Translations under genes and position numbers: made by a program
The notes under the pieces: model-generated
What the model was told of the DNA's origin: nothing
The model's input: only the letters and a program-made list of their open reading frames with translations
Databases searched by the model: none
Source: Chloroflexota bacterium
Lineage (GTDB): Bacteria; Chloroflexota; Dehalococcoidia; UBA2979
Length of the DNA: 49,701 nt
Assembly: GCA_003670735.1 (NCBI GenBank)
Contig: QWQU01000005.1
Location: forward strand, 1-49,701
Direction of reading: 5' to 3'
Shown: piece by piece, positions 1 through 49,701 of the stretch
How positions within the stretch are numbered: position 1 is the first letter of the stretch
Layout: every line of letters starts with the position of its first letter

Positions 1-1044
1 AATCGCGCAGACGGAGACGCCGGCGAACGCGCGTGCGTCCACCTCGCGCTCCGAGAGCATGTCGAGGAAGACCTGCACGGCGTTCTCGGAAGTGAAGACG
101 GTCCACTGGTAGCTGCCGTCGCGCAGTTTCGTGACTGCGGCGTCCACGGCGGCGGGATCGGCGCGGCGCTGAATCTCGAGCGCCGGCAGGAGGATCGGGC
201 GCGCGCCCTCGGCGCGCAGTGACTCGGCGAGCGTCGAGGCCTGCGCGCGCGTGCGCGTGATCAGCACGCGCTTCGTGGCGAGCGAGCCTCGGCCCGCACT
301 CGCGATCTGCGAGCGCACGCGGACGACGTCACCGACGACGAACAGTGCAGGTGCCTCGATGTGTGCGTCGAGTGCGACCTGTGCGATCGCGCGTAGTGGT
401 GCCTCGACGACACGTTGCTCGGGGCGCGTGGCAGCCTGGACGACGGCACATGGTGTCTCGGGGTCGCGGCCCGCCTCGACCAGTTGCGACACGATGCGGT
501 CGAGGTTGCCGACGCCCATCAACACGACGAGCGTGTCGACGGCGGTGGCGAGCTTGTCCCAGTGGACGCCCTCTTCGCTGCGGTTCGGGTCCTCGTGGCC
601 CGTCACGACGGCGAAGGATGCGGCGACGCCGCGATGGGTGATCGGGATGCCGGCTGCAGCGAGGCCACCGACCGCGGAAGTGATGCCGGAGATCACGGTG
701 CAGGGCACGCCCGCGTTCGCGCACGCCTCCGCTTCTTCGCCGCCGCGGCCGAACACGAAGGGGTCGCCGCCCTTGAGGCGCACGACGCGCTTCCCCGCGA
801 GCGCGTGCTCGACGATCGTGGCGTTGGTCTGGGTCTGCGTCAGCGCCTGGCGTCCGACGGCCTTGCCGGCGTCGATCAACAGCGCCTCACGTGGGCATTC
901 GTCGAGCAGCTCGATCGGGGAGAGGCGGTCGTAGAGCACGACCTCAGCCTGACGCAGTGCATCGAGGCCGGCCTGGGTGATGTAGCCCGGGTCGCCGGGG
1001 CCGCCACCCACGAGCCACACGTGTCCGACTCGATCCGTTGTCAT
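1..1044 (-). CDS. cobA-hemD: Uroporphyrinogen-III C-methyltransferase / uroporphyrinogen-III synthase fusion (C-terminus beyond window)
   Basis: Reverse-strand translation from ATG at 1044: MTTDRVGHVWLVGGGPGDPGYITQAGLDALRQAEVVLYDRL...VVRLKGGDPFVFGRGGEEAEA...; second domain ...KRVLITRTRAQASTLAESLRAEGA... typical of HemD. ATGA overlap with hemC stop. Confidence 0.93.
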   Translation of the reverse strand, partial: MTTDRVGHVWLVGGGPGDPGYITQAGLDALRQAEVVLYDRLSPIELLDECPREALLIDAGKAVGRQALTQTQTNATIVEHALAGKRVVRLKGGDPFVFGRGGEEAEACANAGVPCTVISGITSAVGGLAAAGIPITHRGVAASFAVVTGHEDPNRSEEGVHWDKLATAVDTLVVLMGVGNLDRIVSQLVEAGRDPETPCAVVQAATRPEQRVVEAPLRAIAQVALDAHIEAPALFVVGDVVRVRSQIASAGRGSLATKRVLITRTRAQASTLAESLRAEGARPILLPALEIQRRADPAAVDAAVTKLRDGSYQWTVFTSENAVQVFLDMLSEREVDARAFAGVSVCAI

Positions 1045-1949
1045 GACTCTCCCTGCGCTGCTGCGTTACGCAGCCGCTCGCCCAGCCCGCGCCCGAGCGA
1101 GACTGCTTGCGCCACGGGTGCGCTGCCGTCGGCGATCAACGGTGCGCGCTCGCCGTCCACGTCCGCGATCATTGCGCGCAGCGTGACGAGCTCGCGATCC
1201 ACCTGTGCGTATGCGCCGACGGGGAGCGTGCAGCCTGAGCCGAGCGCGGCGAGGAAGCCTCGCTCGGCGTCCACGGCGACACGCGTCGCGGCGTGCTCGA
1301 CGGCCGCGAGCAGTGCAAGGGTCGCGGTGTCGTCGGCGCGGCACTCGATCGCGATTGCACCCTGGCCGGGTGCCGGCAGGAACTCCATCGCGTCGAAGAT
1401 CTGTGTAGCTTCGCCCATGCGTCCGAGGCGCACGAGGCCTGCGGCCGCCAACACCGCGCCATCGACCTCACCGTCCGCGACCTTGCGGAGGCGCGTGTCG
1501 ACGTTGCCACGCAGCTCGACGATTTCGAGGTCGGGGCGCAACGCCTGCAGCAGGGAGCGCCGGCGCTGGGATGAGGTACCGACACGCGCGCCACTCGGCA
1601 GATCCGCGAGGCGTCGGCCATTCGAGCCGATGAAGGCATCACGTGGGTCGGCGCGTTCGAGGACAGCACCGATGACGAGCCCGGGGGCGTCCTCGGTGGG
1701 CATGTCCTTGAGTGAGTGCATCGCGATGTCGGCATCGCCGCGCAACAGCGCTTCCTCGACGCCGCGCACGAAGACGCCGCGCCCGCCGAGGATGCTCAGT
1801 GGGGTTGTGCGGTCGGCATCACCTTCGGTGGTGATGCGCACGTACTCGATCTCGAGGTCAGGGGAGTTGGCGCGCAGGGCAGCGGCGACGAGGTCGGACT
1901 GCACGAGCGCGAGTGCTGAGCCGCGCGTCGCCAGGCGCAGCGTTGTCAC
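1041..1949 (-). CDS. hemC: Hydroxymethylbilane synthase (porphobilinogen deaminase)
   Basis: MTTLRLATRGSALALVQSDLV...GAVLERADPRDAF...GTSSQRRRSLL...LRGNVDTRLRK. Confidence 0.97.
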   Translation of the reverse strand: MTTLRLATRGSALALVQSDLVAAALRANSPDLEIEYVRITTEGDADRTTPLSILGGRGVFVRGVEEALLRGDADIAMHSLKDMPTEDAPGLVIGAVLERADPRDAFIGSNGRRLADLPSGARVGTSSQRRRSLLQALRPDLEIVELRGNVDTRLRKVADGEVDGAVLAAAGLVRLGRMGEATQIFDAMEFLPAPGQGAIAIECRADDTATLALLAAVEHAATRVAVDAERGFLAALGSGCTLPVGAYAQVDRELVTLRAMIADVDGERAPLIADGSAPVAQAVSLGRGLGERLRNAAAQGES

Positions 1950-3232
1950 TGTAGCTCGGCGTCGTCCTCGATCGTGTCGAGGTCGAGCGCATCGAACGCG
2001 TCTTCAAGGCGGAACAGACGTCGTGCGGCGAGTACGTAGTCCTCGTTGTCACCGCGCTCACGCAGCGCGGAGATCGGGTCGTGCAGGAGCTGCTTCACGA
2101 TCGCCTTGGTCAGCAGGTCGAGCTGCGATTGCTGCTCGTCACTGAGGCCCATGCGGCGGAGTGACTTGCCGACCTCCGCGGTGCGAACCTGCTCGGCGCG
2201 CTCGGTGAGAGCGGCGATGGTCGGCATGACCTGCAGCTGCTCCCACCACTGGAAGAAGCGCGCAGCCTCCTCGTCGACGATCGCGTTTACGTGCTCAAGC
2301 TCGTTCGCGCGTGCGGCGTGGTGCTCGGCGGCGATCGCCTGCAGGTCGTCGAGGTCGTAGTAGGTGACGCCGTTCACCTCGGTGACTGCGGGGTCGCAGT
2401 CACGCGGCATGCCGATGTCGATGATGAGCAGGTCTCGGCCGGCGCGGTTGCTCATCGCGTGCTCGACGGCATCGCGCGAGACCAGCGGCTCCGGCGTGTC
2501 GGCAGCGGCGATGGTGATGTCGGCCTGCGACATCGCGCGCGCGAGCTCATCGAGCGGCAGCACGCGGCCACCGAGCTCGGCGGCGAGCGCCTCAGCGCGC
2601 GACTGCGTGCGGTTCACGACAAGGACCTCGCGCACGCCGTGGTCGACGAGCGCGCTGGCAGCAAGCCGGCCCGCCTCGCCGGCACCGATGACGAGCACCG
2701 TCGCGTGCTCGAGATCCGGGAAGAGCAGCCGGGCCTGCTGCACGGCGATCGAGGAGACGGAGATGGCGTGACGGCCAATCTCGGTCTCGGAGCGCGCGCG
2801 GCGTCCGGTGCGGATCGCGGTGTGGAAGAGGCGCGAGAGGATCGCGTCGTCGGTGCCGGCGGCGACTGCCGCGGAGAAGGCCGCGCGCACCTGGCCAAGC
2901 ACCTCGTACTCGCCGAGAACCATCGAGTCGACGCCCGAGGCGACCGAGTAGATGTGCCGCACGACATCGTTGTCGTGGAGGTCGATGCAGGATTGCTCAA
3001 TCAGCTCACGCTCGGCGCCGGTCGCCTCCGTGAGAAAGTCGACGAGATCCGCGCGGGCGTAGGAGCCGGGCACGTAGAGCTCCATGCGGTTGCAGGTGTT
3101 CACGAGTGCGCCCGCGCCAAAGCGCTCACCGAGACGTGCGAGGACGTCCGGCATTGCTTCGCCTGGGATGGCGAGCTGCTCCCGCGCCTCGATCGCCGCC
3201 AGGTGATGGCTCGTCCCGACGAATGTCAGCAT
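1946..3232 (-). CDS. hemA: Glutamyl-tRNA reductase
   Basis: MLTFVGTSHHLAAIEAREQL...NTCNRMELY...GEYEVLGQVR...GAGEAGRLAASAL; start chosen at ATG 3232 inside the longer ORF. Confidence 0.96.
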   Translation of the reverse strand: MLTFVGTSHHLAAIEAREQLAIPGEAMPDVLARLGERFGAGALVNTCNRMELYVPGSYARADLVDFLTEATGAERELIEQSCIDLHDNDVVRHIYSVASGVDSMVLGEYEVLGQVRAAFSAAVAAGTDDAILSRLFHTAIRTGRRARSETEIGRHAISVSSIAVQQARLLFPDLEHATVLVIGAGEAGRLAASALVDHGVREVLVVNRTQSRAEALAAELGGRVLPLDELARAMSQADITIAAADTPEPLVSRDAVEHAMSNRAGRDLLIIDIGMPRDCDPAVTEVNGVTYYDLDDLQAIAAEHHAARANELEHVNAIVDEEAARFFQWWEQLQVMPTIAALTERAEQVRTAEVGKSLRRMGLSDEQQSQLDLLTKAIVKQLLHDPISALRERGDNEDYVLAARRLFRLEDAFDALDLDTIEDDAELQ

Positions 3233-3234
3233 CG

Positions 3235-3975
3235 CTATTCGCCTCGCACTGCGGTCGCTGTGCCGTGCGACGGCTGCAGCGGTCGGTCGATGCCCATCGC
3301 GCTGATCATGCGCTCGCGTGCCGCCTCGTACTGACCGCCGCGCAGCAGCGCGAGTAGGTCGTCGTCGATCGCTTCCTGCCAGAGGTCGGCAGGAATGCGG
3401 TTCGGGCAGGTCTTGCAGAGCAGCGGGGGCGCCGGCGCGGTGCGGTCGCATGAACCGGCGCACTCGCGATCGCGCGCGCGCACGAGCAGGCGCACCTCGG
3501 CGAGCAGGTCACCGAGCGCGACGACTTCTTCGCTGAGGAAGGTGTCGAGGTGCTCGCGGAGCCAGCGCGCCAGCGCCGGGCTCGAACCACCCGTGGATGC
3601 AGCGATCGAGATCTTGCCGCGCTGCACCAGCGAGGGAAGGATGAAGTCGCAGTTCGCGGGGTCGTCGGCTGCGTTCACCCAGATCTTCGCAGCGCGCGCC
3701 TCAGCGGCGATGCCGGAGTTCACGCCGCCGTCGTCTGTCGCGATCATCACGACGTCGTAGCCGAGCACCTCGCCAGCCTCGTACTTGCGGCGCTCGAGCG
3801 TGGCGCTCTTGTTGTCGATGAATGCCTGGACCTCTGCGATCAACTCGGGCGCGACGACGGTCACGACAGCGCCAGCGTCGACGAGCTTGCCGATCTTCTC
3901 CAGGGCGACGTGTCCGCCACCAACGAGCAGCACCTTGCGGCCGCGCATGTCGACGAAGATCGGGTAGTAGTCCAT
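3235..3975 (-). CDS. Precorrin-2 dehydrogenase (siroheme synthase N-terminal-like) with Cys-containing C-terminal extension
   Basis: MDYYPIFVDMRGRKVLLVGGGHVALEKIGKLVDAGAVVTVVAPEL...IATDDGGVNSGIAAEARAAKIWVNAADDPANCDFILPSLVQRGKISIAASTGGSSPALARWLR. Confidence 0.92.
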   Translation of the reverse strand: MDYYPIFVDMRGRKVLLVGGGHVALEKIGKLVDAGAVVTVVAPELIAEVQAFIDNKSATLERRKYEAGEVLGYDVVMIATDDGGVNSGIAAEARAAKIWVNAADDPANCDFILPSLVQRGKISIAASTGGSSPALARWLREHLDTFLSEEVVALGDLLAEVRLLVRARDRECAGSCDRTAPAPPLLCKTCPNRIPADLWQEAIDDDLLALLRGGQYEAARERMISAMGIDRPLQPSHGTATAVRGE

Positions 3976-3988
3976 CGGTTGCCCTTCG

Positions 3989-4702
3989 TTACCGGTCGTA
4001 CGCGGACGTGACGCCGAGCAGCACCCGGTCAGCGAGGCCGGCGATCTCCGCGCGTGCGCGGGCCGCTTCCTCAGCTGACATGTTGGTGCGCTCCGCGAGC
4101 TGCTTCGCTGTCTCGTCGAGGGAGCGACGGAAGAACGTGAACGCCTCGATGGCGCGGAGCAGGGGAGTCTCACGGTCGTGGAGGATCTGGCCGTAGCGCT
4201 TGCCGATCTCATCGACTTCCTGCTCGACCTGCGCGCGTCTTCCGCGGCGCGAGAGGTAGTCGCCGACCAGCTCGACCAGCCGTCGTCCGAGGGGGCGTAG
4301 CTCGTCGCGCTCCTGCTCCTCGATCGAGTGGTACCAGGCGGCGGCGTCTGACTTGCCACCGTGGAGTTGGCGTCGGATGCGGGAGACGGCGGCGGTCTCG
4401 ATCTCGTGCTCGGGACGCGCGCCAGCATTGCCGCCCTGTGTCATCGCGAACAGGTCGCCCTCGGCGAAGCGGCGGTGGCCGCCGGGAGTGCGGAAGCAGC
4501 GGATCTCGCCGGAGTCGGCCCAGCGCCGCACGGTGGACTCGTTCACACCGAGGATCTCGCAGGCGCGGCCGAGGTTTACCCAGCGCGTTCGAGCTCCCGG
4601 AGCGTTCCCAGGGCGAGTCGTCAAAATCTCACCAAACTTCTCAGACCGATCGGAGATTTCCCCGAGTATACGAAACCGCATCGTGACGAGCCACTGGCCC
4701 AT
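3989..4702 (-). CDS. MerR/BldC-type HTH regulator with C-terminal RsbRD-N-like helical domain (exact start uncertain)
   Basis: VNLGRACEILGVNESTVRRWADSGEIRCFRTPGGHRRFAEGDL is a BldC/excisionase-type HTH; C-term IGKRYGQILHDRETPLLRAIEAFTFFRRSL resembles RsbRD N-terminal domains. Confidence 0.75.
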   Translation of the reverse strand: MGQWLVTMRFRILGEISDRSEKFGEILTTRPGNAPGARTRWVNLGRACEILGVNESTVRRWADSGEIRCFRTPGGHRRFAEGDLFAMTQGGNAGARPEHEIETAAVSRIRRQLHGGKSDAAAWYHSIEEQERDELRPLGRRLVELVGDYLSRRGRRAQVEQEVDEIGKRYGQILHDRETPLLRAIEAFTFFRRSLDETAKQLAERTNMSAEEAARARAEIAGLADRVLLGVTSAYDR

Positions 4703-4720
4703 CGCGCGATGTGACGAGAT

Positions 4721-5500
4721 TTAGCGCTCTGCTGGCACCAGCCCGCAGTACGCAGCGAGTTCGGCCGGCGCCATGCGGCGACAGGTGAACATCGGCGTGT
4801 CGCGCTCGGTGTACGAAGACGACACGGACTCCCGCAGATCACGCACCAGCGCGAGGAACTCGCCGGGCGAGTCGCCCTCGAACGCGACCACGAACTCCTG
4901 ATCATCCAGGCCGTACGAGTACGTCGTGTTGATCTTGATGTTGTGGTACGCGTGGCCGATGCCGATGTGCTCGTTCATGATCTCTTGGCGCTGTTCGCGC
5001 TGGAGCTCGTACCACGCGCGGGTCTTCACCATCGGGTAGACGAACAGGTACTCCGCGCCAGAGTCCTCGGTGCGCATGCGCTCGCGGTTGGCGGCGCCCT
5101 CGTGCATCGGGTTCTCGTAAAGCGAGCGCATCGTCATCGAGAGGTACGAGTGCGGCCGCTCAATCAGCGGAGCAAGGGACGAGCCAAGGAAGGCTGAGGT
5201 CCAGTCCATGATCTCGTGCAGGTCGTCCGCGACCTGCCAGACCATGAAGTCCGTGTCGCCGCGTGTGCCAACCGTGGTGTAGGTGCGGGTGAGCATGCGA
5301 TCCGACGAGCGCTCAATGAGATCCACGAGCGCCTTGCCGGCGGCGACGCGGTCAGCCTCGGGTGCTGCGCGGAACTCGTCGCGCACGCGGAAGAAGCTGA
5401 ACTTCACGAACTGCTTGCCGTGCGGTGAAGCGGGGCGCTCGGCGCCCTCGCTCGGAGCACCGTGCGGGTGAGCTGTGCCTTCGCCGTGGGGCGAGGTCAC
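4721..5500 (-). CDS. hemQ: HemQ/ChdC-family (chlorite dismutase-like) protein, putative coproheme decarboxylase
   Basis: GTG start overlapping upstream stop; ...LFVYPMVKTRAWYELQREQRQEIMNEHIGIGHAYHNIKINTTYSYGLDDQEFVVAFEGDSPGEFLALVRDLRESVSSSYTERDTPMFT. Confidence 0.85.
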   Translation of the reverse strand: MTSPHGEGTAHPHGAPSEGAERPASPHGKQFVKFSFFRVRDEFRAAPEADRVAAGKALVDLIERSSDRMLTRTYTTVGTRGDTDFMVWQVADDLHEIMDWTSAFLGSSLAPLIERPHSYLSMTMRSLYENPMHEGAANRERMRTEDSGAEYLFVYPMVKTRAWYELQREQRQEIMNEHIGIGHAYHNIKINTTYSYGLDDQEFVVAFEGDSPGEFLALVRDLRESVSSSYTERDTPMFTCRRMAPAELAAYCGLVPAER

Positions 5501-6570
5501 GAGTGGTCCTTGGCCGCGGCCTCGCAGAGATCTTCCCAGTGGTCGTACGAGTCGACGTAGTAGGGCAGACGAATCTTCTTGAACTCGTCGCTGCTGTAGA
5601 GCACGCGGTGGTCGGTGATGCCAGTCTGGGTCGCGATCGCCTCGGCGACGGCCTCGACACCCTCGGCGCGTGGCGCGTGGATCATCGAGAACACGTTGTA
5701 CGGCCAGTCCTCGTACACGGGGCGCTGGTAGCAGTGGGAGACGTTGCGGTAACCGGCCACGAACTGGCCGAACTCCTCGATCTTCTCGACCGGGACGTTC
5801 CACACGGCCATGCCGTTGGCGCGGAAGCCGGCCTCGCGGTGGTTGAGGATGGCGGCGTAGCGACGCAGCACGCCGCGCTCCTGCATCGCGCGGCCGTACT
5901 CGATGACCTGGTCGACGGTCCAACCGAGATTGGCCGCGATCGACTCGAACGGCGTCGCGACGTCATCGAGGTTGCCCTGGGTGGCGCGGATGTAGGCGAT
6001 GTCGGTGTCGGAAACGAGCTTGCCGACGGCCTGCTCGCGCTTCTCGTCGCTGTACTCGGGGGCGCCACGGGCATCCACGGCGCGCTCACCGGCAACATCG
6101 AGGGTGACGCCGATCTTGAACAGGCGCAGCGTCGGCATGTTGCGCATCGACTCGGCGCCCGACAGCACGCAGAGGCGGTCGATCACCGTTTGCAGGTCGT
6201 GGCCGGGCGGCATCGCGACCGTGTACCACATGTTGAACTCGTGGTTGCGGCGGTAGTTGTGTGACACACCGGGGTGCGCGTTTACGACCTTCGCGGCGTG
6301 CTCCAACTGGTCGGCCGGCACCTTCGCGGCGACCAGTGCCGAGGAGTAGCCAAGCGTCTTGGTGTCGAAGATGGCGCAGACCTGGCGCACGACGCCGGCG
6401 GCGCGCGCGTCGCGCAGTCGCTGCACGACCTCGTCCTCGGTCATGCCGAGGCGCTCGCCGACTTCGGCGTAGGGGCGCTCGACGAGCGGGTAGTGGTCCT
6501 GGAGCTCGTTGAGGAGGCGCGCCGTCGCGTCATCGACCTTGGGAGTCGTTCGCCGTTCGGTCGTCGTCAT
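5497..6570 (-). CDS. ahbAB: Fused siroheme decarboxylase AhbA-AhbB (two Lrp/AsnC-like halves)
   Basis: Two tandem Lrp-like units: ...RLRDARAAGVVRQVCAIFDTKTLGYSSALVAAKV...GVSHNYRRNHEFNMWYTVAMPP and ...MQERGVLRRYAAILNHREAGFRANGMAVWNVP...NVSHCYQRPVYEDWPYNVFSMIHAP. Confidence 0.85.
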   Translation of the reverse strand: MTTTERRTTPKVDDATARLLNELQDHYPLVERPYAEVGERLGMTEDEVVQRLRDARAAGVVRQVCAIFDTKTLGYSSALVAAKVPADQLEHAAKVVNAHPGVSHNYRRNHEFNMWYTVAMPPGHDLQTVIDRLCVLSGAESMRNMPTLRLFKIGVTLDVAGERAVDARGAPEYSDEKREQAVGKLVSDTDIAYIRATQGNLDDVATPFESIAANLGWTVDQVIEYGRAMQERGVLRRYAAILNHREAGFRANGMAVWNVPVEKIEEFGQFVAGYRNVSHCYQRPVYEDWPYNVFSMIHAPRAEGVEAVAEAIATQTGITDHRVLYSSDEFKKIRLPYYVDSYDHWEDLCEAAAKDHS

Positions 6571-7577
6571 CGCGTCACCCCGTGCTCTACTTCGCGAGCA
6601 ATCCCGTAATTGCTCTCGAACAATGCTTCGATGCGCTGCATGTCGTCGTGGTTGAGCTCCGCGACGTCTGAGGCCGCGGTGAACTCCTCGAGCTGTTGCA
6701 TGTTGTAGATGTTCGGCAGTGCGCTCACGACGGAGTCGTCGTGGAGCACGTACTTCAGCGCTGCCTGGCCCAGCGTGCGGCCGGTGCCGTCGGTGAGGAA
6801 CTCCAGCTGGCGGATCTTCTGGACGCCGTTGCGCAGCCACGCCTCCGGGCGGTGTCGCCGGTGGTCGTTCTCCGCGAACGTAGTGTTCTCGTCGTACTGG
6901 CCCTCGAGCATGCCCGAGGAGTGCGGGACGCGGACGAGGATCGAGTGGTCCGTCTCGTTCGCCGCCTTGATCAGCTCGCGGCCCGGGTTGAGCTCGAGCG
7001 CGTTGTAGATCATGTGGACGATGTCGACCGGCAGATTGCGGAACGAGTACAGGCCCTCATCGAGCCAGCCGATCGCGGGGCCGAGGGCGACGCCAATTGA
7101 GCGCACCTTGCCCTCCCGCTTCACGCGGTCGAGGAACGTCCACACCTCGTCGAGCTGGAGGTGCTCCATGCGCACGTTGTGCAGCTGCCAGAGGTCGAGG
7201 TGGTCGGTGTTGAGGCGTTCGAGCGTCTCGACGAGCGCGTTCTCCAGGAACGGGATGTCGAAGCGGTGCGGGGCCTCTTGGTGGCCGGCCTCGCGGTCTT
7301 TGCCACTGTTCTTCCAGTCGTAGCCGAACTTCGAGGCGTATGTGAGCTCGGCGCGCTCGGCCGGGGTGAAGGCCTGCGCGAGGATCGTCTCGCCTCGACC
7401 GTTGCCGTAGGTGTCTGCGGTGTCGAAGAAGGTGATGCCACGCTCGCGGGCGGCTCGCAGCATGTCGATGGCCTGCTCGTCGCTGTACTGACCCCACCAG
7501 CCGGACGCCATCGTCCAGACCCCAAATCCAACCTCCGAGACCGATACGTCAGTCCCGCGGATCTGTCGGTAGCGCAT
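6567..7577 (-). CDS. Aldo/keto reductase
   Basis: MRYRQIRGTDVSVSEVGFGVWTMASGWWGQYSDEQAIDMLRAARERGITFFDTADTYGNGRGETILAQAF; ATGA overlap with ahbAB. Confidence 0.93.
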   Translation of the reverse strand: MRYRQIRGTDVSVSEVGFGVWTMASGWWGQYSDEQAIDMLRAARERGITFFDTADTYGNGRGETILAQAFTPAERAELTYASKFGYDWKNSGKDREAGHQEAPHRFDIPFLENALVETLERLNTDHLDLWQLHNVRMEHLQLDEVWTFLDRVKREGKVRSIGVALGPAIGWLDEGLYSFRNLPVDIVHMIYNALELNPGRELIKAANETDHSILVRVPHSSGMLEGQYDENTTFAENDHRRHRPEAWLRNGVQKIRQLEFLTDGTGRTLGQAALKYVLHDDSVVSALPNIYNMQQLEEFTAASDVAELNHDDMQRIEALFESNYGIAREVEHGVTR

Positions 7578-7628
7578 GCGCCGAGCCTCCCCCACTGCGA
7601 GCTCATCCTCCCTCTCGGGCGTCGCGAG

Positions 7629-7693
7629 ATATACATCTGCGTTGGCGAGAATTGGGAGGTTTGGAGAGGTTCAGGCTCGAGAGGTTTTGAGGT
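7629..7693 (-). promoter_or_regulatory. Putative promoter/operator of heme operon: TATATC -10-like plus iterated AACCTCTC direct repeats
   Basis: Minus strand: AACCTCTCgagcctgAACCTCTCcaAACCTCCCaat...GATGTATATCTCG; repeat starts 10 and 15 bp apart. Confidence 0.45.
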
Positions 7694-7706
7694 CGCCTCA
7701 CAGCCG

Positions 7707-8921
7707 TTATCGGCGCGTCCGACCGGGCCGTCCGCGCTGCACCGCGCCCTCACCGAAGCGGTCTCGGAGCTCGTCCACGACCTTGTCGAGCTGCTCGTCG
7801 CGCTGCACGGGCGCGTCCTCGAAGCCGAGCTGCACGACGTCTTCGAAGAGCTTGGTCGCGCCGAGGCCGATCAAGCGCACCGGGTGCCGCCCCTCGCTCG
7901 CGAACACCTCGTCGAGCATCGCTTGGCCGATCTCGAGGAGCTGAGCGGTGGACTGCACGGGGCGCGAGGCAGTGCGTGACCTCGAGACGGTCGTGAAGTC
8001 GGGCCAACGCACCTTGAGCGTCACGGTGCGCGCTCGACGGCCCGCGCGGCGGAGGTCGCCACCGACGCGGTCGGCGTGCGAGCGCAGCACGTGCATGAGC
8101 TCGGCCAGGTCGGTGACGTCCGAGCCAAACGTCACCTCGCGGGAGACCGAGACGGGCACTCGAGGGAGCGCGCGCACCTCGTTGCGATCGATGCCGCGGG
8201 CGCGCTCGGCGAGCGAGGCGCCAGCCGTGCCAAAGCGCTGACGCAGCCATGCCGCATCGAGGCTCGCGACCTGGCCGATCGTGCGCACGCCGGCCGCCTG
8301 CAACACCGTCGCGAGTTTGGGCCCCACGAAGGGCAGGTCACGCAGCGGCAGCGGTGCGAGGAACTCCGCGTCGCCGCCCAGCGGCACCTCGATCAATCCG
8401 TCCGGCTTCGCGCGGTCCGAGGTGACCTTCGCGGTGGTCTTGCTGCCGGCGATCCCGATCGAGACGGCGAGTCCAGTGCGCGCCTTCACGGCCGCACGGA
8501 TCGCCTCGCCAGCCTCGCGTGCGGCGGTGGTGCCTTCGCCGACGCCAGTGAGGTCGATGTACGCCTCGTCGAGACCGGCCGACTCGACCAGGGGCGAGGC
8601 GTCGTGCAGCACCTCGTGAAACTCGTGCGAGGCGGAGCGATACGCGTTGAAGTCGGGCGAGACCACGATCGCCTGCGGGCAGAGCCGTAGCGCCTGGCCC
8701 ATCGGCTGTGCCGAGTGGCAGCCGAAGACGCGTGCCTCGTACGACGCGGTCGCGACGACCGAGCGTGGCCCGGTACCGCCGACCAGCACGGGCTTGCCGA
8801 TCAGTGATGGGTCGCGCAGACGCTCGACGGCCACGAAGAAGGTGTCGAGGTCGCAGTGCGCAATACGGCGCGCCAGTCTTGGCGCGCCGTTGGCAGAGTC
8901 AGCGTTGTGTGGTGTGTTCAT
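7707..8921 (-). CDS. dinB: DNA polymerase IV (Y family)
   Basis: RRIAHCDLDTFFVAVERLRDPSLIGKPVLVGG...VVATASYEARVFGCHSAQPMGQALRLCP...ESAGLDEAYIDLT...GIAGSKTTAKVTSDRAKPDG. Confidence 0.95.
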   Translation of the reverse strand: MNTPHNADSANGAPRLARRIAHCDLDTFFVAVERLRDPSLIGKPVLVGGTGPRSVVATASYEARVFGCHSAQPMGQALRLCPQAIVVSPDFNAYRSASHEFHEVLHDASPLVESAGLDEAYIDLTGVGEGTTAAREAGEAIRAAVKARTGLAVSIGIAGSKTTAKVTSDRAKPDGLIEVPLGGDAEFLAPLPLRDLPFVGPKLATVLQAAGVRTIGQVASLDAAWLRQRFGTAGASLAERARGIDRNEVRALPRVPVSVSREVTFGSDVTDLAELMHVLRSHADRVGGDLRRAGRRARTVTLKVRWPDFTTVSRSRTASRPVQSTAQLLEIGQAMLDEVFASEGRHPVRLIGLGATKLFEDVVQLGFEDAPVQRDEQLDKVVDELRDRFGEGAVQRGRPGRTRR

Positions 8922-8946
8922 ACGCTCGCCGAGCGTACTGCGCGCG

Positions 8947-9357
8947 CTACGAAGCGCCGTTCATGCGTGTCACAGTCGGCTCGGTGGGCTTGCTTTCGAC
9001 CTCGCCGTTGCTGGCAGCTTCCTCGATGTCGACTTCGCCGACGGGCGTCTCGCCCTCGGGCACGACATCCTCATCGCCGGGGATCTCGACGACGCGCAGA
9101 CCCTGCACCTCGTCCTCAGTGACCGAAGCGACAGCTTCCTCGGCGGTCTCGCCGCCCAGCATGTGTCGCGCGATCGCGACGCCAGCGAGCACGATGAGTG
9201 AGGACGAGACAGCCGCGCCGCCAGCGATGAACTTGTGTCGCTTCACCATCTCGGGGAATCGCTCGAGCGCCTCATGCGCGAGCTTGATCGAGGCGGACGC
9301 GGCGCGGTCGAGCTGCTCGCCGCCACTCGGGTTGCCAAAGCTTGGTGTCGGGCTCAT
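8947..9357 (-). CDS. Hypothetical protein, one predicted TM segment and acidic tail
   Basis: MSPTPSFGNPSGGEQ...HKFIAGGAAVSSSLIVLAGVAIARHML...; overlaps ribH start by 4 nt. Confidence 0.7.
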   Translation of the reverse strand: MSPTPSFGNPSGGEQLDRAASASIKLAHEALERFPEMVKRHKFIAGGAAVSSSLIVLAGVAIARHMLGGETAEEAVASVTEDEVQGLRVVEIPGDEDVVPEGETPVGEVDIEEAASNGEVESKPTEPTVTRMNGAS

Positions 9358-9854
9358 GCCAGGCTCCCTTCACGTCGCGCCATGCTCGCATCAACGAGCG
9401 GCCGCAACGTCGCCATTTCGATCGCCGCGAGCATTGCCTCGCGACCCTTGTTGCCGACTGCGCCCCCGGCGCGTGCCTGCGCCTGTGCCAGATTGTCCGA
9501 CGTGATCACGCCGAACGTCACTGGCAGACCAGACTCGCGGGCGACGTCGGCAATGCCGCGCGCCGCCTCACCGGCCACGAAGTCGAAGTGGGGAGTCTCG
9601 CCGCGGATGACCGCGCCGACGCATGTAATCGCATCATACGCGCCGCTGTCCGCCAGCCACTGCGCGGCCATCGGCAGCTCGAAGGCGCCGGGGACCCAGA
9701 CGACGTCAATCGATTCGTCGGGCACGCCGCTCTCGAGAGCGGTATCGACCGCGCCGGCAAGCAGCTTCTCTGTGATCAGCTCGTTGAAGCGCGCGACCAC
9801 CACAGCCACGCGCAGCGCGGCGCCGTCGAGTGGACCCTCGAACGTGCGGGGCAT
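9354..9854 (-). CDS. ribH: 6,7-dimethyl-8-ribityllumazine synthase
   Basis: LRVAVVVARFNELITEKLLAGA...DVVWVPGAFELPMAAQWLA...AVIRGETPHFDFVAGEAARGI. Confidence 0.97.
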   Translation of the reverse strand: MPRTFEGPLDGAALRVAVVVARFNELITEKLLAGAVDTALESGVPDESIDVVWVPGAFELPMAAQWLADSGAYDAITCVGAVIRGETPHFDFVAGEAARGIADVARESGLPVTFGVITSDNLAQAQARAGGAVGNKGREAMLAAIEMATLRPLVDASMARREGSLA

Positions 9855-11095
9855 CAGGCCAACCCGTCCGCGGCGAGCAGGTGGCCCATCTTTTCGCGCT
9901 TGGTGCGCAGGTAGCGAATGTTGTGTGGGTTGGGCGTGACCTCAAGCTCGACGCGCTCAACCACCTCGAGACCGTAGCCCTCGAGGCCGGAACGCTTCGT
10001 CGGGTTGTTGGTCATGAGGCGCATCCGGCGGATACCGAGGTCGACCAGGATCTGCATCCCAATGCCGTACTCCCGGCTGTCGATCGGCAGGCCGAGTGCC
10101 ACGTTCGCCTCGACGGTGTCGAGGCCGGTGTCCTGCAGGTTGTAGGCGCGGATCTTGTTGTGGAGGCCGATGCCGCGGCCTTCCTGATCCATATAGACGA
10201 TCGCGCCACGGCCTTCCTCGGCCACCCGGCGCATCGCCTGCTCCAGCTGCTCGCCGCAGTCGCAGCGCATCGAGCCGAAGACGTCGCCGGTCACGCACTG
10301 GTCATGCACGCGCACGAGCACCGGCTCGCCGCCGTCCACGTCGCCCATCGTCAGCGCGACGTGCTCCTTGGTGTCGATCAGCGTCTTGTAGCCAATGATC
10401 TTGAAGTCACCGAAGCGCGTCGGCAGCTCGGACTCTGTGACGCGCTCGACCAGTCGCTCATTGCGCACGCGGTACGCGATCAGCGCGGCGGTGGTGAGCA
10501 CCTTCATCTTGTGCGTGCGTGCGAAGCGCTGGAGCTCCGGCATACGCGCCATCGTGCCGTCGGCCGACATCACCTCGCAGATCACCGCTGCGGGTGTGAG
10601 CCCGGAGAGGCGAGCGAGGTCCACCGAGGCTTCGGTCTGACCGGCGCGGACCAGCACGCCACCCTCGCGTGCGCGGAGCGGGAACGTGTGTCCGGGGTGC
10701 GTCAGGTCGTGGGCTCCCGCCGCCGGGTCGATCAGCACCTGCACGGTGCGAGCGCGATCCTGGGCGGAGATGCCGGTCGTTACGCCTTCGCGCGCCTCGA
10801 CCGACACGGTGAAAGCGGTGCCGAGCGGCGAGGTGTTCTGGCCGGTCATCAGCGGCAGCTCGAGTTCTTCGAGGCGCTCACCGGTCATCGCAACGCAGAT
10901 CAGTCCGCGTGCGTGCTTGGCCATGAAGTTGATGGTCTCGGGCGTGCAGAAGTCAGCGGCGATGCAGACATCGCCTTCGTTCTCACGGTCTTCGCTGTCA
11001 ACGATGATCACCGGGCGACCGGCGCGGAATTCCTCGATCGCCTCTTCGACGCTGGCGGTTCCGGTAGGTCGGCTCGCAGCACGCGATGGGGTCAT
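9854..11095 (-). CDS. ribBA: Bifunctional 3,4-dihydroxy-2-butanone-4-phosphate synthase / GTP cyclohydrolase II
   Basis: [42 protein letters not shown]...[51 protein letters not shown]. Confidence 0.97.
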
Positions 11096-11109
11096 GGGAG
11101 CTCCGAGGC

Positions 11110-11712
11110 TCAGCCCGTGGCGCGTTCCGCGAGGAACTGCTCGACGTAGCGGGCGATGATGTCGGTTTCCAGGTTGATCGTAGCACCCGGCTGACGCCCC
11201 GTCAGATTCGTGTGCTCCTGCGTGTACTGAACGAGCGAGACCGAGAAGGATTCGCTGTCCTTGCCCATCACCGTCAGAGAGACGCCGTCCACGCAGACGG
11301 GACCCTTCATCGCGATGAAGCGCAGGTACTCCGCCGGTGTCCGGTAGCGCGCAATGATCGCGTCGGCTTCGGGGGTGAAGCTGTCGAGGGTGCAGGTCGT
11401 CTCGACGACACCTCGGACCATGTGGCCGGAGAGCCGGTCCTGCGGGCGCACGGAGCGCTCGAGGTTCACGCGCTCGCCTGCCTCGACGTTCGCGAGGTTG
11501 GAGCGTCGGAACGTCTCCGGCATCACATCGAAGGTCATGGACGCGAGGTCCATCTCGCGGACCGTGAGGTCGACGCCGTTCACGGCAATCGAATCGCCCA
11601 GTTTGGTGTCGTCGTTGATGGTCGAGCAGTTGATGATCAGCAGCCCGCCGTCGCGGACGCGAATCGTGCCGACTTCCTCGATGATTCCGGTGAACACGGC
11701 GCCCCCACTCAA
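11110..11712 (-). CDS. ribE: Riboflavin synthase (alpha)
   Basis: [12 protein letters not shown]...[48 protein letters not shown]...[11 protein letters not shown]; start may be GTG 11697. Confidence 0.94.
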
Positions 11713-11723
11713 TCAGCTGCGAT

Positions 11724-12815
11724 TCAGACCAGTCCGTTGACGAGGATATCCGCTCCGAGCCGCTCAACCTGCACCTCGCGCAGCCGGAGCACATTGGCCA
11801 TGCGCTGCGCGCCCTGACCCATCACCGGGCTCGGCGCGTACGAGGCGCCAATCACCATCGGCGCGACGACGGCGTGCACGCGGTCCACAAGCTTCGAGTC
11901 GAACAGCGAGCCCAGCACCTTCCCGCCGCCCTCGAACAGCACGGTCAGGCAGCCACGGTCGCCGAGTGCCTGCACGAGTGCCTCGAGGTCGACGTGCCCG
12001 TTGCGGGCAGGGAGCAGCAGCACCTCGATGCCCGCGTCGCGGAGCTCCTGCTGCCAGGCAGGTGGCGAGGCGGCGGTCGTGACGACGAGTGATGGCGCGC
12101 CGGACGAGAGCATTTCGGCCTTGCGAGCGATGTGGCCGGTTGAGTCGAGGACGACCCGCAGCGGCTGATGGATGCCCTCGGTGGCGCCGCCGGGGCGGGC
12201 GGTGAGCTGGGGGTCGTCTTTGAGGACGGTGCCAGAGCCGACCACGATCGCGTCGAGGGTGGCTCGGACGGTGTGTGCCCACTCGCGCGCCTCGGGACCC
12301 GAGATCCAGCGCGAGTCGCCGGAGGCGGAGGCAATGCGACCATCGAGCGAGGTGGCGAACTTGGCGATCACGAACGGCAGCCCGGTCTGCCGTTGCTTGA
12401 GGTAGCCCTCGAGCAGCAGCGACGACTCCTCAGCGCCGTCGCCCGAGCTGACTCGGATGCCGGCCTCTTCGAGCTGGCGATGGCCGTCGCCTCGGACATT
12501 GGGGTCGGGGTCTGCGATCGCGTAGACCACCTCGGCGACGCCGGCGGCAGTCAGCGCGCGAGTGCAGGGTGGAGTGCGGCCCTGGTGGCTGCATGGCTCG
12601 AGGGTGACGTAAACGGTGGCGCCCCATGCCTGGTCGCCGGCATCCGCCAACGCCATTACTTCGGCATGGGACTGGCCCGGGGGCTGAGTGTGGCCGCGAC
12701 CGACGACCTGGCCGTCGCGCACGACGACCGCGCCGACGGCGGGGTTGGGCGACGACCAGCCGAGGGCCAGCCGAGCCTCCTCGAGCGCGAGGCGCATGAA
12801 CTCGGAGGCCGGCAC
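11724..12815 (-). CDS. ribD: Bifunctional diaminohydroxyphosphoribosylaminopyrimidine deaminase / reductase
   Basis: MRLALEEARLALGWSSPNPAVGAVVVRDGQVVGRGHTQPPGQSHAEVMAL...VTLEPCSHQGRTPPCTRAL; GTG start just downstream of dcd stop. Confidence 0.94.
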   Translation of the reverse strand: MPASEFMRLALEEARLALGWSSPNPAVGAVVVRDGQVVGRGHTQPPGQSHAEVMALADAGDQAWGATVYVTLEPCSHQGRTPPCTRALTAAGVAEVVYAIADPDPNVRGDGHRQLEEAGIRVSSGDGAEESSLLLEGYLKQRQTGLPFVIAKFATSLDGRIASASGDSRWISGPEAREWAHTVRATLDAIVVGSGTVLKDDPQLTARPGGATEGIHQPLRVVLDSTGHIARKAEMLSSGAPSLVVTTAASPPAWQQELRDAGIEVLLLPARNGHVDLEALVQALGDRGCLTVLFEGGGKVLGSLFDSKLVDRVHAVVAPMVIGASYAPSPVMGQGAQRMANVLRLREVQVERLGADILVNGLV

Positions 12816-12828
12816 GGGCGGGCTCGAG

Positions 12829-13395
12829 CTACCGCTGGTAGTCGGTGAAGCCGCGGCTGGAGGTGGGGCCGGTCTGGCCCTGGTACCTCGAGGTGCGGCT
12901 CGGGTGGCCATAGGGGCGGTCGGCGGGCGTCGAGAGGTCAGCGAACGAGAGCTGGCCGATCTTCATGCCGAAGTAGAGCCGGATCGGGAGGGTCGAGACG
13001 TTCGAGAGCTCCATCGTGAGGTGGCCGTCCCAGCCCGGGTCGACATAGCCGGCGGTCGCGTGGACGAGCAGCCCGAGGCGACCGAGCGAGGACTTGCCCT
13101 CGACGCGGGCGACGATGTCGTTGCCGAGCCGGATCTGCTCTTGCGTGGAGCCGAGCACGAACTCGCCGGGGTGGAGGACGAAGGGCTCGTCGTCGGCGAC
13201 TTCCTCGACGGCGGTGAGGTCCTCGACGGACTCGCGGACGTCGATATAGGCGCGGCGGTGGGCTCGGAAGACGCGGAACTGGCGGTCGAGGCGGATGTCG
13301 AGGGAGGCGGGCTGAATCGCGTCGTCACCCATGGGATCAATGCTGATGCGGCCCGACGCGAGCGCCTCGGCGATGGAGCGGTCACTGAGGATCAA
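12829..13395 (-). CDS. dcd: dCTP deaminase
   Basis: ILSDRSIAEALASGRISIDPMGDDAIQPASLDIRLDRQFRVF...VEGKSSLGRLGLLVHATAGYVDPGWDGHLTMELSN; TTG start inferred from homology. Confidence 0.93.
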   Translation of the reverse strand: MILSDRSIAEALASGRISIDPMGDDAIQPASLDIRLDRQFRVFRAHRRAYIDVRESVEDLTAVEEVADDEPFVLHPGEFVLGSTQEQIRLGNDIVARVEGKSSLGRLGLLVHATAGYVDPGWDGHLTMELSNVSTLPIRLYFGMKIGQLSFADLSTPADRPYGHPSRTSRYQGQTGPTSSRGFTDYQR

Positions 13396-13467
13396 ACCGA
13401 GTACCTCGTCACAGGGGGAGGGGACGACGGAGGCGGGCCTGTGCCCGCCCCCGCATCGTACCAACTC

Positions 13468-13515
13468 GGTTGATTGAATGTCTGCGCGAGGGCCGTTTTC
13501 GACGGTCAATCAACC
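13468..13515. repeat. Palindromic element copy 1: GGTTGATTGA-N28-TCAATCAACC
   Basis: Perfect 10-bp inverted repeat; related copy at 44974-45025 sharing TTTTCGACGGTCAATC. Confidence 0.7.
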
Positions 13516-13540
13516 AATCAACCTCGCGCGTTCGTGCTCG

Positions 13541-14317
13541 TTAGTTCAGGTCATAGACCACCGAGACTGAGACGGTAACGGTGCTCTCGCCCGGGCTGAC
13601 GGGCGTGGAGATGTCGCCGGCACCCTTGCCGCCAGCGGTGTTCGCGACGGCGAGGGGCGGGAGACTCCCGCCGCTGCCACCCTCGACGATCATGCGGGCG
13701 CGACCGAGCGTGACGCCGGCGGCCTGCGCGAGCACCTCGGCATGCGCTCGAGCGTTGGCGACGGCGTTCCGGCGAGCGTCGCCGGAGACCTTCTCGATGT
13801 CATCGACGGTGAACTGCACGCCGTTGACGCGCACATCGTTGCCGCCGGCGGTGACGGTGGCGTCGATGACCGAGCCGACCTTGTCGATGCTGCGGACCTT
13901 CACCGTGACGTTGTTGGAGACCATGTAGCCGTTGATGGTCGGCGAGCCGCCATCGGGACGGTAGTTGTACTGCGGCTGGATGTTGAAGCCCGAGGTGGCA
14001 ATGTCGCGATCCTCGATGCCCTGCGACTTGAGCGCGCCACGAATCGCGTCCATCGCGCGCGCGGCGGTGTCGCGCGCGTCCGAGACTGACGGGCGCGTGA
14101 CCTGCGCAGCGAGGTTGATCACGCCGAGGTCGGGGACGACGGTCGCGCGACCGATGCCGGTGACGCTAATGCCGGACTGCGGGTCGTTGGTGGTCGCGGC
14201 GTGCGCGACGGTCACGCGATCACGCGTCATGCCCAGCACGAGTGCGACGAGCGCGAGCCCGCCGAGCAAGCCCAGTGCCACTTTCGTGCGCGACCAGCGT
14301 TGCAGAATGTTCGTCAT
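13541..14317 (-). CDS. SIMPL-domain (DUF541) periplasmic/exported protein
   Basis: N-terminal TM/signal; ISVTGIGRATVVPDLGVINLAAQ...NVTVKVRSIDKVGSVIDATVTAGGNDVRVNGVQFTVDD. Confidence 0.88.
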   Translation of the reverse strand: MTNILQRWSRTKVALGLLGGLALVALVLGMTRDRVTVAHAATTNDPQSGISVTGIGRATVVPDLGVINLAAQVTRPSVSDARDTAARAMDAIRGALKSQGIEDRDIATSGFNIQPQYNYRPDGGSPTINGYMVSNNVTVKVRSIDKVGSVIDATVTAGGNDVRVNGVQFTVDDIEKVSGDARRNAVANARAHAEVLAQAAGVTLGRARMIVEGGSGGSLPPLAVANTAGGKGAGDISTPVSPGESTVTVSVSVVYDLN

Positions 14318-14434
14318 GAATCCCCTCCCAGGGTCGTGCCTCGCGGTCGGGGAGCGCCGCCGCTAGCATGCCGCTGTTCAGCGCCCGTGGCCGGCGCGAC
14401 ACAAGTGACAACGCATGAAGCAGGACAAAAGTTC

Positions 14435-15274
14435 ATGACATTGGCGTCAGGTCGTGACCTACTGATTGCAGCCGAAGCTGGGAACTACGCTATCCCGGGC
14501 TTCAACGTTTCCAACATCGAGCTCGCGTTAGGTGTGATTGACGCGGCGAATGCGCATGGCGCGCCGATCTTGCTGCAGTTCAACCAGTCCAACCTCGATC
14601 ACATTGGTGGGATGCACGCCGCGGCGGCGCTGGGGCGTGCGCTGGCGGCTGAGGCGACGGTGCCTGTTGGTGTGCACCTCGATCACGGCGCGAGTGTGGC
14701 GATGGTGCGCGCGGCAGCGCAGGCGGGCTTCACGTCGCTGATGTTCGATGGCTCGACGACGCCGCTCGACGCGAATCTGCGGGGGACGCTGGAGGCGGTG
14801 GCTATCGGCATGGAGTTCGGGCTCGCGGTCGAGGCGGAGCTCGGACATGTCGGGGGGCGTGAGCCGGGCGTGGCGACCTCGGAGTCGGTGATGACGGATC
14901 CGGCCTCGGCGAAGCGGTTCGTTGAGGAGACGCGGGTGGACTCGCTCGCTGTGTCGGTCGGCACGGCGCACGGCATGGCGGGCGCCGTGCGCTTCGACCT
15001 GATCGCGGAGCTGCGCGAGGCAACGCACGGGCTGCCGCTGGTGCTGCACGGCGGGTCGGGTGTGACGCCGTCGGATCTGACGGAGTCAGTGCGCGCGGGC
15101 ATTCGCAAGGTGAACATCAGCACGGAGATTCACTCCGCGTTCGTGCGCGGCCTGACCAGTGGTGACGGGCCTCGAGGCAATGATCCGCGGCCAGCGCTGC
15201 GTGCGGCGCGTGCTGCGGTAGCGGAGGCGGCGGCGCAGCGGATCGAGCTGCTGGGCGCGGCGCGGCGAGCGTAA
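14435..15274 (+). CDS. fba: Class II fructose-bisphosphate aldolase family protein
   Basis: MTLASGRDLLIAAEAGNYAIPGFNVSNIELALGVIDAA...VPVGVHLDHGAS...GFTSLMFDGSTTPLDANLRGT...LPLVLHGGSG. Confidence 0.9.
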   Translation: MTLASGRDLLIAAEAGNYAIPGFNVSNIELALGVIDAANAHGAPILLQFNQSNLDHIGGMHAAAALGRALAAEATVPVGVHLDHGASVAMVRAAAQAGFTSLMFDGSTTPLDANLRGTLEAVAIGMEFGLAVEAELGHVGGREPGVATSESVMTDPASAKRFVEETRVDSLAVSVGTAHGMAGAVRFDLIAELREATHGLPLVLHGGSGVTPSDLTESVRAGIRKVNISTEIHSAFVRGLTSGDGPRGNDPRPALRAARAAVAEAAAQRIELLGAARRA

Positions 15275-15325
15275 GCGCAGCACGTCCACGGGTTATCGCG
15301 GGCAGGTCGCTAAGGGGGCCGCTGC

Positions 15326-15337
15326 TATACTCGGGAC
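15326..15337 (+). promoter_or_regulatory. -10-like TATACT 6 nt upstream of the lepB ATG
   Basis: TATACT-CGGGAC-ATG implies leaderless or near-leaderless transcript. Confidence 0.5.
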
Positions 15338-16321
15338 ATGGTGAACCCCACGCCGGGCGCTGAACCCGGCGGATCTGTCCCTCCTGAGGATGCTCCCGTC
15401 CCCGCTCCGTATCCCCCGTCTGCGAACGGGAGTGCGAACGGCATTTCGTCATCTCCATTTGCCTCTTCGTTCTCAGCGCCAGCGCCGCATGAGCCCGGCA
15501 AAGCCGATGGCCCGCTGGCGCCGCCGGAATGGCCGCGTCCGATGGATGCGCCGTTCGGGCTCGATGACGAGACGGATGACGACGAGGACGAGTTGATCGC
15601 CGAGGGCGGCGCGGGGATTCGCACCTGGTATGCCGACCCGCTGGATGACCCCGCCAACTGGGGGCCACCGCTGCCGTCTCCGGAGCCGCCGCAGCGCTCG
15701 GTCTGGGAGCTGCTCTGGCCGTGGGGCGTGCGGGGCGTGGTCGAGACCGTCGAGGTGCTCGCGCTGGCGCTGCTGATGTTCCTGTTCGTGCGCTCGATCG
15801 GGCAGAACTTCGTGGTCGATGGCGGCTCGATGGAGCCGACGTTCCACAACGGCGAGATGCTGATTGTGAACAAGCTGGTCTACCGCAGCTTCAACCTCGC
15901 CTTCATCGGCAAGGGCGAGTGGCGCCCATTCGGGCAGCCGGAGCCGGGTGACGTGATCGTCTTTCGCTTCCCGCAGGACCCGCGCCGCGACTTCATCAAG
16001 CGCGTGATCGCGCTGCCGGGTGAGACGGTCGAAGTGCATGCCGGTCAGGTGTACGTGAACGGCGTGGCGCGCACGGAGTCCTACCTGGATAAGCCGCCCG
16101 CGTACGAGTACGGCCCGGTGCAGGTGCCGGAAGGCCAGTACTTCGTGCTGGGCGACAACCGCAACAACTCATACGACTCGCACTCGTGGGGCATGCTGGG
16201 CGAGTCGTTCATGATTGGCCGCGCTGAGGTGCGGTACTGGCCGCTGGCGAAAGCCGGGCGGGTCGACAACGAGGCTGAGCTGTCAGCGACGCCCCAGGCC
16301 GGAGTCCTGAAATCCCCGTAG
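15338..16321 (+). CDS. lepB: Signal peptidase I with long acidic/Pro-rich N-terminal extension
   Basis: FLFVRSIGQNFVVDGGSMEPTFHNGEMLIVNKLVYR...GDVIVFRFPQDPRRDFIKRVIALPGE...YFVLGDNRNNSYDSHSWG. Confidence 0.95.
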   Translation: MVNPTPGAEPGGSVPPEDAPVPAPYPPSANGSANGISSSPFASSFSAPAPHEPGKADGPLAPPEWPRPMDAPFGLDDETDDDEDELIAEGGAGIRTWYADPLDDPANWGPPLPSPEPPQRSVWELLWPWGVRGVVETVEVLALALLMFLFVRSIGQNFVVDGGSMEPTFHNGEMLIVNKLVYRSFNLAFIGKGEWRPFGQPEPGDVIVFRFPQDPRRDFIKRVIALPGETVEVHAGQVYVNGVARTESYLDKPPAYEYGPVQVPEGQYFVLGDNRNNSYDSHSWGMLGESFMIGRAEVRYWPLAKAGRVDNEAELSATPQAGVLKSP

Positions 16322-16329
16322 ACCCCACC

Positions 16330-16875
16330 ATGATCGCGGCGTTCGAGCAGACCGGCGCGATCCTCAATGGCCACTTCCAACTGAACTCCGGACGCCACTC
16401 GGATCGCTATCTGGAGAAGTTCAATCTTCTGCAGTGGCCCGAGCAGACCGAGGTCGTGTGCAAGAGCATGGCCGCAGGCTCTGCTGGCACGAATCCGCAG
16501 ACGATTGCCGGCCCAACGACGGGCGGCATTCTGCTGGCCTACGAGATTGGTCGCCAGCTGGGCAAGCGCGGCATCTTCGCCGAGCGCGCCGAGGCCGGTG
16601 GACGCGCGTTTCAGCGCGACTTCCACCTCGATCCCGGCGAGCGGGTGCTGGTGGTCGATGACGTGCTGACCTCGGGGGCTTCGATTCGCGACACGATCGA
16701 TGCGGTCAAGGCCGCTGGTGGGGTCGTGGTCGGTGTGTCGGTGATGGTGGATCGCTCGCAGGGGCGCGCGAACTTCGATGTCCCGTTCTTCGCGGCGACA
16801 GAGATCGAGATGCCGTCCTACGAGCCCGCCGAGTGCGCGCTCTGCAAGCAAGGTGTCCCCCTCGAGGTCCGGTGA
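16330..16875 (+). CDS. pyrE: Orotate phosphoribosyltransferase
   Basis: GHFQLNSGRHSDRYLEKFNLLQWPEQ...IAGPTTGGILLAYEIGRQLG...RVLVVDDVLTSGASIRDTIDAVKAAGG. Confidence 0.95.
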   Translation: MIAAFEQTGAILNGHFQLNSGRHSDRYLEKFNLLQWPEQTEVVCKSMAAGSAGTNPQTIAGPTTGGILLAYEIGRQLGKRGIFAERAEAGGRAFQRDFHLDPGERVLVVDDVLTSGASIRDTIDAVKAAGGVVVGVSVMVDRSQGRANFDVPFFAATEIEMPSYEPAECALCKQGVPLEVR

Positions 16876-16913
16876 CCTTCGGTCACGTCTAGGCCCCGTG
16901 TTTTGTGGTGTGA

Positions 16914-16941
16914 GGCCCCGCGTGAGCGGGGTTTCGTTTTG
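16914..16941 (+). terminator. Rho-independent-like terminator downstream of pyrE
   Basis: CCCCGC-GTGA-GCGGGG followed by TTTCGTTTTG. Confidence 0.75.
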
Positions 16942-17211
16942 TCGCGGGGGTTGAGTCGGACTCGGACGGCTCGGCTGGCGCGGAGGCCGGGCGCGGTGCG
17001 GGCGTTGCCCGCGTGCCACGCAGGACAGTGTTGAGCCCACCCGCCCACCCTTGTGCGAGGGCTGCGCCTCGCACTCCTGCTCGGATGCTTTGCTCACGAA
17101 GCGAGGCGCTGGTTGAGCGGCGCAATGAGAGAGTTCTCGCGGATGAAGCGGCTGACCTACACGTCACGTCAGGTTGTCTGAACTTCGTTGGCGGTGCTAG
17201 CGTCGCCGCTC

Positions 17212-18297
17212 GTGAGCCTTACTCGTCTGCGCTTCCTTGTTCGCCCGTTGCTGGTGCTTGCCGCGTTCGTCGTGGTGGCGCTGGCGTTGCCGTCGTCCAC
17301 GGCGACCGCGCAGTCGAACGCTGCGACGCTGCGGGTGGGGATCAAGCCGCTCGATCCGTTCGTGATGCGCGGGGCCAACGACAAGTACTCGGGGTTCAGC
17401 ATTGAGCTCTGGGATGAGATTGCTCGTCGCAATGGGTGGACCACGCAGTACACGTGGTTCGACACGCTGCAGCCGCTGCTCGACAACGTGGGCGCTTCGA
17501 AGCTCGATATTGGGATCGCGGGGATCTCGATCACGCCGGAGCGCGAAGAGAAGCTCGACTTCAGCTACCCGATGTTCAACGCCGGGCTGCAAATCGTGGC
17601 GCCGGTGCGATCGGACTCGTCATTCCTCGGACGACTGGGGCGCCTGCTATCGGCCTCGATCGGGCTCTACCTCGGTGCATTGATCGCAATCCTGTTCATC
17701 GCGGGGAACGTGGTGTGGCTGTTCCATCGCGACCGGTCGTATTTGCCGGGGCTGGCCGATGGCATGTTCAAGGCGGCGGCGATCGGCCTCGTAGGCGAGG
17801 TGGGGGAGCCCGCGCATCCGGTTAGCCGTGCGGCTTCGGTGGTGTGGATCATCCTCGGCATTTGCTTTGTCTCGACGTTCACGGCGTCACTGGCCTCGGA
17901 CCTCACGGTGGAGCAGATCAGCGGCAACATTCGCGGCGTGAGCGACCTGACGGACAAGAAGGTCGTGACCGTGAGCGGCTCGACGGCCGCGCGGTACCTC
18001 ACCGATCGCAAGATCGAGTTCGACGGTGTCAGCACTGCCGACGAGGCGTTCAAGAAGCTCGAAGCTGGTGGGTACGACGCGATGGTGTTCGATGCGCCGG
18101 TGCTGCAGCACCACATCGAGGCGGCGGACAACGACCGGCTGCTGCTGGTGGGGAACGTGTTCCAGCGCGAGGACTACGGGATCGCGCTGCCGACTGGGAG
18201 CACGCATCGCAAGGCGATCAACACCACGCTGCTGGAGATGCAGGATGACGGCTCGTACGAGCGCATCCGCGAGCACTACTTCGGCAAGACGCACTAA
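17212..18297 (+). CDS. GluR0-like ligand-gated ion channel homologue (substrate-binding S1, TM1-pore-TM2, S2)
   Basis: Signal peptide; LRVGIKPLDPFVM...YSGFSIELWDEIARRNGW...DIGIAGISITPEREEKLDFSYPMF; TM LYLGALIAILFIAGNVVWLFHR; pore-region FKAAAIGLVGEVGEP; TM2 VVWIILGICFVSTFTASLASDLTVEQISG; second SBP lobe. Confidence 0.85.
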   Translation: MSLTRLRFLVRPLLVLAAFVVVALALPSSTATAQSNAATLRVGIKPLDPFVMRGANDKYSGFSIELWDEIARRNGWTTQYTWFDTLQPLLDNVGASKLDIGIAGISITPEREEKLDFSYPMFNAGLQIVAPVRSDSSFLGRLGRLLSASIGLYLGALIAILFIAGNVVWLFHRDRSYLPGLADGMFKAAAIGLVGEVGEPAHPVSRAASVVWIILGICFVSTFTASLASDLTVEQISGNIRGVSDLTDKKVVTVSGSTAARYLTDRKIEFDGVSTADEAFKKLEAGGYDAMVFDAPVLQHHIEAADNDRLLLVGNVFQREDYGIALPTGSTHRKAINTTLLEMQDDGSYERIREHYFGKTH

Positions 18298-18339
18298 GTA
18301 TTGCTGGCGCGCTCTGCGCGCGAGGCAAGCCGAGACTCG

Positions 18340-18828
18340 TTAGCTCAGGGCGCCGCTGGTCTGCACCTTCTTGAGGTTGCCTCGGAGGATTCGTGTGCTC
18401 AGGACCTCGACGGGTGCGAGGTCGGGGCTGGTGGTGACGTGCTCCTGCATCAGCAGGCCGAGCGGCTGTGATGCGATCACGGCGAACATCGAGGCGACGA
18501 AGGCGTTCGCGAAGCGGCTGCCACCTCGACCGGAGCTGAGCACGGCTGTTGCTGCGCTGGCGGCGAGCAGGCCGGCCATGGCGATGTTCGTGCCGCAGAG
18601 CGGGGTCACGGCGAGCGAGGCCTGGCCGGACTGCATGCGCCTCAGTGCCTCGCGGGCACAGTCGGTGACTTCCTCGGGTGTGACGTCGGCGTAGAGCAGG
18701 AAGCCGTTGTGGCTGGCGCGCCCGGCGATGCGCATCGGGCCGTGCTTCGCGAGGAGCACGGCGACAGTGGCGTGCTCGAGGGCATGGTTGCGGCGGATGG
18801 CGGTCGCGAGGCGTGTCAGGCCGAGCAT
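18340..18828 (-). CDS. DUF6391-like membrane protein
   Basis: AIRRNHALEHATVAVLLAKHGPMRIAGRASHNGFLLYADVTPEEV. Confidence 0.65.
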   Translation of the reverse strand: MLGLTRLATAIRRNHALEHATVAVLLAKHGPMRIAGRASHNGFLLYADVTPEEVTDCAREALRRMQSGQASLAVTPLCGTNIAMAGLLAASAATAVLSSGRGGSRFANAFVASMFAVIASQPLGLLMQEHVTTSPDLAPVEVLSTRILRGNLKKVQTSGALS

Positions 18829-18856
18829 GGGCGCTCCTCGTGTGTTGGTGAGGAGG

Positions 18857-20218
18857 TCAGTATGCGCGGCTGGTGCCAGGGGCAGCTGTGTCGAAGTCGG
18901 CCTTCACGGTCACGGTGACGGTGGCGGGTGCGCCCGCGGCGTTGGTGCCGGCGATGGTGACGGTGCCGCTGGATGCGGCGTTCGGGAGCAGCACGGGGTT
19001 CACGCTGATGGTGATCGTGGTGAGCGGCGAGCAGCCGGAGGCGCCGTCACAGGGGACGTCGGGGCCGAGCGAGACGCCAGCGGGCGGGTCTACGACGATC
19101 CAGTTGGCCGAAGGCGTGGCCGACCAGACGAGGATGCCGGTGCCGCCGTTGCGCACCCGCACGGTGGCTTTGGCGGCGTCTGCGCCGGCGTCGAGGCGGA
19201 GCTGCACGGGTGGGCCATCGACGGCCGGCACTGGGGAGCCCAACGCACGCGCTCGGAAGTCGGCGGGGATGACGGGGGCCGGCTCGGCGTGGCCGGGCGC
19301 GGGGGTGGGCATGTCCATGCCGGTGTACGGGAAGACGAAGTTCTGCACGGAGAGCGGCTGGAAGTACTGGGGCTGGGTGAGGTTCGGCAAGGAGGTGGCG
19401 ATCGGCGTCCACAACCTCGCGCCCTGGTAGGAGGGCGGGTTTTGCAGGCAGCCGTAGATCAGCTCCTGGTACGGGTAGCGCGTGCGGGACTGCGAGCCGT
19501 CGCAGCGCCATGCCTCGCGGGGGTTGGAGAAGACCGGGTCGAGCGGGTGGTTGGAGATGTTCGCGCCGGGGCCGGTGAAGCCGTTGTAGCGCCAGAGCGC
19601 GAAGTACCAGTTCTCGATGATGTTCGGGTTCGAGTTGGTATCGGTGCCCGCGATCGGGCTGACTTCGGGGGCTTCATTCCATTTGGCGGCCATCATCGCT
19701 GCGCCTCGAGCGATGTTGTAGACGTAGTGCGTCGCGATGTTGGACTGCGCGCTGGTGGGTTGGTTGTTCGCGCCGAGCGGGACGGTCATGCCGCTGGTGA
19801 TCTGCATGATGCCGTGGCCGCAGTCGAACGAGACGAGCGCTGCGCCGGTGGAGCGGAACGGGACAGCTCGGGCGGCCATGCTGAGGTTGGACTCGACCCA
19901 ACCGATGGAGCGCAGGAGCGAGCCGGGCATCTGGCGCAGACCGGGCTGGCGGGCGGCGCGTGTGCCGACCTCGACGGCGGGCATACCGAAGGTCGCATCG
20001 CCCGGGAAGATGTTGTCGGTAGCGGCAGCGTCCATCGCCTGGAAGTAGGCGGTGCGACCCGAGTCGGCCTCGTAGGCCTGCGGGGTGCGCAGGAATGCAC
20101 AGGCACTGACGCGCGTCGCGAGCGAGGGCGTGAGCGTGACGAGCGCGAGCAGCAGCGCGGCACCGAACGTGCCGAGCAGCGCTCGATGCATCGTGTGTCT
20201 CACTGCGTCACGCTTCAC
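18857..20218 (-). CDS. Exported lytic-transglycosylase-like protein with C-terminal BACON/Ig-like domain
   Basis: LLRSIGWVESNLSMAARAVP...DCGHGIMQITSGM (SLT-like E and GIMQIT); C-term LVWSATPSANWIVVDPPAGVSLG...TITISVNP; GTGA overlap with upstream gene. Confidence 0.7.
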   Translation of the reverse strand: MKRDAVRHTMHRALLGTFGAALLLALVTLTPSLATRVSACAFLRTPQAYEADSGRTAYFQAMDAAATDNIFPGDATFGMPAVEVGTRAARQPGLRQMPGSLLRSIGWVESNLSMAARAVPFRSTGAALVSFDCGHGIMQITSGMTVPLGANNQPTSAQSNIATHYVYNIARGAAMMAAKWNEAPEVSPIAGTDTNSNPNIIENWYFALWRYNGFTGPGANISNHPLDPVFSNPREAWRCDGSQSRTRYPYQELIYGCLQNPPSYQGARLWTPIATSLPNLTQPQYFQPLSVQNFVFPYTGMDMPTPAPGHAEPAPVIPADFRARALGSPVPAVDGPPVQLRLDAGADAAKATVRVRNGGTGILVWSATPSANWIVVDPPAGVSLGPDVPCDGASGCSPLTTITISVNPVLLPNAASSGTVTIAGTNAAGAPATVTVTVKADFDTAAPGTSRAY

Positions 20219-21345
20219 TTCTTCGAACCTGATGGCATCCATCCAAAGTAGATGATGTCGCCGCTGCCACTGACCACGCGTCGCTGACCAGCGTCGATGA
20301 CAACGGTTGTCTCACGACCGGGCGCTGCCGACGACATGCCATCAAACGAGCGAGCGGCGAGGGCGGTGCCATCGAGGCTCCAGCCGAGCGGCTGGTCGAA
20401 GCCGCGCGGCGGCGGTGTCAGCGTCGTGCTGGAGCTGTTCGCGAGCGGGAGCGTCTGCGCGCCGGCGTAGCCGCTGGTTGCGGGCTGCTGGCCGACGGTG
20501 ACAGCGTCATTGCCGGGACGCCATGCGTTGCCGTACTGCTCCGTGTCGCCGCCACCGAGGCGAGTGGGACTGGTGGGCCCGCCGGTGAGCTTCGCGACGT
20601 GCAGGCGGTAGGCGACACGCTCCGCGCTGATCACGGGCGCGAGGTAGGCGAGCGAGTCGCCGGAGGGCGAGATGCGCCAGTCGCGCGCGAGCTGGTCGGA
20701 GGCGTGGAAGAGCATGGTCGGGGGTGCGCCGCCGAGGACGCTGAAGAAGTCAGTACCGGCGCTGGAGAGCGTCGCGAAGACGAGCGCGCCCTGTGAGAAG
20801 CCGACGGGGAACATGCCGAACGCGGTCTCAGCCTCATAGAGCGGGCGGCGGGTACCAGCAGGAATGTCGATGCGGATCAGCGATTGCTTGCCGCCGGACG
20901 CGCTCGAGCGATACACGAGCTGGGTGCCCTTCGCGTCGAAGACGGGCGGCACGCGCAGGTCGGCGTCGCCGGCGAGGCGCGTCTTCGCGCCGGTCGCGAC
21001 ATCGAGCGTCCACAGCTCGGCGGGGGAGTCGGCCTGCGCGTTCACGGTCGTGGTGGGGAGCACGTTGTAGGCGACGAGCGTGCCGACCGGGGCGATCGCG
21101 GGGTTGATGCCCCACTCAGCGACGTGCTCGATGGTGGTGACGGTTGTGCGCTGCGCGGGGTCGGTCGCGGGTGCGATGTAGACGCGGTCGGAGTTAGTGC
21201 TGAACTCGGCGAAGATCAGTCGTGCTCCGAGGTCAGCCGTTGGCTTGCTGGTGCTGCGCATCCGCCAGACAAGCGCGCCTGCACCGAGCAGAGCGATCAG
21301 CGCGATCGTGCCAATGATGAATGGAGCGCGCCGGAACCAGGGCAT
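20215..21345 (-). CDS. Membrane-anchored TolB/WD40-like beta-propeller protein
   Basis: N-terminal TM; repeated blade-like units ...GAKTRLAGDADLRVPPVFDAKGTQLVYRS...RDWRISPSGDSLAYLAP...QPLGWSLDGTALAARS. Confidence 0.65.
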   Translation of the reverse strand: MPWFRRAPFIIGTIALIALLGAGALVWRMRSTSKPTADLGARLIFAEFSTNSDRVYIAPATDPAQRTTVTTIEHVAEWGINPAIAPVGTLVAYNVLPTTTVNAQADSPAELWTLDVATGAKTRLAGDADLRVPPVFDAKGTQLVYRSSASGGKQSLIRIDIPAGTRRPLYEAETAFGMFPVGFSQGALVFATLSSAGTDFFSVLGGAPPTMLFHASDQLARDWRISPSGDSLAYLAPVISAERVAYRLHVAKLTGGPTSPTRLGGGDTEQYGNAWRPGNDAVTVGQQPATSGYAGAQTLPLANSSSTTLTPPPRGFDQPLGWSLDGTALAARSFDGMSSAAPGRETTVVIDAGQRRVVSGSGDIIYFGWMPSGSKK

Positions 21346-21538
21346 CGCACCGCCATGTAATGCGGGGTGTGGGATGCCCCTGCGCGCCGTCGGCCCGCCA
21401 GCCTCGACGCTGCCGTGTCGCGCTCGATCTCTCGTGCACGTACAGGCAACGTCAGGTTATGAAGCGCGTTCTTGGTGTGTCAAACCGAATGTGCGCGTGT
21501 GTGTGTCGTTGTTCGCGCGGCGGCTATCCTGATCCGCA

Positions 21539-22216
21539 ATGGTTCTACTCCGCTATCTGCCGCACATCACCGAGGCGCCAGCTTTGGTGCTCACGATCAT
21601 CCTCGCGTTTGTCGTGTCGATGCTCGTGGGCCTATCGTTCCACGAGTTCTCGCACGCAGCGGTGGCTGATCGGCTGGGCGATCACACGGCGCGACGCTTC
21701 GGGCGACTGACACTCAATCCGCGCGCGCATCTCGATCCTATGGGTGCGCTGATGATCCTGTTCGTGGGGTTCGGATGGGCAAAGCCCACTCCTGTGAACC
21801 CATACAACACGCCGCGGCCGCGACTGAGCATGGTGCTGATCGCGCTCGGCGGGCCGCTGTCGAACCTTGTGATTGCGTTCATCGCTGGGCTGCCGCTTCG
21901 CCTCGGGGTCATCGACCCGTCGACGTCGCTTGTCGGGGTATTTCTGGCTTCGGTGGTCTCACTCAACGTCACGTTAGCCGTGTTCAACCTGCTGCCGCTC
22001 GCGCCGCTCGATGGGTTCCGCGTACTGGTCGGGCTGCTGCCGCCGGACCTCGCGCGCGTGGTGTCGCGATATGAGCAGTGGGGGCCGGGGCTCCTGATGC
22101 TGCTGTTCTTTTTGCCGTTCATCACCGGCTACAACCCGCTGTTCACGGTGATGAACCCGCTGCTCGGCTTCTTCAATCAGCTCGCGATGGGCACTCGAGG
22201 CGGGATCTTTGGCTAG
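21539..22216 (+). CDS. Site-2 protease family (M50) zinc metalloprotease
   Basis: LSFHEFSHAAVADRLGDHTARRFGRLTLNPRAHLDPMG; NLLPLAPLDGFRVL. Confidence 0.93.
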   Translation: MVLLRYLPHITEAPALVLTIILAFVVSMLVGLSFHEFSHAAVADRLGDHTARRFGRLTLNPRAHLDPMGALMILFVGFGWAKPTPVNPYNTPRPRLSMVLIALGGPLSNLVIAFIAGLPLRLGVIDPSTSLVGVFLASVVSLNVTLAVFNLLPLAPLDGFRVLVGLLPPDLARVVSRYEQWGPGLLMLLFFLPFITGYNPLFTVMNPLLGFFNQLAMGTRGGIFG

Positions 22217-22757
22217 TCGCCTGTTGGCGACACTCCGACGGCTGCGTGTGGTGCTCGTGATCTCGCATGCGATCTATCGCGTGCGACAGGTGTGGATCAG
22301 CGCTCGTCCGGCGCTGCGAGCGAGCGAAGTGCTGATCGTGCGCGAGCGACTGAACGACGCCGAGCGCGCGCTCTTCGTGGCGATGGACCCGCGCGACCGA
22401 CGGCACTCGATGGACGTGCTGCAGCTGCTGCGTCAGCGCGGCACGCCGAGTGCGACGCTGGAGACGGCGGCGCTGCTGCACGATATCGGCAAGGGCCAGA
22501 TGCATCTCCACGAGCGGGTGCTATTCGTGCTGATCGGTGTGGTGAGTAGCCGACTGCGGCACCGACTCGAACGTGAAGGTCAGCGCGGACTGCGCGGCGC
22601 GTTCTGGCGGCTGCGGCACCATCCGGAGATTGGTGCGGTGCTGCTCAACGATGCCTCAACCGAGCGTGTGTGCTGGCTAGTGCTGCATCACACTGACCGG
22701 CGGCCGCCGGATGACGCCGAACTACTGGAGCTGATCGCTGCGGACAGCGTGCGCTGA
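22209..22757 (+). CDS. HD-domain protein
   Basis: RRHSMDVLQLLRQRGTPSATLETAALLHDIGKGQM; overlaps M50 gene by 8 nt (TTG start). Confidence 0.75.
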   Translation: MASRLLATLRRLRVVLVISHAIYRVRQVWISARPALRASEVLIVRERLNDAERALFVAMDPRDRRHSMDVLQLLRQRGTPSATLETAALLHDIGKGQMHLHERVLFVLIGVVSSRLRHRLEREGQRGLRGAFWRLRHHPEIGAVLLNDASTERVCWLVLHHTDRRPPDDAELLELIAADSVR

Positions 22758-22824
22758 GACGTGTGCAGGCGTCCGGCGGCCTCCGATCGCCGTACAGTTA
22801 GTGAGACGACCTGAGGGGGGACGC

Positions 22825-23859
22825 ATGCCGCGAGTCGCGATCATTGGCACCGGACTGATCGGTGCATCCATCGGCCTGGGACTGAAGGCGAACGGTGCGC
22901 CGGGCCTCGAGATCGTCGGGTCGGACCGCTTCCGCGACAACGCGCGTGGCGCTGAGCAGGTACACGCGGTGGACCGCGTGGAGGTTGACCCGCGCAAGGC
23001 CGTACAGGGCGCAGGCCTCGTGATCATCGCGGTGCCGATCCTCGCGATTCACGAAGTGATGGAAGAGATCGCCGGGTCACTCGAGCCGGGCGCCGTGGTC
23101 ACTGACACCGGATCGACCAAGGGCGACGTGTTGCGCTGGGCGCGCGAGCTGCTGCCCTCGAACGTCGCGTTCGTTGGCGGGCATCCGATGGCGGGCAAGA
23201 CCGAGAGCGGACCTCGTGCGGCGGACGCGAAGCTGTTTGAGGGCGCGCGCTGGGTGATCGCCGCACCGCGGCACACGCCGGGTGATGCGGTGGAGGTCGT
23301 GAACGGGCTTGCCTCGGGACTCGGCGCAGTGCCGCAGTTCATGGATGCGATGGAGCACGACGCGTACGTCGCAGCGATCTCGCACCTGCCGATGGCGGCC
23401 GCGACCGCGCTGTTCCGCCTCGCACGTTCGTCGGAGGCATGGCCGGAGCTGTCGGTGCTTGCCTCGACCGGCTTCAAGGACACGACGCGGCTAACGGCGA
23501 CGGAGCCGGCGATGGCGCACGACATTCTGATCACGAATCGTGAGCAGATCGTCGGCTGGCTGCGCCGCTATCGCGAAGAGCTGCACAAGCTGGAAGACGA
23601 GATCGCGAACATCAATGACGAGGCGGCGCTGTTCCGCTCGATCAGCGAGACGAACCTGCAGTACACCGGGTTCCGCGAGGGTGTGGTGGGCCGCCAGGAG
23701 GTCCACGACAACATGCTGGATGAGATTCCGGAAGCCGGAATGATGGACCTGATCCTGGGCGGGGCGCTGGCGGAGCGGGCTCGAGAGCTGCAGAAGCGCT
23801 CCGAGGAGCGCCTGGCGGAATCTGAGCGAGAGATGCGCTCCGGTGGACGGGGCCAGTAG
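22825..23859 (+). CDS. tyrA: Prephenate dehydrogenase
   Basis: MPRVAIIGTGLIGASIGLGLKANGAPG...VTDTGSTKGDVLRWA...FVGGHPMAGKTESGP; SD GGGGGGA. Confidence 0.93.
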   Translation: MPRVAIIGTGLIGASIGLGLKANGAPGLEIVGSDRFRDNARGAEQVHAVDRVEVDPRKAVQGAGLVIIAVPILAIHEVMEEIAGSLEPGAVVTDTGSTKGDVLRWARELLPSNVAFVGGHPMAGKTESGPRAADAKLFEGARWVIAAPRHTPGDAVEVVNGLASGLGAVPQFMDAMEHDAYVAAISHLPMAAATALFRLARSSEAWPELSVLASTGFKDTTRLTATEPAMAHDILITNREQIVGWLRRYREELHKLEDEIANINDEAALFRSISETNLQYTGFREGVVGRQEVHDNMLDEIPEAGMMDLILGGALAERARELQKRSEERLAESEREMRSGGRGQ

Positions 23860-23879
23860 GGACCTCGAAGCACGTGTGT

Positions 23880-24092
23880 TGTCACTGCAACGCTCGCGAA
23901 CGACGTGTAACAGCGCGGCGTTGTAGGGAATGAGACCCTAGTGGAGAGATACGGGCGGTTGGTGGACTGACCATCGCCCGAGGGCATGCTCGACAGGCGT
24001 GTCGGCGCATGCGGGGACAATGTGTGAATGGATGCGGGGCTGCATCCCAGCAATAGGGCACGCGTAGGCGTGTCCGGCGAGGAACAGCCATC
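23880..24092 (+). other. Structured non-coding leader upstream of remA (several consecutive hairpins)
   Basis: Hairpins at 23924-23940, 23953-23979, 23984-24012, 24030-24047, 24056-24075 identified by inspection. Confidence 0.5.
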
Positions 24093-24359
24093 ATGACCAA
24101 CACGGAACTGATCCATGTCGGTTTCGAGAATCACCTTGCGCTGAACCGCGTCGTCGCGATCGCGACGCCCGCCTCGGCGCCGGTGAAGCGGATGATTCAG
24201 CGCGGGAAAGAGGAACGGCACATCATCGACCTGACCAGCGGGCGGCGGACGAAGGCGGTTGTTGTCCTGGACAACGACTGGGTCGCGCTGCTTGCGATCA
24301 CGCCGGAGACGTTCTCGGGCCGCGTGGGCGCGATGCGCCACGTGGACGCGAGCGCCTAG
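24093..24359 (+). CDS. remA: RemA/DUF370 family regulator
   Basis: IHVGFENHLALNRVVAIATPASAPVKRMIQRGKEERHIIDLTSGRRTKAVVVLDNDWVALLAITPETFSGR. Confidence 0.9.
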   Translation: MTNTELIHVGFENHLALNRVVAIATPASAPVKRMIQRGKEERHIIDLTSGRRTKAVVVLDNDWVALLAITPETFSGRVGAMRHVDASA

Positions 24360-24362
24360 CCG

Positions 24363-24983
24363 TTGGCCGAGACCACGACGCCGCCCGGCGACGGGCATGC
24401 ATTGATCGTCGTGGTCTCCGGCCCCTCGGGTGTCGGCAAGGACGCACTGCTCGCGCGGATCCGGGAACGCTCGGATCGATTTGTGGTGCCTGTGACGATG
24501 ACCACTCGAGCGCCGCGTCCGGGTGAGACCGACGGCTTCGACTACATCTTCGTGACGCGCGAGGCATTCCTCGATGCAATCGAGCGCGGTGAGCTGCTCG
24601 AGCACGCGGAGGTGTACGGCAACTTCTACGGCGTGCCGCGCTCGCAGTTGCGGGGCGCGCTCTCTGCGGGGCGTGACGTGATCATGCGTGTCGATGTGCA
24701 GGGCGCGGCGACATTGCGTGGCGTGGTGCCGGGCGCGGTGTTCGTGTTCCTCGCACCGGCCGATGTCGCCTCGTTGGAAGCGCATCTGCGATCGCGCGGG
24801 GGCGAGGATGAGGACTCGATCCAACGTCGGCTGGCGACGGCGGCGCGTGAGTTCGAGGCGAGCGGCGAGTTCGACCACACCGTGCTGAACGTCGAGGGCG
24901 ACCTCGATCAGGCGGTGGACGCGGTGCTTACGATCGTCCAATCTGAGCGCGCGCGCCCGGATCGCCTTCCGACTGACGTCTGA
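24363..24983 (+). CDS. gmk: Guanylate kinase
   Basis: LIVVVSGPSGVGKDALLARIRERSD...VTMTTRAPRPGETDGFDYIFVTREAFLDAIERGELLEHAEVYGNFYGVP. Confidence 0.96.
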   Translation: MAETTTPPGDGHALIVVVSGPSGVGKDALLARIRERSDRFVVPVTMTTRAPRPGETDGFDYIFVTREAFLDAIERGELLEHAEVYGNFYGVPRSQLRGALSAGRDVIMRVDVQGAATLRGVVPGAVFVFLAPADVASLEAHLRSRGGEDEDSIQRRLATAAREFEASGEFDHTVLNVEGDLDQAVDAVLTIVQSERARPDRLPTDV

Positions 24984-25028
24984 CCTCGACGCCATCAGCC
25001 CTGCGCGCAGCACTGAGCAGAGGTTCCC

Positions 25029-25535
25029 ATGACGCGCGAGAGCACCTCGACCCGCTTCACTGAAGAGCTCACGCAACGCCTGCCACGGATGGTGATGTTC
25101 CGTGGGCTGACGATGCCGGAGATCCGCCTAGTGGCATCGATCTCGGAGGAACTGATGCTACGGCCGGGCGAGGAAGTCGGCGAGCTCGGCGAGATCATCT
25201 CGAACGTGTATGTCGTGCTCGATGGTGAGCTGGTGATTCAGACGTCGTCCGGCAACGAGACTCGGCGGATTCGTCCTGGCGAGGACTACGGGCTGGTGTC
25301 ACTGGTCGAGCCGCGGCGGATCGTGCAGCCGGTGCTGGCACAGGTGAACTCGCGACTCGTGCGCATCCCCGCGGACGCGGTGCATGCGCTGATGGAGAGC
25401 AACGAGAGCATCGCGCTGACGCTGTGGAAGAACATCGCGCGACTGCAGACCTATCACTTCATGTCGCTGGTCGATCGCTGGACGGGGCAGCCGCCGCGCG
25501 ACGACCTGAACCCGTACGACCGCCAGCGCGCCTAG
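25029..25535 (+). CDS. Cyclic-nucleotide-binding-like (Crp-type sensor) domain protein without HTH
   Basis: MFRGLTMPEIRLVASISEELMLRPGEEVGELGEIISNVYVVLDGELVIQ...RRIRPGEDYGLVSLVEPRR. Confidence 0.75.
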   Translation: MTRESTSTRFTEELTQRLPRMVMFRGLTMPEIRLVASISEELMLRPGEEVGELGEIISNVYVVLDGELVIQTSSGNETRRIRPGEDYGLVSLVEPRRIVQPVLAQVNSRLVRIPADAVHALMESNESIALTLWKNIARLQTYHFMSLVDRWTGQPPRDDLNPYDRQRA

Positions 25536-26053
25536 CAGCGCTTCCCGTAGATCAGGGCGAGTCGCATCTCGAGTTCGCGGTGTCCCTCGTAGGTCGGATG
25601 TGGCTGGCTCTCGCCGGTGAGCTCGAAGCCACACGCGAGGTACAGGGCGACGGCGGGCTCGTTGCCCTCGGTGACCCAGAGCAGCAACTGCTTGAAGTCG
25701 TGCTCACGTGCCCACTCGGCGTTGGCGTCGATGAGGCGGCGGCCGAGGCCGTGGCGGCGCGCCGCGGGGTCCACCCACATCGAGTAGAGCTCGGCGTTGC
25801 CGGCGGCATCGAGGTAGGTACCGAGCATGCCCGCGAGGCGGTTTGTGCCCTCGTCGGCGACGAACATCGTGGAGCGGTCACTCTCGGCGAGCTCGAGAGT
25901 GCGCGTGACCCAGGCCTCGGGCGGACGGGCGGCTGCCTCGGCGTGGGTAGTCTCGAAGGCGGTGGGGGCCTCGGCGAGGGCGCGAAGGCGGACGTCGCGG
26001 TGGGCATCGACCTCGTCGCGACGAATGCGGCGGATGGTGAACACCTCGGCCAT
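25532..26053 (-). CDS. GNAT-family N-acetyltransferase
   Basis: VFTIRRIRRDEVDAHRDVRLRALAEAPTAFETTHAEA...LYSMWVDPAARRHGLGRRLIDANAEWAREHDFKQLLLWV. Confidence 0.9.
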   Translation of the reverse strand: MAEVFTIRRIRRDEVDAHRDVRLRALAEAPTAFETTHAEAAARPPEAWVTRTLELAESDRSTMFVADEGTNRLAGMLGTYLDAAGNAELYSMWVDPAARRHGLGRRLIDANAEWAREHDFKQLLLWVTEGNEPAVALYLACGFELTGESQPHPTYEGHRELEMRLALIYGKRC

Positions 26054-26077
26054 GGGCGCAGTGTAGCCCGAGTGGCG

Positions 26078-26107
26078 TTGACACCTCGGAGGCTCGCCAC
26101 GTAGCCT
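26078..26107 (+). promoter_or_regulatory. Sigma70-like promoter for T-box/trpS transcript
   Basis: TTGACA (26078-26083) - 18 nt - TAGCCT (26102-26107). Confidence 0.6.
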
Positions 26108-26117
26108 CGATCTCAGT

Positions 26118-26445
26118 TCAGCGACGACATATCGACGTTGAGCGGGACTAGTACGCCGCAGAGCGGGGCAGAGCCAGCGAGGCGCGAGCCAAGTTGGACC
26201 AGAGAGCCGGGGCAGGTGCGAGCCCGGCGCCCGTCAGCAGCAGCGGAATGGACCCGTGAGTCCCGGCCCGAAGACCCGTGAGGGTTGCGTAGGCGTCGGC
26301 GGTGCGAGCGCCGTTATCTATGCTCAGGACATCGCAAGCGGTGACGCTTGTCGTGTCTGGATAAGCGCGCAGCGGGCGACCGCCGCGCGGCAATTGGGTG
26401 GCACCACGAGGACCATCGCCCCATGCAGGCGGTGGTCCTTTTTGT
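26118..26445 (+). promoter_or_regulatory. T-box riboswitch, tryptophan specific (specifier UGG), with intrinsic terminator
   Basis: Stem I GGGACTAGTACG, AGAGAGCCGGGGCAGGTGCGAGCCCGGC; specifier region GAA-TGG-ACC (UGG 26249-26251); T-box GGGTGGCACCACG (26396-26408); terminator AGGACCATCGCC/GGCGGTGGTCCT + TTTTT (26409-26443). Confidence 0.93.
26409..26443 (+). terminator. T-box-controlled intrinsic terminator (attenuator) before trpS
   Basis: 12-bp stem AGGACCATCGCC-CCATGCA-GGCGGTGGTCCT (one T-G wobble) followed by U-run. Confidence 0.93.
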
Positions 26446-26468
26446 TTGGGATTTGTTTGGAGTGTTGG

Positions 26469-27518
26469 ATGGCAGCAGGACGAATTCTGACCGGGATGCG
26501 GCCCACGGGGCCGTTGCACCTGGGTCACTACGTGGGGGCACTGGAGAACTGGCTGCGCCTGCAGCGTGAGTACGAGTGCTTCTTTCTGATCGCTGACTAC
26601 CAGGCGTTCGGCGACCACCTCGATGAGATCGACCGCATTCGACGGTCGGTGTTCGACGTGACGCTGGACTGGCTCGCGGTGGGGCTCGACCCGGAGGCGT
26701 CAGCGTTCGTGGTGCAGGGCTACGTCCCGGAGCACGCAGAGCTGACGCTGTACTTCAGCATGCTCACGCCGAAGTCGTGGCTCGATCGCAACCCAACGCT
26801 GAAGGCGGAGATCGCGCAGATCGAGTCGGAGCACGACACGATCTCGATGGGCTTCTACAACTACCCGCTGTCGCAGGCGGCGGACATCCTGCTGCCCAAG
26901 GCAGACCTCGTGCCAGTGGGTGAGGACCAGGAACCGCACATCGAGCTGACGCGGGAGATCGCGCGGCGCTTCAACCGTGCGTACGGCGAGACGTTCCCGG
27001 AGCCGAAGTCGCTGATGGGGCGCGTGCCGCGCCTACTCGGGCTCGATGGTCAGGCCAAGATGTCGAAGAGTCTGGACAACGCGATCTACCTCTCCGACGA
27101 CGCGAAGACGGTGCAGCGCAAGGTGCGCCGGATGGTCACGGACATCACGGGGACGCACCCGCGCATGCAGGCGACCGACCCGGGCGTGGTCGAGTACAAC
27201 CCAGTCTTCAACTACCACGACGCGTTCAACCCGAACGCCGACGAAGTCGCCGACCTGAAGGAGCGCTACGAGCGCGGAACGGTCAGCGACGGCGAGGTGA
27301 AGGACAAGCTGGTCGACGCGCTAAACACGTTCCTGGACCCGATCCGCGAGCGGCGCGCGCAGTACGAAGCGCACCCTGACCAGGTCGCGCAGATCCTTGA
27401 GGCCGGTAGCGAGCGCGAGCGGAAGATCGCTCGTGAAACGATCGGAGAGGTGCGCGAGAAGATGCGCCTCACCTATACACCAGACGCACTGACTGCCCCA
27501 GTGGGCAAGCGCAAGTAA
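26469..27518 (+). CDS. trpS: Tryptophanyl-tRNA synthetase
   Basis: MAAGRILTGMRPTGPLHLGHYVGALENWLRLQ...EDQEPHIELTREIARRFN...KMSKSLDNAIYLSDD. Confidence 0.97.
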   Translation: MAAGRILTGMRPTGPLHLGHYVGALENWLRLQREYECFFLIADYQAFGDHLDEIDRIRRSVFDVTLDWLAVGLDPEASAFVVQGYVPEHAELTLYFSMLTPKSWLDRNPTLKAEIAQIESEHDTISMGFYNYPLSQAADILLPKADLVPVGEDQEPHIELTREIARRFNRAYGETFPEPKSLMGRVPRLLGLDGQAKMSKSLDNAIYLSDDAKTVQRKVRRMVTDITGTHPRMQATDPGVVEYNPVFNYHDAFNPNADEVADLKERYERGTVSDGEVKDKLVDALNTFLDPIRERRAQYEAHPDQVAQILEAGSERERKIARETIGEVREKMRLTYTPDALTAPVGKRK

Positions 27519-27538
27519 CGCACGGAAGGATCGAGGAG

Positions 27539-27655
27539 ATGACAGTGATCACGCGACGACCCAGCGTCAGCCTGAACGGCGGCCGTGGCTGGTGGCGCGC
27601 GTGGCGCAGCAGCTCACCGACCAGTCTCGATCGCATGGAGTACCTCAATGGCTAG
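27539..27655 (+). CDS. Putative Trp-rich leader peptide (trpL-like), 38 aa, overlapping the trpE start
   Basis: MTVITRRPSVSLNGGRGWWRAWRSSSPTSLDRMEYLNG*; three Trp codons within five; preceded by GGAAGGA/GAGGAG. Confidence 0.65.
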   Translation: MTVITRRPSVSLNGGRGWWRAWRSSSPTSLDRMEYLNG

Positions 27656-29114
27656 CATCACACCGACCCTCGACGAAGTCCGCGCACTGGCGTCGCAGGG
27701 CAACATCATTCCGATCTATCGCGAGGTACGCGCTGACCTCGAGACGCCGGTGTCGGCATTTCTGAAGGTCGCGCGCGGCGACTACTCGTTCCTGCTCGAG
27801 AGTGTCGAGGGCGGGGAGCGCGTTGGGCGCTACTCGTTCATCGGCACTGAGCCGCACCGCACGCGCTCGTTCACGCACGAAGACGGCGACCCGCTGATCG
27901 AGATCGAGAGCGAGATCGGGCGCTTCCGCTCAATCGACGTGCCGGGCTTGCCTCGCTTCCACGGTGGCGCGGTCGGCTACCTCGGCTATGAGGCGGTGCG
28001 GCACTTCGAGCCGCGTGTGGGCGCAGCAGAGAACGACGCGCTGGGCGTGCCGGAGTCGTGGCTGATGTTCACGGACGCCTTGCTGGTGTTCGACCACCTG
28101 CAGCACACGATCAAGGTCGTGGCGAACGTGCGCCTGGAAGGCGACGTGGCGGCGAACTACGCCGAGGCCGAGCGCCAGATTGGCGAGCTCGTGCACCGAC
28201 TCGAGCAGCCGCTCTCGTCGCTGCCGTACGAGCCGTGCAACGGCCCGGTCGGTCAGCCGATCCAGTCGAACTGGGACCGCGAGGACTACCTGGTCGCGGT
28301 GAAGCGCACGCAGGAATACATCCAGGCGGGCGACATCATCCAGGCGGTGATCTCGCAGCGGTTCTCGCGCCAGACGGGCGCGCACCCGTTCGAGGTGTAC
28401 CGCAGCCTGCGCGCGATCAACCCCTCGCCGTACATGTACTACCTGAAGTTCGGCGAGACGTACCTCGTGGGCGCGTCGCCCGAGCTGCTCGTGCGCGTCG
28501 AAGAGGGCAAGGTCGACGTGCACCCGATCGCGGGTACGCGGCCGCGTGGCGCGACGCCCGAGGAGGACGCGCGACTCGCTGAGGAGCTAGCGAACGACCC
28601 GAAGGAGCTGGCCGAGCACGTGATGCTGCTCGACCTCGGGCGAAACGACGTGGGCAAGGTGTCTGAGGCGGGCAGCGTTGAGGTAACGCAGCGCTTCGAC
28701 ATCGAGCACTACTCGCACGTGATGCACCTCGTGAGCCACGTACGGGGGACGCTGCGCGAAGGGCTGAGCCCGTATGAGGCACTGCGATCGGCGTTCCCGG
28801 CGGGGACGGTCTCGGGTGCGCCGAAGATCCGTGCGATGGAGATCGTGGCGGAGATGGAGCCCGACCTGCGCGGCCCGTACGCGGGCGCGGTGGGCTTCTT
28901 CGACCTGTCGGGCAACGTGGAGACGTGCATCACGATCCGCACCGTGATCATGAAGGACGGCTGGGCGCACGTGCAGGCGGGCGGCGGCATCGTCTACGAC
29001 TCGGACCCCGTGAAGGAGTTCGAGGAGACACAGCACAAGTCACGTGCGGCGATGGCGGCGATCGACGACGCCGAGCGGCGCGCGCCGGTCACGACCGGCA
29101 GCCTGGGCTACTGA
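27648..29114 (+). CDS. trpE: Anthranilate synthase component I
   Basis: MASITPTLDEVRALASQGNIIPIYREVRADLETPVSAFLKV...GTRPRGATPEEDARLAEELANDPKELAEHVMLLDLGRNDVG...AVGFFDLSGNVETCITIRT. Confidence 0.97.
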   Translation: MASITPTLDEVRALASQGNIIPIYREVRADLETPVSAFLKVARGDYSFLLESVEGGERVGRYSFIGTEPHRTRSFTHEDGDPLIEIESEIGRFRSIDVPGLPRFHGGAVGYLGYEAVRHFEPRVGAAENDALGVPESWLMFTDALLVFDHLQHTIKVVANVRLEGDVAANYAEAERQIGELVHRLEQPLSSLPYEPCNGPVGQPIQSNWDREDYLVAVKRTQEYIQAGDIIQAVISQRFSRQTGAHPFEVYRSLRAINPSPYMYYLKFGETYLVGASPELLVRVEEGKVDVHPIAGTRPRGATPEEDARLAEELANDPKELAEHVMLLDLGRNDVGKVSEAGSVEVTQRFDIEHYSHVMHLVSHVRGTLREGLSPYEALRSAFPAGTVSGAPKIRAMEIVAEMEPDLRGPYAGAVGFFDLSGNVETCITIRTVIMKDGWAHVQAGGGIVYDSDPVKEFEETQHKSRAAMAAIDDAERRAPVTTGSLGY

Positions 29115-29115
29115 G

Positions 29116-30081
29116 GTGACGTCGCTCTTTGATCGACCACTGTTCGGCGGTGGCGCGGAGCCCTCGAGCGCCGTGTCGACGCCGGGCGTGCGGAGTGTCG
29201 GTGCCGACGGCGCGCGCCCAATGATCCTCGCGGCTGGCGTGCGGATCCGGCGCGACGACGGATCGGTGCTGCTGGTGCAGCATCACGCCGGCGTTGCCGC
29301 GGGGCGCTGGTCGATCCCGTTCGACGGCGTCGCCGAGGACGAGGTCGCCGAGAACGCCGCGCTGCGCGTGCTGCGTGACGCACTGCACCTCGAGCCCGGC
29401 GGGTTCGAGTTCGCGGAGACGATCTCGATTCCCTCGGCGGACGAGGACATCGTCGTCAACGTGTTCGACGCGCTCGGGTGGGCAGGGGAGCCGCGGTTCA
29501 ACGCGCGCGACTTCGACGACGCCGGGTGGCTCGACGCGACCCGCCTCGAAGGTGTGGACGTGGTGCCGGAGGTGGCATCGTTCCTGAACGGCGGCGTCGT
29601 TGCTGGCGAGGTGCACGCGGTGATCGAGGCGGCGCTGCTGGAAGCGCGGCAGGCACTGCTCGATGCGTACGAGGCGATTCCGCTGCGCTGGCGTGAGCGC
29701 GAGCTCGATGGCGACTGGGCGGCGGTAGACGTGCTGCAGCGCTGTGCTTCGGTGGAGGCGTACACGCTCGGCGAGGCGGTGCGACTGGCGGAAACCTCGG
29801 GCCATGCGTGGCGCGAGTTCAACGCTGACCAGGCGGAGGCGGAGCGGAAGCTGCGCGCGCGCCCCTCGGACGCCGAGGTGCGTGAGCGATTGCTTGCGGC
29901 GCACAACGACACGCTGCGGATGGTGCAGGCGCTGATGCCTGAGCAGCTGTTGCACTTTGGATCGCACCCCTCGAAGGGGACGGTGCAGGTGCGGCAGATG
30001 CTCGAGGGGATTGCGGCGCACGACCGCGAACACACGGATCAACTGCGGGCGATGCAGAGCGCGGCTCAGCTGCGCGGCTAG
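29116..30081 (+). CDS. Degenerate Nudix domain + DinB/YfiT-like domain fusion
   Basis: N-term MILAAGVRIRRDDGSVLLVQHHAGVAAGRWSIPFDGVAEDEVAENAALRVLRDALHLE (Nudix-like, catalytic Glu positions not kept); C-term four-helix ...HNDTLRMVQALMPEQLLHFGS...MLEGIAAHDREHTDQLRAM. Confidence 0.7.
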   Translation: MTSLFDRPLFGGGAEPSSAVSTPGVRSVGADGARPMILAAGVRIRRDDGSVLLVQHHAGVAAGRWSIPFDGVAEDEVAENAALRVLRDALHLEPGGFEFAETISIPSADEDIVVNVFDALGWAGEPRFNARDFDDAGWLDATRLEGVDVVPEVASFLNGGVVAGEVHAVIEAALLEARQALLDAYEAIPLRWRERELDGDWAAVDVLQRCASVEAYTLGEAVRLAETSGHAWREFNADQAEAERKLRARPSDAEVRERLLAAHNDTLRMVQALMPEQLLHFGSHPSKGTVQVRQMLEGIAAHDREHTDQLRAMQSAAQLRG

Positions 30082-30103
30082 CTCGAAGTAAGGACTGACG
30101 ACG

Positions 30104-30703
30104 ATGTTGCTACTGCTCGATAACTACGACTCGTTCACCTACAACCTGTACCAGTACCTCGCGGAGCTGGGGCAAGAGGTCGAGGTGCACCGCAACGACC
30201 AGATCACGGTCGAAGACGCGCTCGCCATGGGCGCGGAGCGGATCGTGATCTCGCCCGGCCCGTGCTCGCCGGACGAGGCGGGGATCTCGATCGACCTGAT
30301 TCACGCGGCGGCCGGCAAGGTGCCGTTGCTCGGGGTGTGCCTCGGGCATCAGGCGATTGGGCAGGCGTTCGGTGGGAACGTGGTCTCCGCAGGCGAGATC
30401 ATGCATGGCAAGACCTCGATGATCGCGCATGACGGCAAGGGCGTGTTCGCGGGGCTGCCCAATCCGTTCGAGGCGATTCGCTATCATTCGCTCGCGATCG
30501 AGCCGAGCTCGGTACCGGACGTGCTGGAAGTCACGGCACGCTCTGAAAGCGGCGTGATCATGGGTGTCCGGCACAAGACGCTGGCGGTCGAGGGCGTGCA
30601 GTTCCACCCAGAATCGATCATGACGAAGTCCGGGCACGACCTGCTGCGCAACTTCCTCGCGATGCCGAACACACAGCCAGCGCAGACGGGGGCACCGGCA
30701 TGA
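30104..30703 (+). CDS. trpG: Anthranilate synthase component II (glutamine amidotransferase)
   Basis: [32 protein letters not shown]...[18 protein letters not shown]...[18 protein letters not shown]...VQFHPESI. Confidence 0.97.
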
Positions 30704-31746
30704 CGACAGCACCGTTGCCGGGTGCGGCGATTCGAGCCGCACTCGTGGCGATCGTGGACCAGCACCGCGACCTCACGGAAGACGAGGCCGCGGCGTGCAT
30801 GGAAGAGATCATGGGCGAGGGCGCCTCGCCTGCGCAGTTCGGCGCGCTGATGACGGCGCTGCGGATGAAGGGCGAGACCGTCGATGAGCTGACGGGGATG
30901 GCGCGCGTGATGCGCGCGCACGCCCTGCGCGTCGAGGTTTCCGCGCGGCCGCTGCTCGACACGTGCGGGACGGGCGGCGATGGGCTGCACACGTTCAACG
31001 CCTCGACGGCTTCGGCCTTCGTGGTGGCGGCGGCGGGCGGCAAGGTCGCGAAGCATGGCAACCGCGCTGCCTCGTCGCAGTCGGGCTCGGCGGACGTGCT
31101 CGAGGCACTTGGCGCGACGATCGCGCTGACTCCGGAGCAGGTCGCGTCGTGCATCGAGACGACGGGCGTGGGCTTCATGTTCGCGCAGGCGTACCACCCG
31201 GCGATGCGCTTCGCGGGGCCGCTGCGCCGCGAGCTGGGTGTGCGCACGGTGTTCAACCTGCTTGGACCGCTGACGAATCCTGCGGACGCGCATTGCCGCG
31301 TGTTCGGGGTGCCGGATAAGGCGATCGCGGAGAAGGTTGCGAGCCTCGTTGCACGGCTCGGGCTGCGACACGCGCTGGTCGTGACCGGCGATGAAGGTCT
31401 CGATGAGATCTCGGTGTCCGGCCCGACGACGGCGTTCGAGGTGCGCGGGGCCGAGGTGAGCCAGCGCCAGATCACGCCGAGCGAGCTCGGCCTGAAGACG
31501 CACAACATCAACGACGTCGCCGGCGGCACACCGCAGGAGAACGCGACGACGATGCGCAAGATCTTCACGGGCGAAGGCCCCGAGGCGGTGCGCGACTTCG
31601 TCGCCGCGAACGCGGGTGCCGGTCTCTACGTGCTCGGGCTCGCGTCGAGCATTCGACAGGGCGTCGAGCAGGCGAAGCAGGTGATGGAGAACGGCGACGC
31701 TGCGGTGCGCCTCGGTGCATTCGTGGAGGCGACGCGTCGTGCCTGA
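30700..31746 (+). CDS. trpD: Anthranilate phosphoribosyltransferase
   Basis: [54 protein letters not shown]. Confidence 0.97.
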
Positions 31747-32611
31747 GGTCAGCGCTGCGGATGGCGCGCGGGTCACGGGGACGGTGCTCGACCGGATCGT
31801 CGCTGACCGACGCGAGCGACTGGCTGAGGACCGTGTCGCGGTGCCCGAGGTGCGCTTCGCGGAACTTGCCTCGAGCCTGCCGGGACAGCGCGTCTCGTTC
31901 GCCTCACGGCTGCGGGAGGGACGCACCGGTGCGCCGAGTGGTGCGCGGCTACGGCTGATTGCGGAGATCAAGCGTGCCTCGCCGTCGAAGGGGCTGTTCG
32001 ATGCGAACCTCGTCGCGGCCGATCAGGCGCGCGAGTACGCACTGGCGGGCGCCTCGGGCGTCTCGGTGCTGACGGAGCCTTCGTTCTTCCAGGGTGGGAT
32101 CGCTGACCTGCGCGATGCACGGCTCGCGTTCGGGGATGACCTCGATCGCCCTGCGCTGCTACGCAAGGACTTCATCTTCGACCCGTACCAGGTGCGCGAG
32201 GCGGCCGCGAACGGTGCTGACGCGCTGCTGCTGATCGTGATGATGCTCGAGCCCGACGCGCTGCGTGACCTGATCGCGCTGACGCGCGAGGAAGGCCTCG
32301 AGCCATTGATCGAGGTGCACGACGAAGCCGAGGTCGAGGCGGCGCTCACGGCCGGCGCGCGCGTGATCGGTGTGAACAACCGCGACCTGCGCACGTTCGC
32401 GGAGGACCTCGGCACGACCGAGCGGCTCGCACGACTCGTGCCGGCGGAGGCGACGCTGGTGGCGGAGTCGGCGATTAAGGTCGCCTCGGACGCTGCGCGC
32501 ATGGCGGATGCCGGCGCGCATGCCGTGCTGGTGGGCGAGGCGCTCGTCACGACGGGTGACATCGCGAGCAAGGCGCACGAGCTGCTGCTGATCCCCGAGG
32601 TGCGCGCATGA
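31739..32611 (+). CDS. trpC: Indole-3-glycerol-phosphate synthase
   Basis: LRLIAEIKRASPSKGLFDANLVAADQAREYALAGASGVSVLTEPSFFQGG...LLRKDFIFDPYQV...GVNNRDLRTF. Confidence 0.97.
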   Translation: MPEVSAADGARVTGTVLDRIVADRRERLAEDRVAVPEVRFAELASSLPGQRVSFASRLREGRTGAPSGARLRLIAEIKRASPSKGLFDANLVAADQAREYALAGASGVSVLTEPSFFQGGIADLRDARLAFGDDLDRPALLRKDFIFDPYQVREAAANGADALLLIVMMLEPDALRDLIALTREEGLEPLIEVHDEAEVEAALTAGARVIGVNNRDLRTFAEDLGTTERLARLVPAEATLVAESAIKVASDAARMADAGAHAVLVGEALVTTGDIASKAHELLLIPEVRA

Positions 32612-33351
32612 CCTTCGTGAAGATCTGCGGCAACCGCACGCCGGCCGATGTGATCGCAGCGGCCGAGGCCGGTGCGGACTTCATCGGCATGGTGTTCGCG
32701 GAGTCTCGACGCAAGGTGGACACGCAGCAGGCGTACGACATGGTGCGCGCGCTCGGGCGACCGCTCGCGGAGCACGAGTTCCTCACGCCCCCGCCGGCCC
32801 AGCCGCAGGTGCGCGAGGAGGCGGGCGAATGGTTCCGTCACGGCTCGCGGGTGCTAGAGGCATACCTCGACGCGAAGCGGCCGCTGACGGTGGGTGTGTT
32901 CGCCGACCAGTCGTTCGAGGAGATCAATGAGATCGTCGAGGAGTGCGGGATCGACCTCGTGCAGCTGTCCGGCGATGAGCCGTGGGACGACTGCCTGATG
33001 ATCGCGCGCCAGACGATTCAGGTCGTGCACGTTTCACCGATCGATTCGCCCTCGGACCCGATGGCGCTGGTCGAGCCGGGCTTCTCGATCGCATTGATGC
33101 TCGACTCGGCACATGGGCCGTATCGCGGCGGATCGGGGCAGACCTTCGACTGGGAGGTCGCGCGGCAGATCTCGTCGCGGATGCCGATGCTGCTAGCGGG
33201 TGGCCTGACGCCGGAGAATGTGGGTGAGGCCGTACGCACGGTGCATCCGTGGGCGGTCGATGTGTCGAGCGGTACCGAGACCGATGGCAAGAAAGACTAT
33301 GACCGCGTGCGGGCCTTCATCGCCGCGGTTCGAGAGGCAGACGCCGGATGA
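32608..33351 (+). CDS. trpF: Phosphoribosylanthranilate isomerase
   Basis: [37 protein letters not shown]...[13 protein letters not shown]...[15 protein letters not shown]...[10 protein letters not shown]. Confidence 0.95.
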
Positions 33352-34580
33352 CCAGCACCACACATGCCGACGCGGCGCAGCACGGCCCTGACGAGCGCGG
33401 CCACTACGGTGAGTTCGGCGGGAAGTTCGTCCCCGAGACGCTGATGCCCGCGCTCGCAGAGCTTGAGGCGGCATACGAAGAGGCGAAGGCCTCGTCGGAG
33501 TTCCGTGAGCAGCTCGAGTTCCTGCTGCGCACCTATGTCGGTCGACCGACGCCGCTGACGTACGCGGGCCGACTCACGGAGCACCTCGCACGCCTCAATG
33601 GTGGGGTGGGGCCAAAGGTGTACCTGAAGCGCGAGGACCTCGCGCACACGGGCGCGCACAAGATCAACGCGGCGCTCGCGCAGGCGCTGCTCGCGAAGCG
33701 CATGGGAAAGAAGCGCATCGTCGCCGAGACGGGCGCGGGCCAGCACGGCGTGGCGACGGCGACGGCGTGCGCGCTGCTCGACCTCGATTGCGTCGTGTAC
33801 ATGGGCTCCGAGGACGTGCGGCGTCAGTCGCTGAACGTGTTCCGCATGAAGCTGCTCGGCGCGGAAGTGCGCCCGGTCGATGCCGGATCGCGCACGCTCA
33901 AGGACGCGATCAACGAGGCGATTCGTGACTGGGTCACGAACGTACGCGACACGCACTACCTGATTGGCTCCGTCGTGGGGCCGCATCCGTACCCGGCGAT
34001 GGTGCGCGACTTCCAGGCCGTGATTGGCACGGAGACGCGCGCGCAGATCCTCGAGGCTGAGGGACGACTGCCAACGATCGCGGTGGCGTGCGTCGGTGGT
34101 GGCTCGAACGCGATGGGCATGTTCGCGCCGCTGATGGACGACCCGATTCGACTCGTGGGTGTCGAGGCGGCGGGCGAGGGGCTCGACGCGAAGCACGCGG
34201 CGACGCTGACCAAGGGTCGTCCCGGCGTGCTGCATGGCGCGCGCTCCTACCTGCTGCAGGACCAGTACGGGCAGGTGATGGAGGCGCACTCGATCTCCGC
34301 GGGCCTGGACTACCCCGGTGTTGGGCCGGAGCACTCGTGGCTGAAGGTGACCGAGCGGGCAGAGTACGGCTCCGTGACCGACACCGAGGCGCTCGCGGGC
34401 TTCCAGCTGCTGTGCCAGACCGAGGGCATCATCCCGGCGCTCGAGTCGTCGCACGCGATCGCATACCTGGAGAAGCTGATGCCGAGCGTGAACCCGAACG
34501 ACCTGATCGTGGTGAGCCTGAGCGGGCGCGGCGACAAGGACATCAACACCGTCGCGGACGCGCTCGGCGTCTCGCTCTAA
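33348..34580 (+). CDS. trpB: Tryptophan synthase beta chain
   Basis: [29 protein letters not shown]...[47 protein letters not shown]. Confidence 0.98.
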
Positions 34581-34688
34581 CTCGTAGGGACGTCTGACAC
34601 GACCACGAACGATCTGTCTCCCGCGGAGCTCTATGGGCGGCGCGCTGCGCCGGTCTATGACGACGACGTCGCGGCGTGCGACGAGCGG

Positions 34689-35303
34689 ATGATCGACGCG
34701 CTCGCCACGCTGGCCGGCACGGGTCGGGTACTGGAGATGGGGATCGGCACTGGTCGGGTGGCGCTGCCGCTGGTTGCGCGCGGTGTGCACCTCGAAGGGA
34801 TCGATATCTCACCGGAGATGGTGGAGCGGCTGCGTGCGAAGCCCGGCGGGGCGGAGATCGCGGTCACGATCGGCTCGTTTGCCGATGTGCCGCTCGAGGG
34901 TCGGTACGATCTCGTGATCCTCGTGTTCAACACGATCTACATGCTGCAGACCGCGGAGGAGCAGCAGCGCTGCTTCGAGCATGTGGCCGAGCATCTGCGC
35001 CCGGGTGGGGCGTTTGTGATCGAGGCGTTCATCCTCGATGAGCACGCTGCGGCGAAGCGCAAACGAGGCAAGCGCGACACATCGCACTACGACGTGGCGA
35101 CGCAGCGACTGACGCTCGACTACCTCGGGAGTGGCGAGGGGGTGCTGCGGGCGTACTCGGTGGATCTGCGGTACGCGCCGCCGGCCGAGCTCGACCGCAT
35201 GGCTCGAGCCGCGGGGCTGCAGCTGGCCGGGCGCTGGCGTGACTGGGAAGCGAACCCGTTCACGGAGCTCTCGAGCGAGCACGTCTCGCTCTACACGCGC
35301 TAG
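34689..35303 (+). CDS. SAM-dependent methyltransferase (true N-terminus probably further upstream)
   Basis: VLEMGIGTGRVALPLVARGVHLEGIDISPEMVERLRAK...YDLVILVFNTIYMLQTAEEQQRCFEHVAEHLRPGGAFVIEAF. Confidence 0.88.
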   Translation: MIDALATLAGTGRVLEMGIGTGRVALPLVARGVHLEGIDISPEMVERLRAKPGGAEIAVTIGSFADVPLEGRYDLVILVFNTIYMLQTAEEQQRCFEHVAEHLRPGGAFVIEAFILDEHAAAKRKRGKRDTSHYDVATQRLTLDYLGSGEGVLRAYSVDLRYAPPAELDRMARAAGLQLAGRWRDWEANPFTELSSEHVSLYTR

Positions 35304-35833
35304 ACGATCGAAGCGCTCTTCGCCCTGTTGCAGTCGCCGCAGAGGATCTGAATGTTCTCGGCGGTGACGCCGCCGCCCTTGGCCACGGGGATCACGTGGT
35401 CGAACTGCAGATCGTCCTCGATGCCGCACTGCACGCAGCGACCATCGTCGCGCTCCCAGACGAGCACCTTCACGTCGTCGGGGATGCGGGCACGCCTCGA
35501 GGTCTCGACGTCGGTGGCGTTGACCCGAGCCTTGCGCAGGCGGTCGAGCTGCGACGACTGACGGCGCTGGCGGTTCCAGAGCAGGAGCTCGACCGCCTCG
35601 GCATCGAGGTCGGCGTCGGCCCAGTAGTAGCCCTGGTCGGTCCACCAGAACGTGCGATCGCTGTCCTCGCCGATGAGCGCGACGCCGTGCTCGGCGAGGG
35701 CGGATTTCGCGCGGCGATGCGCACTCGGGGTGAGCTCGAAGCACTGGGTGCGGGTGTAGTAGATGCGGTAGGTCGCCCAGACCCAGAAGCCGGACTTCTC
35801 GAGTCGAGTGCCCATGACGCGGCGCAATGCCAT
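35300..35833 (-). CDS. HNH endonuclease
   Basis: C-term RDDGRCVQCGIEDDLQFDHVIPVAKGGGVTAENIQILCGDCNRAKS; convergent with the methyltransferase, stops overlap in CTAG. Confidence 0.88.
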   Translation of the reverse strand: MALRRVMGTRLEKSGFWVWATYRIYYTRTQCFELTPSAHRRAKSALAEHGVALIGEDSDRTFWWTDQGYYWADADLDAEAVELLLWNRQRRQSSQLDRLRKARVNATDVETSRRARIPDDVKVLVWERDDGRCVQCGIEDDLQFDHVIPVAKGGGVTAENIQILCGDCNRAKSASIV

Positions 35834-35888
35834 GCGCCTGTCCTCTCGGTGTTGCCCCGCCACGGGCGCAGTCAGCGTATCAGCATCT

Positions 35889-35917
35889 TTGTTCTGACGG
35901 CTTGCCGACGCTACCCT
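35889..35917 (+). promoter_or_regulatory. Promoter of CPBP gene, leaderless configuration
   Basis: TTGTTC - 17 nt - TACCCT, then CGATGC-ATG. Confidence 0.55.
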
Positions 35918-35923
35918 CGATGC

Positions 35924-36649
35924 ATGTTTGCTGATCTGCCACAGGTGATGGAGCGCGAGCCGGAGCCGCTGCAGCGCATCTGGCGCGTGCGCGACCTCGT
36001 GATCGGCGTGACGGCGATGATCGTCGCGTTTATCGCGGTGGTGGGCACGCTCGCGCTGCTGCGTGTGCACGGGTTCGTGGCGGGGTTTGCGGCGACGCTG
36101 CTGTTCGAGGTGATTCTCGCGGCGATCGTGCTTGGGTTGGCGCGGCTGCGACGGATCAGCTTTGCGCAGCTGGGGTTTGTGCGACCTCGCAACTGGGGGC
36201 TCGCGATCACGGCGTGGCTGGGCTCGTACGCGGTGGCGATCAGCTATGCGCTGGCGCTGCTGGCGCTGAAAGCGGCGCACCTCGACACGTCGCGCCTCGA
36301 GGGTGGCAATCCGCTGCCGCTCGGGCCGGACGCGACCCCGCTGATGCTGGGGGCACTGGGCGTGCTCGTGATCGGGTTCGCGCCGGTGTGCGAGGAGCTG
36401 TTCTTCCGTGGCTTCGTCTTCCGATGCGTGCGCGGCTTCGCGCCGCTGTTTGCGGCGGCGCTGATTAGCGGGCTCGGGTTTGCCGTGTTCCACGCCAACC
36501 TGGCGGTGGTGGTGCCGTACGCGCTGATCGGGGCGCTGTTCGCCTGGAGCGTGGAATCGAGCGGGTCGCTCTGGACCTCGATCGTGGCGCACACGCTGGT
36601 GAACACGCTCTCATTCGTGGTGAGCGTGGCGGTGTTCGCGCGGGCGTAG
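35924..36649 (+). CDS. CPBP family intramembrane glutamic endopeptidase
   Basis: Multiple TM; VCEELFFRGFVFRCVRGF; GFAVFHANLAVVVPYALIGALFAW; IVAHTLVNTLSFV. Confidence 0.93.
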   Translation: MFADLPQVMEREPEPLQRIWRVRDLVIGVTAMIVAFIAVVGTLALLRVHGFVAGFAATLLFEVILAAIVLGLARLRRISFAQLGFVRPRNWGLAITAWLGSYAVAISYALALLALKAAHLDTSRLEGGNPLPLGPDATPLMLGALGVLVIGFAPVCEELFFRGFVFRCVRGFAPLFAAALISGLGFAVFHANLAVVVPYALIGALFAWSVESSGSLWTSIVAHTLVNTLSFVVSVAVFARA

Positions 36650-36706
36650 GCTGGGGCCGCCTCGGAACTCGCAGGTGGTCAGGCGGGCTGGTACTCTCGT
36701 CGCCCT

Positions 36707-37513
36707 ATGGCTGATCGACTCGCCACGATGTTTGCACGCACCCGCGCAGAGGGCCGTCCGGCGATCATTCCGTTCGTCCCGGGCGGCTGGCCCGAGGCTG
36801 ACGCGACCGTCGCAATCGTGCGCGCAGCCGTCGAAGGCGGCGCGGACGCACTCGAGATTGGCTTCCCGTTCAGCGACCCGCTGGCCGACGGCGCGACCAA
36901 CCAGCTCGCGTACCAGCAGGCGCTTGCGAACGGCGTGAACGCCGACACGATTCTCGCTGCCGTGCGCGCGATCCGCGCCGAGGGCATCGAGGTGCCGATC
37001 CTGCTGATGGGCTACAGCAACCCGCTCTATTCCTACGGCGTGGTGAAGTTCGCCTCGGACGCCGCTACGGCGGGGGTGGACGGGCTGATCATCGTGGACC
37101 TGCCGCCCGAGGAGGCTACGGAGCTCGAGGGCCCCGCACAGGCTGCCGGGCTGCACCTGATCTACCTGCTCGCGCCGGCCTCGACTGCTGAGCGGATCAC
37201 GGCGGTCGCGCAGCACGCGAGCGGCTTCATCTACTGCGTGAGCGTGACCGGCGTGACTGGTGCGCGCACCTCGATGTCCTCGGAGCTGCCGGAGTTCCTC
37301 GCCCGGGTTCGAGCGCAGACGGATGTGCCGCTGGCCGTGGGCTTCGGCATCTCGGCGCGCGAGCACGTAGAGGCGGTCGGCCAGGTGGCCGACGCGGCGA
37401 TCATCGGCAGTGCCTTCGTGCAGGTCGTGGGCGGCGCCCCGGCAGCCTCTAGGCCCGCGGCGGTGAGCGCCTTCGTGCGTGAGATGGCCGGCGCGAGCCC
37501 CGCCAGGGCCTGA
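36707..37513 (+). CDS. trpA: Tryptophan synthase alpha chain
   Basis: RPAIIPFVPGGWPEADATVAIVRAAVEGGADALEIGFPFSDPLADGATNQLAYQQALANG...LLMGYSNPLYSYG...DGLIIVDLPPEEA. Confidence 0.97.
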   Translation: MADRLATMFARTRAEGRPAIIPFVPGGWPEADATVAIVRAAVEGGADALEIGFPFSDPLADGATNQLAYQQALANGVNADTILAAVRAIRAEGIEVPILLMGYSNPLYSYGVVKFASDAATAGVDGLIIVDLPPEEATELEGPAQAAGLHLIYLLAPASTAERITAVAQHASGFIYCVSVTGVTGARTSMSSELPEFLARVRAQTDVPLAVGFGISAREHVEAVGQVADAAIIGSAFVQVVGGAPAASRPAAVSAFVREMAGASPARA

Positions 37514-37622
37514 CGGCTATCACGGCTGGGCCTGTGACCTAGCCTGCCGCTCGCGGTGGGCGCTACAGTCGGCAGCAAGCAAGGGCGGCCGGGGGGGCCG
37601 AGCAGCAGGTTCGGAGCCATTC

Positions 37623-37991
37623 ATGCTCGTCCGGGGGATCCGAGGGGCCACCACCGTTGAGGCCAACGCGCGCGAGGACATCCTTGATGCGACTCGGGAG
37701 CTGCTGACCGCGATCCTCGAAGCGAACCGCGTCGAGCACGACCTGGTTGCCTCGATCGTCTTTAGCACCTCGCCTGACCTGAACGCCGAGTTCCCCGCAG
37801 TCGCCGCGCGCGAGCTCGGGTGGACCGATGTAGCGCTGAGCTGCTTCCACGAGATGGGCGTGCCCGGATCGCTGCCGAAGTGCCTGCGGATCCTGATGAC
37901 TGTGAACACCGACCTCGCGCTTGGCGAGGTGAAGCACATCTACCTGCGTGGCGCTCGGGCACTGCGCCCCGATCTCGTCGGCGAAGAATAG
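37623..37991 (+). CDS. aroH: Chorismate mutase (AroH type)
   Basis: MLVRGIRGATTVEANAREDILDATRELLTAILEANRVEHDLVASIVFSTSPDLNAEFPAVAARELGWTDVALSCFHEMGVPGSLPKCLRILM. Confidence 0.96.
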   Translation: MLVRGIRGATTVEANAREDILDATRELLTAILEANRVEHDLVASIVFSTSPDLNAEFPAVAARELGWTDVALSCFHEMGVPGSLPKCLRILMTVNTDLALGEVKHIYLRGARALRPDLVGEE

Positions 37992-38043
37992 TCGCCGCAC
38001 AGCGTCGCTGCCCTGCGGGCGGCGAGAACTCCGAGGCCTTCCA

Positions 38044-39087
38044 ATGATCGTCGTCATGAACATGGGGCGCAGCGAGGCGCAGCGCGACGCGATCCTGCAG
38101 CGCCTGCAAACACTCGGACTGCGCGGTCAGGAAATCAGCGGTGTCTCGCGCACGGTGATCGCCGTGCTGGGCAACGTGTTCCCGGAGCTGCGTGACGAAC
38201 TCTCCACGATGGAGGGCGTCGACGAGGTCCTGCGAGTCTCGAAGCCATACAAGCTCGCGAACCGCGAAGTGCACATGGACGACACGGTCGTCGAGTTGCC
38301 GTACGGCGTGCGCGTCGGTGACGGCCACCCCGTGATCATCGCCGGTCCCTGCGCGGTCGAGACCGAGGAGCAGCTCTGGGCTGCGGCCAAGGGCATCCGC
38401 GCCGCCGGCGCACACATCCTGCGCGGCGGCGCGTTCAAGCCGCGCACCTCGCCGTATTCGTTCCAGGGGCTTGGGGTGCCGGGTCTGAAGATCCTGAAGG
38501 ACGCTGGTGACCGTCTCGGGCTGCCCGTGGTGACCGAGCTGATGTCGGTGCGCGACATCGACGCCGTCGCGCAGTACTCGGACGTGCTGCAGATCGGCGC
38601 GCGCAACACGCAGAACTTCGTGCTGCTTGAAGAGGCGGCGAAGGTCGGCAAGCCGATCCTGCTGAAGCGAGCAATCGCCGGCACGATCGAGGAGTGGCTG
38701 CTGGCGGCGGAGTACATCTTGAACGCCGGCAACCCGAACGTGATCCTCTGCGAGCGCGGCATCCGCACGTTCGAGACGGCGACGCGCAACACACTCGACC
38801 TGAACGCGATCGCGCTGGTGAAGCGCCTCAGCCACCTCCCGGTGATCTCGGATCCGTCGCACGGGACGGGCCGCTGGTACCTGGTACGTCCGATGTCGAT
38901 GGCGAGCATTGCGGTGGGCGCCGACGGCCTGATGATCGAGGTGCACCCGAGCCCTGACCACGCGCTGTCCGACGGCGCGCAGTCGCTGACGCCGGGCAAT
39001 TTCGCCGGCCTCGTGCGCGAGGTGGGGAAGCTCGCGGAGGCGATCGGTCGTCCGCTCTCGCCGGCACCAGAGCGCATCGCCTCATGA
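38044..39087 (+). CDS. aroF: 3-deoxy-7-phosphoheptulonate synthase
   Basis: MIVVMNMGRSEAQRDAILQRLQTLG...VIIAGPCAVETEEQLWAAAKGIRAAGAHILRGGAFKPRTSPYSFQGLG. Confidence 0.97.
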   Translation: MIVVMNMGRSEAQRDAILQRLQTLGLRGQEISGVSRTVIAVLGNVFPELRDELSTMEGVDEVLRVSKPYKLANREVHMDDTVVELPYGVRVGDGHPVIIAGPCAVETEEQLWAAAKGIRAAGAHILRGGAFKPRTSPYSFQGLGVPGLKILKDAGDRLGLPVVTELMSVRDIDAVAQYSDVLQIGARNTQNFVLLEEAAKVGKPILLKRAIAGTIEEWLLAAEYILNAGNPNVILCERGIRTFETATRNTLDLNAIALVKRLSHLPVISDPSHGTGRWYLVRPMSMASIAVGADGLMIEVHPSPDHALSDGAQSLTPGNFAGLVREVGKLAEAIGRPLSPAPERIAS

Positions 39088-39995
39088 CGATGCCCGAGAC
39101 GCCCAACGGCCAGCCGACAGACGAGGTCGTCGTGACCGAAGAACCCACCGGGGACAGCTCGACGCCAGAGCAGCCGGCCGCCGTACAGGCAGAGCCCACG
39201 CCCGAGGTGGATGAGGGGCCGTTCCAGCTCCAGCTGCCGGTGTTCGAGGGACCGCTCGACCTGCTGCTGCACCTGCTGGATGAGCGCACGCTCGACATCA
39301 CCGAGGTATCGCTGCTCGCGGTCACGGAGCAATACCTCTCGCACCTCCGCGCGGGCGATCAGGTCAGCGCGGACGCACTTGTCGAGTTCATCTCGGTCGG
39401 TGCGCGGCTGCTGCTGATGAAGTCGCGCGCGCTGCTGCCTCGAGACCCGGACGCCGCGCCTCCCGACGAAGAGGACGAGGACGACCCGCAGAACCTGGTG
39501 AAGGCGCTGCAGGAGTACCGCCGCTACAAGCAGGCGGCTGACTACCTGCGCGACCTGGAAGACCAGCACCGGACGATGCACCGCCGCTCTGCGGCGCCCC
39601 CGGAGATGCCTCTGCCGCCGGGACTCGACGGTGTCACGCTGAGCTCGCTGGTGGACCTGTTCCGCAAGGTGCTGGAGCGCACACCGGACGAGGACGCGGC
39701 CGAGGAAGCACGTGCTCGCCAGCCGCGCGCGGTGCCGCGCCCACGGGTGCGCCTGCAGGACCGGATCAAGCTGCTGGTCGATCGCCTTGAGCGCGACGGG
39801 CAGCTCTCGTTCCTCGCGCTGCTGGGCGACGCGCCGACGCGCACCTCGGTGATTGTTGACTTCCTCGCGGTGCTCGAGCTGATCAAGGTGCGTTACCTGC
39901 GCGCCGAGCAGTCCGACGCGTTCGGCGACATCGCGCTTGTCCGGATCGAGGGCACGACCGCTCCCGAGACCGTCGAGATCGAGCTCGAAGGCTAG
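39084..39995 (+). CDS. scpA: Segregation and condensation protein A
   Basis: FQLQLPVFEGPLDLLLHLLDERTLDITEVSLLAVTEQYLSHLR...LVEFISVGARLLLMKSRALLP. Confidence 0.94.
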   Translation: MTMPETPNGQPTDEVVVTEEPTGDSSTPEQPAAVQAEPTPEVDEGPFQLQLPVFEGPLDLLLHLLDERTLDITEVSLLAVTEQYLSHLRAGDQVSADALVEFISVGARLLLMKSRALLPRDPDAAPPDEEDEDDPQNLVKALQEYRRYKQAADYLRDLEDQHRTMHRRSAAPPEMPLPPGLDGVTLSSLVDLFRKVLERTPDEDAAEEARARQPRAVPRPRVRLQDRIKLLVDRLERDGQLSFLALLGDAPTRTSVIVDFLAVLELIKVRYLRAEQSDAFGDIALVRIEGTTAPETVEIELEG

Positions 39996-40130
39996 CGCTC
40001 GCGCCGGTATTCGCCGGTGCTCATCGCCTTTGCGGGACGGCGCTAACCACCTGACGGGTGCTCTCGTCAAGGTGCGGGCCTCGGTGCGCCGATGCTACGA
40101 TTTGCCCGTCAACCGGTCGGAGGCTCCCAC

Positions 40131-41060
40131 GTGCTGCTGGTCCGTGATGAACTGCGCCATGCCGCCACCACGGGCGGAAACGTCGTCACGATCGGCGTGT
40201 TCGATGGCGTGCATCGCGGGCACAAGGCGCTGATCGTGCGCGTGACCGCCGAGGCTGCCGCGCGCGGCCTGGGGGCCGGGGTTGTGACCTTCCACCCGAA
40301 CCCTGTAACCGTGCTGCGGCCGGACGTGCCGTTCAGCTACCTCACGAGCCTGGAGCGCCGTGTTGAGCTACTCCGCGACGCCGGGGCGCAGTGGGTCGCT
40401 GTGCTGCAGTTCACCTCGGAGCTTGCGCTCGTATCCGCCGAGGATTTCGCGCGGATGCTCGTCGAAGACGCGGGGATGCGCCTGCTGATCATCGGCGAGG
40501 ACTTCCACCTCGGTCGCGGGCGCGAGGGCGACGTCGCCACGCTGCGCGCGATTGGCGAGCGCCTCGGGTTCGAGGTGCAGACGATTCCCCTGGTCGCGGG
40601 GGGCACCGACGACACCTCGGACATCTCGTCCACTCGGATCCGGCGCGCGCTCGCGACAGGCGAGATGCGCGAGGTCGCGGAGCTGCTCGGTCGTCCGTAC
40701 TCGCTGCGCGGGCCCGTGCTCCACGGCGACGAACGCGGACGCACGATTGGCTTTCCGACGCTGAACATCGGCGTGAGCCCCGACCACGCGCTGCCGCCGA
40801 ACGGCGTCTACGTAACGTGTGCAGAGATGGATGGCGCGACGTACCACGGCGCGACGAACATCGGCACGCAGCCGACCTTCGACGGGACACAGCGGCGCGT
40901 CGAGACGCACCTGCTCGACTTCGAGGGCGACGTGTACGGACATGTCGTGCGGATCGAGCTGCTGCAGCAGCTGCGCGACGAGCGCAAGTTCGATGGCTTC
41001 GAGGCGCTGGTGACACAGATCCAACTCGACGTCGTGGAGACGAGGGCGTTCTTCGCATGA
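40131..41060 (+). CDS. ribF: Bifunctional riboflavin kinase / FAD synthetase
   Basis: NVVTIGVFDGVHRGHKALIVRVTAEAAARGLGAGVVTFHPNPVTVL...SSTRIRRALATGEMREVAELLGRPYSLRGPVLHGDERGRTIGFPTLNI; SD GGAGG before GTG 40131. Confidence 0.95.
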   Translation: MLLVRDELRHAATTGGNVVTIGVFDGVHRGHKALIVRVTAEAAARGLGAGVVTFHPNPVTVLRPDVPFSYLTSLERRVELLRDAGAQWVAVLQFTSELALVSAEDFARMLVEDAGMRLLIIGEDFHLGRGREGDVATLRAIGERLGFEVQTIPLVAGGTDDTSDISSTRIRRALATGEMREVAELLGRPYSLRGPVLHGDERGRTIGFPTLNIGVSPDHALPPNGVYVTCAEMDGATYHGATNIGTQPTFDGTQRRVETHLLDFEGDVYGHVVRIELLQQLRDERKFDGFEALVTQIQLDVVETRAFFA

Positions 41061-42289
41061 CGACGACCAAGCGCACGATGGCCCCGGTCGATGAGCAGCT
41101 CGCGATCCTGATGCGCGGGACTGACTTTGGTGACGAGCAGACGTATCGAGCGATGGAGCGCGAGCTGCGCGCCAAGCTGAACGAAGACCGTCCGCTGCGT
41201 GTTTACTGCGGCTACGACCCGACCTCGGTCGATCTGACGCTCGGCCACACCGTGACATTCCGCAAGCTGAAGCAGTTCCAGGACTTCGGTCACGAGATCA
41301 CGTTCCTGATTGGCAACTTCACTGGCCTGATCGGTGACCCGACCGACAAGGACAAGACGCGGCCGATGATCAACGCGGAGACGCTGGCCGCGAACTCCGT
41401 GCGCTACGCAGAGCAGGCCGGGCGCATCCTCGACATGTCGAGGGCTGTGGTGCGCCACAACGCGGACTGGCTGGCGCCGCTAACGTTCGAGGACGTGATC
41501 CGACTGTGCGCGAAGTTCACGGTCGCGGAGTTCCTCAAGCGTGAATCGTTTGCCAAGCGCTACAGCGGCGGCGAGCCGATCTACCTCTCCGAGTTCATGT
41601 ACGGTCTGCTGCAGGCATACGACGCCTACGAGCTCAAGACGGACGTGCAGGTCGGCGGACGTGACCAGCTCTTCAACCTGATGGCTGGGCGCAAACTCCA
41701 GCAGGAGATGGGCCACCCACAGCAGGTCGTGATCATGACGCCGCTACTCGTTGGCCTCGATGGTCACGAGAAGATGTCGAAGTCGCTCGGTAACTACATT
41801 GCTGTCGATGACGCGCCGAACGACATGTACGGCAAGGCGATGTCGATCCCCGATGAGGTGATGCAAAACTACTTCGAGCTGCTGACGGACGTCACTGCCG
41901 ACGACGTGCAAGCACTGCTCGCGAGCGTCGCAGCGAAGGAGCTCCCGCCGATCGAGGCGAAGAAGCGACTGGCGCTCGAGATCACCTCGACGCTGTACCC
42001 GCGCGCGGAAGCCGAGGGCGCGCAGGTCTACTTCGAGTCCACGTTCCAGCGCCGTGAGACGCCCGACGAGATGCAGGAGTACGTGCTGAGCGGCGCGACC
42101 GAGCGGCTGACCGACGTGCTGGTGGCCGCCTCGATGGCGGCGAGCAACGGCGAGGTGCGCCGGCTCGTGACGCAGGGCGCGGTGCGCGTGAATGGCGAGG
42201 CGACCTCGGACTTTGCGGTCGAGCTCAAGGCTGGCGACGAGGTACGCGTGGGTCGCACGCGCTTCCTGCGCCTGGTGGCCGGGAACTAG
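41057..42289 (+). CDS. tyrS: Tyrosyl-tRNA synthetase (with C-terminal S4 domain)
   Basis: LRVYCGYDPTSVDLTLGHTVTFRKLKQFQDFGHEITFLIGNFTGLIGDPTDKDKTRP...LLVGLDGHEKMSKSLGNYI. Confidence 0.97.
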   Translation: MTTTKRTMAPVDEQLAILMRGTDFGDEQTYRAMERELRAKLNEDRPLRVYCGYDPTSVDLTLGHTVTFRKLKQFQDFGHEITFLIGNFTGLIGDPTDKDKTRPMINAETLAANSVRYAEQAGRILDMSRAVVRHNADWLAPLTFEDVIRLCAKFTVAEFLKRESFAKRYSGGEPIYLSEFMYGLLQAYDAYELKTDVQVGGRDQLFNLMAGRKLQQEMGHPQQVVIMTPLLVGLDGHEKMSKSLGNYIAVDDAPNDMYGKAMSIPDEVMQNYFELLTDVTADDVQALLASVAAKELPPIEAKKRLALEITSTLYPRAEAEGAQVYFESTFQRRETPDEMQEYVLSGATERLTDVLVAASMAASNGEVRRLVTQGAVRVNGEATSDFAVELKAGDEVRVGRTRFLRLVAGN

Positions 42290-42293
42290 CGCG

Positions 42294-42746
42294 ATGATCG
42301 ACGGCGGACACGAGATCGATATTGACGCCGTCATTCAGAACATCGATGAGGCTGAAGTCGTCACGCTGCATTTCCCGATGCTGCGCCAGACGCTACTGAT
42401 CGACACCCGTCTCGATGCCCAAAGCCTGCCGCTGGTGCGGGTGGTACCGATGGTGAACAACACGACGGAGCGGTTCGCGTCACTCGAGGCGATGCGGCCG
42501 GGGCTGGAGCGGCCACGGTCGATCACGATGATCCCGTGGGCGCGCTCGGTGGAGGCACTGGAGTGGGCGGGCGTGTGGCCTCGGGTGATCGCGCGGCTCG
42601 AGGCGTCTGGTGACGAGACGACGCTGCTCGATGCACGGCGCGCGTTCCGGCAGCTGCGATCGCTCGAGCTCGTCGAGCTGCGTGAGGCAATCGTTGGCCG
42701 GCAGTACCGCACGGTGTGGCGCGCTCGCGCCGAAGAGGCGCGCTAA
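42294..42746 (+). CDS. Hypothetical protein
   Basis: MIDGGHEIDIDAVIQNIDEAEVVTLHFPMLRQTLLIDTR...; start 4 nt after tyrS stop. Confidence 0.7.
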   Translation: MIDGGHEIDIDAVIQNIDEAEVVTLHFPMLRQTLLIDTRLDAQSLPLVRVVPMVNNTTERFASLEAMRPGLERPRSITMIPWARSVEALEWAGVWPRVIARLEASGDETTLLDARRAFRQLRSLELVELREAIVGRQYRTVWRARAEEAR

Positions 42747-42768
42747 GCCGCCTCGTTCGCTTGAACTC

Positions 42769-43182
42769 CTAGCTGATGTCTGCGGCTTCCGCGCCGGCCC
42801 ATTCGAGGGCTTCCTGGCGGTCGGAGAACGAGCGGCCTTGCTCGATCATGCCGTTGCGGAACGTGAAGACGTCGACGAGGTCTCCCTCGCGCCACTCGGT
42901 CTCGCCCTCGACGCGCACGTGGACGTGCGCGAAGACGACAACGTTGTCACCGGCGGTGATGAACCGCTCCGGTTCGCGCGTCCCCTCAGCCCAGTTGCCG
43001 CGTGCCTCCGCGAAATGCTTTGTGACGGCAGCAAAGCCCTGCCAGGTCCCGCCGCCCGCGTCCGCGGGATCGGTCCACTCGATCTGTGGAGCGAACGCGG
43101 CAGTGATCGCCGGGATGTCGTTGCGGTTCAGTGCGGCGTAGAAGTCGCGTACCACCTGCGTCTCTGCCTCGAGGTCGCTCAT
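42769..43182 (-). CDS. SnoaL/NTF2-like fold protein
   Basis: VVRDFYAALNRNDIPAITAAFAPQIEWTDPADAGGGTWQGFAAVTKHFAEARGNW; overlaps recJ stop. Confidence 0.85.
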   Translation of the reverse strand: MSDLEAETQVVRDFYAALNRNDIPAITAAFAPQIEWTDPADAGGGTWQGFAAVTKHFAEARGNWAEGTREPERFITAGDNVVVFAHVHVRVEGETEWREGDLVDVFTFRNGMIEQGRSFSDRQEALEWAGAEAADIS

Positions 43183-44894
43183 GCGTCGGCCGACGGGCGC
43201 AGGTCGAGGACCTCGAGCTGGAGGGTGCCGCGCAGGTTGTCGCGCCGGAAGGTGTAGACGATGTCGGCGAGCTCGCCGTTGGGGACGGCCTGCTCTGCGG
43301 CGCGGAAGGCGATCGCGTTCCAGGTGACGCGGCCTTCCTTGAGCTTGAACTGGAGGTGCGCGCCGTCCTGGCCGACGGTGCGCGAGTCCTGAATCGTCAC
43401 GCGTCGCCCGAGGAAGCGCGGGGTGTCGTTGCCGATGCCGTGGGGGCCGAGGCGGTGCAGCCACTTCAGCATGTCGCTGTTCACCTCGCTCAGGGGCAGC
43501 TCGGCGTCGATCTCGATGGTGGGGACGATGGTCGATGCATCGAGGTGGGCCGCGGCGTCCGCGAGCAGCGTGGCGCGCACCTCGTCGAGCCTCGAGGCGT
43601 CGATCGTGAAGCCGGCGGCGGCGCGGTGACCGCCGAAGCGCTTGAACAGCTCGGCATTGCGGCGCAGCAGCGCGGTGATGTCGAACTCGGGGATCGAGCG
43701 GCAGGAGGCTCGTGCCTCGCCGTCGGCAATCTGCATGACGATCGCGGGGCGCTGGAACTGCTCGACCAGCCGCGAGGCGACGAGGCCGACGATGCCTGAT
43801 GAGATGTCGGGGCTCGCGACCATGACGAGCGCGTCGACGCCCTGCTCCGGCGTGACCGAGGTCGTGGCGATCTCGAACGCATCGGCAGTCTGGCTGCGGC
43901 GCTGCGTGTTGAGGGCTTCGAGCTGCGCGGCAAGCTCCTCGGCACGCGCGGGGTCCTCGGTGAGCATCAGCTCGAGGGCGATCTTGGCGTGCTCCATACG
44001 GCCGGCGGCGTTCAGCCTCGGGCCAAGCTGCCAGCCACAGGCGTCGGGGTCGACGTCGCTGAGGTCGAGGCCAGCGATCGAGGCGAGCGCGCGCAGACCG
44101 GGGCGCTGCGAGCGGCGCAGGCCATCGAGACCGATGCGCACCAGGTCGCGGTTCTCGGCGAGCATCGGCGCGAGGTCGCAGATCGTGCCCAGCGCGACGA
44201 GCGCGCGGTGCGGTTCCGGGTCGTAGGGCTGCTGCATCTGGTCGTAGAGATCGTGCACGACCTTGTAGGCGACGCCACAGGCAGCGGGCTCCGAGCCGTA
44301 CTCCGAGTTGGTGAGCTTGGGGTTCACGATCGCGAGCGCGTCCGGGAGCTCTTCCGGCACGGTGTGGTGGTCAATGATGATCACGTCCATGCCGAGCTCG
44401 TTCGCGGCGGCGACCTCACGGACGGCGGAGGTGCCGCAGTCGGCGGTGACGAGCACGGTGGCGCCTCGACCGTGGAGGGCGCGGATGGCGTCCACGTTGG
44501 GGCCGTAGCCCTCCGTGAAGCGGTCGGGGATGTACGGGAGCGGCTCGGCGCCGAGCGCGGAGAGGCCCTCGGTGAGGATCGTGGTCGAGGTCACGCCGTC
44601 GACGTCGAAGTCGCCGAAGACGGCGACCTTCTCGCCGGCACGGCAGGCCTGGGCAAGGCGCGCGACGGCAATCTCGAGGTTGGGCATGAGGGCGGGGTTG
44701 GTTAGCTCGCCCGGAGCGCCGAGGTATGCCTTGCCCTCGGCGGTGTCGTGGACGTCGCGCAGGGCGAGTAGCAGCGAGAGCAGCCGGGGCCACGGGGCGT
44801 CCTCGAAGGCACGCAGGTCGGGGACGGCTTGGACGCGCCAGCGCTTGCCGCTCGAACCTTCGAGGAGGCGGTCGGCGTGCTCGAGTGTGGTCAT
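43179..44894 (-). CDS. recJ: Single-stranded-DNA-specific exonuclease RecJ
   Basis: KVAVFGDFDVDGVTSTTILTEGLSALGAE...VLVTADCGTSAVREVAAANELGMDVIIIDHHTVPEELPDALAIVNPK; C-term FGGHRAAAGFTID. Confidence 0.95.
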   Translation of the reverse strand: MTTLEHADRLLEGSSGKRWRVQAVPDLRAFEDAPWPRLLSLLLALRDVHDTAEGKAYLGAPGELTNPALMPNLEIAVARLAQACRAGEKVAVFGDFDVDGVTSTTILTEGLSALGAEPLPYIPDRFTEGYGPNVDAIRALHGRGATVLVTADCGTSAVREVAAANELGMDVIIIDHHTVPEELPDALAIVNPKLTNSEYGSEPAACGVAYKVVHDLYDQMQQPYDPEPHRALVALGTICDLAPMLAENRDLVRIGLDGLRRSQRPGLRALASIAGLDLSDVDPDACGWQLGPRLNAAGRMEHAKIALELMLTEDPARAEELAAQLEALNTQRRSQTADAFEIATTSVTPEQGVDALVMVASPDISSGIVGLVASRLVEQFQRPAIVMQIADGEARASCRSIPEFDITALLRRNAELFKRFGGHRAAAGFTIDASRLDEVRATLLADAAAHLDASTIVPTIEIDAELPLSEVNSDMLKWLHRLGPHGIGNDTPRFLGRRVTIQDSRTVGQDGAHLQFKLKEGRVTWNAIAFRAAEQAVPNGELADIVYTFRRDNLRGTLQLEVLDLRPSADA

Positions 44895-44973
44895 CGGACG
44901 GGTGGCCTCGCAGCCAGGGAGTGCCTCCAGTATCCGCGACTGAGACGGCGAACACCAATCTTGAGAGGGTGGT

Positions 44974-45053
44974 GTTTGATTGAGTGTCCGCGCATCGCGA
45001 GGCGATTTTCGACGGTCAATCGATCGGTGGTGCGGCGGGTTTGATTGAATGTG
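44974..45053. repeat. Palindromic element copy 2 (44974-45025) plus partial third copy TTTGATTGAATGTGAGC (about 45040-45053)
   Basis: TTTGATTGAGTGTCCGCGC...GATTTTCGACGGTCAATCGATC matches copy 1 at 13468-13515. Confidence 0.65.
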
Positions 45054-45089
45054 AGCATCGAGGCGTACTCGAAGGGCTCGGAGGCGGCG

Positions 45090-45437
45090 ATGGCGACGTG
45101 GGACGAGGTATGCGGCGCGGTGCAGGCAGCGCTGCCGGGCGTCGAGGTGAGCACCTCGTACGGGACGCCGGCGCTGAAGGTGCGCGGCAAGATGCTCGTG
45201 CGCGTGTGGGACGACGAGCCGGACGTGCTGGTGGTGCGGCTGACGGACCTGGACGAGCAGGAGGAGCTGACGGCGACGGAGCCGGAGGTGTTCTTCATCA
45301 CGCCGCACTATGCCGGGCATCCGACCGTGCTCGTACACCTAGACGGCATCGAGGCGGCTGAGCTGGTTGAGTTGGTGACGCCGGCATGGCGCGGGTATGC
45401 CTCGAAGGCGCTGCTGGCGGAGCTCGACGCTCGCTAG
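45090..45437 (+). CDS. MmcQ/YjbR family DNA-binding-like protein
   Basis: MATWDEVCGAVQAALPGVEVSTSYGTPALKVRGKMLVRVWDDEPDVLVVRL...EVFFITPHYAGHPTVLVHLDGI. Confidence 0.88.
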   Translation: MATWDEVCGAVQAALPGVEVSTSYGTPALKVRGKMLVRVWDDEPDVLVVRLTDLDEQEELTATEPEVFFITPHYAGHPTVLVHLDGIEAAELVELVTPAWRGYASKALLAELDAR

Positions 45438-45478
45438 CTCGGCGACACTATTCGCAGCGCATGACGCAGGAGGGCCGC

Positions 45479-46150
45479 ATGGAGCCGATCTCGCCGAAGG
45501 ACTTTGGGACACTGCCGGGCACGGAGGATTGGCGCGTGATCAGCGACGGCGCGAACGCGTACTTCCGTACGGGCTCGATGGCGGCGGGGGCGCGACTGGT
45601 GCAGGCGATCGGCGCGCTACCTGACGTTGATGACCACGCGCCGGCGGTCGATGTGCTGCGCGACGGCGTGACCGTGCGCGTGGTGACGTACAGCGACGAC
45701 TACTACGGGATGACGGACGTGGACCTCGAGCTGGTGCGCGCGATCTCGACCGCTGCGCGCGAGCTGGGGTTCGAGGCGGACCCGACGAAGCTCCAGTCGA
45801 CGGTGGTCTGCGTCGGCGCGGGCGCACTGCAGCGCGAAGACGTGATGCCGTTCTGGGAAGCGGTGCTCGGCTACGAGCGACGCCGCGAGAGCGCCGACCA
45901 GGATCTCGTCGACCCGATGGGTCGAGGTGTGCCGTACTGGTTCGAGCAGATGGAGCAGCCTCGAGCTGACGGCCTCGGGGCGATCCACCTCTCAGTCTGG
46001 GTCCCGATCGAGGAAGGCCCGCAGCGTGTCGCAGCAGCGCTGGCCGCCGGCGGACGCATGGTGCGCGATGAGTTCGCGCCGTCGTGGTGGACGCTCGCGG
46101 ACGCTGCGGGCAATGAGTGCGATGTCGGGACTATTGCGGGCAGGGGCTAG
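45479..46150 (+). CDS. Pterin-4a-carbinolamine dehydratase-like + VOC/glyoxalase-like fusion
   Basis: DWRVISDGANAYFRTGSMAAGARLVQAIGALPDVDDHAPAVDVLRDGVTVRVVTYSDDYYGMTDVDLELVRAISTAARELG; C-term VOC ...HLSVWVPIEEGPQRVAAALAAGGRMV...WWTLADAAGNECDV. Confidence 0.8.
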   Translation: MEPISPKDFGTLPGTEDWRVISDGANAYFRTGSMAAGARLVQAIGALPDVDDHAPAVDVLRDGVTVRVVTYSDDYYGMTDVDLELVRAISTAARELGFEADPTKLQSTVVCVGAGALQREDVMPFWEAVLGYERRRESADQDLVDPMGRGVPYWFEQMEQPRADGLGAIHLSVWVPIEEGPQRVAAALAAGGRMVRDEFAPSWWTLADAAGNECDVGTIAGRG

Positions 46151-46203
46151 GCTGTCGGCACTCTCGTTCGCTCGTGCCCTAACGCGACTCGCCTGAACGG
46201 CAC

Positions 46204-47718
46204 CTAGTTCCAGCTGCGCGGGGTGTAGAGAAATGGGCCGCTGCAGCCCCATTTGAAATCAATCGTCACATGTTGCGAGTCACGCCAGCCGAGATACGGA
46301 ATTTCGCAGTTGCTGCCGCCTGGCAGCGAGGCGAGGTCGTACTCTCTCGAACCCAACTCGGCATCGATCAGCGTTATCCGTTTGAAGTCATTAACTAGCA
46401 CGCGAGAGTTTTCCGTGTCCGGCTTACCGCCGTCAGATCGGACGATGGCGAGCGTTCGCCGATCCGGGCTCCACTGTGCGTCTAGAGCTCCTTCCAGGCA
46501 GGTACCAGCCGGAATGCTCGGCGCTCGGACAAACATTCCGTCGCAGCCCCATGGGATTCCTCCCCATGTGGATACAGTGATGCCGGCTCTTCGGTCAGCC
46601 TCGATTCGACCGTCGCCACGCGAGAGGCGCTGTTCGGTTACGACGTCGTACACAAAGCAGTCTGGGCAGCCGTCGACGATCTCGATGAGTCCGTGGTCCA
46701 TCGGGCGCGCGTTGTAGATCCGCTGCGTGAAGCCCGTCTCCCAGAAACGCTTGATGGCGCCTGTGCGGGTGAAGATCGTGCGCGCAGCGAAGGCGTATCC
46801 ATACTCCTCCGGGTAACCGGTGCTTCCGTTCTTGCTTCCACTGAGTCTCGTGAAGCCAAGGAGAATGTCATCGGTGTTTGGCAACCAATACACCGACTCG
46901 TCTGGCGGCCTTGAATCGTTGATCGGTGTCCCCGCGGAAGGCCATCTGAAGTCAATTTCGACGTTCGTCACGGTCCCTGTTGCGGTGTCGTAGAGCCAGT
47001 TCTGGTCTCGTTCTCTGGTGTACACGTTGAAGCTTACGAACCGACCAGATGGTGACCATTTCGGATGGATCAGGAAGTGCGTCGCTCTAGTTCCGCCGAC
47101 GCTGGTCTTCACCGTGTGTTCGCTGTCGTCCCGCAGGTCACGGATGACGAAATCACGATTCGGTCGGTCGAGTGTTGGAGTTCGCTTCTCGATGTCGCGG
47201 TAGTACGCGAGGTACGCACCATCTGGGGACAGATCCATTTCGTATGGACATGGGTCGAACTCCACCGAGCGAACGGAGCCTCCGTCGGCCACCGCCGTTC
47301 CGGTGCAGCGCCCGGCCGCCCATTTCAGTGTGAAGCGCACGGTACCGTCGGCGCTGGTAACGCCCTTTGTGTCGTTGTTTGTCGTACCGGGCGACGTGTT
47401 GCCTTCAGCGAATTCGATCTTGGCGGTGCTGAGATCGATCACACGTTGGCGTTCGTCGAATGACATGTAGGCGGGGGTCGGTGTGACTGTTGGGGGTACG
47501 TTGGTCGGGATTGGGATGAGCTGATAGGTGAACGGAGTCGGAATCGGTTGGAGAAGCAGGTCGCTTCGAACGTACGGTGTAGGTGACGGCGGTTGAGTCT
47601 TCGCGTTTTGCGATACCGCCGAGACTCCCCAGATCACGGCTAGTACGATCGAGGCTGCCGTGACGCCGATGAACGGCACACCTCGATGCCAAGCAAGCAC
47701 GCGCTGTACCGCGTTCAC
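46204..47718 (-). CDS. Membrane-anchored WD40/TolB-like beta-propeller protein, atypical composition
   Basis: N-terminal TM, Pro/Thr-rich linker PPSPTPYVRS...PPTVTPTPAY, then blades MDLSPDGAYLAYYR...HPKWSPSGRFVSFNVYT...DAQWSPDRRTLAIVRSDG. Confidence 0.7.
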   Translation of the reverse strand: MNAVQRVLAWHRGVPFIGVTAASIVLAVIWGVSAVSQNAKTQPPSPTPYVRSDLLLQPIPTPFTYQLIPIPTNVPPTVTPTPAYMSFDERQRVIDLSTAKIEFAEGNTSPGTTNNDTKGVTSADGTVRFTLKWAAGRCTGTAVADGGSVRSVEFDPCPYEMDLSPDGAYLAYYRDIEKRTPTLDRPNRDFVIRDLRDDSEHTVKTSVGGTRATHFLIHPKWSPSGRFVSFNVYTRERDQNWLYDTATGTVTNVEIDFRWPSAGTPINDSRPPDESVYWLPNTDDILLGFTRLSGSKNGSTGYPEEYGYAFAARTIFTRTGAIKRFWETGFTQRIYNARPMDHGLIEIVDGCPDCFVYDVVTEQRLSRGDGRIEADRRAGITVSTWGGIPWGCDGMFVRAPSIPAGTCLEGALDAQWSPDRRTLAIVRSDGGKPDTENSRVLVNDFKRITLIDAELGSREYDLASLPGGSNCEIPYLGWRDSQHVTIDFKWGCSGPFLYTPRSWN

Positions 47719-47736
47719 TGGATGGTCGTGTCCTCG

Positions 47737-49005
47737 CTAGTCCGTGAAGCGGCGGAAGATCAGGCTGCTGTTGTGGCCGCCGAAGCCGAGGCTGTTGGAC
47801 ATGGCCCAGTCGATCTGGACGTTGCGCGCGCCTTCGGGGACGTAGTCGAGGTTGCAGTCGGGGTCGGGCACGGTGAGGTTGCGCGTGGGGTGCACGCGCT
47901 GGTCACGGATGGCCATGACGGTGACGGCAGCCTCGATGCCACCGCAGGCGCCGAGGGTGTGACCGGTCATCGACTTGGTGCTCGGCATCGGGATGCTGCC
48001 GGCGTTCTCGCCGAACACGAGCTTCACGGACATCGTCTCGAACTTGTCGTTGAGGGGCGTGCTCGTGCCGTGCGGGTTGATGTAGTCGATGTCGGTCGCG
48101 AGGATGCCGGCTTTCTTCAGCGCCTCGTTCATCGCGCGCGCCGCGCCCTCGCCGTCCGGGGACGGCTGCGTGACGTGGAAGGCGTCGGCGGACTGACCGT
48201 ACGAGACGAGCTCCGCGAGGATGTTCGCGCCGCGCGCCTGGGCGTACTCGAGCTCCTCGAGCACGAGCAGGGCTGCGCCCTCGCCGAGCACGAAGCCGTC
48301 GCGTTCGAGGTCGTACGGACGGCTCGCGTGATCGGGGTCGTCGTTGCGCTTGGTGCTGAGCGCGTGCAGCGCGCTGAAGGAGGCAATGCCCATGCGCGTG
48401 ATCGTGGCCTCTGCGCCGCCGGCGACCATCGCGACGGCGTCGCCGCGACGAATCACCTCGAGCGCTGTGCCGAGGGCGTCCGCGCCGGAGGCGCAGGCGC
48501 TGACGGTGTTGTAGTTCGGGCCGCGCAGGCCGTACTGGATGCTGACCTGGCCAGCGGCCATGTCGGAGATGAACATCGGGACGAGGAACGGCGAGACGCG
48601 GTTCGGGCCCTTCTCGAAGAGCGTCTTGAACTGCTCCTCGAGGGTTTCGAGGCCGCCCATGCCGGCGCCGATCATCGCGCCGATCTTGTCGGCGTCCTTG
48701 GTGATGTCGATGCCGGACTGCGCCAGCGCCTCGCCAGCCGCGGCGATCGCGAACTGTACGAAGCGGTCGGTGCGGCGCGCTTCCTTGCGGTCCATAAAGT
48801 TGAGCGGGTCGAAGTCGGGGACTTCACCGGAGACCTGTGAGTCGAGGTCGCCGACCTCGCACAGTGTGGTGCGGCGGATGCCGTTCTCACCGGCGAGCAT
48901 GCGCTTCCAGTTGTGCTCGCTGCCGACGCCGAGGGCGGTGACCATGCCGGTGCCAGTGATCACGACGCGCTTGGGTGCGTAGGTCGGGAGGGTCCAGGTG
49001 GTCAT
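47737..49005 (-). CDS. fabF: 3-oxoacyl-[ACP] synthase II
   Basis: RVVITGTGMVTALGVGSEHNWKRMLAGENGIRRTTLC...NTVSACASGADALGTALEVIRRGDA...INPHGTSTPLNDKFET...STKSMTGHTLGACGGIEA. Confidence 0.96.
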   Translation of the reverse strand: MTTWTLPTYAPKRVVITGTGMVTALGVGSEHNWKRMLAGENGIRRTTLCEVGDLDSQVSGEVPDFDPLNFMDRKEARRTDRFVQFAIAAAGEALAQSGIDITKDADKIGAMIGAGMGGLETLEEQFKTLFEKGPNRVSPFLVPMFISDMAAGQVSIQYGLRGPNYNTVSACASGADALGTALEVIRRGDAVAMVAGGAEATITRMGIASFSALHALSTKRNDDPDHASRPYDLERDGFVLGEGAALLVLEELEYAQARGANILAELVSYGQSADAFHVTQPSPDGEGAARAMNEALKKAGILATDIDYINPHGTSTPLNDKFETMSVKLVFGENAGSIPMPSTKSMTGHTLGACGGIEAAVTVMAIRDQRVHPTRNLTVPDPDCNLDYVPEGARNVQIDWAMSNSLGFGGHNSSLIFRRFTD

Positions 49006-49089
49006 CTCGTGTGCTCCTCGGTGCGCGGGGTACGCGGTGATCGCTGTGGAGATTCTGGGGGAGTGCGGCCTTACAGGCTTACGGTGGCG

Positions 49090-49701
49090 TCAGCCATCCC
49101 AGCGGGAAAAGACGATCGACGAGTTGTGGCCGCCGAGGCCGACGCTGGTGGACATCGCGTTGCGAATGAGCCCGCGCCGCGCGCCCTCGGTGACGTAGTC
49201 GAGGTCGCAGTCGGGGTCGGGCGTCGCATAGTTGATGGTGGGCGGGACGATCTGGTGGTAGCAGGTGAGCGCGGCGACAGCAGCCTCGACGGCGCCGGCG
49301 GCGCCCATCATGTGGCCGGTCATCGACTTCGTGCTCGAGACCATCAGGCGGTCGGCGTGCTCGGCGAAGACGGTGCGGATCGCACGCGACTCGACGCGGT
49401 CGTTGAGGGGTGTGCTTGTGCCGTGCGCGTTGATGTAGTCGATCTCGTCGAGGCCGACCTCGGAGCGCTTGAGTGAGCGCTGGATGGCGCGCATCACGCC
49501 GCGGCCATCCTCGGCGGCGGCAACCATGTCGAACGCGTCGTTCGAGGTACCTGCGCCCTTCCACTCGGCGTAGATGCGCGCACCGCGCGCCTGCGCGTGC
49601 TCGAGCTCTTCGAGGATGAGCACGCCGGCGCCTTCGGAGATCACGAAGCCGTTTCGGTTCAGGTCGAAGGGACGGCAGGCCTTGGTGGGGTCCTCGTCTT
49701 C
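49090..49701 (-). CDS. fabF: 3-oxoacyl-[ACP] synthase II, second copy (N-terminus beyond window)
   Basis: ...EDEDPTKACRPFDLNRNGFVISEGAGVLILEELEHAQARGA...INAHGTSTPLNDRVES...STKSMTGHMMGAAGAVEAAVAALTCYH. Confidence 0.95.
   Translation of the reverse strand, partial: EDEDPTKACRPFDLNRNGFVISEGAGVLILEELEHAQARGARIYAEWKGAGTSNDAFDMVAAAEDGRGVMRAIQRSLKRSEVGLDEIDYINAHGTSTPLNDRVESRAIRTVFAEHADRLMVSSTKSMTGHMMGAAGAVEAAVAALTCYHQIVPPTINYATPDPDCDLDYVTEGARRGLIRNAMSTSVGLGGHNSSIVFSRWDG

Follow-up and report, generated by a model that had tools for sequence, protein, structure and literature searches.

GluR0 of Synechocystis (slr1257), a Group 1 prokaryotic ionotropic glutamate receptor (iGluR), carries a TXVGYG filter and conducts K+ (PMC12332018, PMC13099474). 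Among the 22 prokaryotic receptors of Ger et al. 2010, 10 belong to Group 2, which lacks a recognised K+ filter, and a conserved ligand Arg in S1 together with an Asp in S2 is a feature of GluR0-type receptors (PMC2950845). The absence of TVGYGD is common and was already published in 2010. A chimera containing a viral K+ pore has been made in earlier work (PMC6385376). It is an open evolutionary question how glutamate receptors could have lost the K+ selectivity of their ancestor, and a further filter type on the same scaffold can bear on it. Here, we analyzed a receptor gene in a stretch of 49,701 nucleotides from a Chloroflexota bacterium of the class Dehalococcoidia (contig QWQU01000005.1, the whole stretch being called the window), for which the original prediction had proposed a GluR0-like channel.

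The receptor studied here (the query) shares with GluR0 a signal peptide, the order S1-M1-P-M2-S2, the ligand Arg and Asp and the lack of an M4 helix, but its filter reads G-E-V-G-E and holds no K+ motif. Group 2 receptors, including the cyanobacterial Q-type, have the same architecture and, like the query, a non-K+ pore loop (PMC2950845). Nostoc and most of the relatives that we found carry TLATQADEMP-like loops, in which an ungapped reading puts Gln at the Q/R/N position, whereas the query and its clade have Gly at this position followed by Glu or Asp, and separate from the Q-type on the ligand domain. Eukaryotic iGluRs (AMPA, NMDA, delta and plant GLR) share the ligand-binding domain, the M1-P-M3 fold, a TASL/TANL-like gate and an acidic residue near the +4 site; the query differs from them in having neither an N-terminal domain nor M4, and in its filter residues. 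The receptor class itself is therefore known and is not a new system; the feature for which we found no earlier description is its additional type of filter, G-L-[VA]-G-[DE]-x-G, which is kept across two phyla.

Identification of the receptor gene

The reading frame at 17212-18297 on the forward strand is open over 361 codons (361 aa) and holds a signal peptide, S1, M1, the pore helix and loop, M2 and S2. An in-frame TTG at 17188 is an alternative start, and the exact start is thus unproven. The features are as follows, with their basis in brackets:

17212..18297, + strand, whole gene, prokaryotic ionotropic glutamate receptor, 361 aa (ORF, Pfam, 2pyy alignment, orthologues)
17212..17316, + strand, signal peptide, residues about 1-35 (hydropathy peak at residues 3-34; low model confidence there)
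17329..17610, + strand, S1 half of the ligand-binding domain, residues 40-133 (Pfam, 2pyy alignment)
17542..17544, + strand, Arg111, counterpart of the GluR0 ligand alpha-carboxylate Arg (conservation, 2pyy SITAERE alignment, role from PMC2950845)
17653..17724, + strand, predicted M1 helix, residues 148-171 (AlphaFold model, hydropathy)
17740..17790, + strand, predicted re-entrant pore helix, residues 177-193 (AlphaFold model; matches the pore helix of the TVGYGD control)
17791..17808, + strand, filter V194-G-E-V-G-E199 (alignments; Glu196 at 17797-17799)
17818..17922, + strand, predicted M2 helix, residues 203-237, with the FTASL gate motif (AlphaFold model, alignment)
17923..18288, + strand, S2 half of the ligand-binding domain, residues 238-359 (Pfam, 2pyy alignment)
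18091..18093, + strand, Asp294, counterpart of the GluR0 ligand alpha-amino Asp (conservation, 2pyy VFDAPVL alignment)

The motif GLVGEVGEP forms residues 192-200 and lies at exactly 17785-17811, as had been reported. Hydropathy above 1.5 is limited to the N-terminal signal, M1 (about 142-173) and M2 (about 202-231). The second hydrophobic segment of the membrane part, after GLVGEVGEP, contains STFTASLASDLTVEQ and is followed by S2. The end of this segment had been likened to SFTASL/SYTANL; an FTASL gate motif is indeed present in M2, and the "TM2" of that description is the equivalent of eukaryotic M3.

Pfam returned SBP_bac_3 (7.7e-25, split across residues 40-359), Lig_chan (3.3e-9) and Lig_chan-Glu_bd (3.3e-8), each above its curated cut-off. 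The closest solved sequence, 2pyy (the GluR0 ligand core of Nostoc punctiforme), aligned in two blocks, and the amino-acid-binding halves flank the membrane part in both comparisons. Three other genomes of the query's family hold orthologues that are 60-67% identical, with the filters GLVGEVGEP, GLVGEVGDP and GLVGDLGEP. Over residues 40-359, dN was 0.24-0.27 against a dS of 0.72-0.95. Since the Pfam matches lie above the cut-offs, the orthologues keep the same filter type and dN is below dS, we confirmed that the gene is real and conserved and not a chance reading frame. The codon comparison indicates that purifying selection extends to the pore, where dN/dS was about 0.07-0.42, a range computed from few codons with dS near saturation.

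Predicted structure and ligand-binding site

The AlphaFold monomer of the query, built with 53 relatives, reached a mean pLDDT of 84, with block means of 65-84 in the membrane part (moderate confidence). The model comprises a two-lobe ligand domain, a pre-M1 helix (138-145), M1 (148-171), the pore helix (177-193), a loop (194-202) and M2 (203-237). A control model of a TVGYGD relative from Thermaceae (L028) gave the same elements, with the pore helix at 158-175, the filter, and M2 at 186-221. The query model, the Lig_chan match and the control thus all point to a re-entrant pore helix and loop set between two membrane helices. Over its whole length, the query model best matched structures of GluD2, GluA and NMDA receptors; its ligand domain matched 2pyy. 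Together with Pfam and the 2pyy alignment, these results bear out the S1-TM1-pore loop-TM2-S2 architecture of the original prediction, including the re-entrant pore helix, whose absence from a predicted structure would have refuted it.

Both ligand residues of GluR0-type receptors are present in the query. Arg111 is invariant in the 53 sequences, and Asp294 is invariant within the acidic-filter clade and conserved in at least 90% of the 53. Because the query is close to the glutamate-bound 2pyy, the ligand is probably an alpha-amino acid, glutamate or a close relative.

Gene neighbourhood

In the window, the receptor is accompanied by genes for fructose-bisphosphate aldolase, signal peptidase, a phosphoribosyltransferase and DUF6391. 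Two long adjoining frames on the reverse strand, 18857-20242 and 20215-21345, have no Pfam match at 1e-5. The neighbours at five related loci (L006-L009 and L012) include SPFH/band 7, alpha/beta hydrolase, DUF2278, BrkB, P450 and an IS240-type transposase. The neighbours in the window and at these five loci do not match each other, and no conserved operon partner was found among them, so the receptor would act alone or with unlinked partners.

The neighbourhood also bears on whether the protein could instead serve an amino-acid ABC importer as its substrate-binding protein, having acquired a simple membrane insertion. Its best NCBIfam names are GlnH-like binding proteins, and distant plasmid homologues are labelled "transporter substrate-binding domain-containing protein" in databases. 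However, the NCBIfam matches fall far under their cut-offs (115 vs 303 bits), the insert matches Lig_chan and is modelled as M1-P-M2 with a pore helix, and close homologues carry the same insert and also match Lig_chan. The neighbours examined in the window and in relatives included no identified ABC transporter gene, whether permease or ATPase; the permease-family matches of the query genome lie on other contigs, and one further, weaker SBP_bac_3 match lies elsewhere. We rejected this explanation, which the original prediction had named as one that would refute it, as very improbable.

Register of the filter against K+ channels

MAFFT aligned Gly195 with V76 of KcsA, the Q/R/N position, and Glu196 with G77. 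A Pseudonocardiales member of the clade, L008 (GLVGDYGVADPKRPLGR), matches six TVGYGD receptors along 62 residues with no gap and 16-23 identities; the mean score was +80 at this offset and negative at all others tried. This offset also came out best when the pore helix and filter of seven clade members were scored (+11.5, the next being -13.6). A CNG-like register, in which LVGE is read as TIGE with Glu at Y78, scored -17.4 against +11.5 as an ungapped shift by one and was rejected, although the helix ends would allow it. Against a TVGYGD profile, hhalign chose another, gapped register, in which Val197-Gly198 is paired with V-G and Val197 occupies V76; we did not prefer it, as it needs gaps inside the filter. 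Because hhalign prefers the gapped register, and the helix ends in the query and L028 models permit a one-residue shift, the register with Gly195 at V76 and Glu196 at G77 is likely but not certain.

The hhalign pairing would suit a channel that is still K+-selective with its filter in another register, for example EVG for TVG, and the characterised GluR0 is of the TVGYGD type (PMC12332018). The gap-free register, however, scores far better than one gapped inside the filter, and even the gapped register yields no GYG or GFG. We consider retained K+ selectivity improbable.

The original prediction had treated the Glu residues jointly as replacements of the Tyr/Asp signature, but the two are not equivalent. 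An acidic residue at the +4 site is common in iGluRs (PMC12226733), and Glu199 may correspond to it, a placement made uncertain by a two-residue deletion after the filter. Unlike Glu199, Glu196 together with Gly195 sets the query clade apart.

Filter types and the acidic-filter clade

The filter survey covered 79 loci from named genomes, together with further genomes, and the tree held 74 sequences. Several filter types occur on one receptor scaffold, and TVGYGD accounts for only 11 of the 74 sequences. Most of the non-K+ members sampled carry a Q-type filter, unlike that of the query. A simple motif rule, under which a few loops without Gln were taken in as well, counted Q-type loops such as TLATQADEMP in 29 sequences, whose sources include cyanobacteria, proteobacteria and Armatimonadota. 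An NGGFEER filter was found in 13 sequences, mostly from Rhodobacterales, and the G-L-[VA]-G-[DE]-x-G filter in 4 Dehalococcoidia and about 9 actinobacterial sequences (Pseudonocardiales, Frankia). Neither the query nor its close relatives contain GYG, which sets them outside Group 1, the GluR0-type K+ channels; the non-K+ pore loop agrees with Group 2 as defined in PMC2950845. The non-K+ filter that had been predicted is therefore upheld, while the lack of TVGYGD is as such not novel (PMC2950845). In a search of mostly open literature, we found no description of the G-L-[VA]-G-[DE]-x-G filter type or of such receptors in Frankia; a description elsewhere is possible.

In a tree built on the ligand-binding domain alone, with the pore removed, the 9 sequences with the query-type filter formed one clade (support 100/97), which, with no Gln in the pore loop, places the query apart from the Q-type. 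Residue 196 is acidic (Glu or Asp) in every member, and position 199 varies (E, D, S, V). All 9 members scanned matched Lig_chan, Lig_chan-Glu_bd and SBP_bac_3, as does the query.

Other loops were seen in the survey. A clade-specific VVNGGFEER loop stands in the place of the K+ filter in Rhodobacterales (L050, L052, L053, L055, L059-L061, L064, L066, L071 and L072). Three loci of the actinobacterial class (L108, L109 and L110) have the non-canonical filter TPFGAGNNTP on the same scaffold in open frames of 630-735 aa, possibly with extra N-terminal sequence. A GKNSAS-type loop, with no acidic or Gln filter residue, occurs in Mycolicibacterium and similar genomes (L105, L106, L024 and L032).

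Proposed function

We propose that the receptor is a GluR0-type iGluR of a distinct acidic-filter clade and probably an amino-acid-gated cation channel with little or no K+ selectivity. An alpha-amino acid would bind between S1 and S2 outside the membrane, and closure of the two lobes would pull M2 and open the gate at the FTASL crossing; such opening of the gate by ligand-domain closure is established for iGluRs. In the presumed tetramer, four Glu196 carboxylates would form a ring in the filter that passes cations with little or no K+ selectivity and possibly binds divalents. A carboxylate in the place of G77 of KcsA is at odds with the backbone of a standard K+ filter, which makes a cation channel without K+ selectivity the likeliest reading.

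The same loss of the K+ motif, with a carboxylate that in the chosen register breaks the K+ filter backbone, could also mean that the pore no longer conducts and that the receptor signals as a sensor by conformational change only. GluD receptors, which are known mainly for non-channel roles, are among the structural matches of the query model. Against this main alternative, which we regard as unlikely, members from two phyla retain the pore loop and gate, on which purifying selection acts, and the receptor has neither a cytoplasmic signalling domain nor a conserved neighbour to take up a signal. Judged on these sequence features, we favour conduction.

The putative carboxylate ring can be likened to those in the P-loop filters of NavAb/CavAb and Cav channels as a functional analogy only, since these channels are voltage-gated, have the opposite membrane orientation and are unrelated to the query beyond the P-loop superfamily. 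The engineered CavAb filter is LDDWSD (PMC4972137), and in the scheme of PMC8876033 (V76 = p50) Glu196 would be p51, adjoining the EEEE position. By this analogy, divalent binding in the filter is plausible. More tentatively, the acidic ring might let Ca2+ or Na+ into bacterial cells in response to amino acids, and might have evolved independently of the animal-like Q-type filter. If Na+ or Ca2+ were conducted, amino acids would depolarise the bacterial cell through this receptor. Since L008 keeps the K+-channel loop length exactly, the change can be addressed residue by residue in a protein of ~360 aa.

Distribution

The receptor is patchy in the query's family (4 of 44 genomes). In the actinobacterial class, 13 of 395 genomes had any receptor match at 1e-40, 8 of these being of the query's filter type. 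Transfer between the two phyla is plausible. A receptor from Anaerolineae (L013) with the filter TTGEYGDKTKP fell outside the acidic-filter clade, beside L015 and L016, and the acidic residue at this site may therefore have arisen more than once. In a Pseudonocardiales genome (G360, L077/L111), the second copy is reduced to an S1-like part within an open frame of 235 aa and looks like a decayed receptor gene. One Anaerolineae genome (G362) carries both the TTGEYGDKTKP receptor (L013/L092) and a TVGYGDRTP paralogue (L094), a natural pair for filter comparison.
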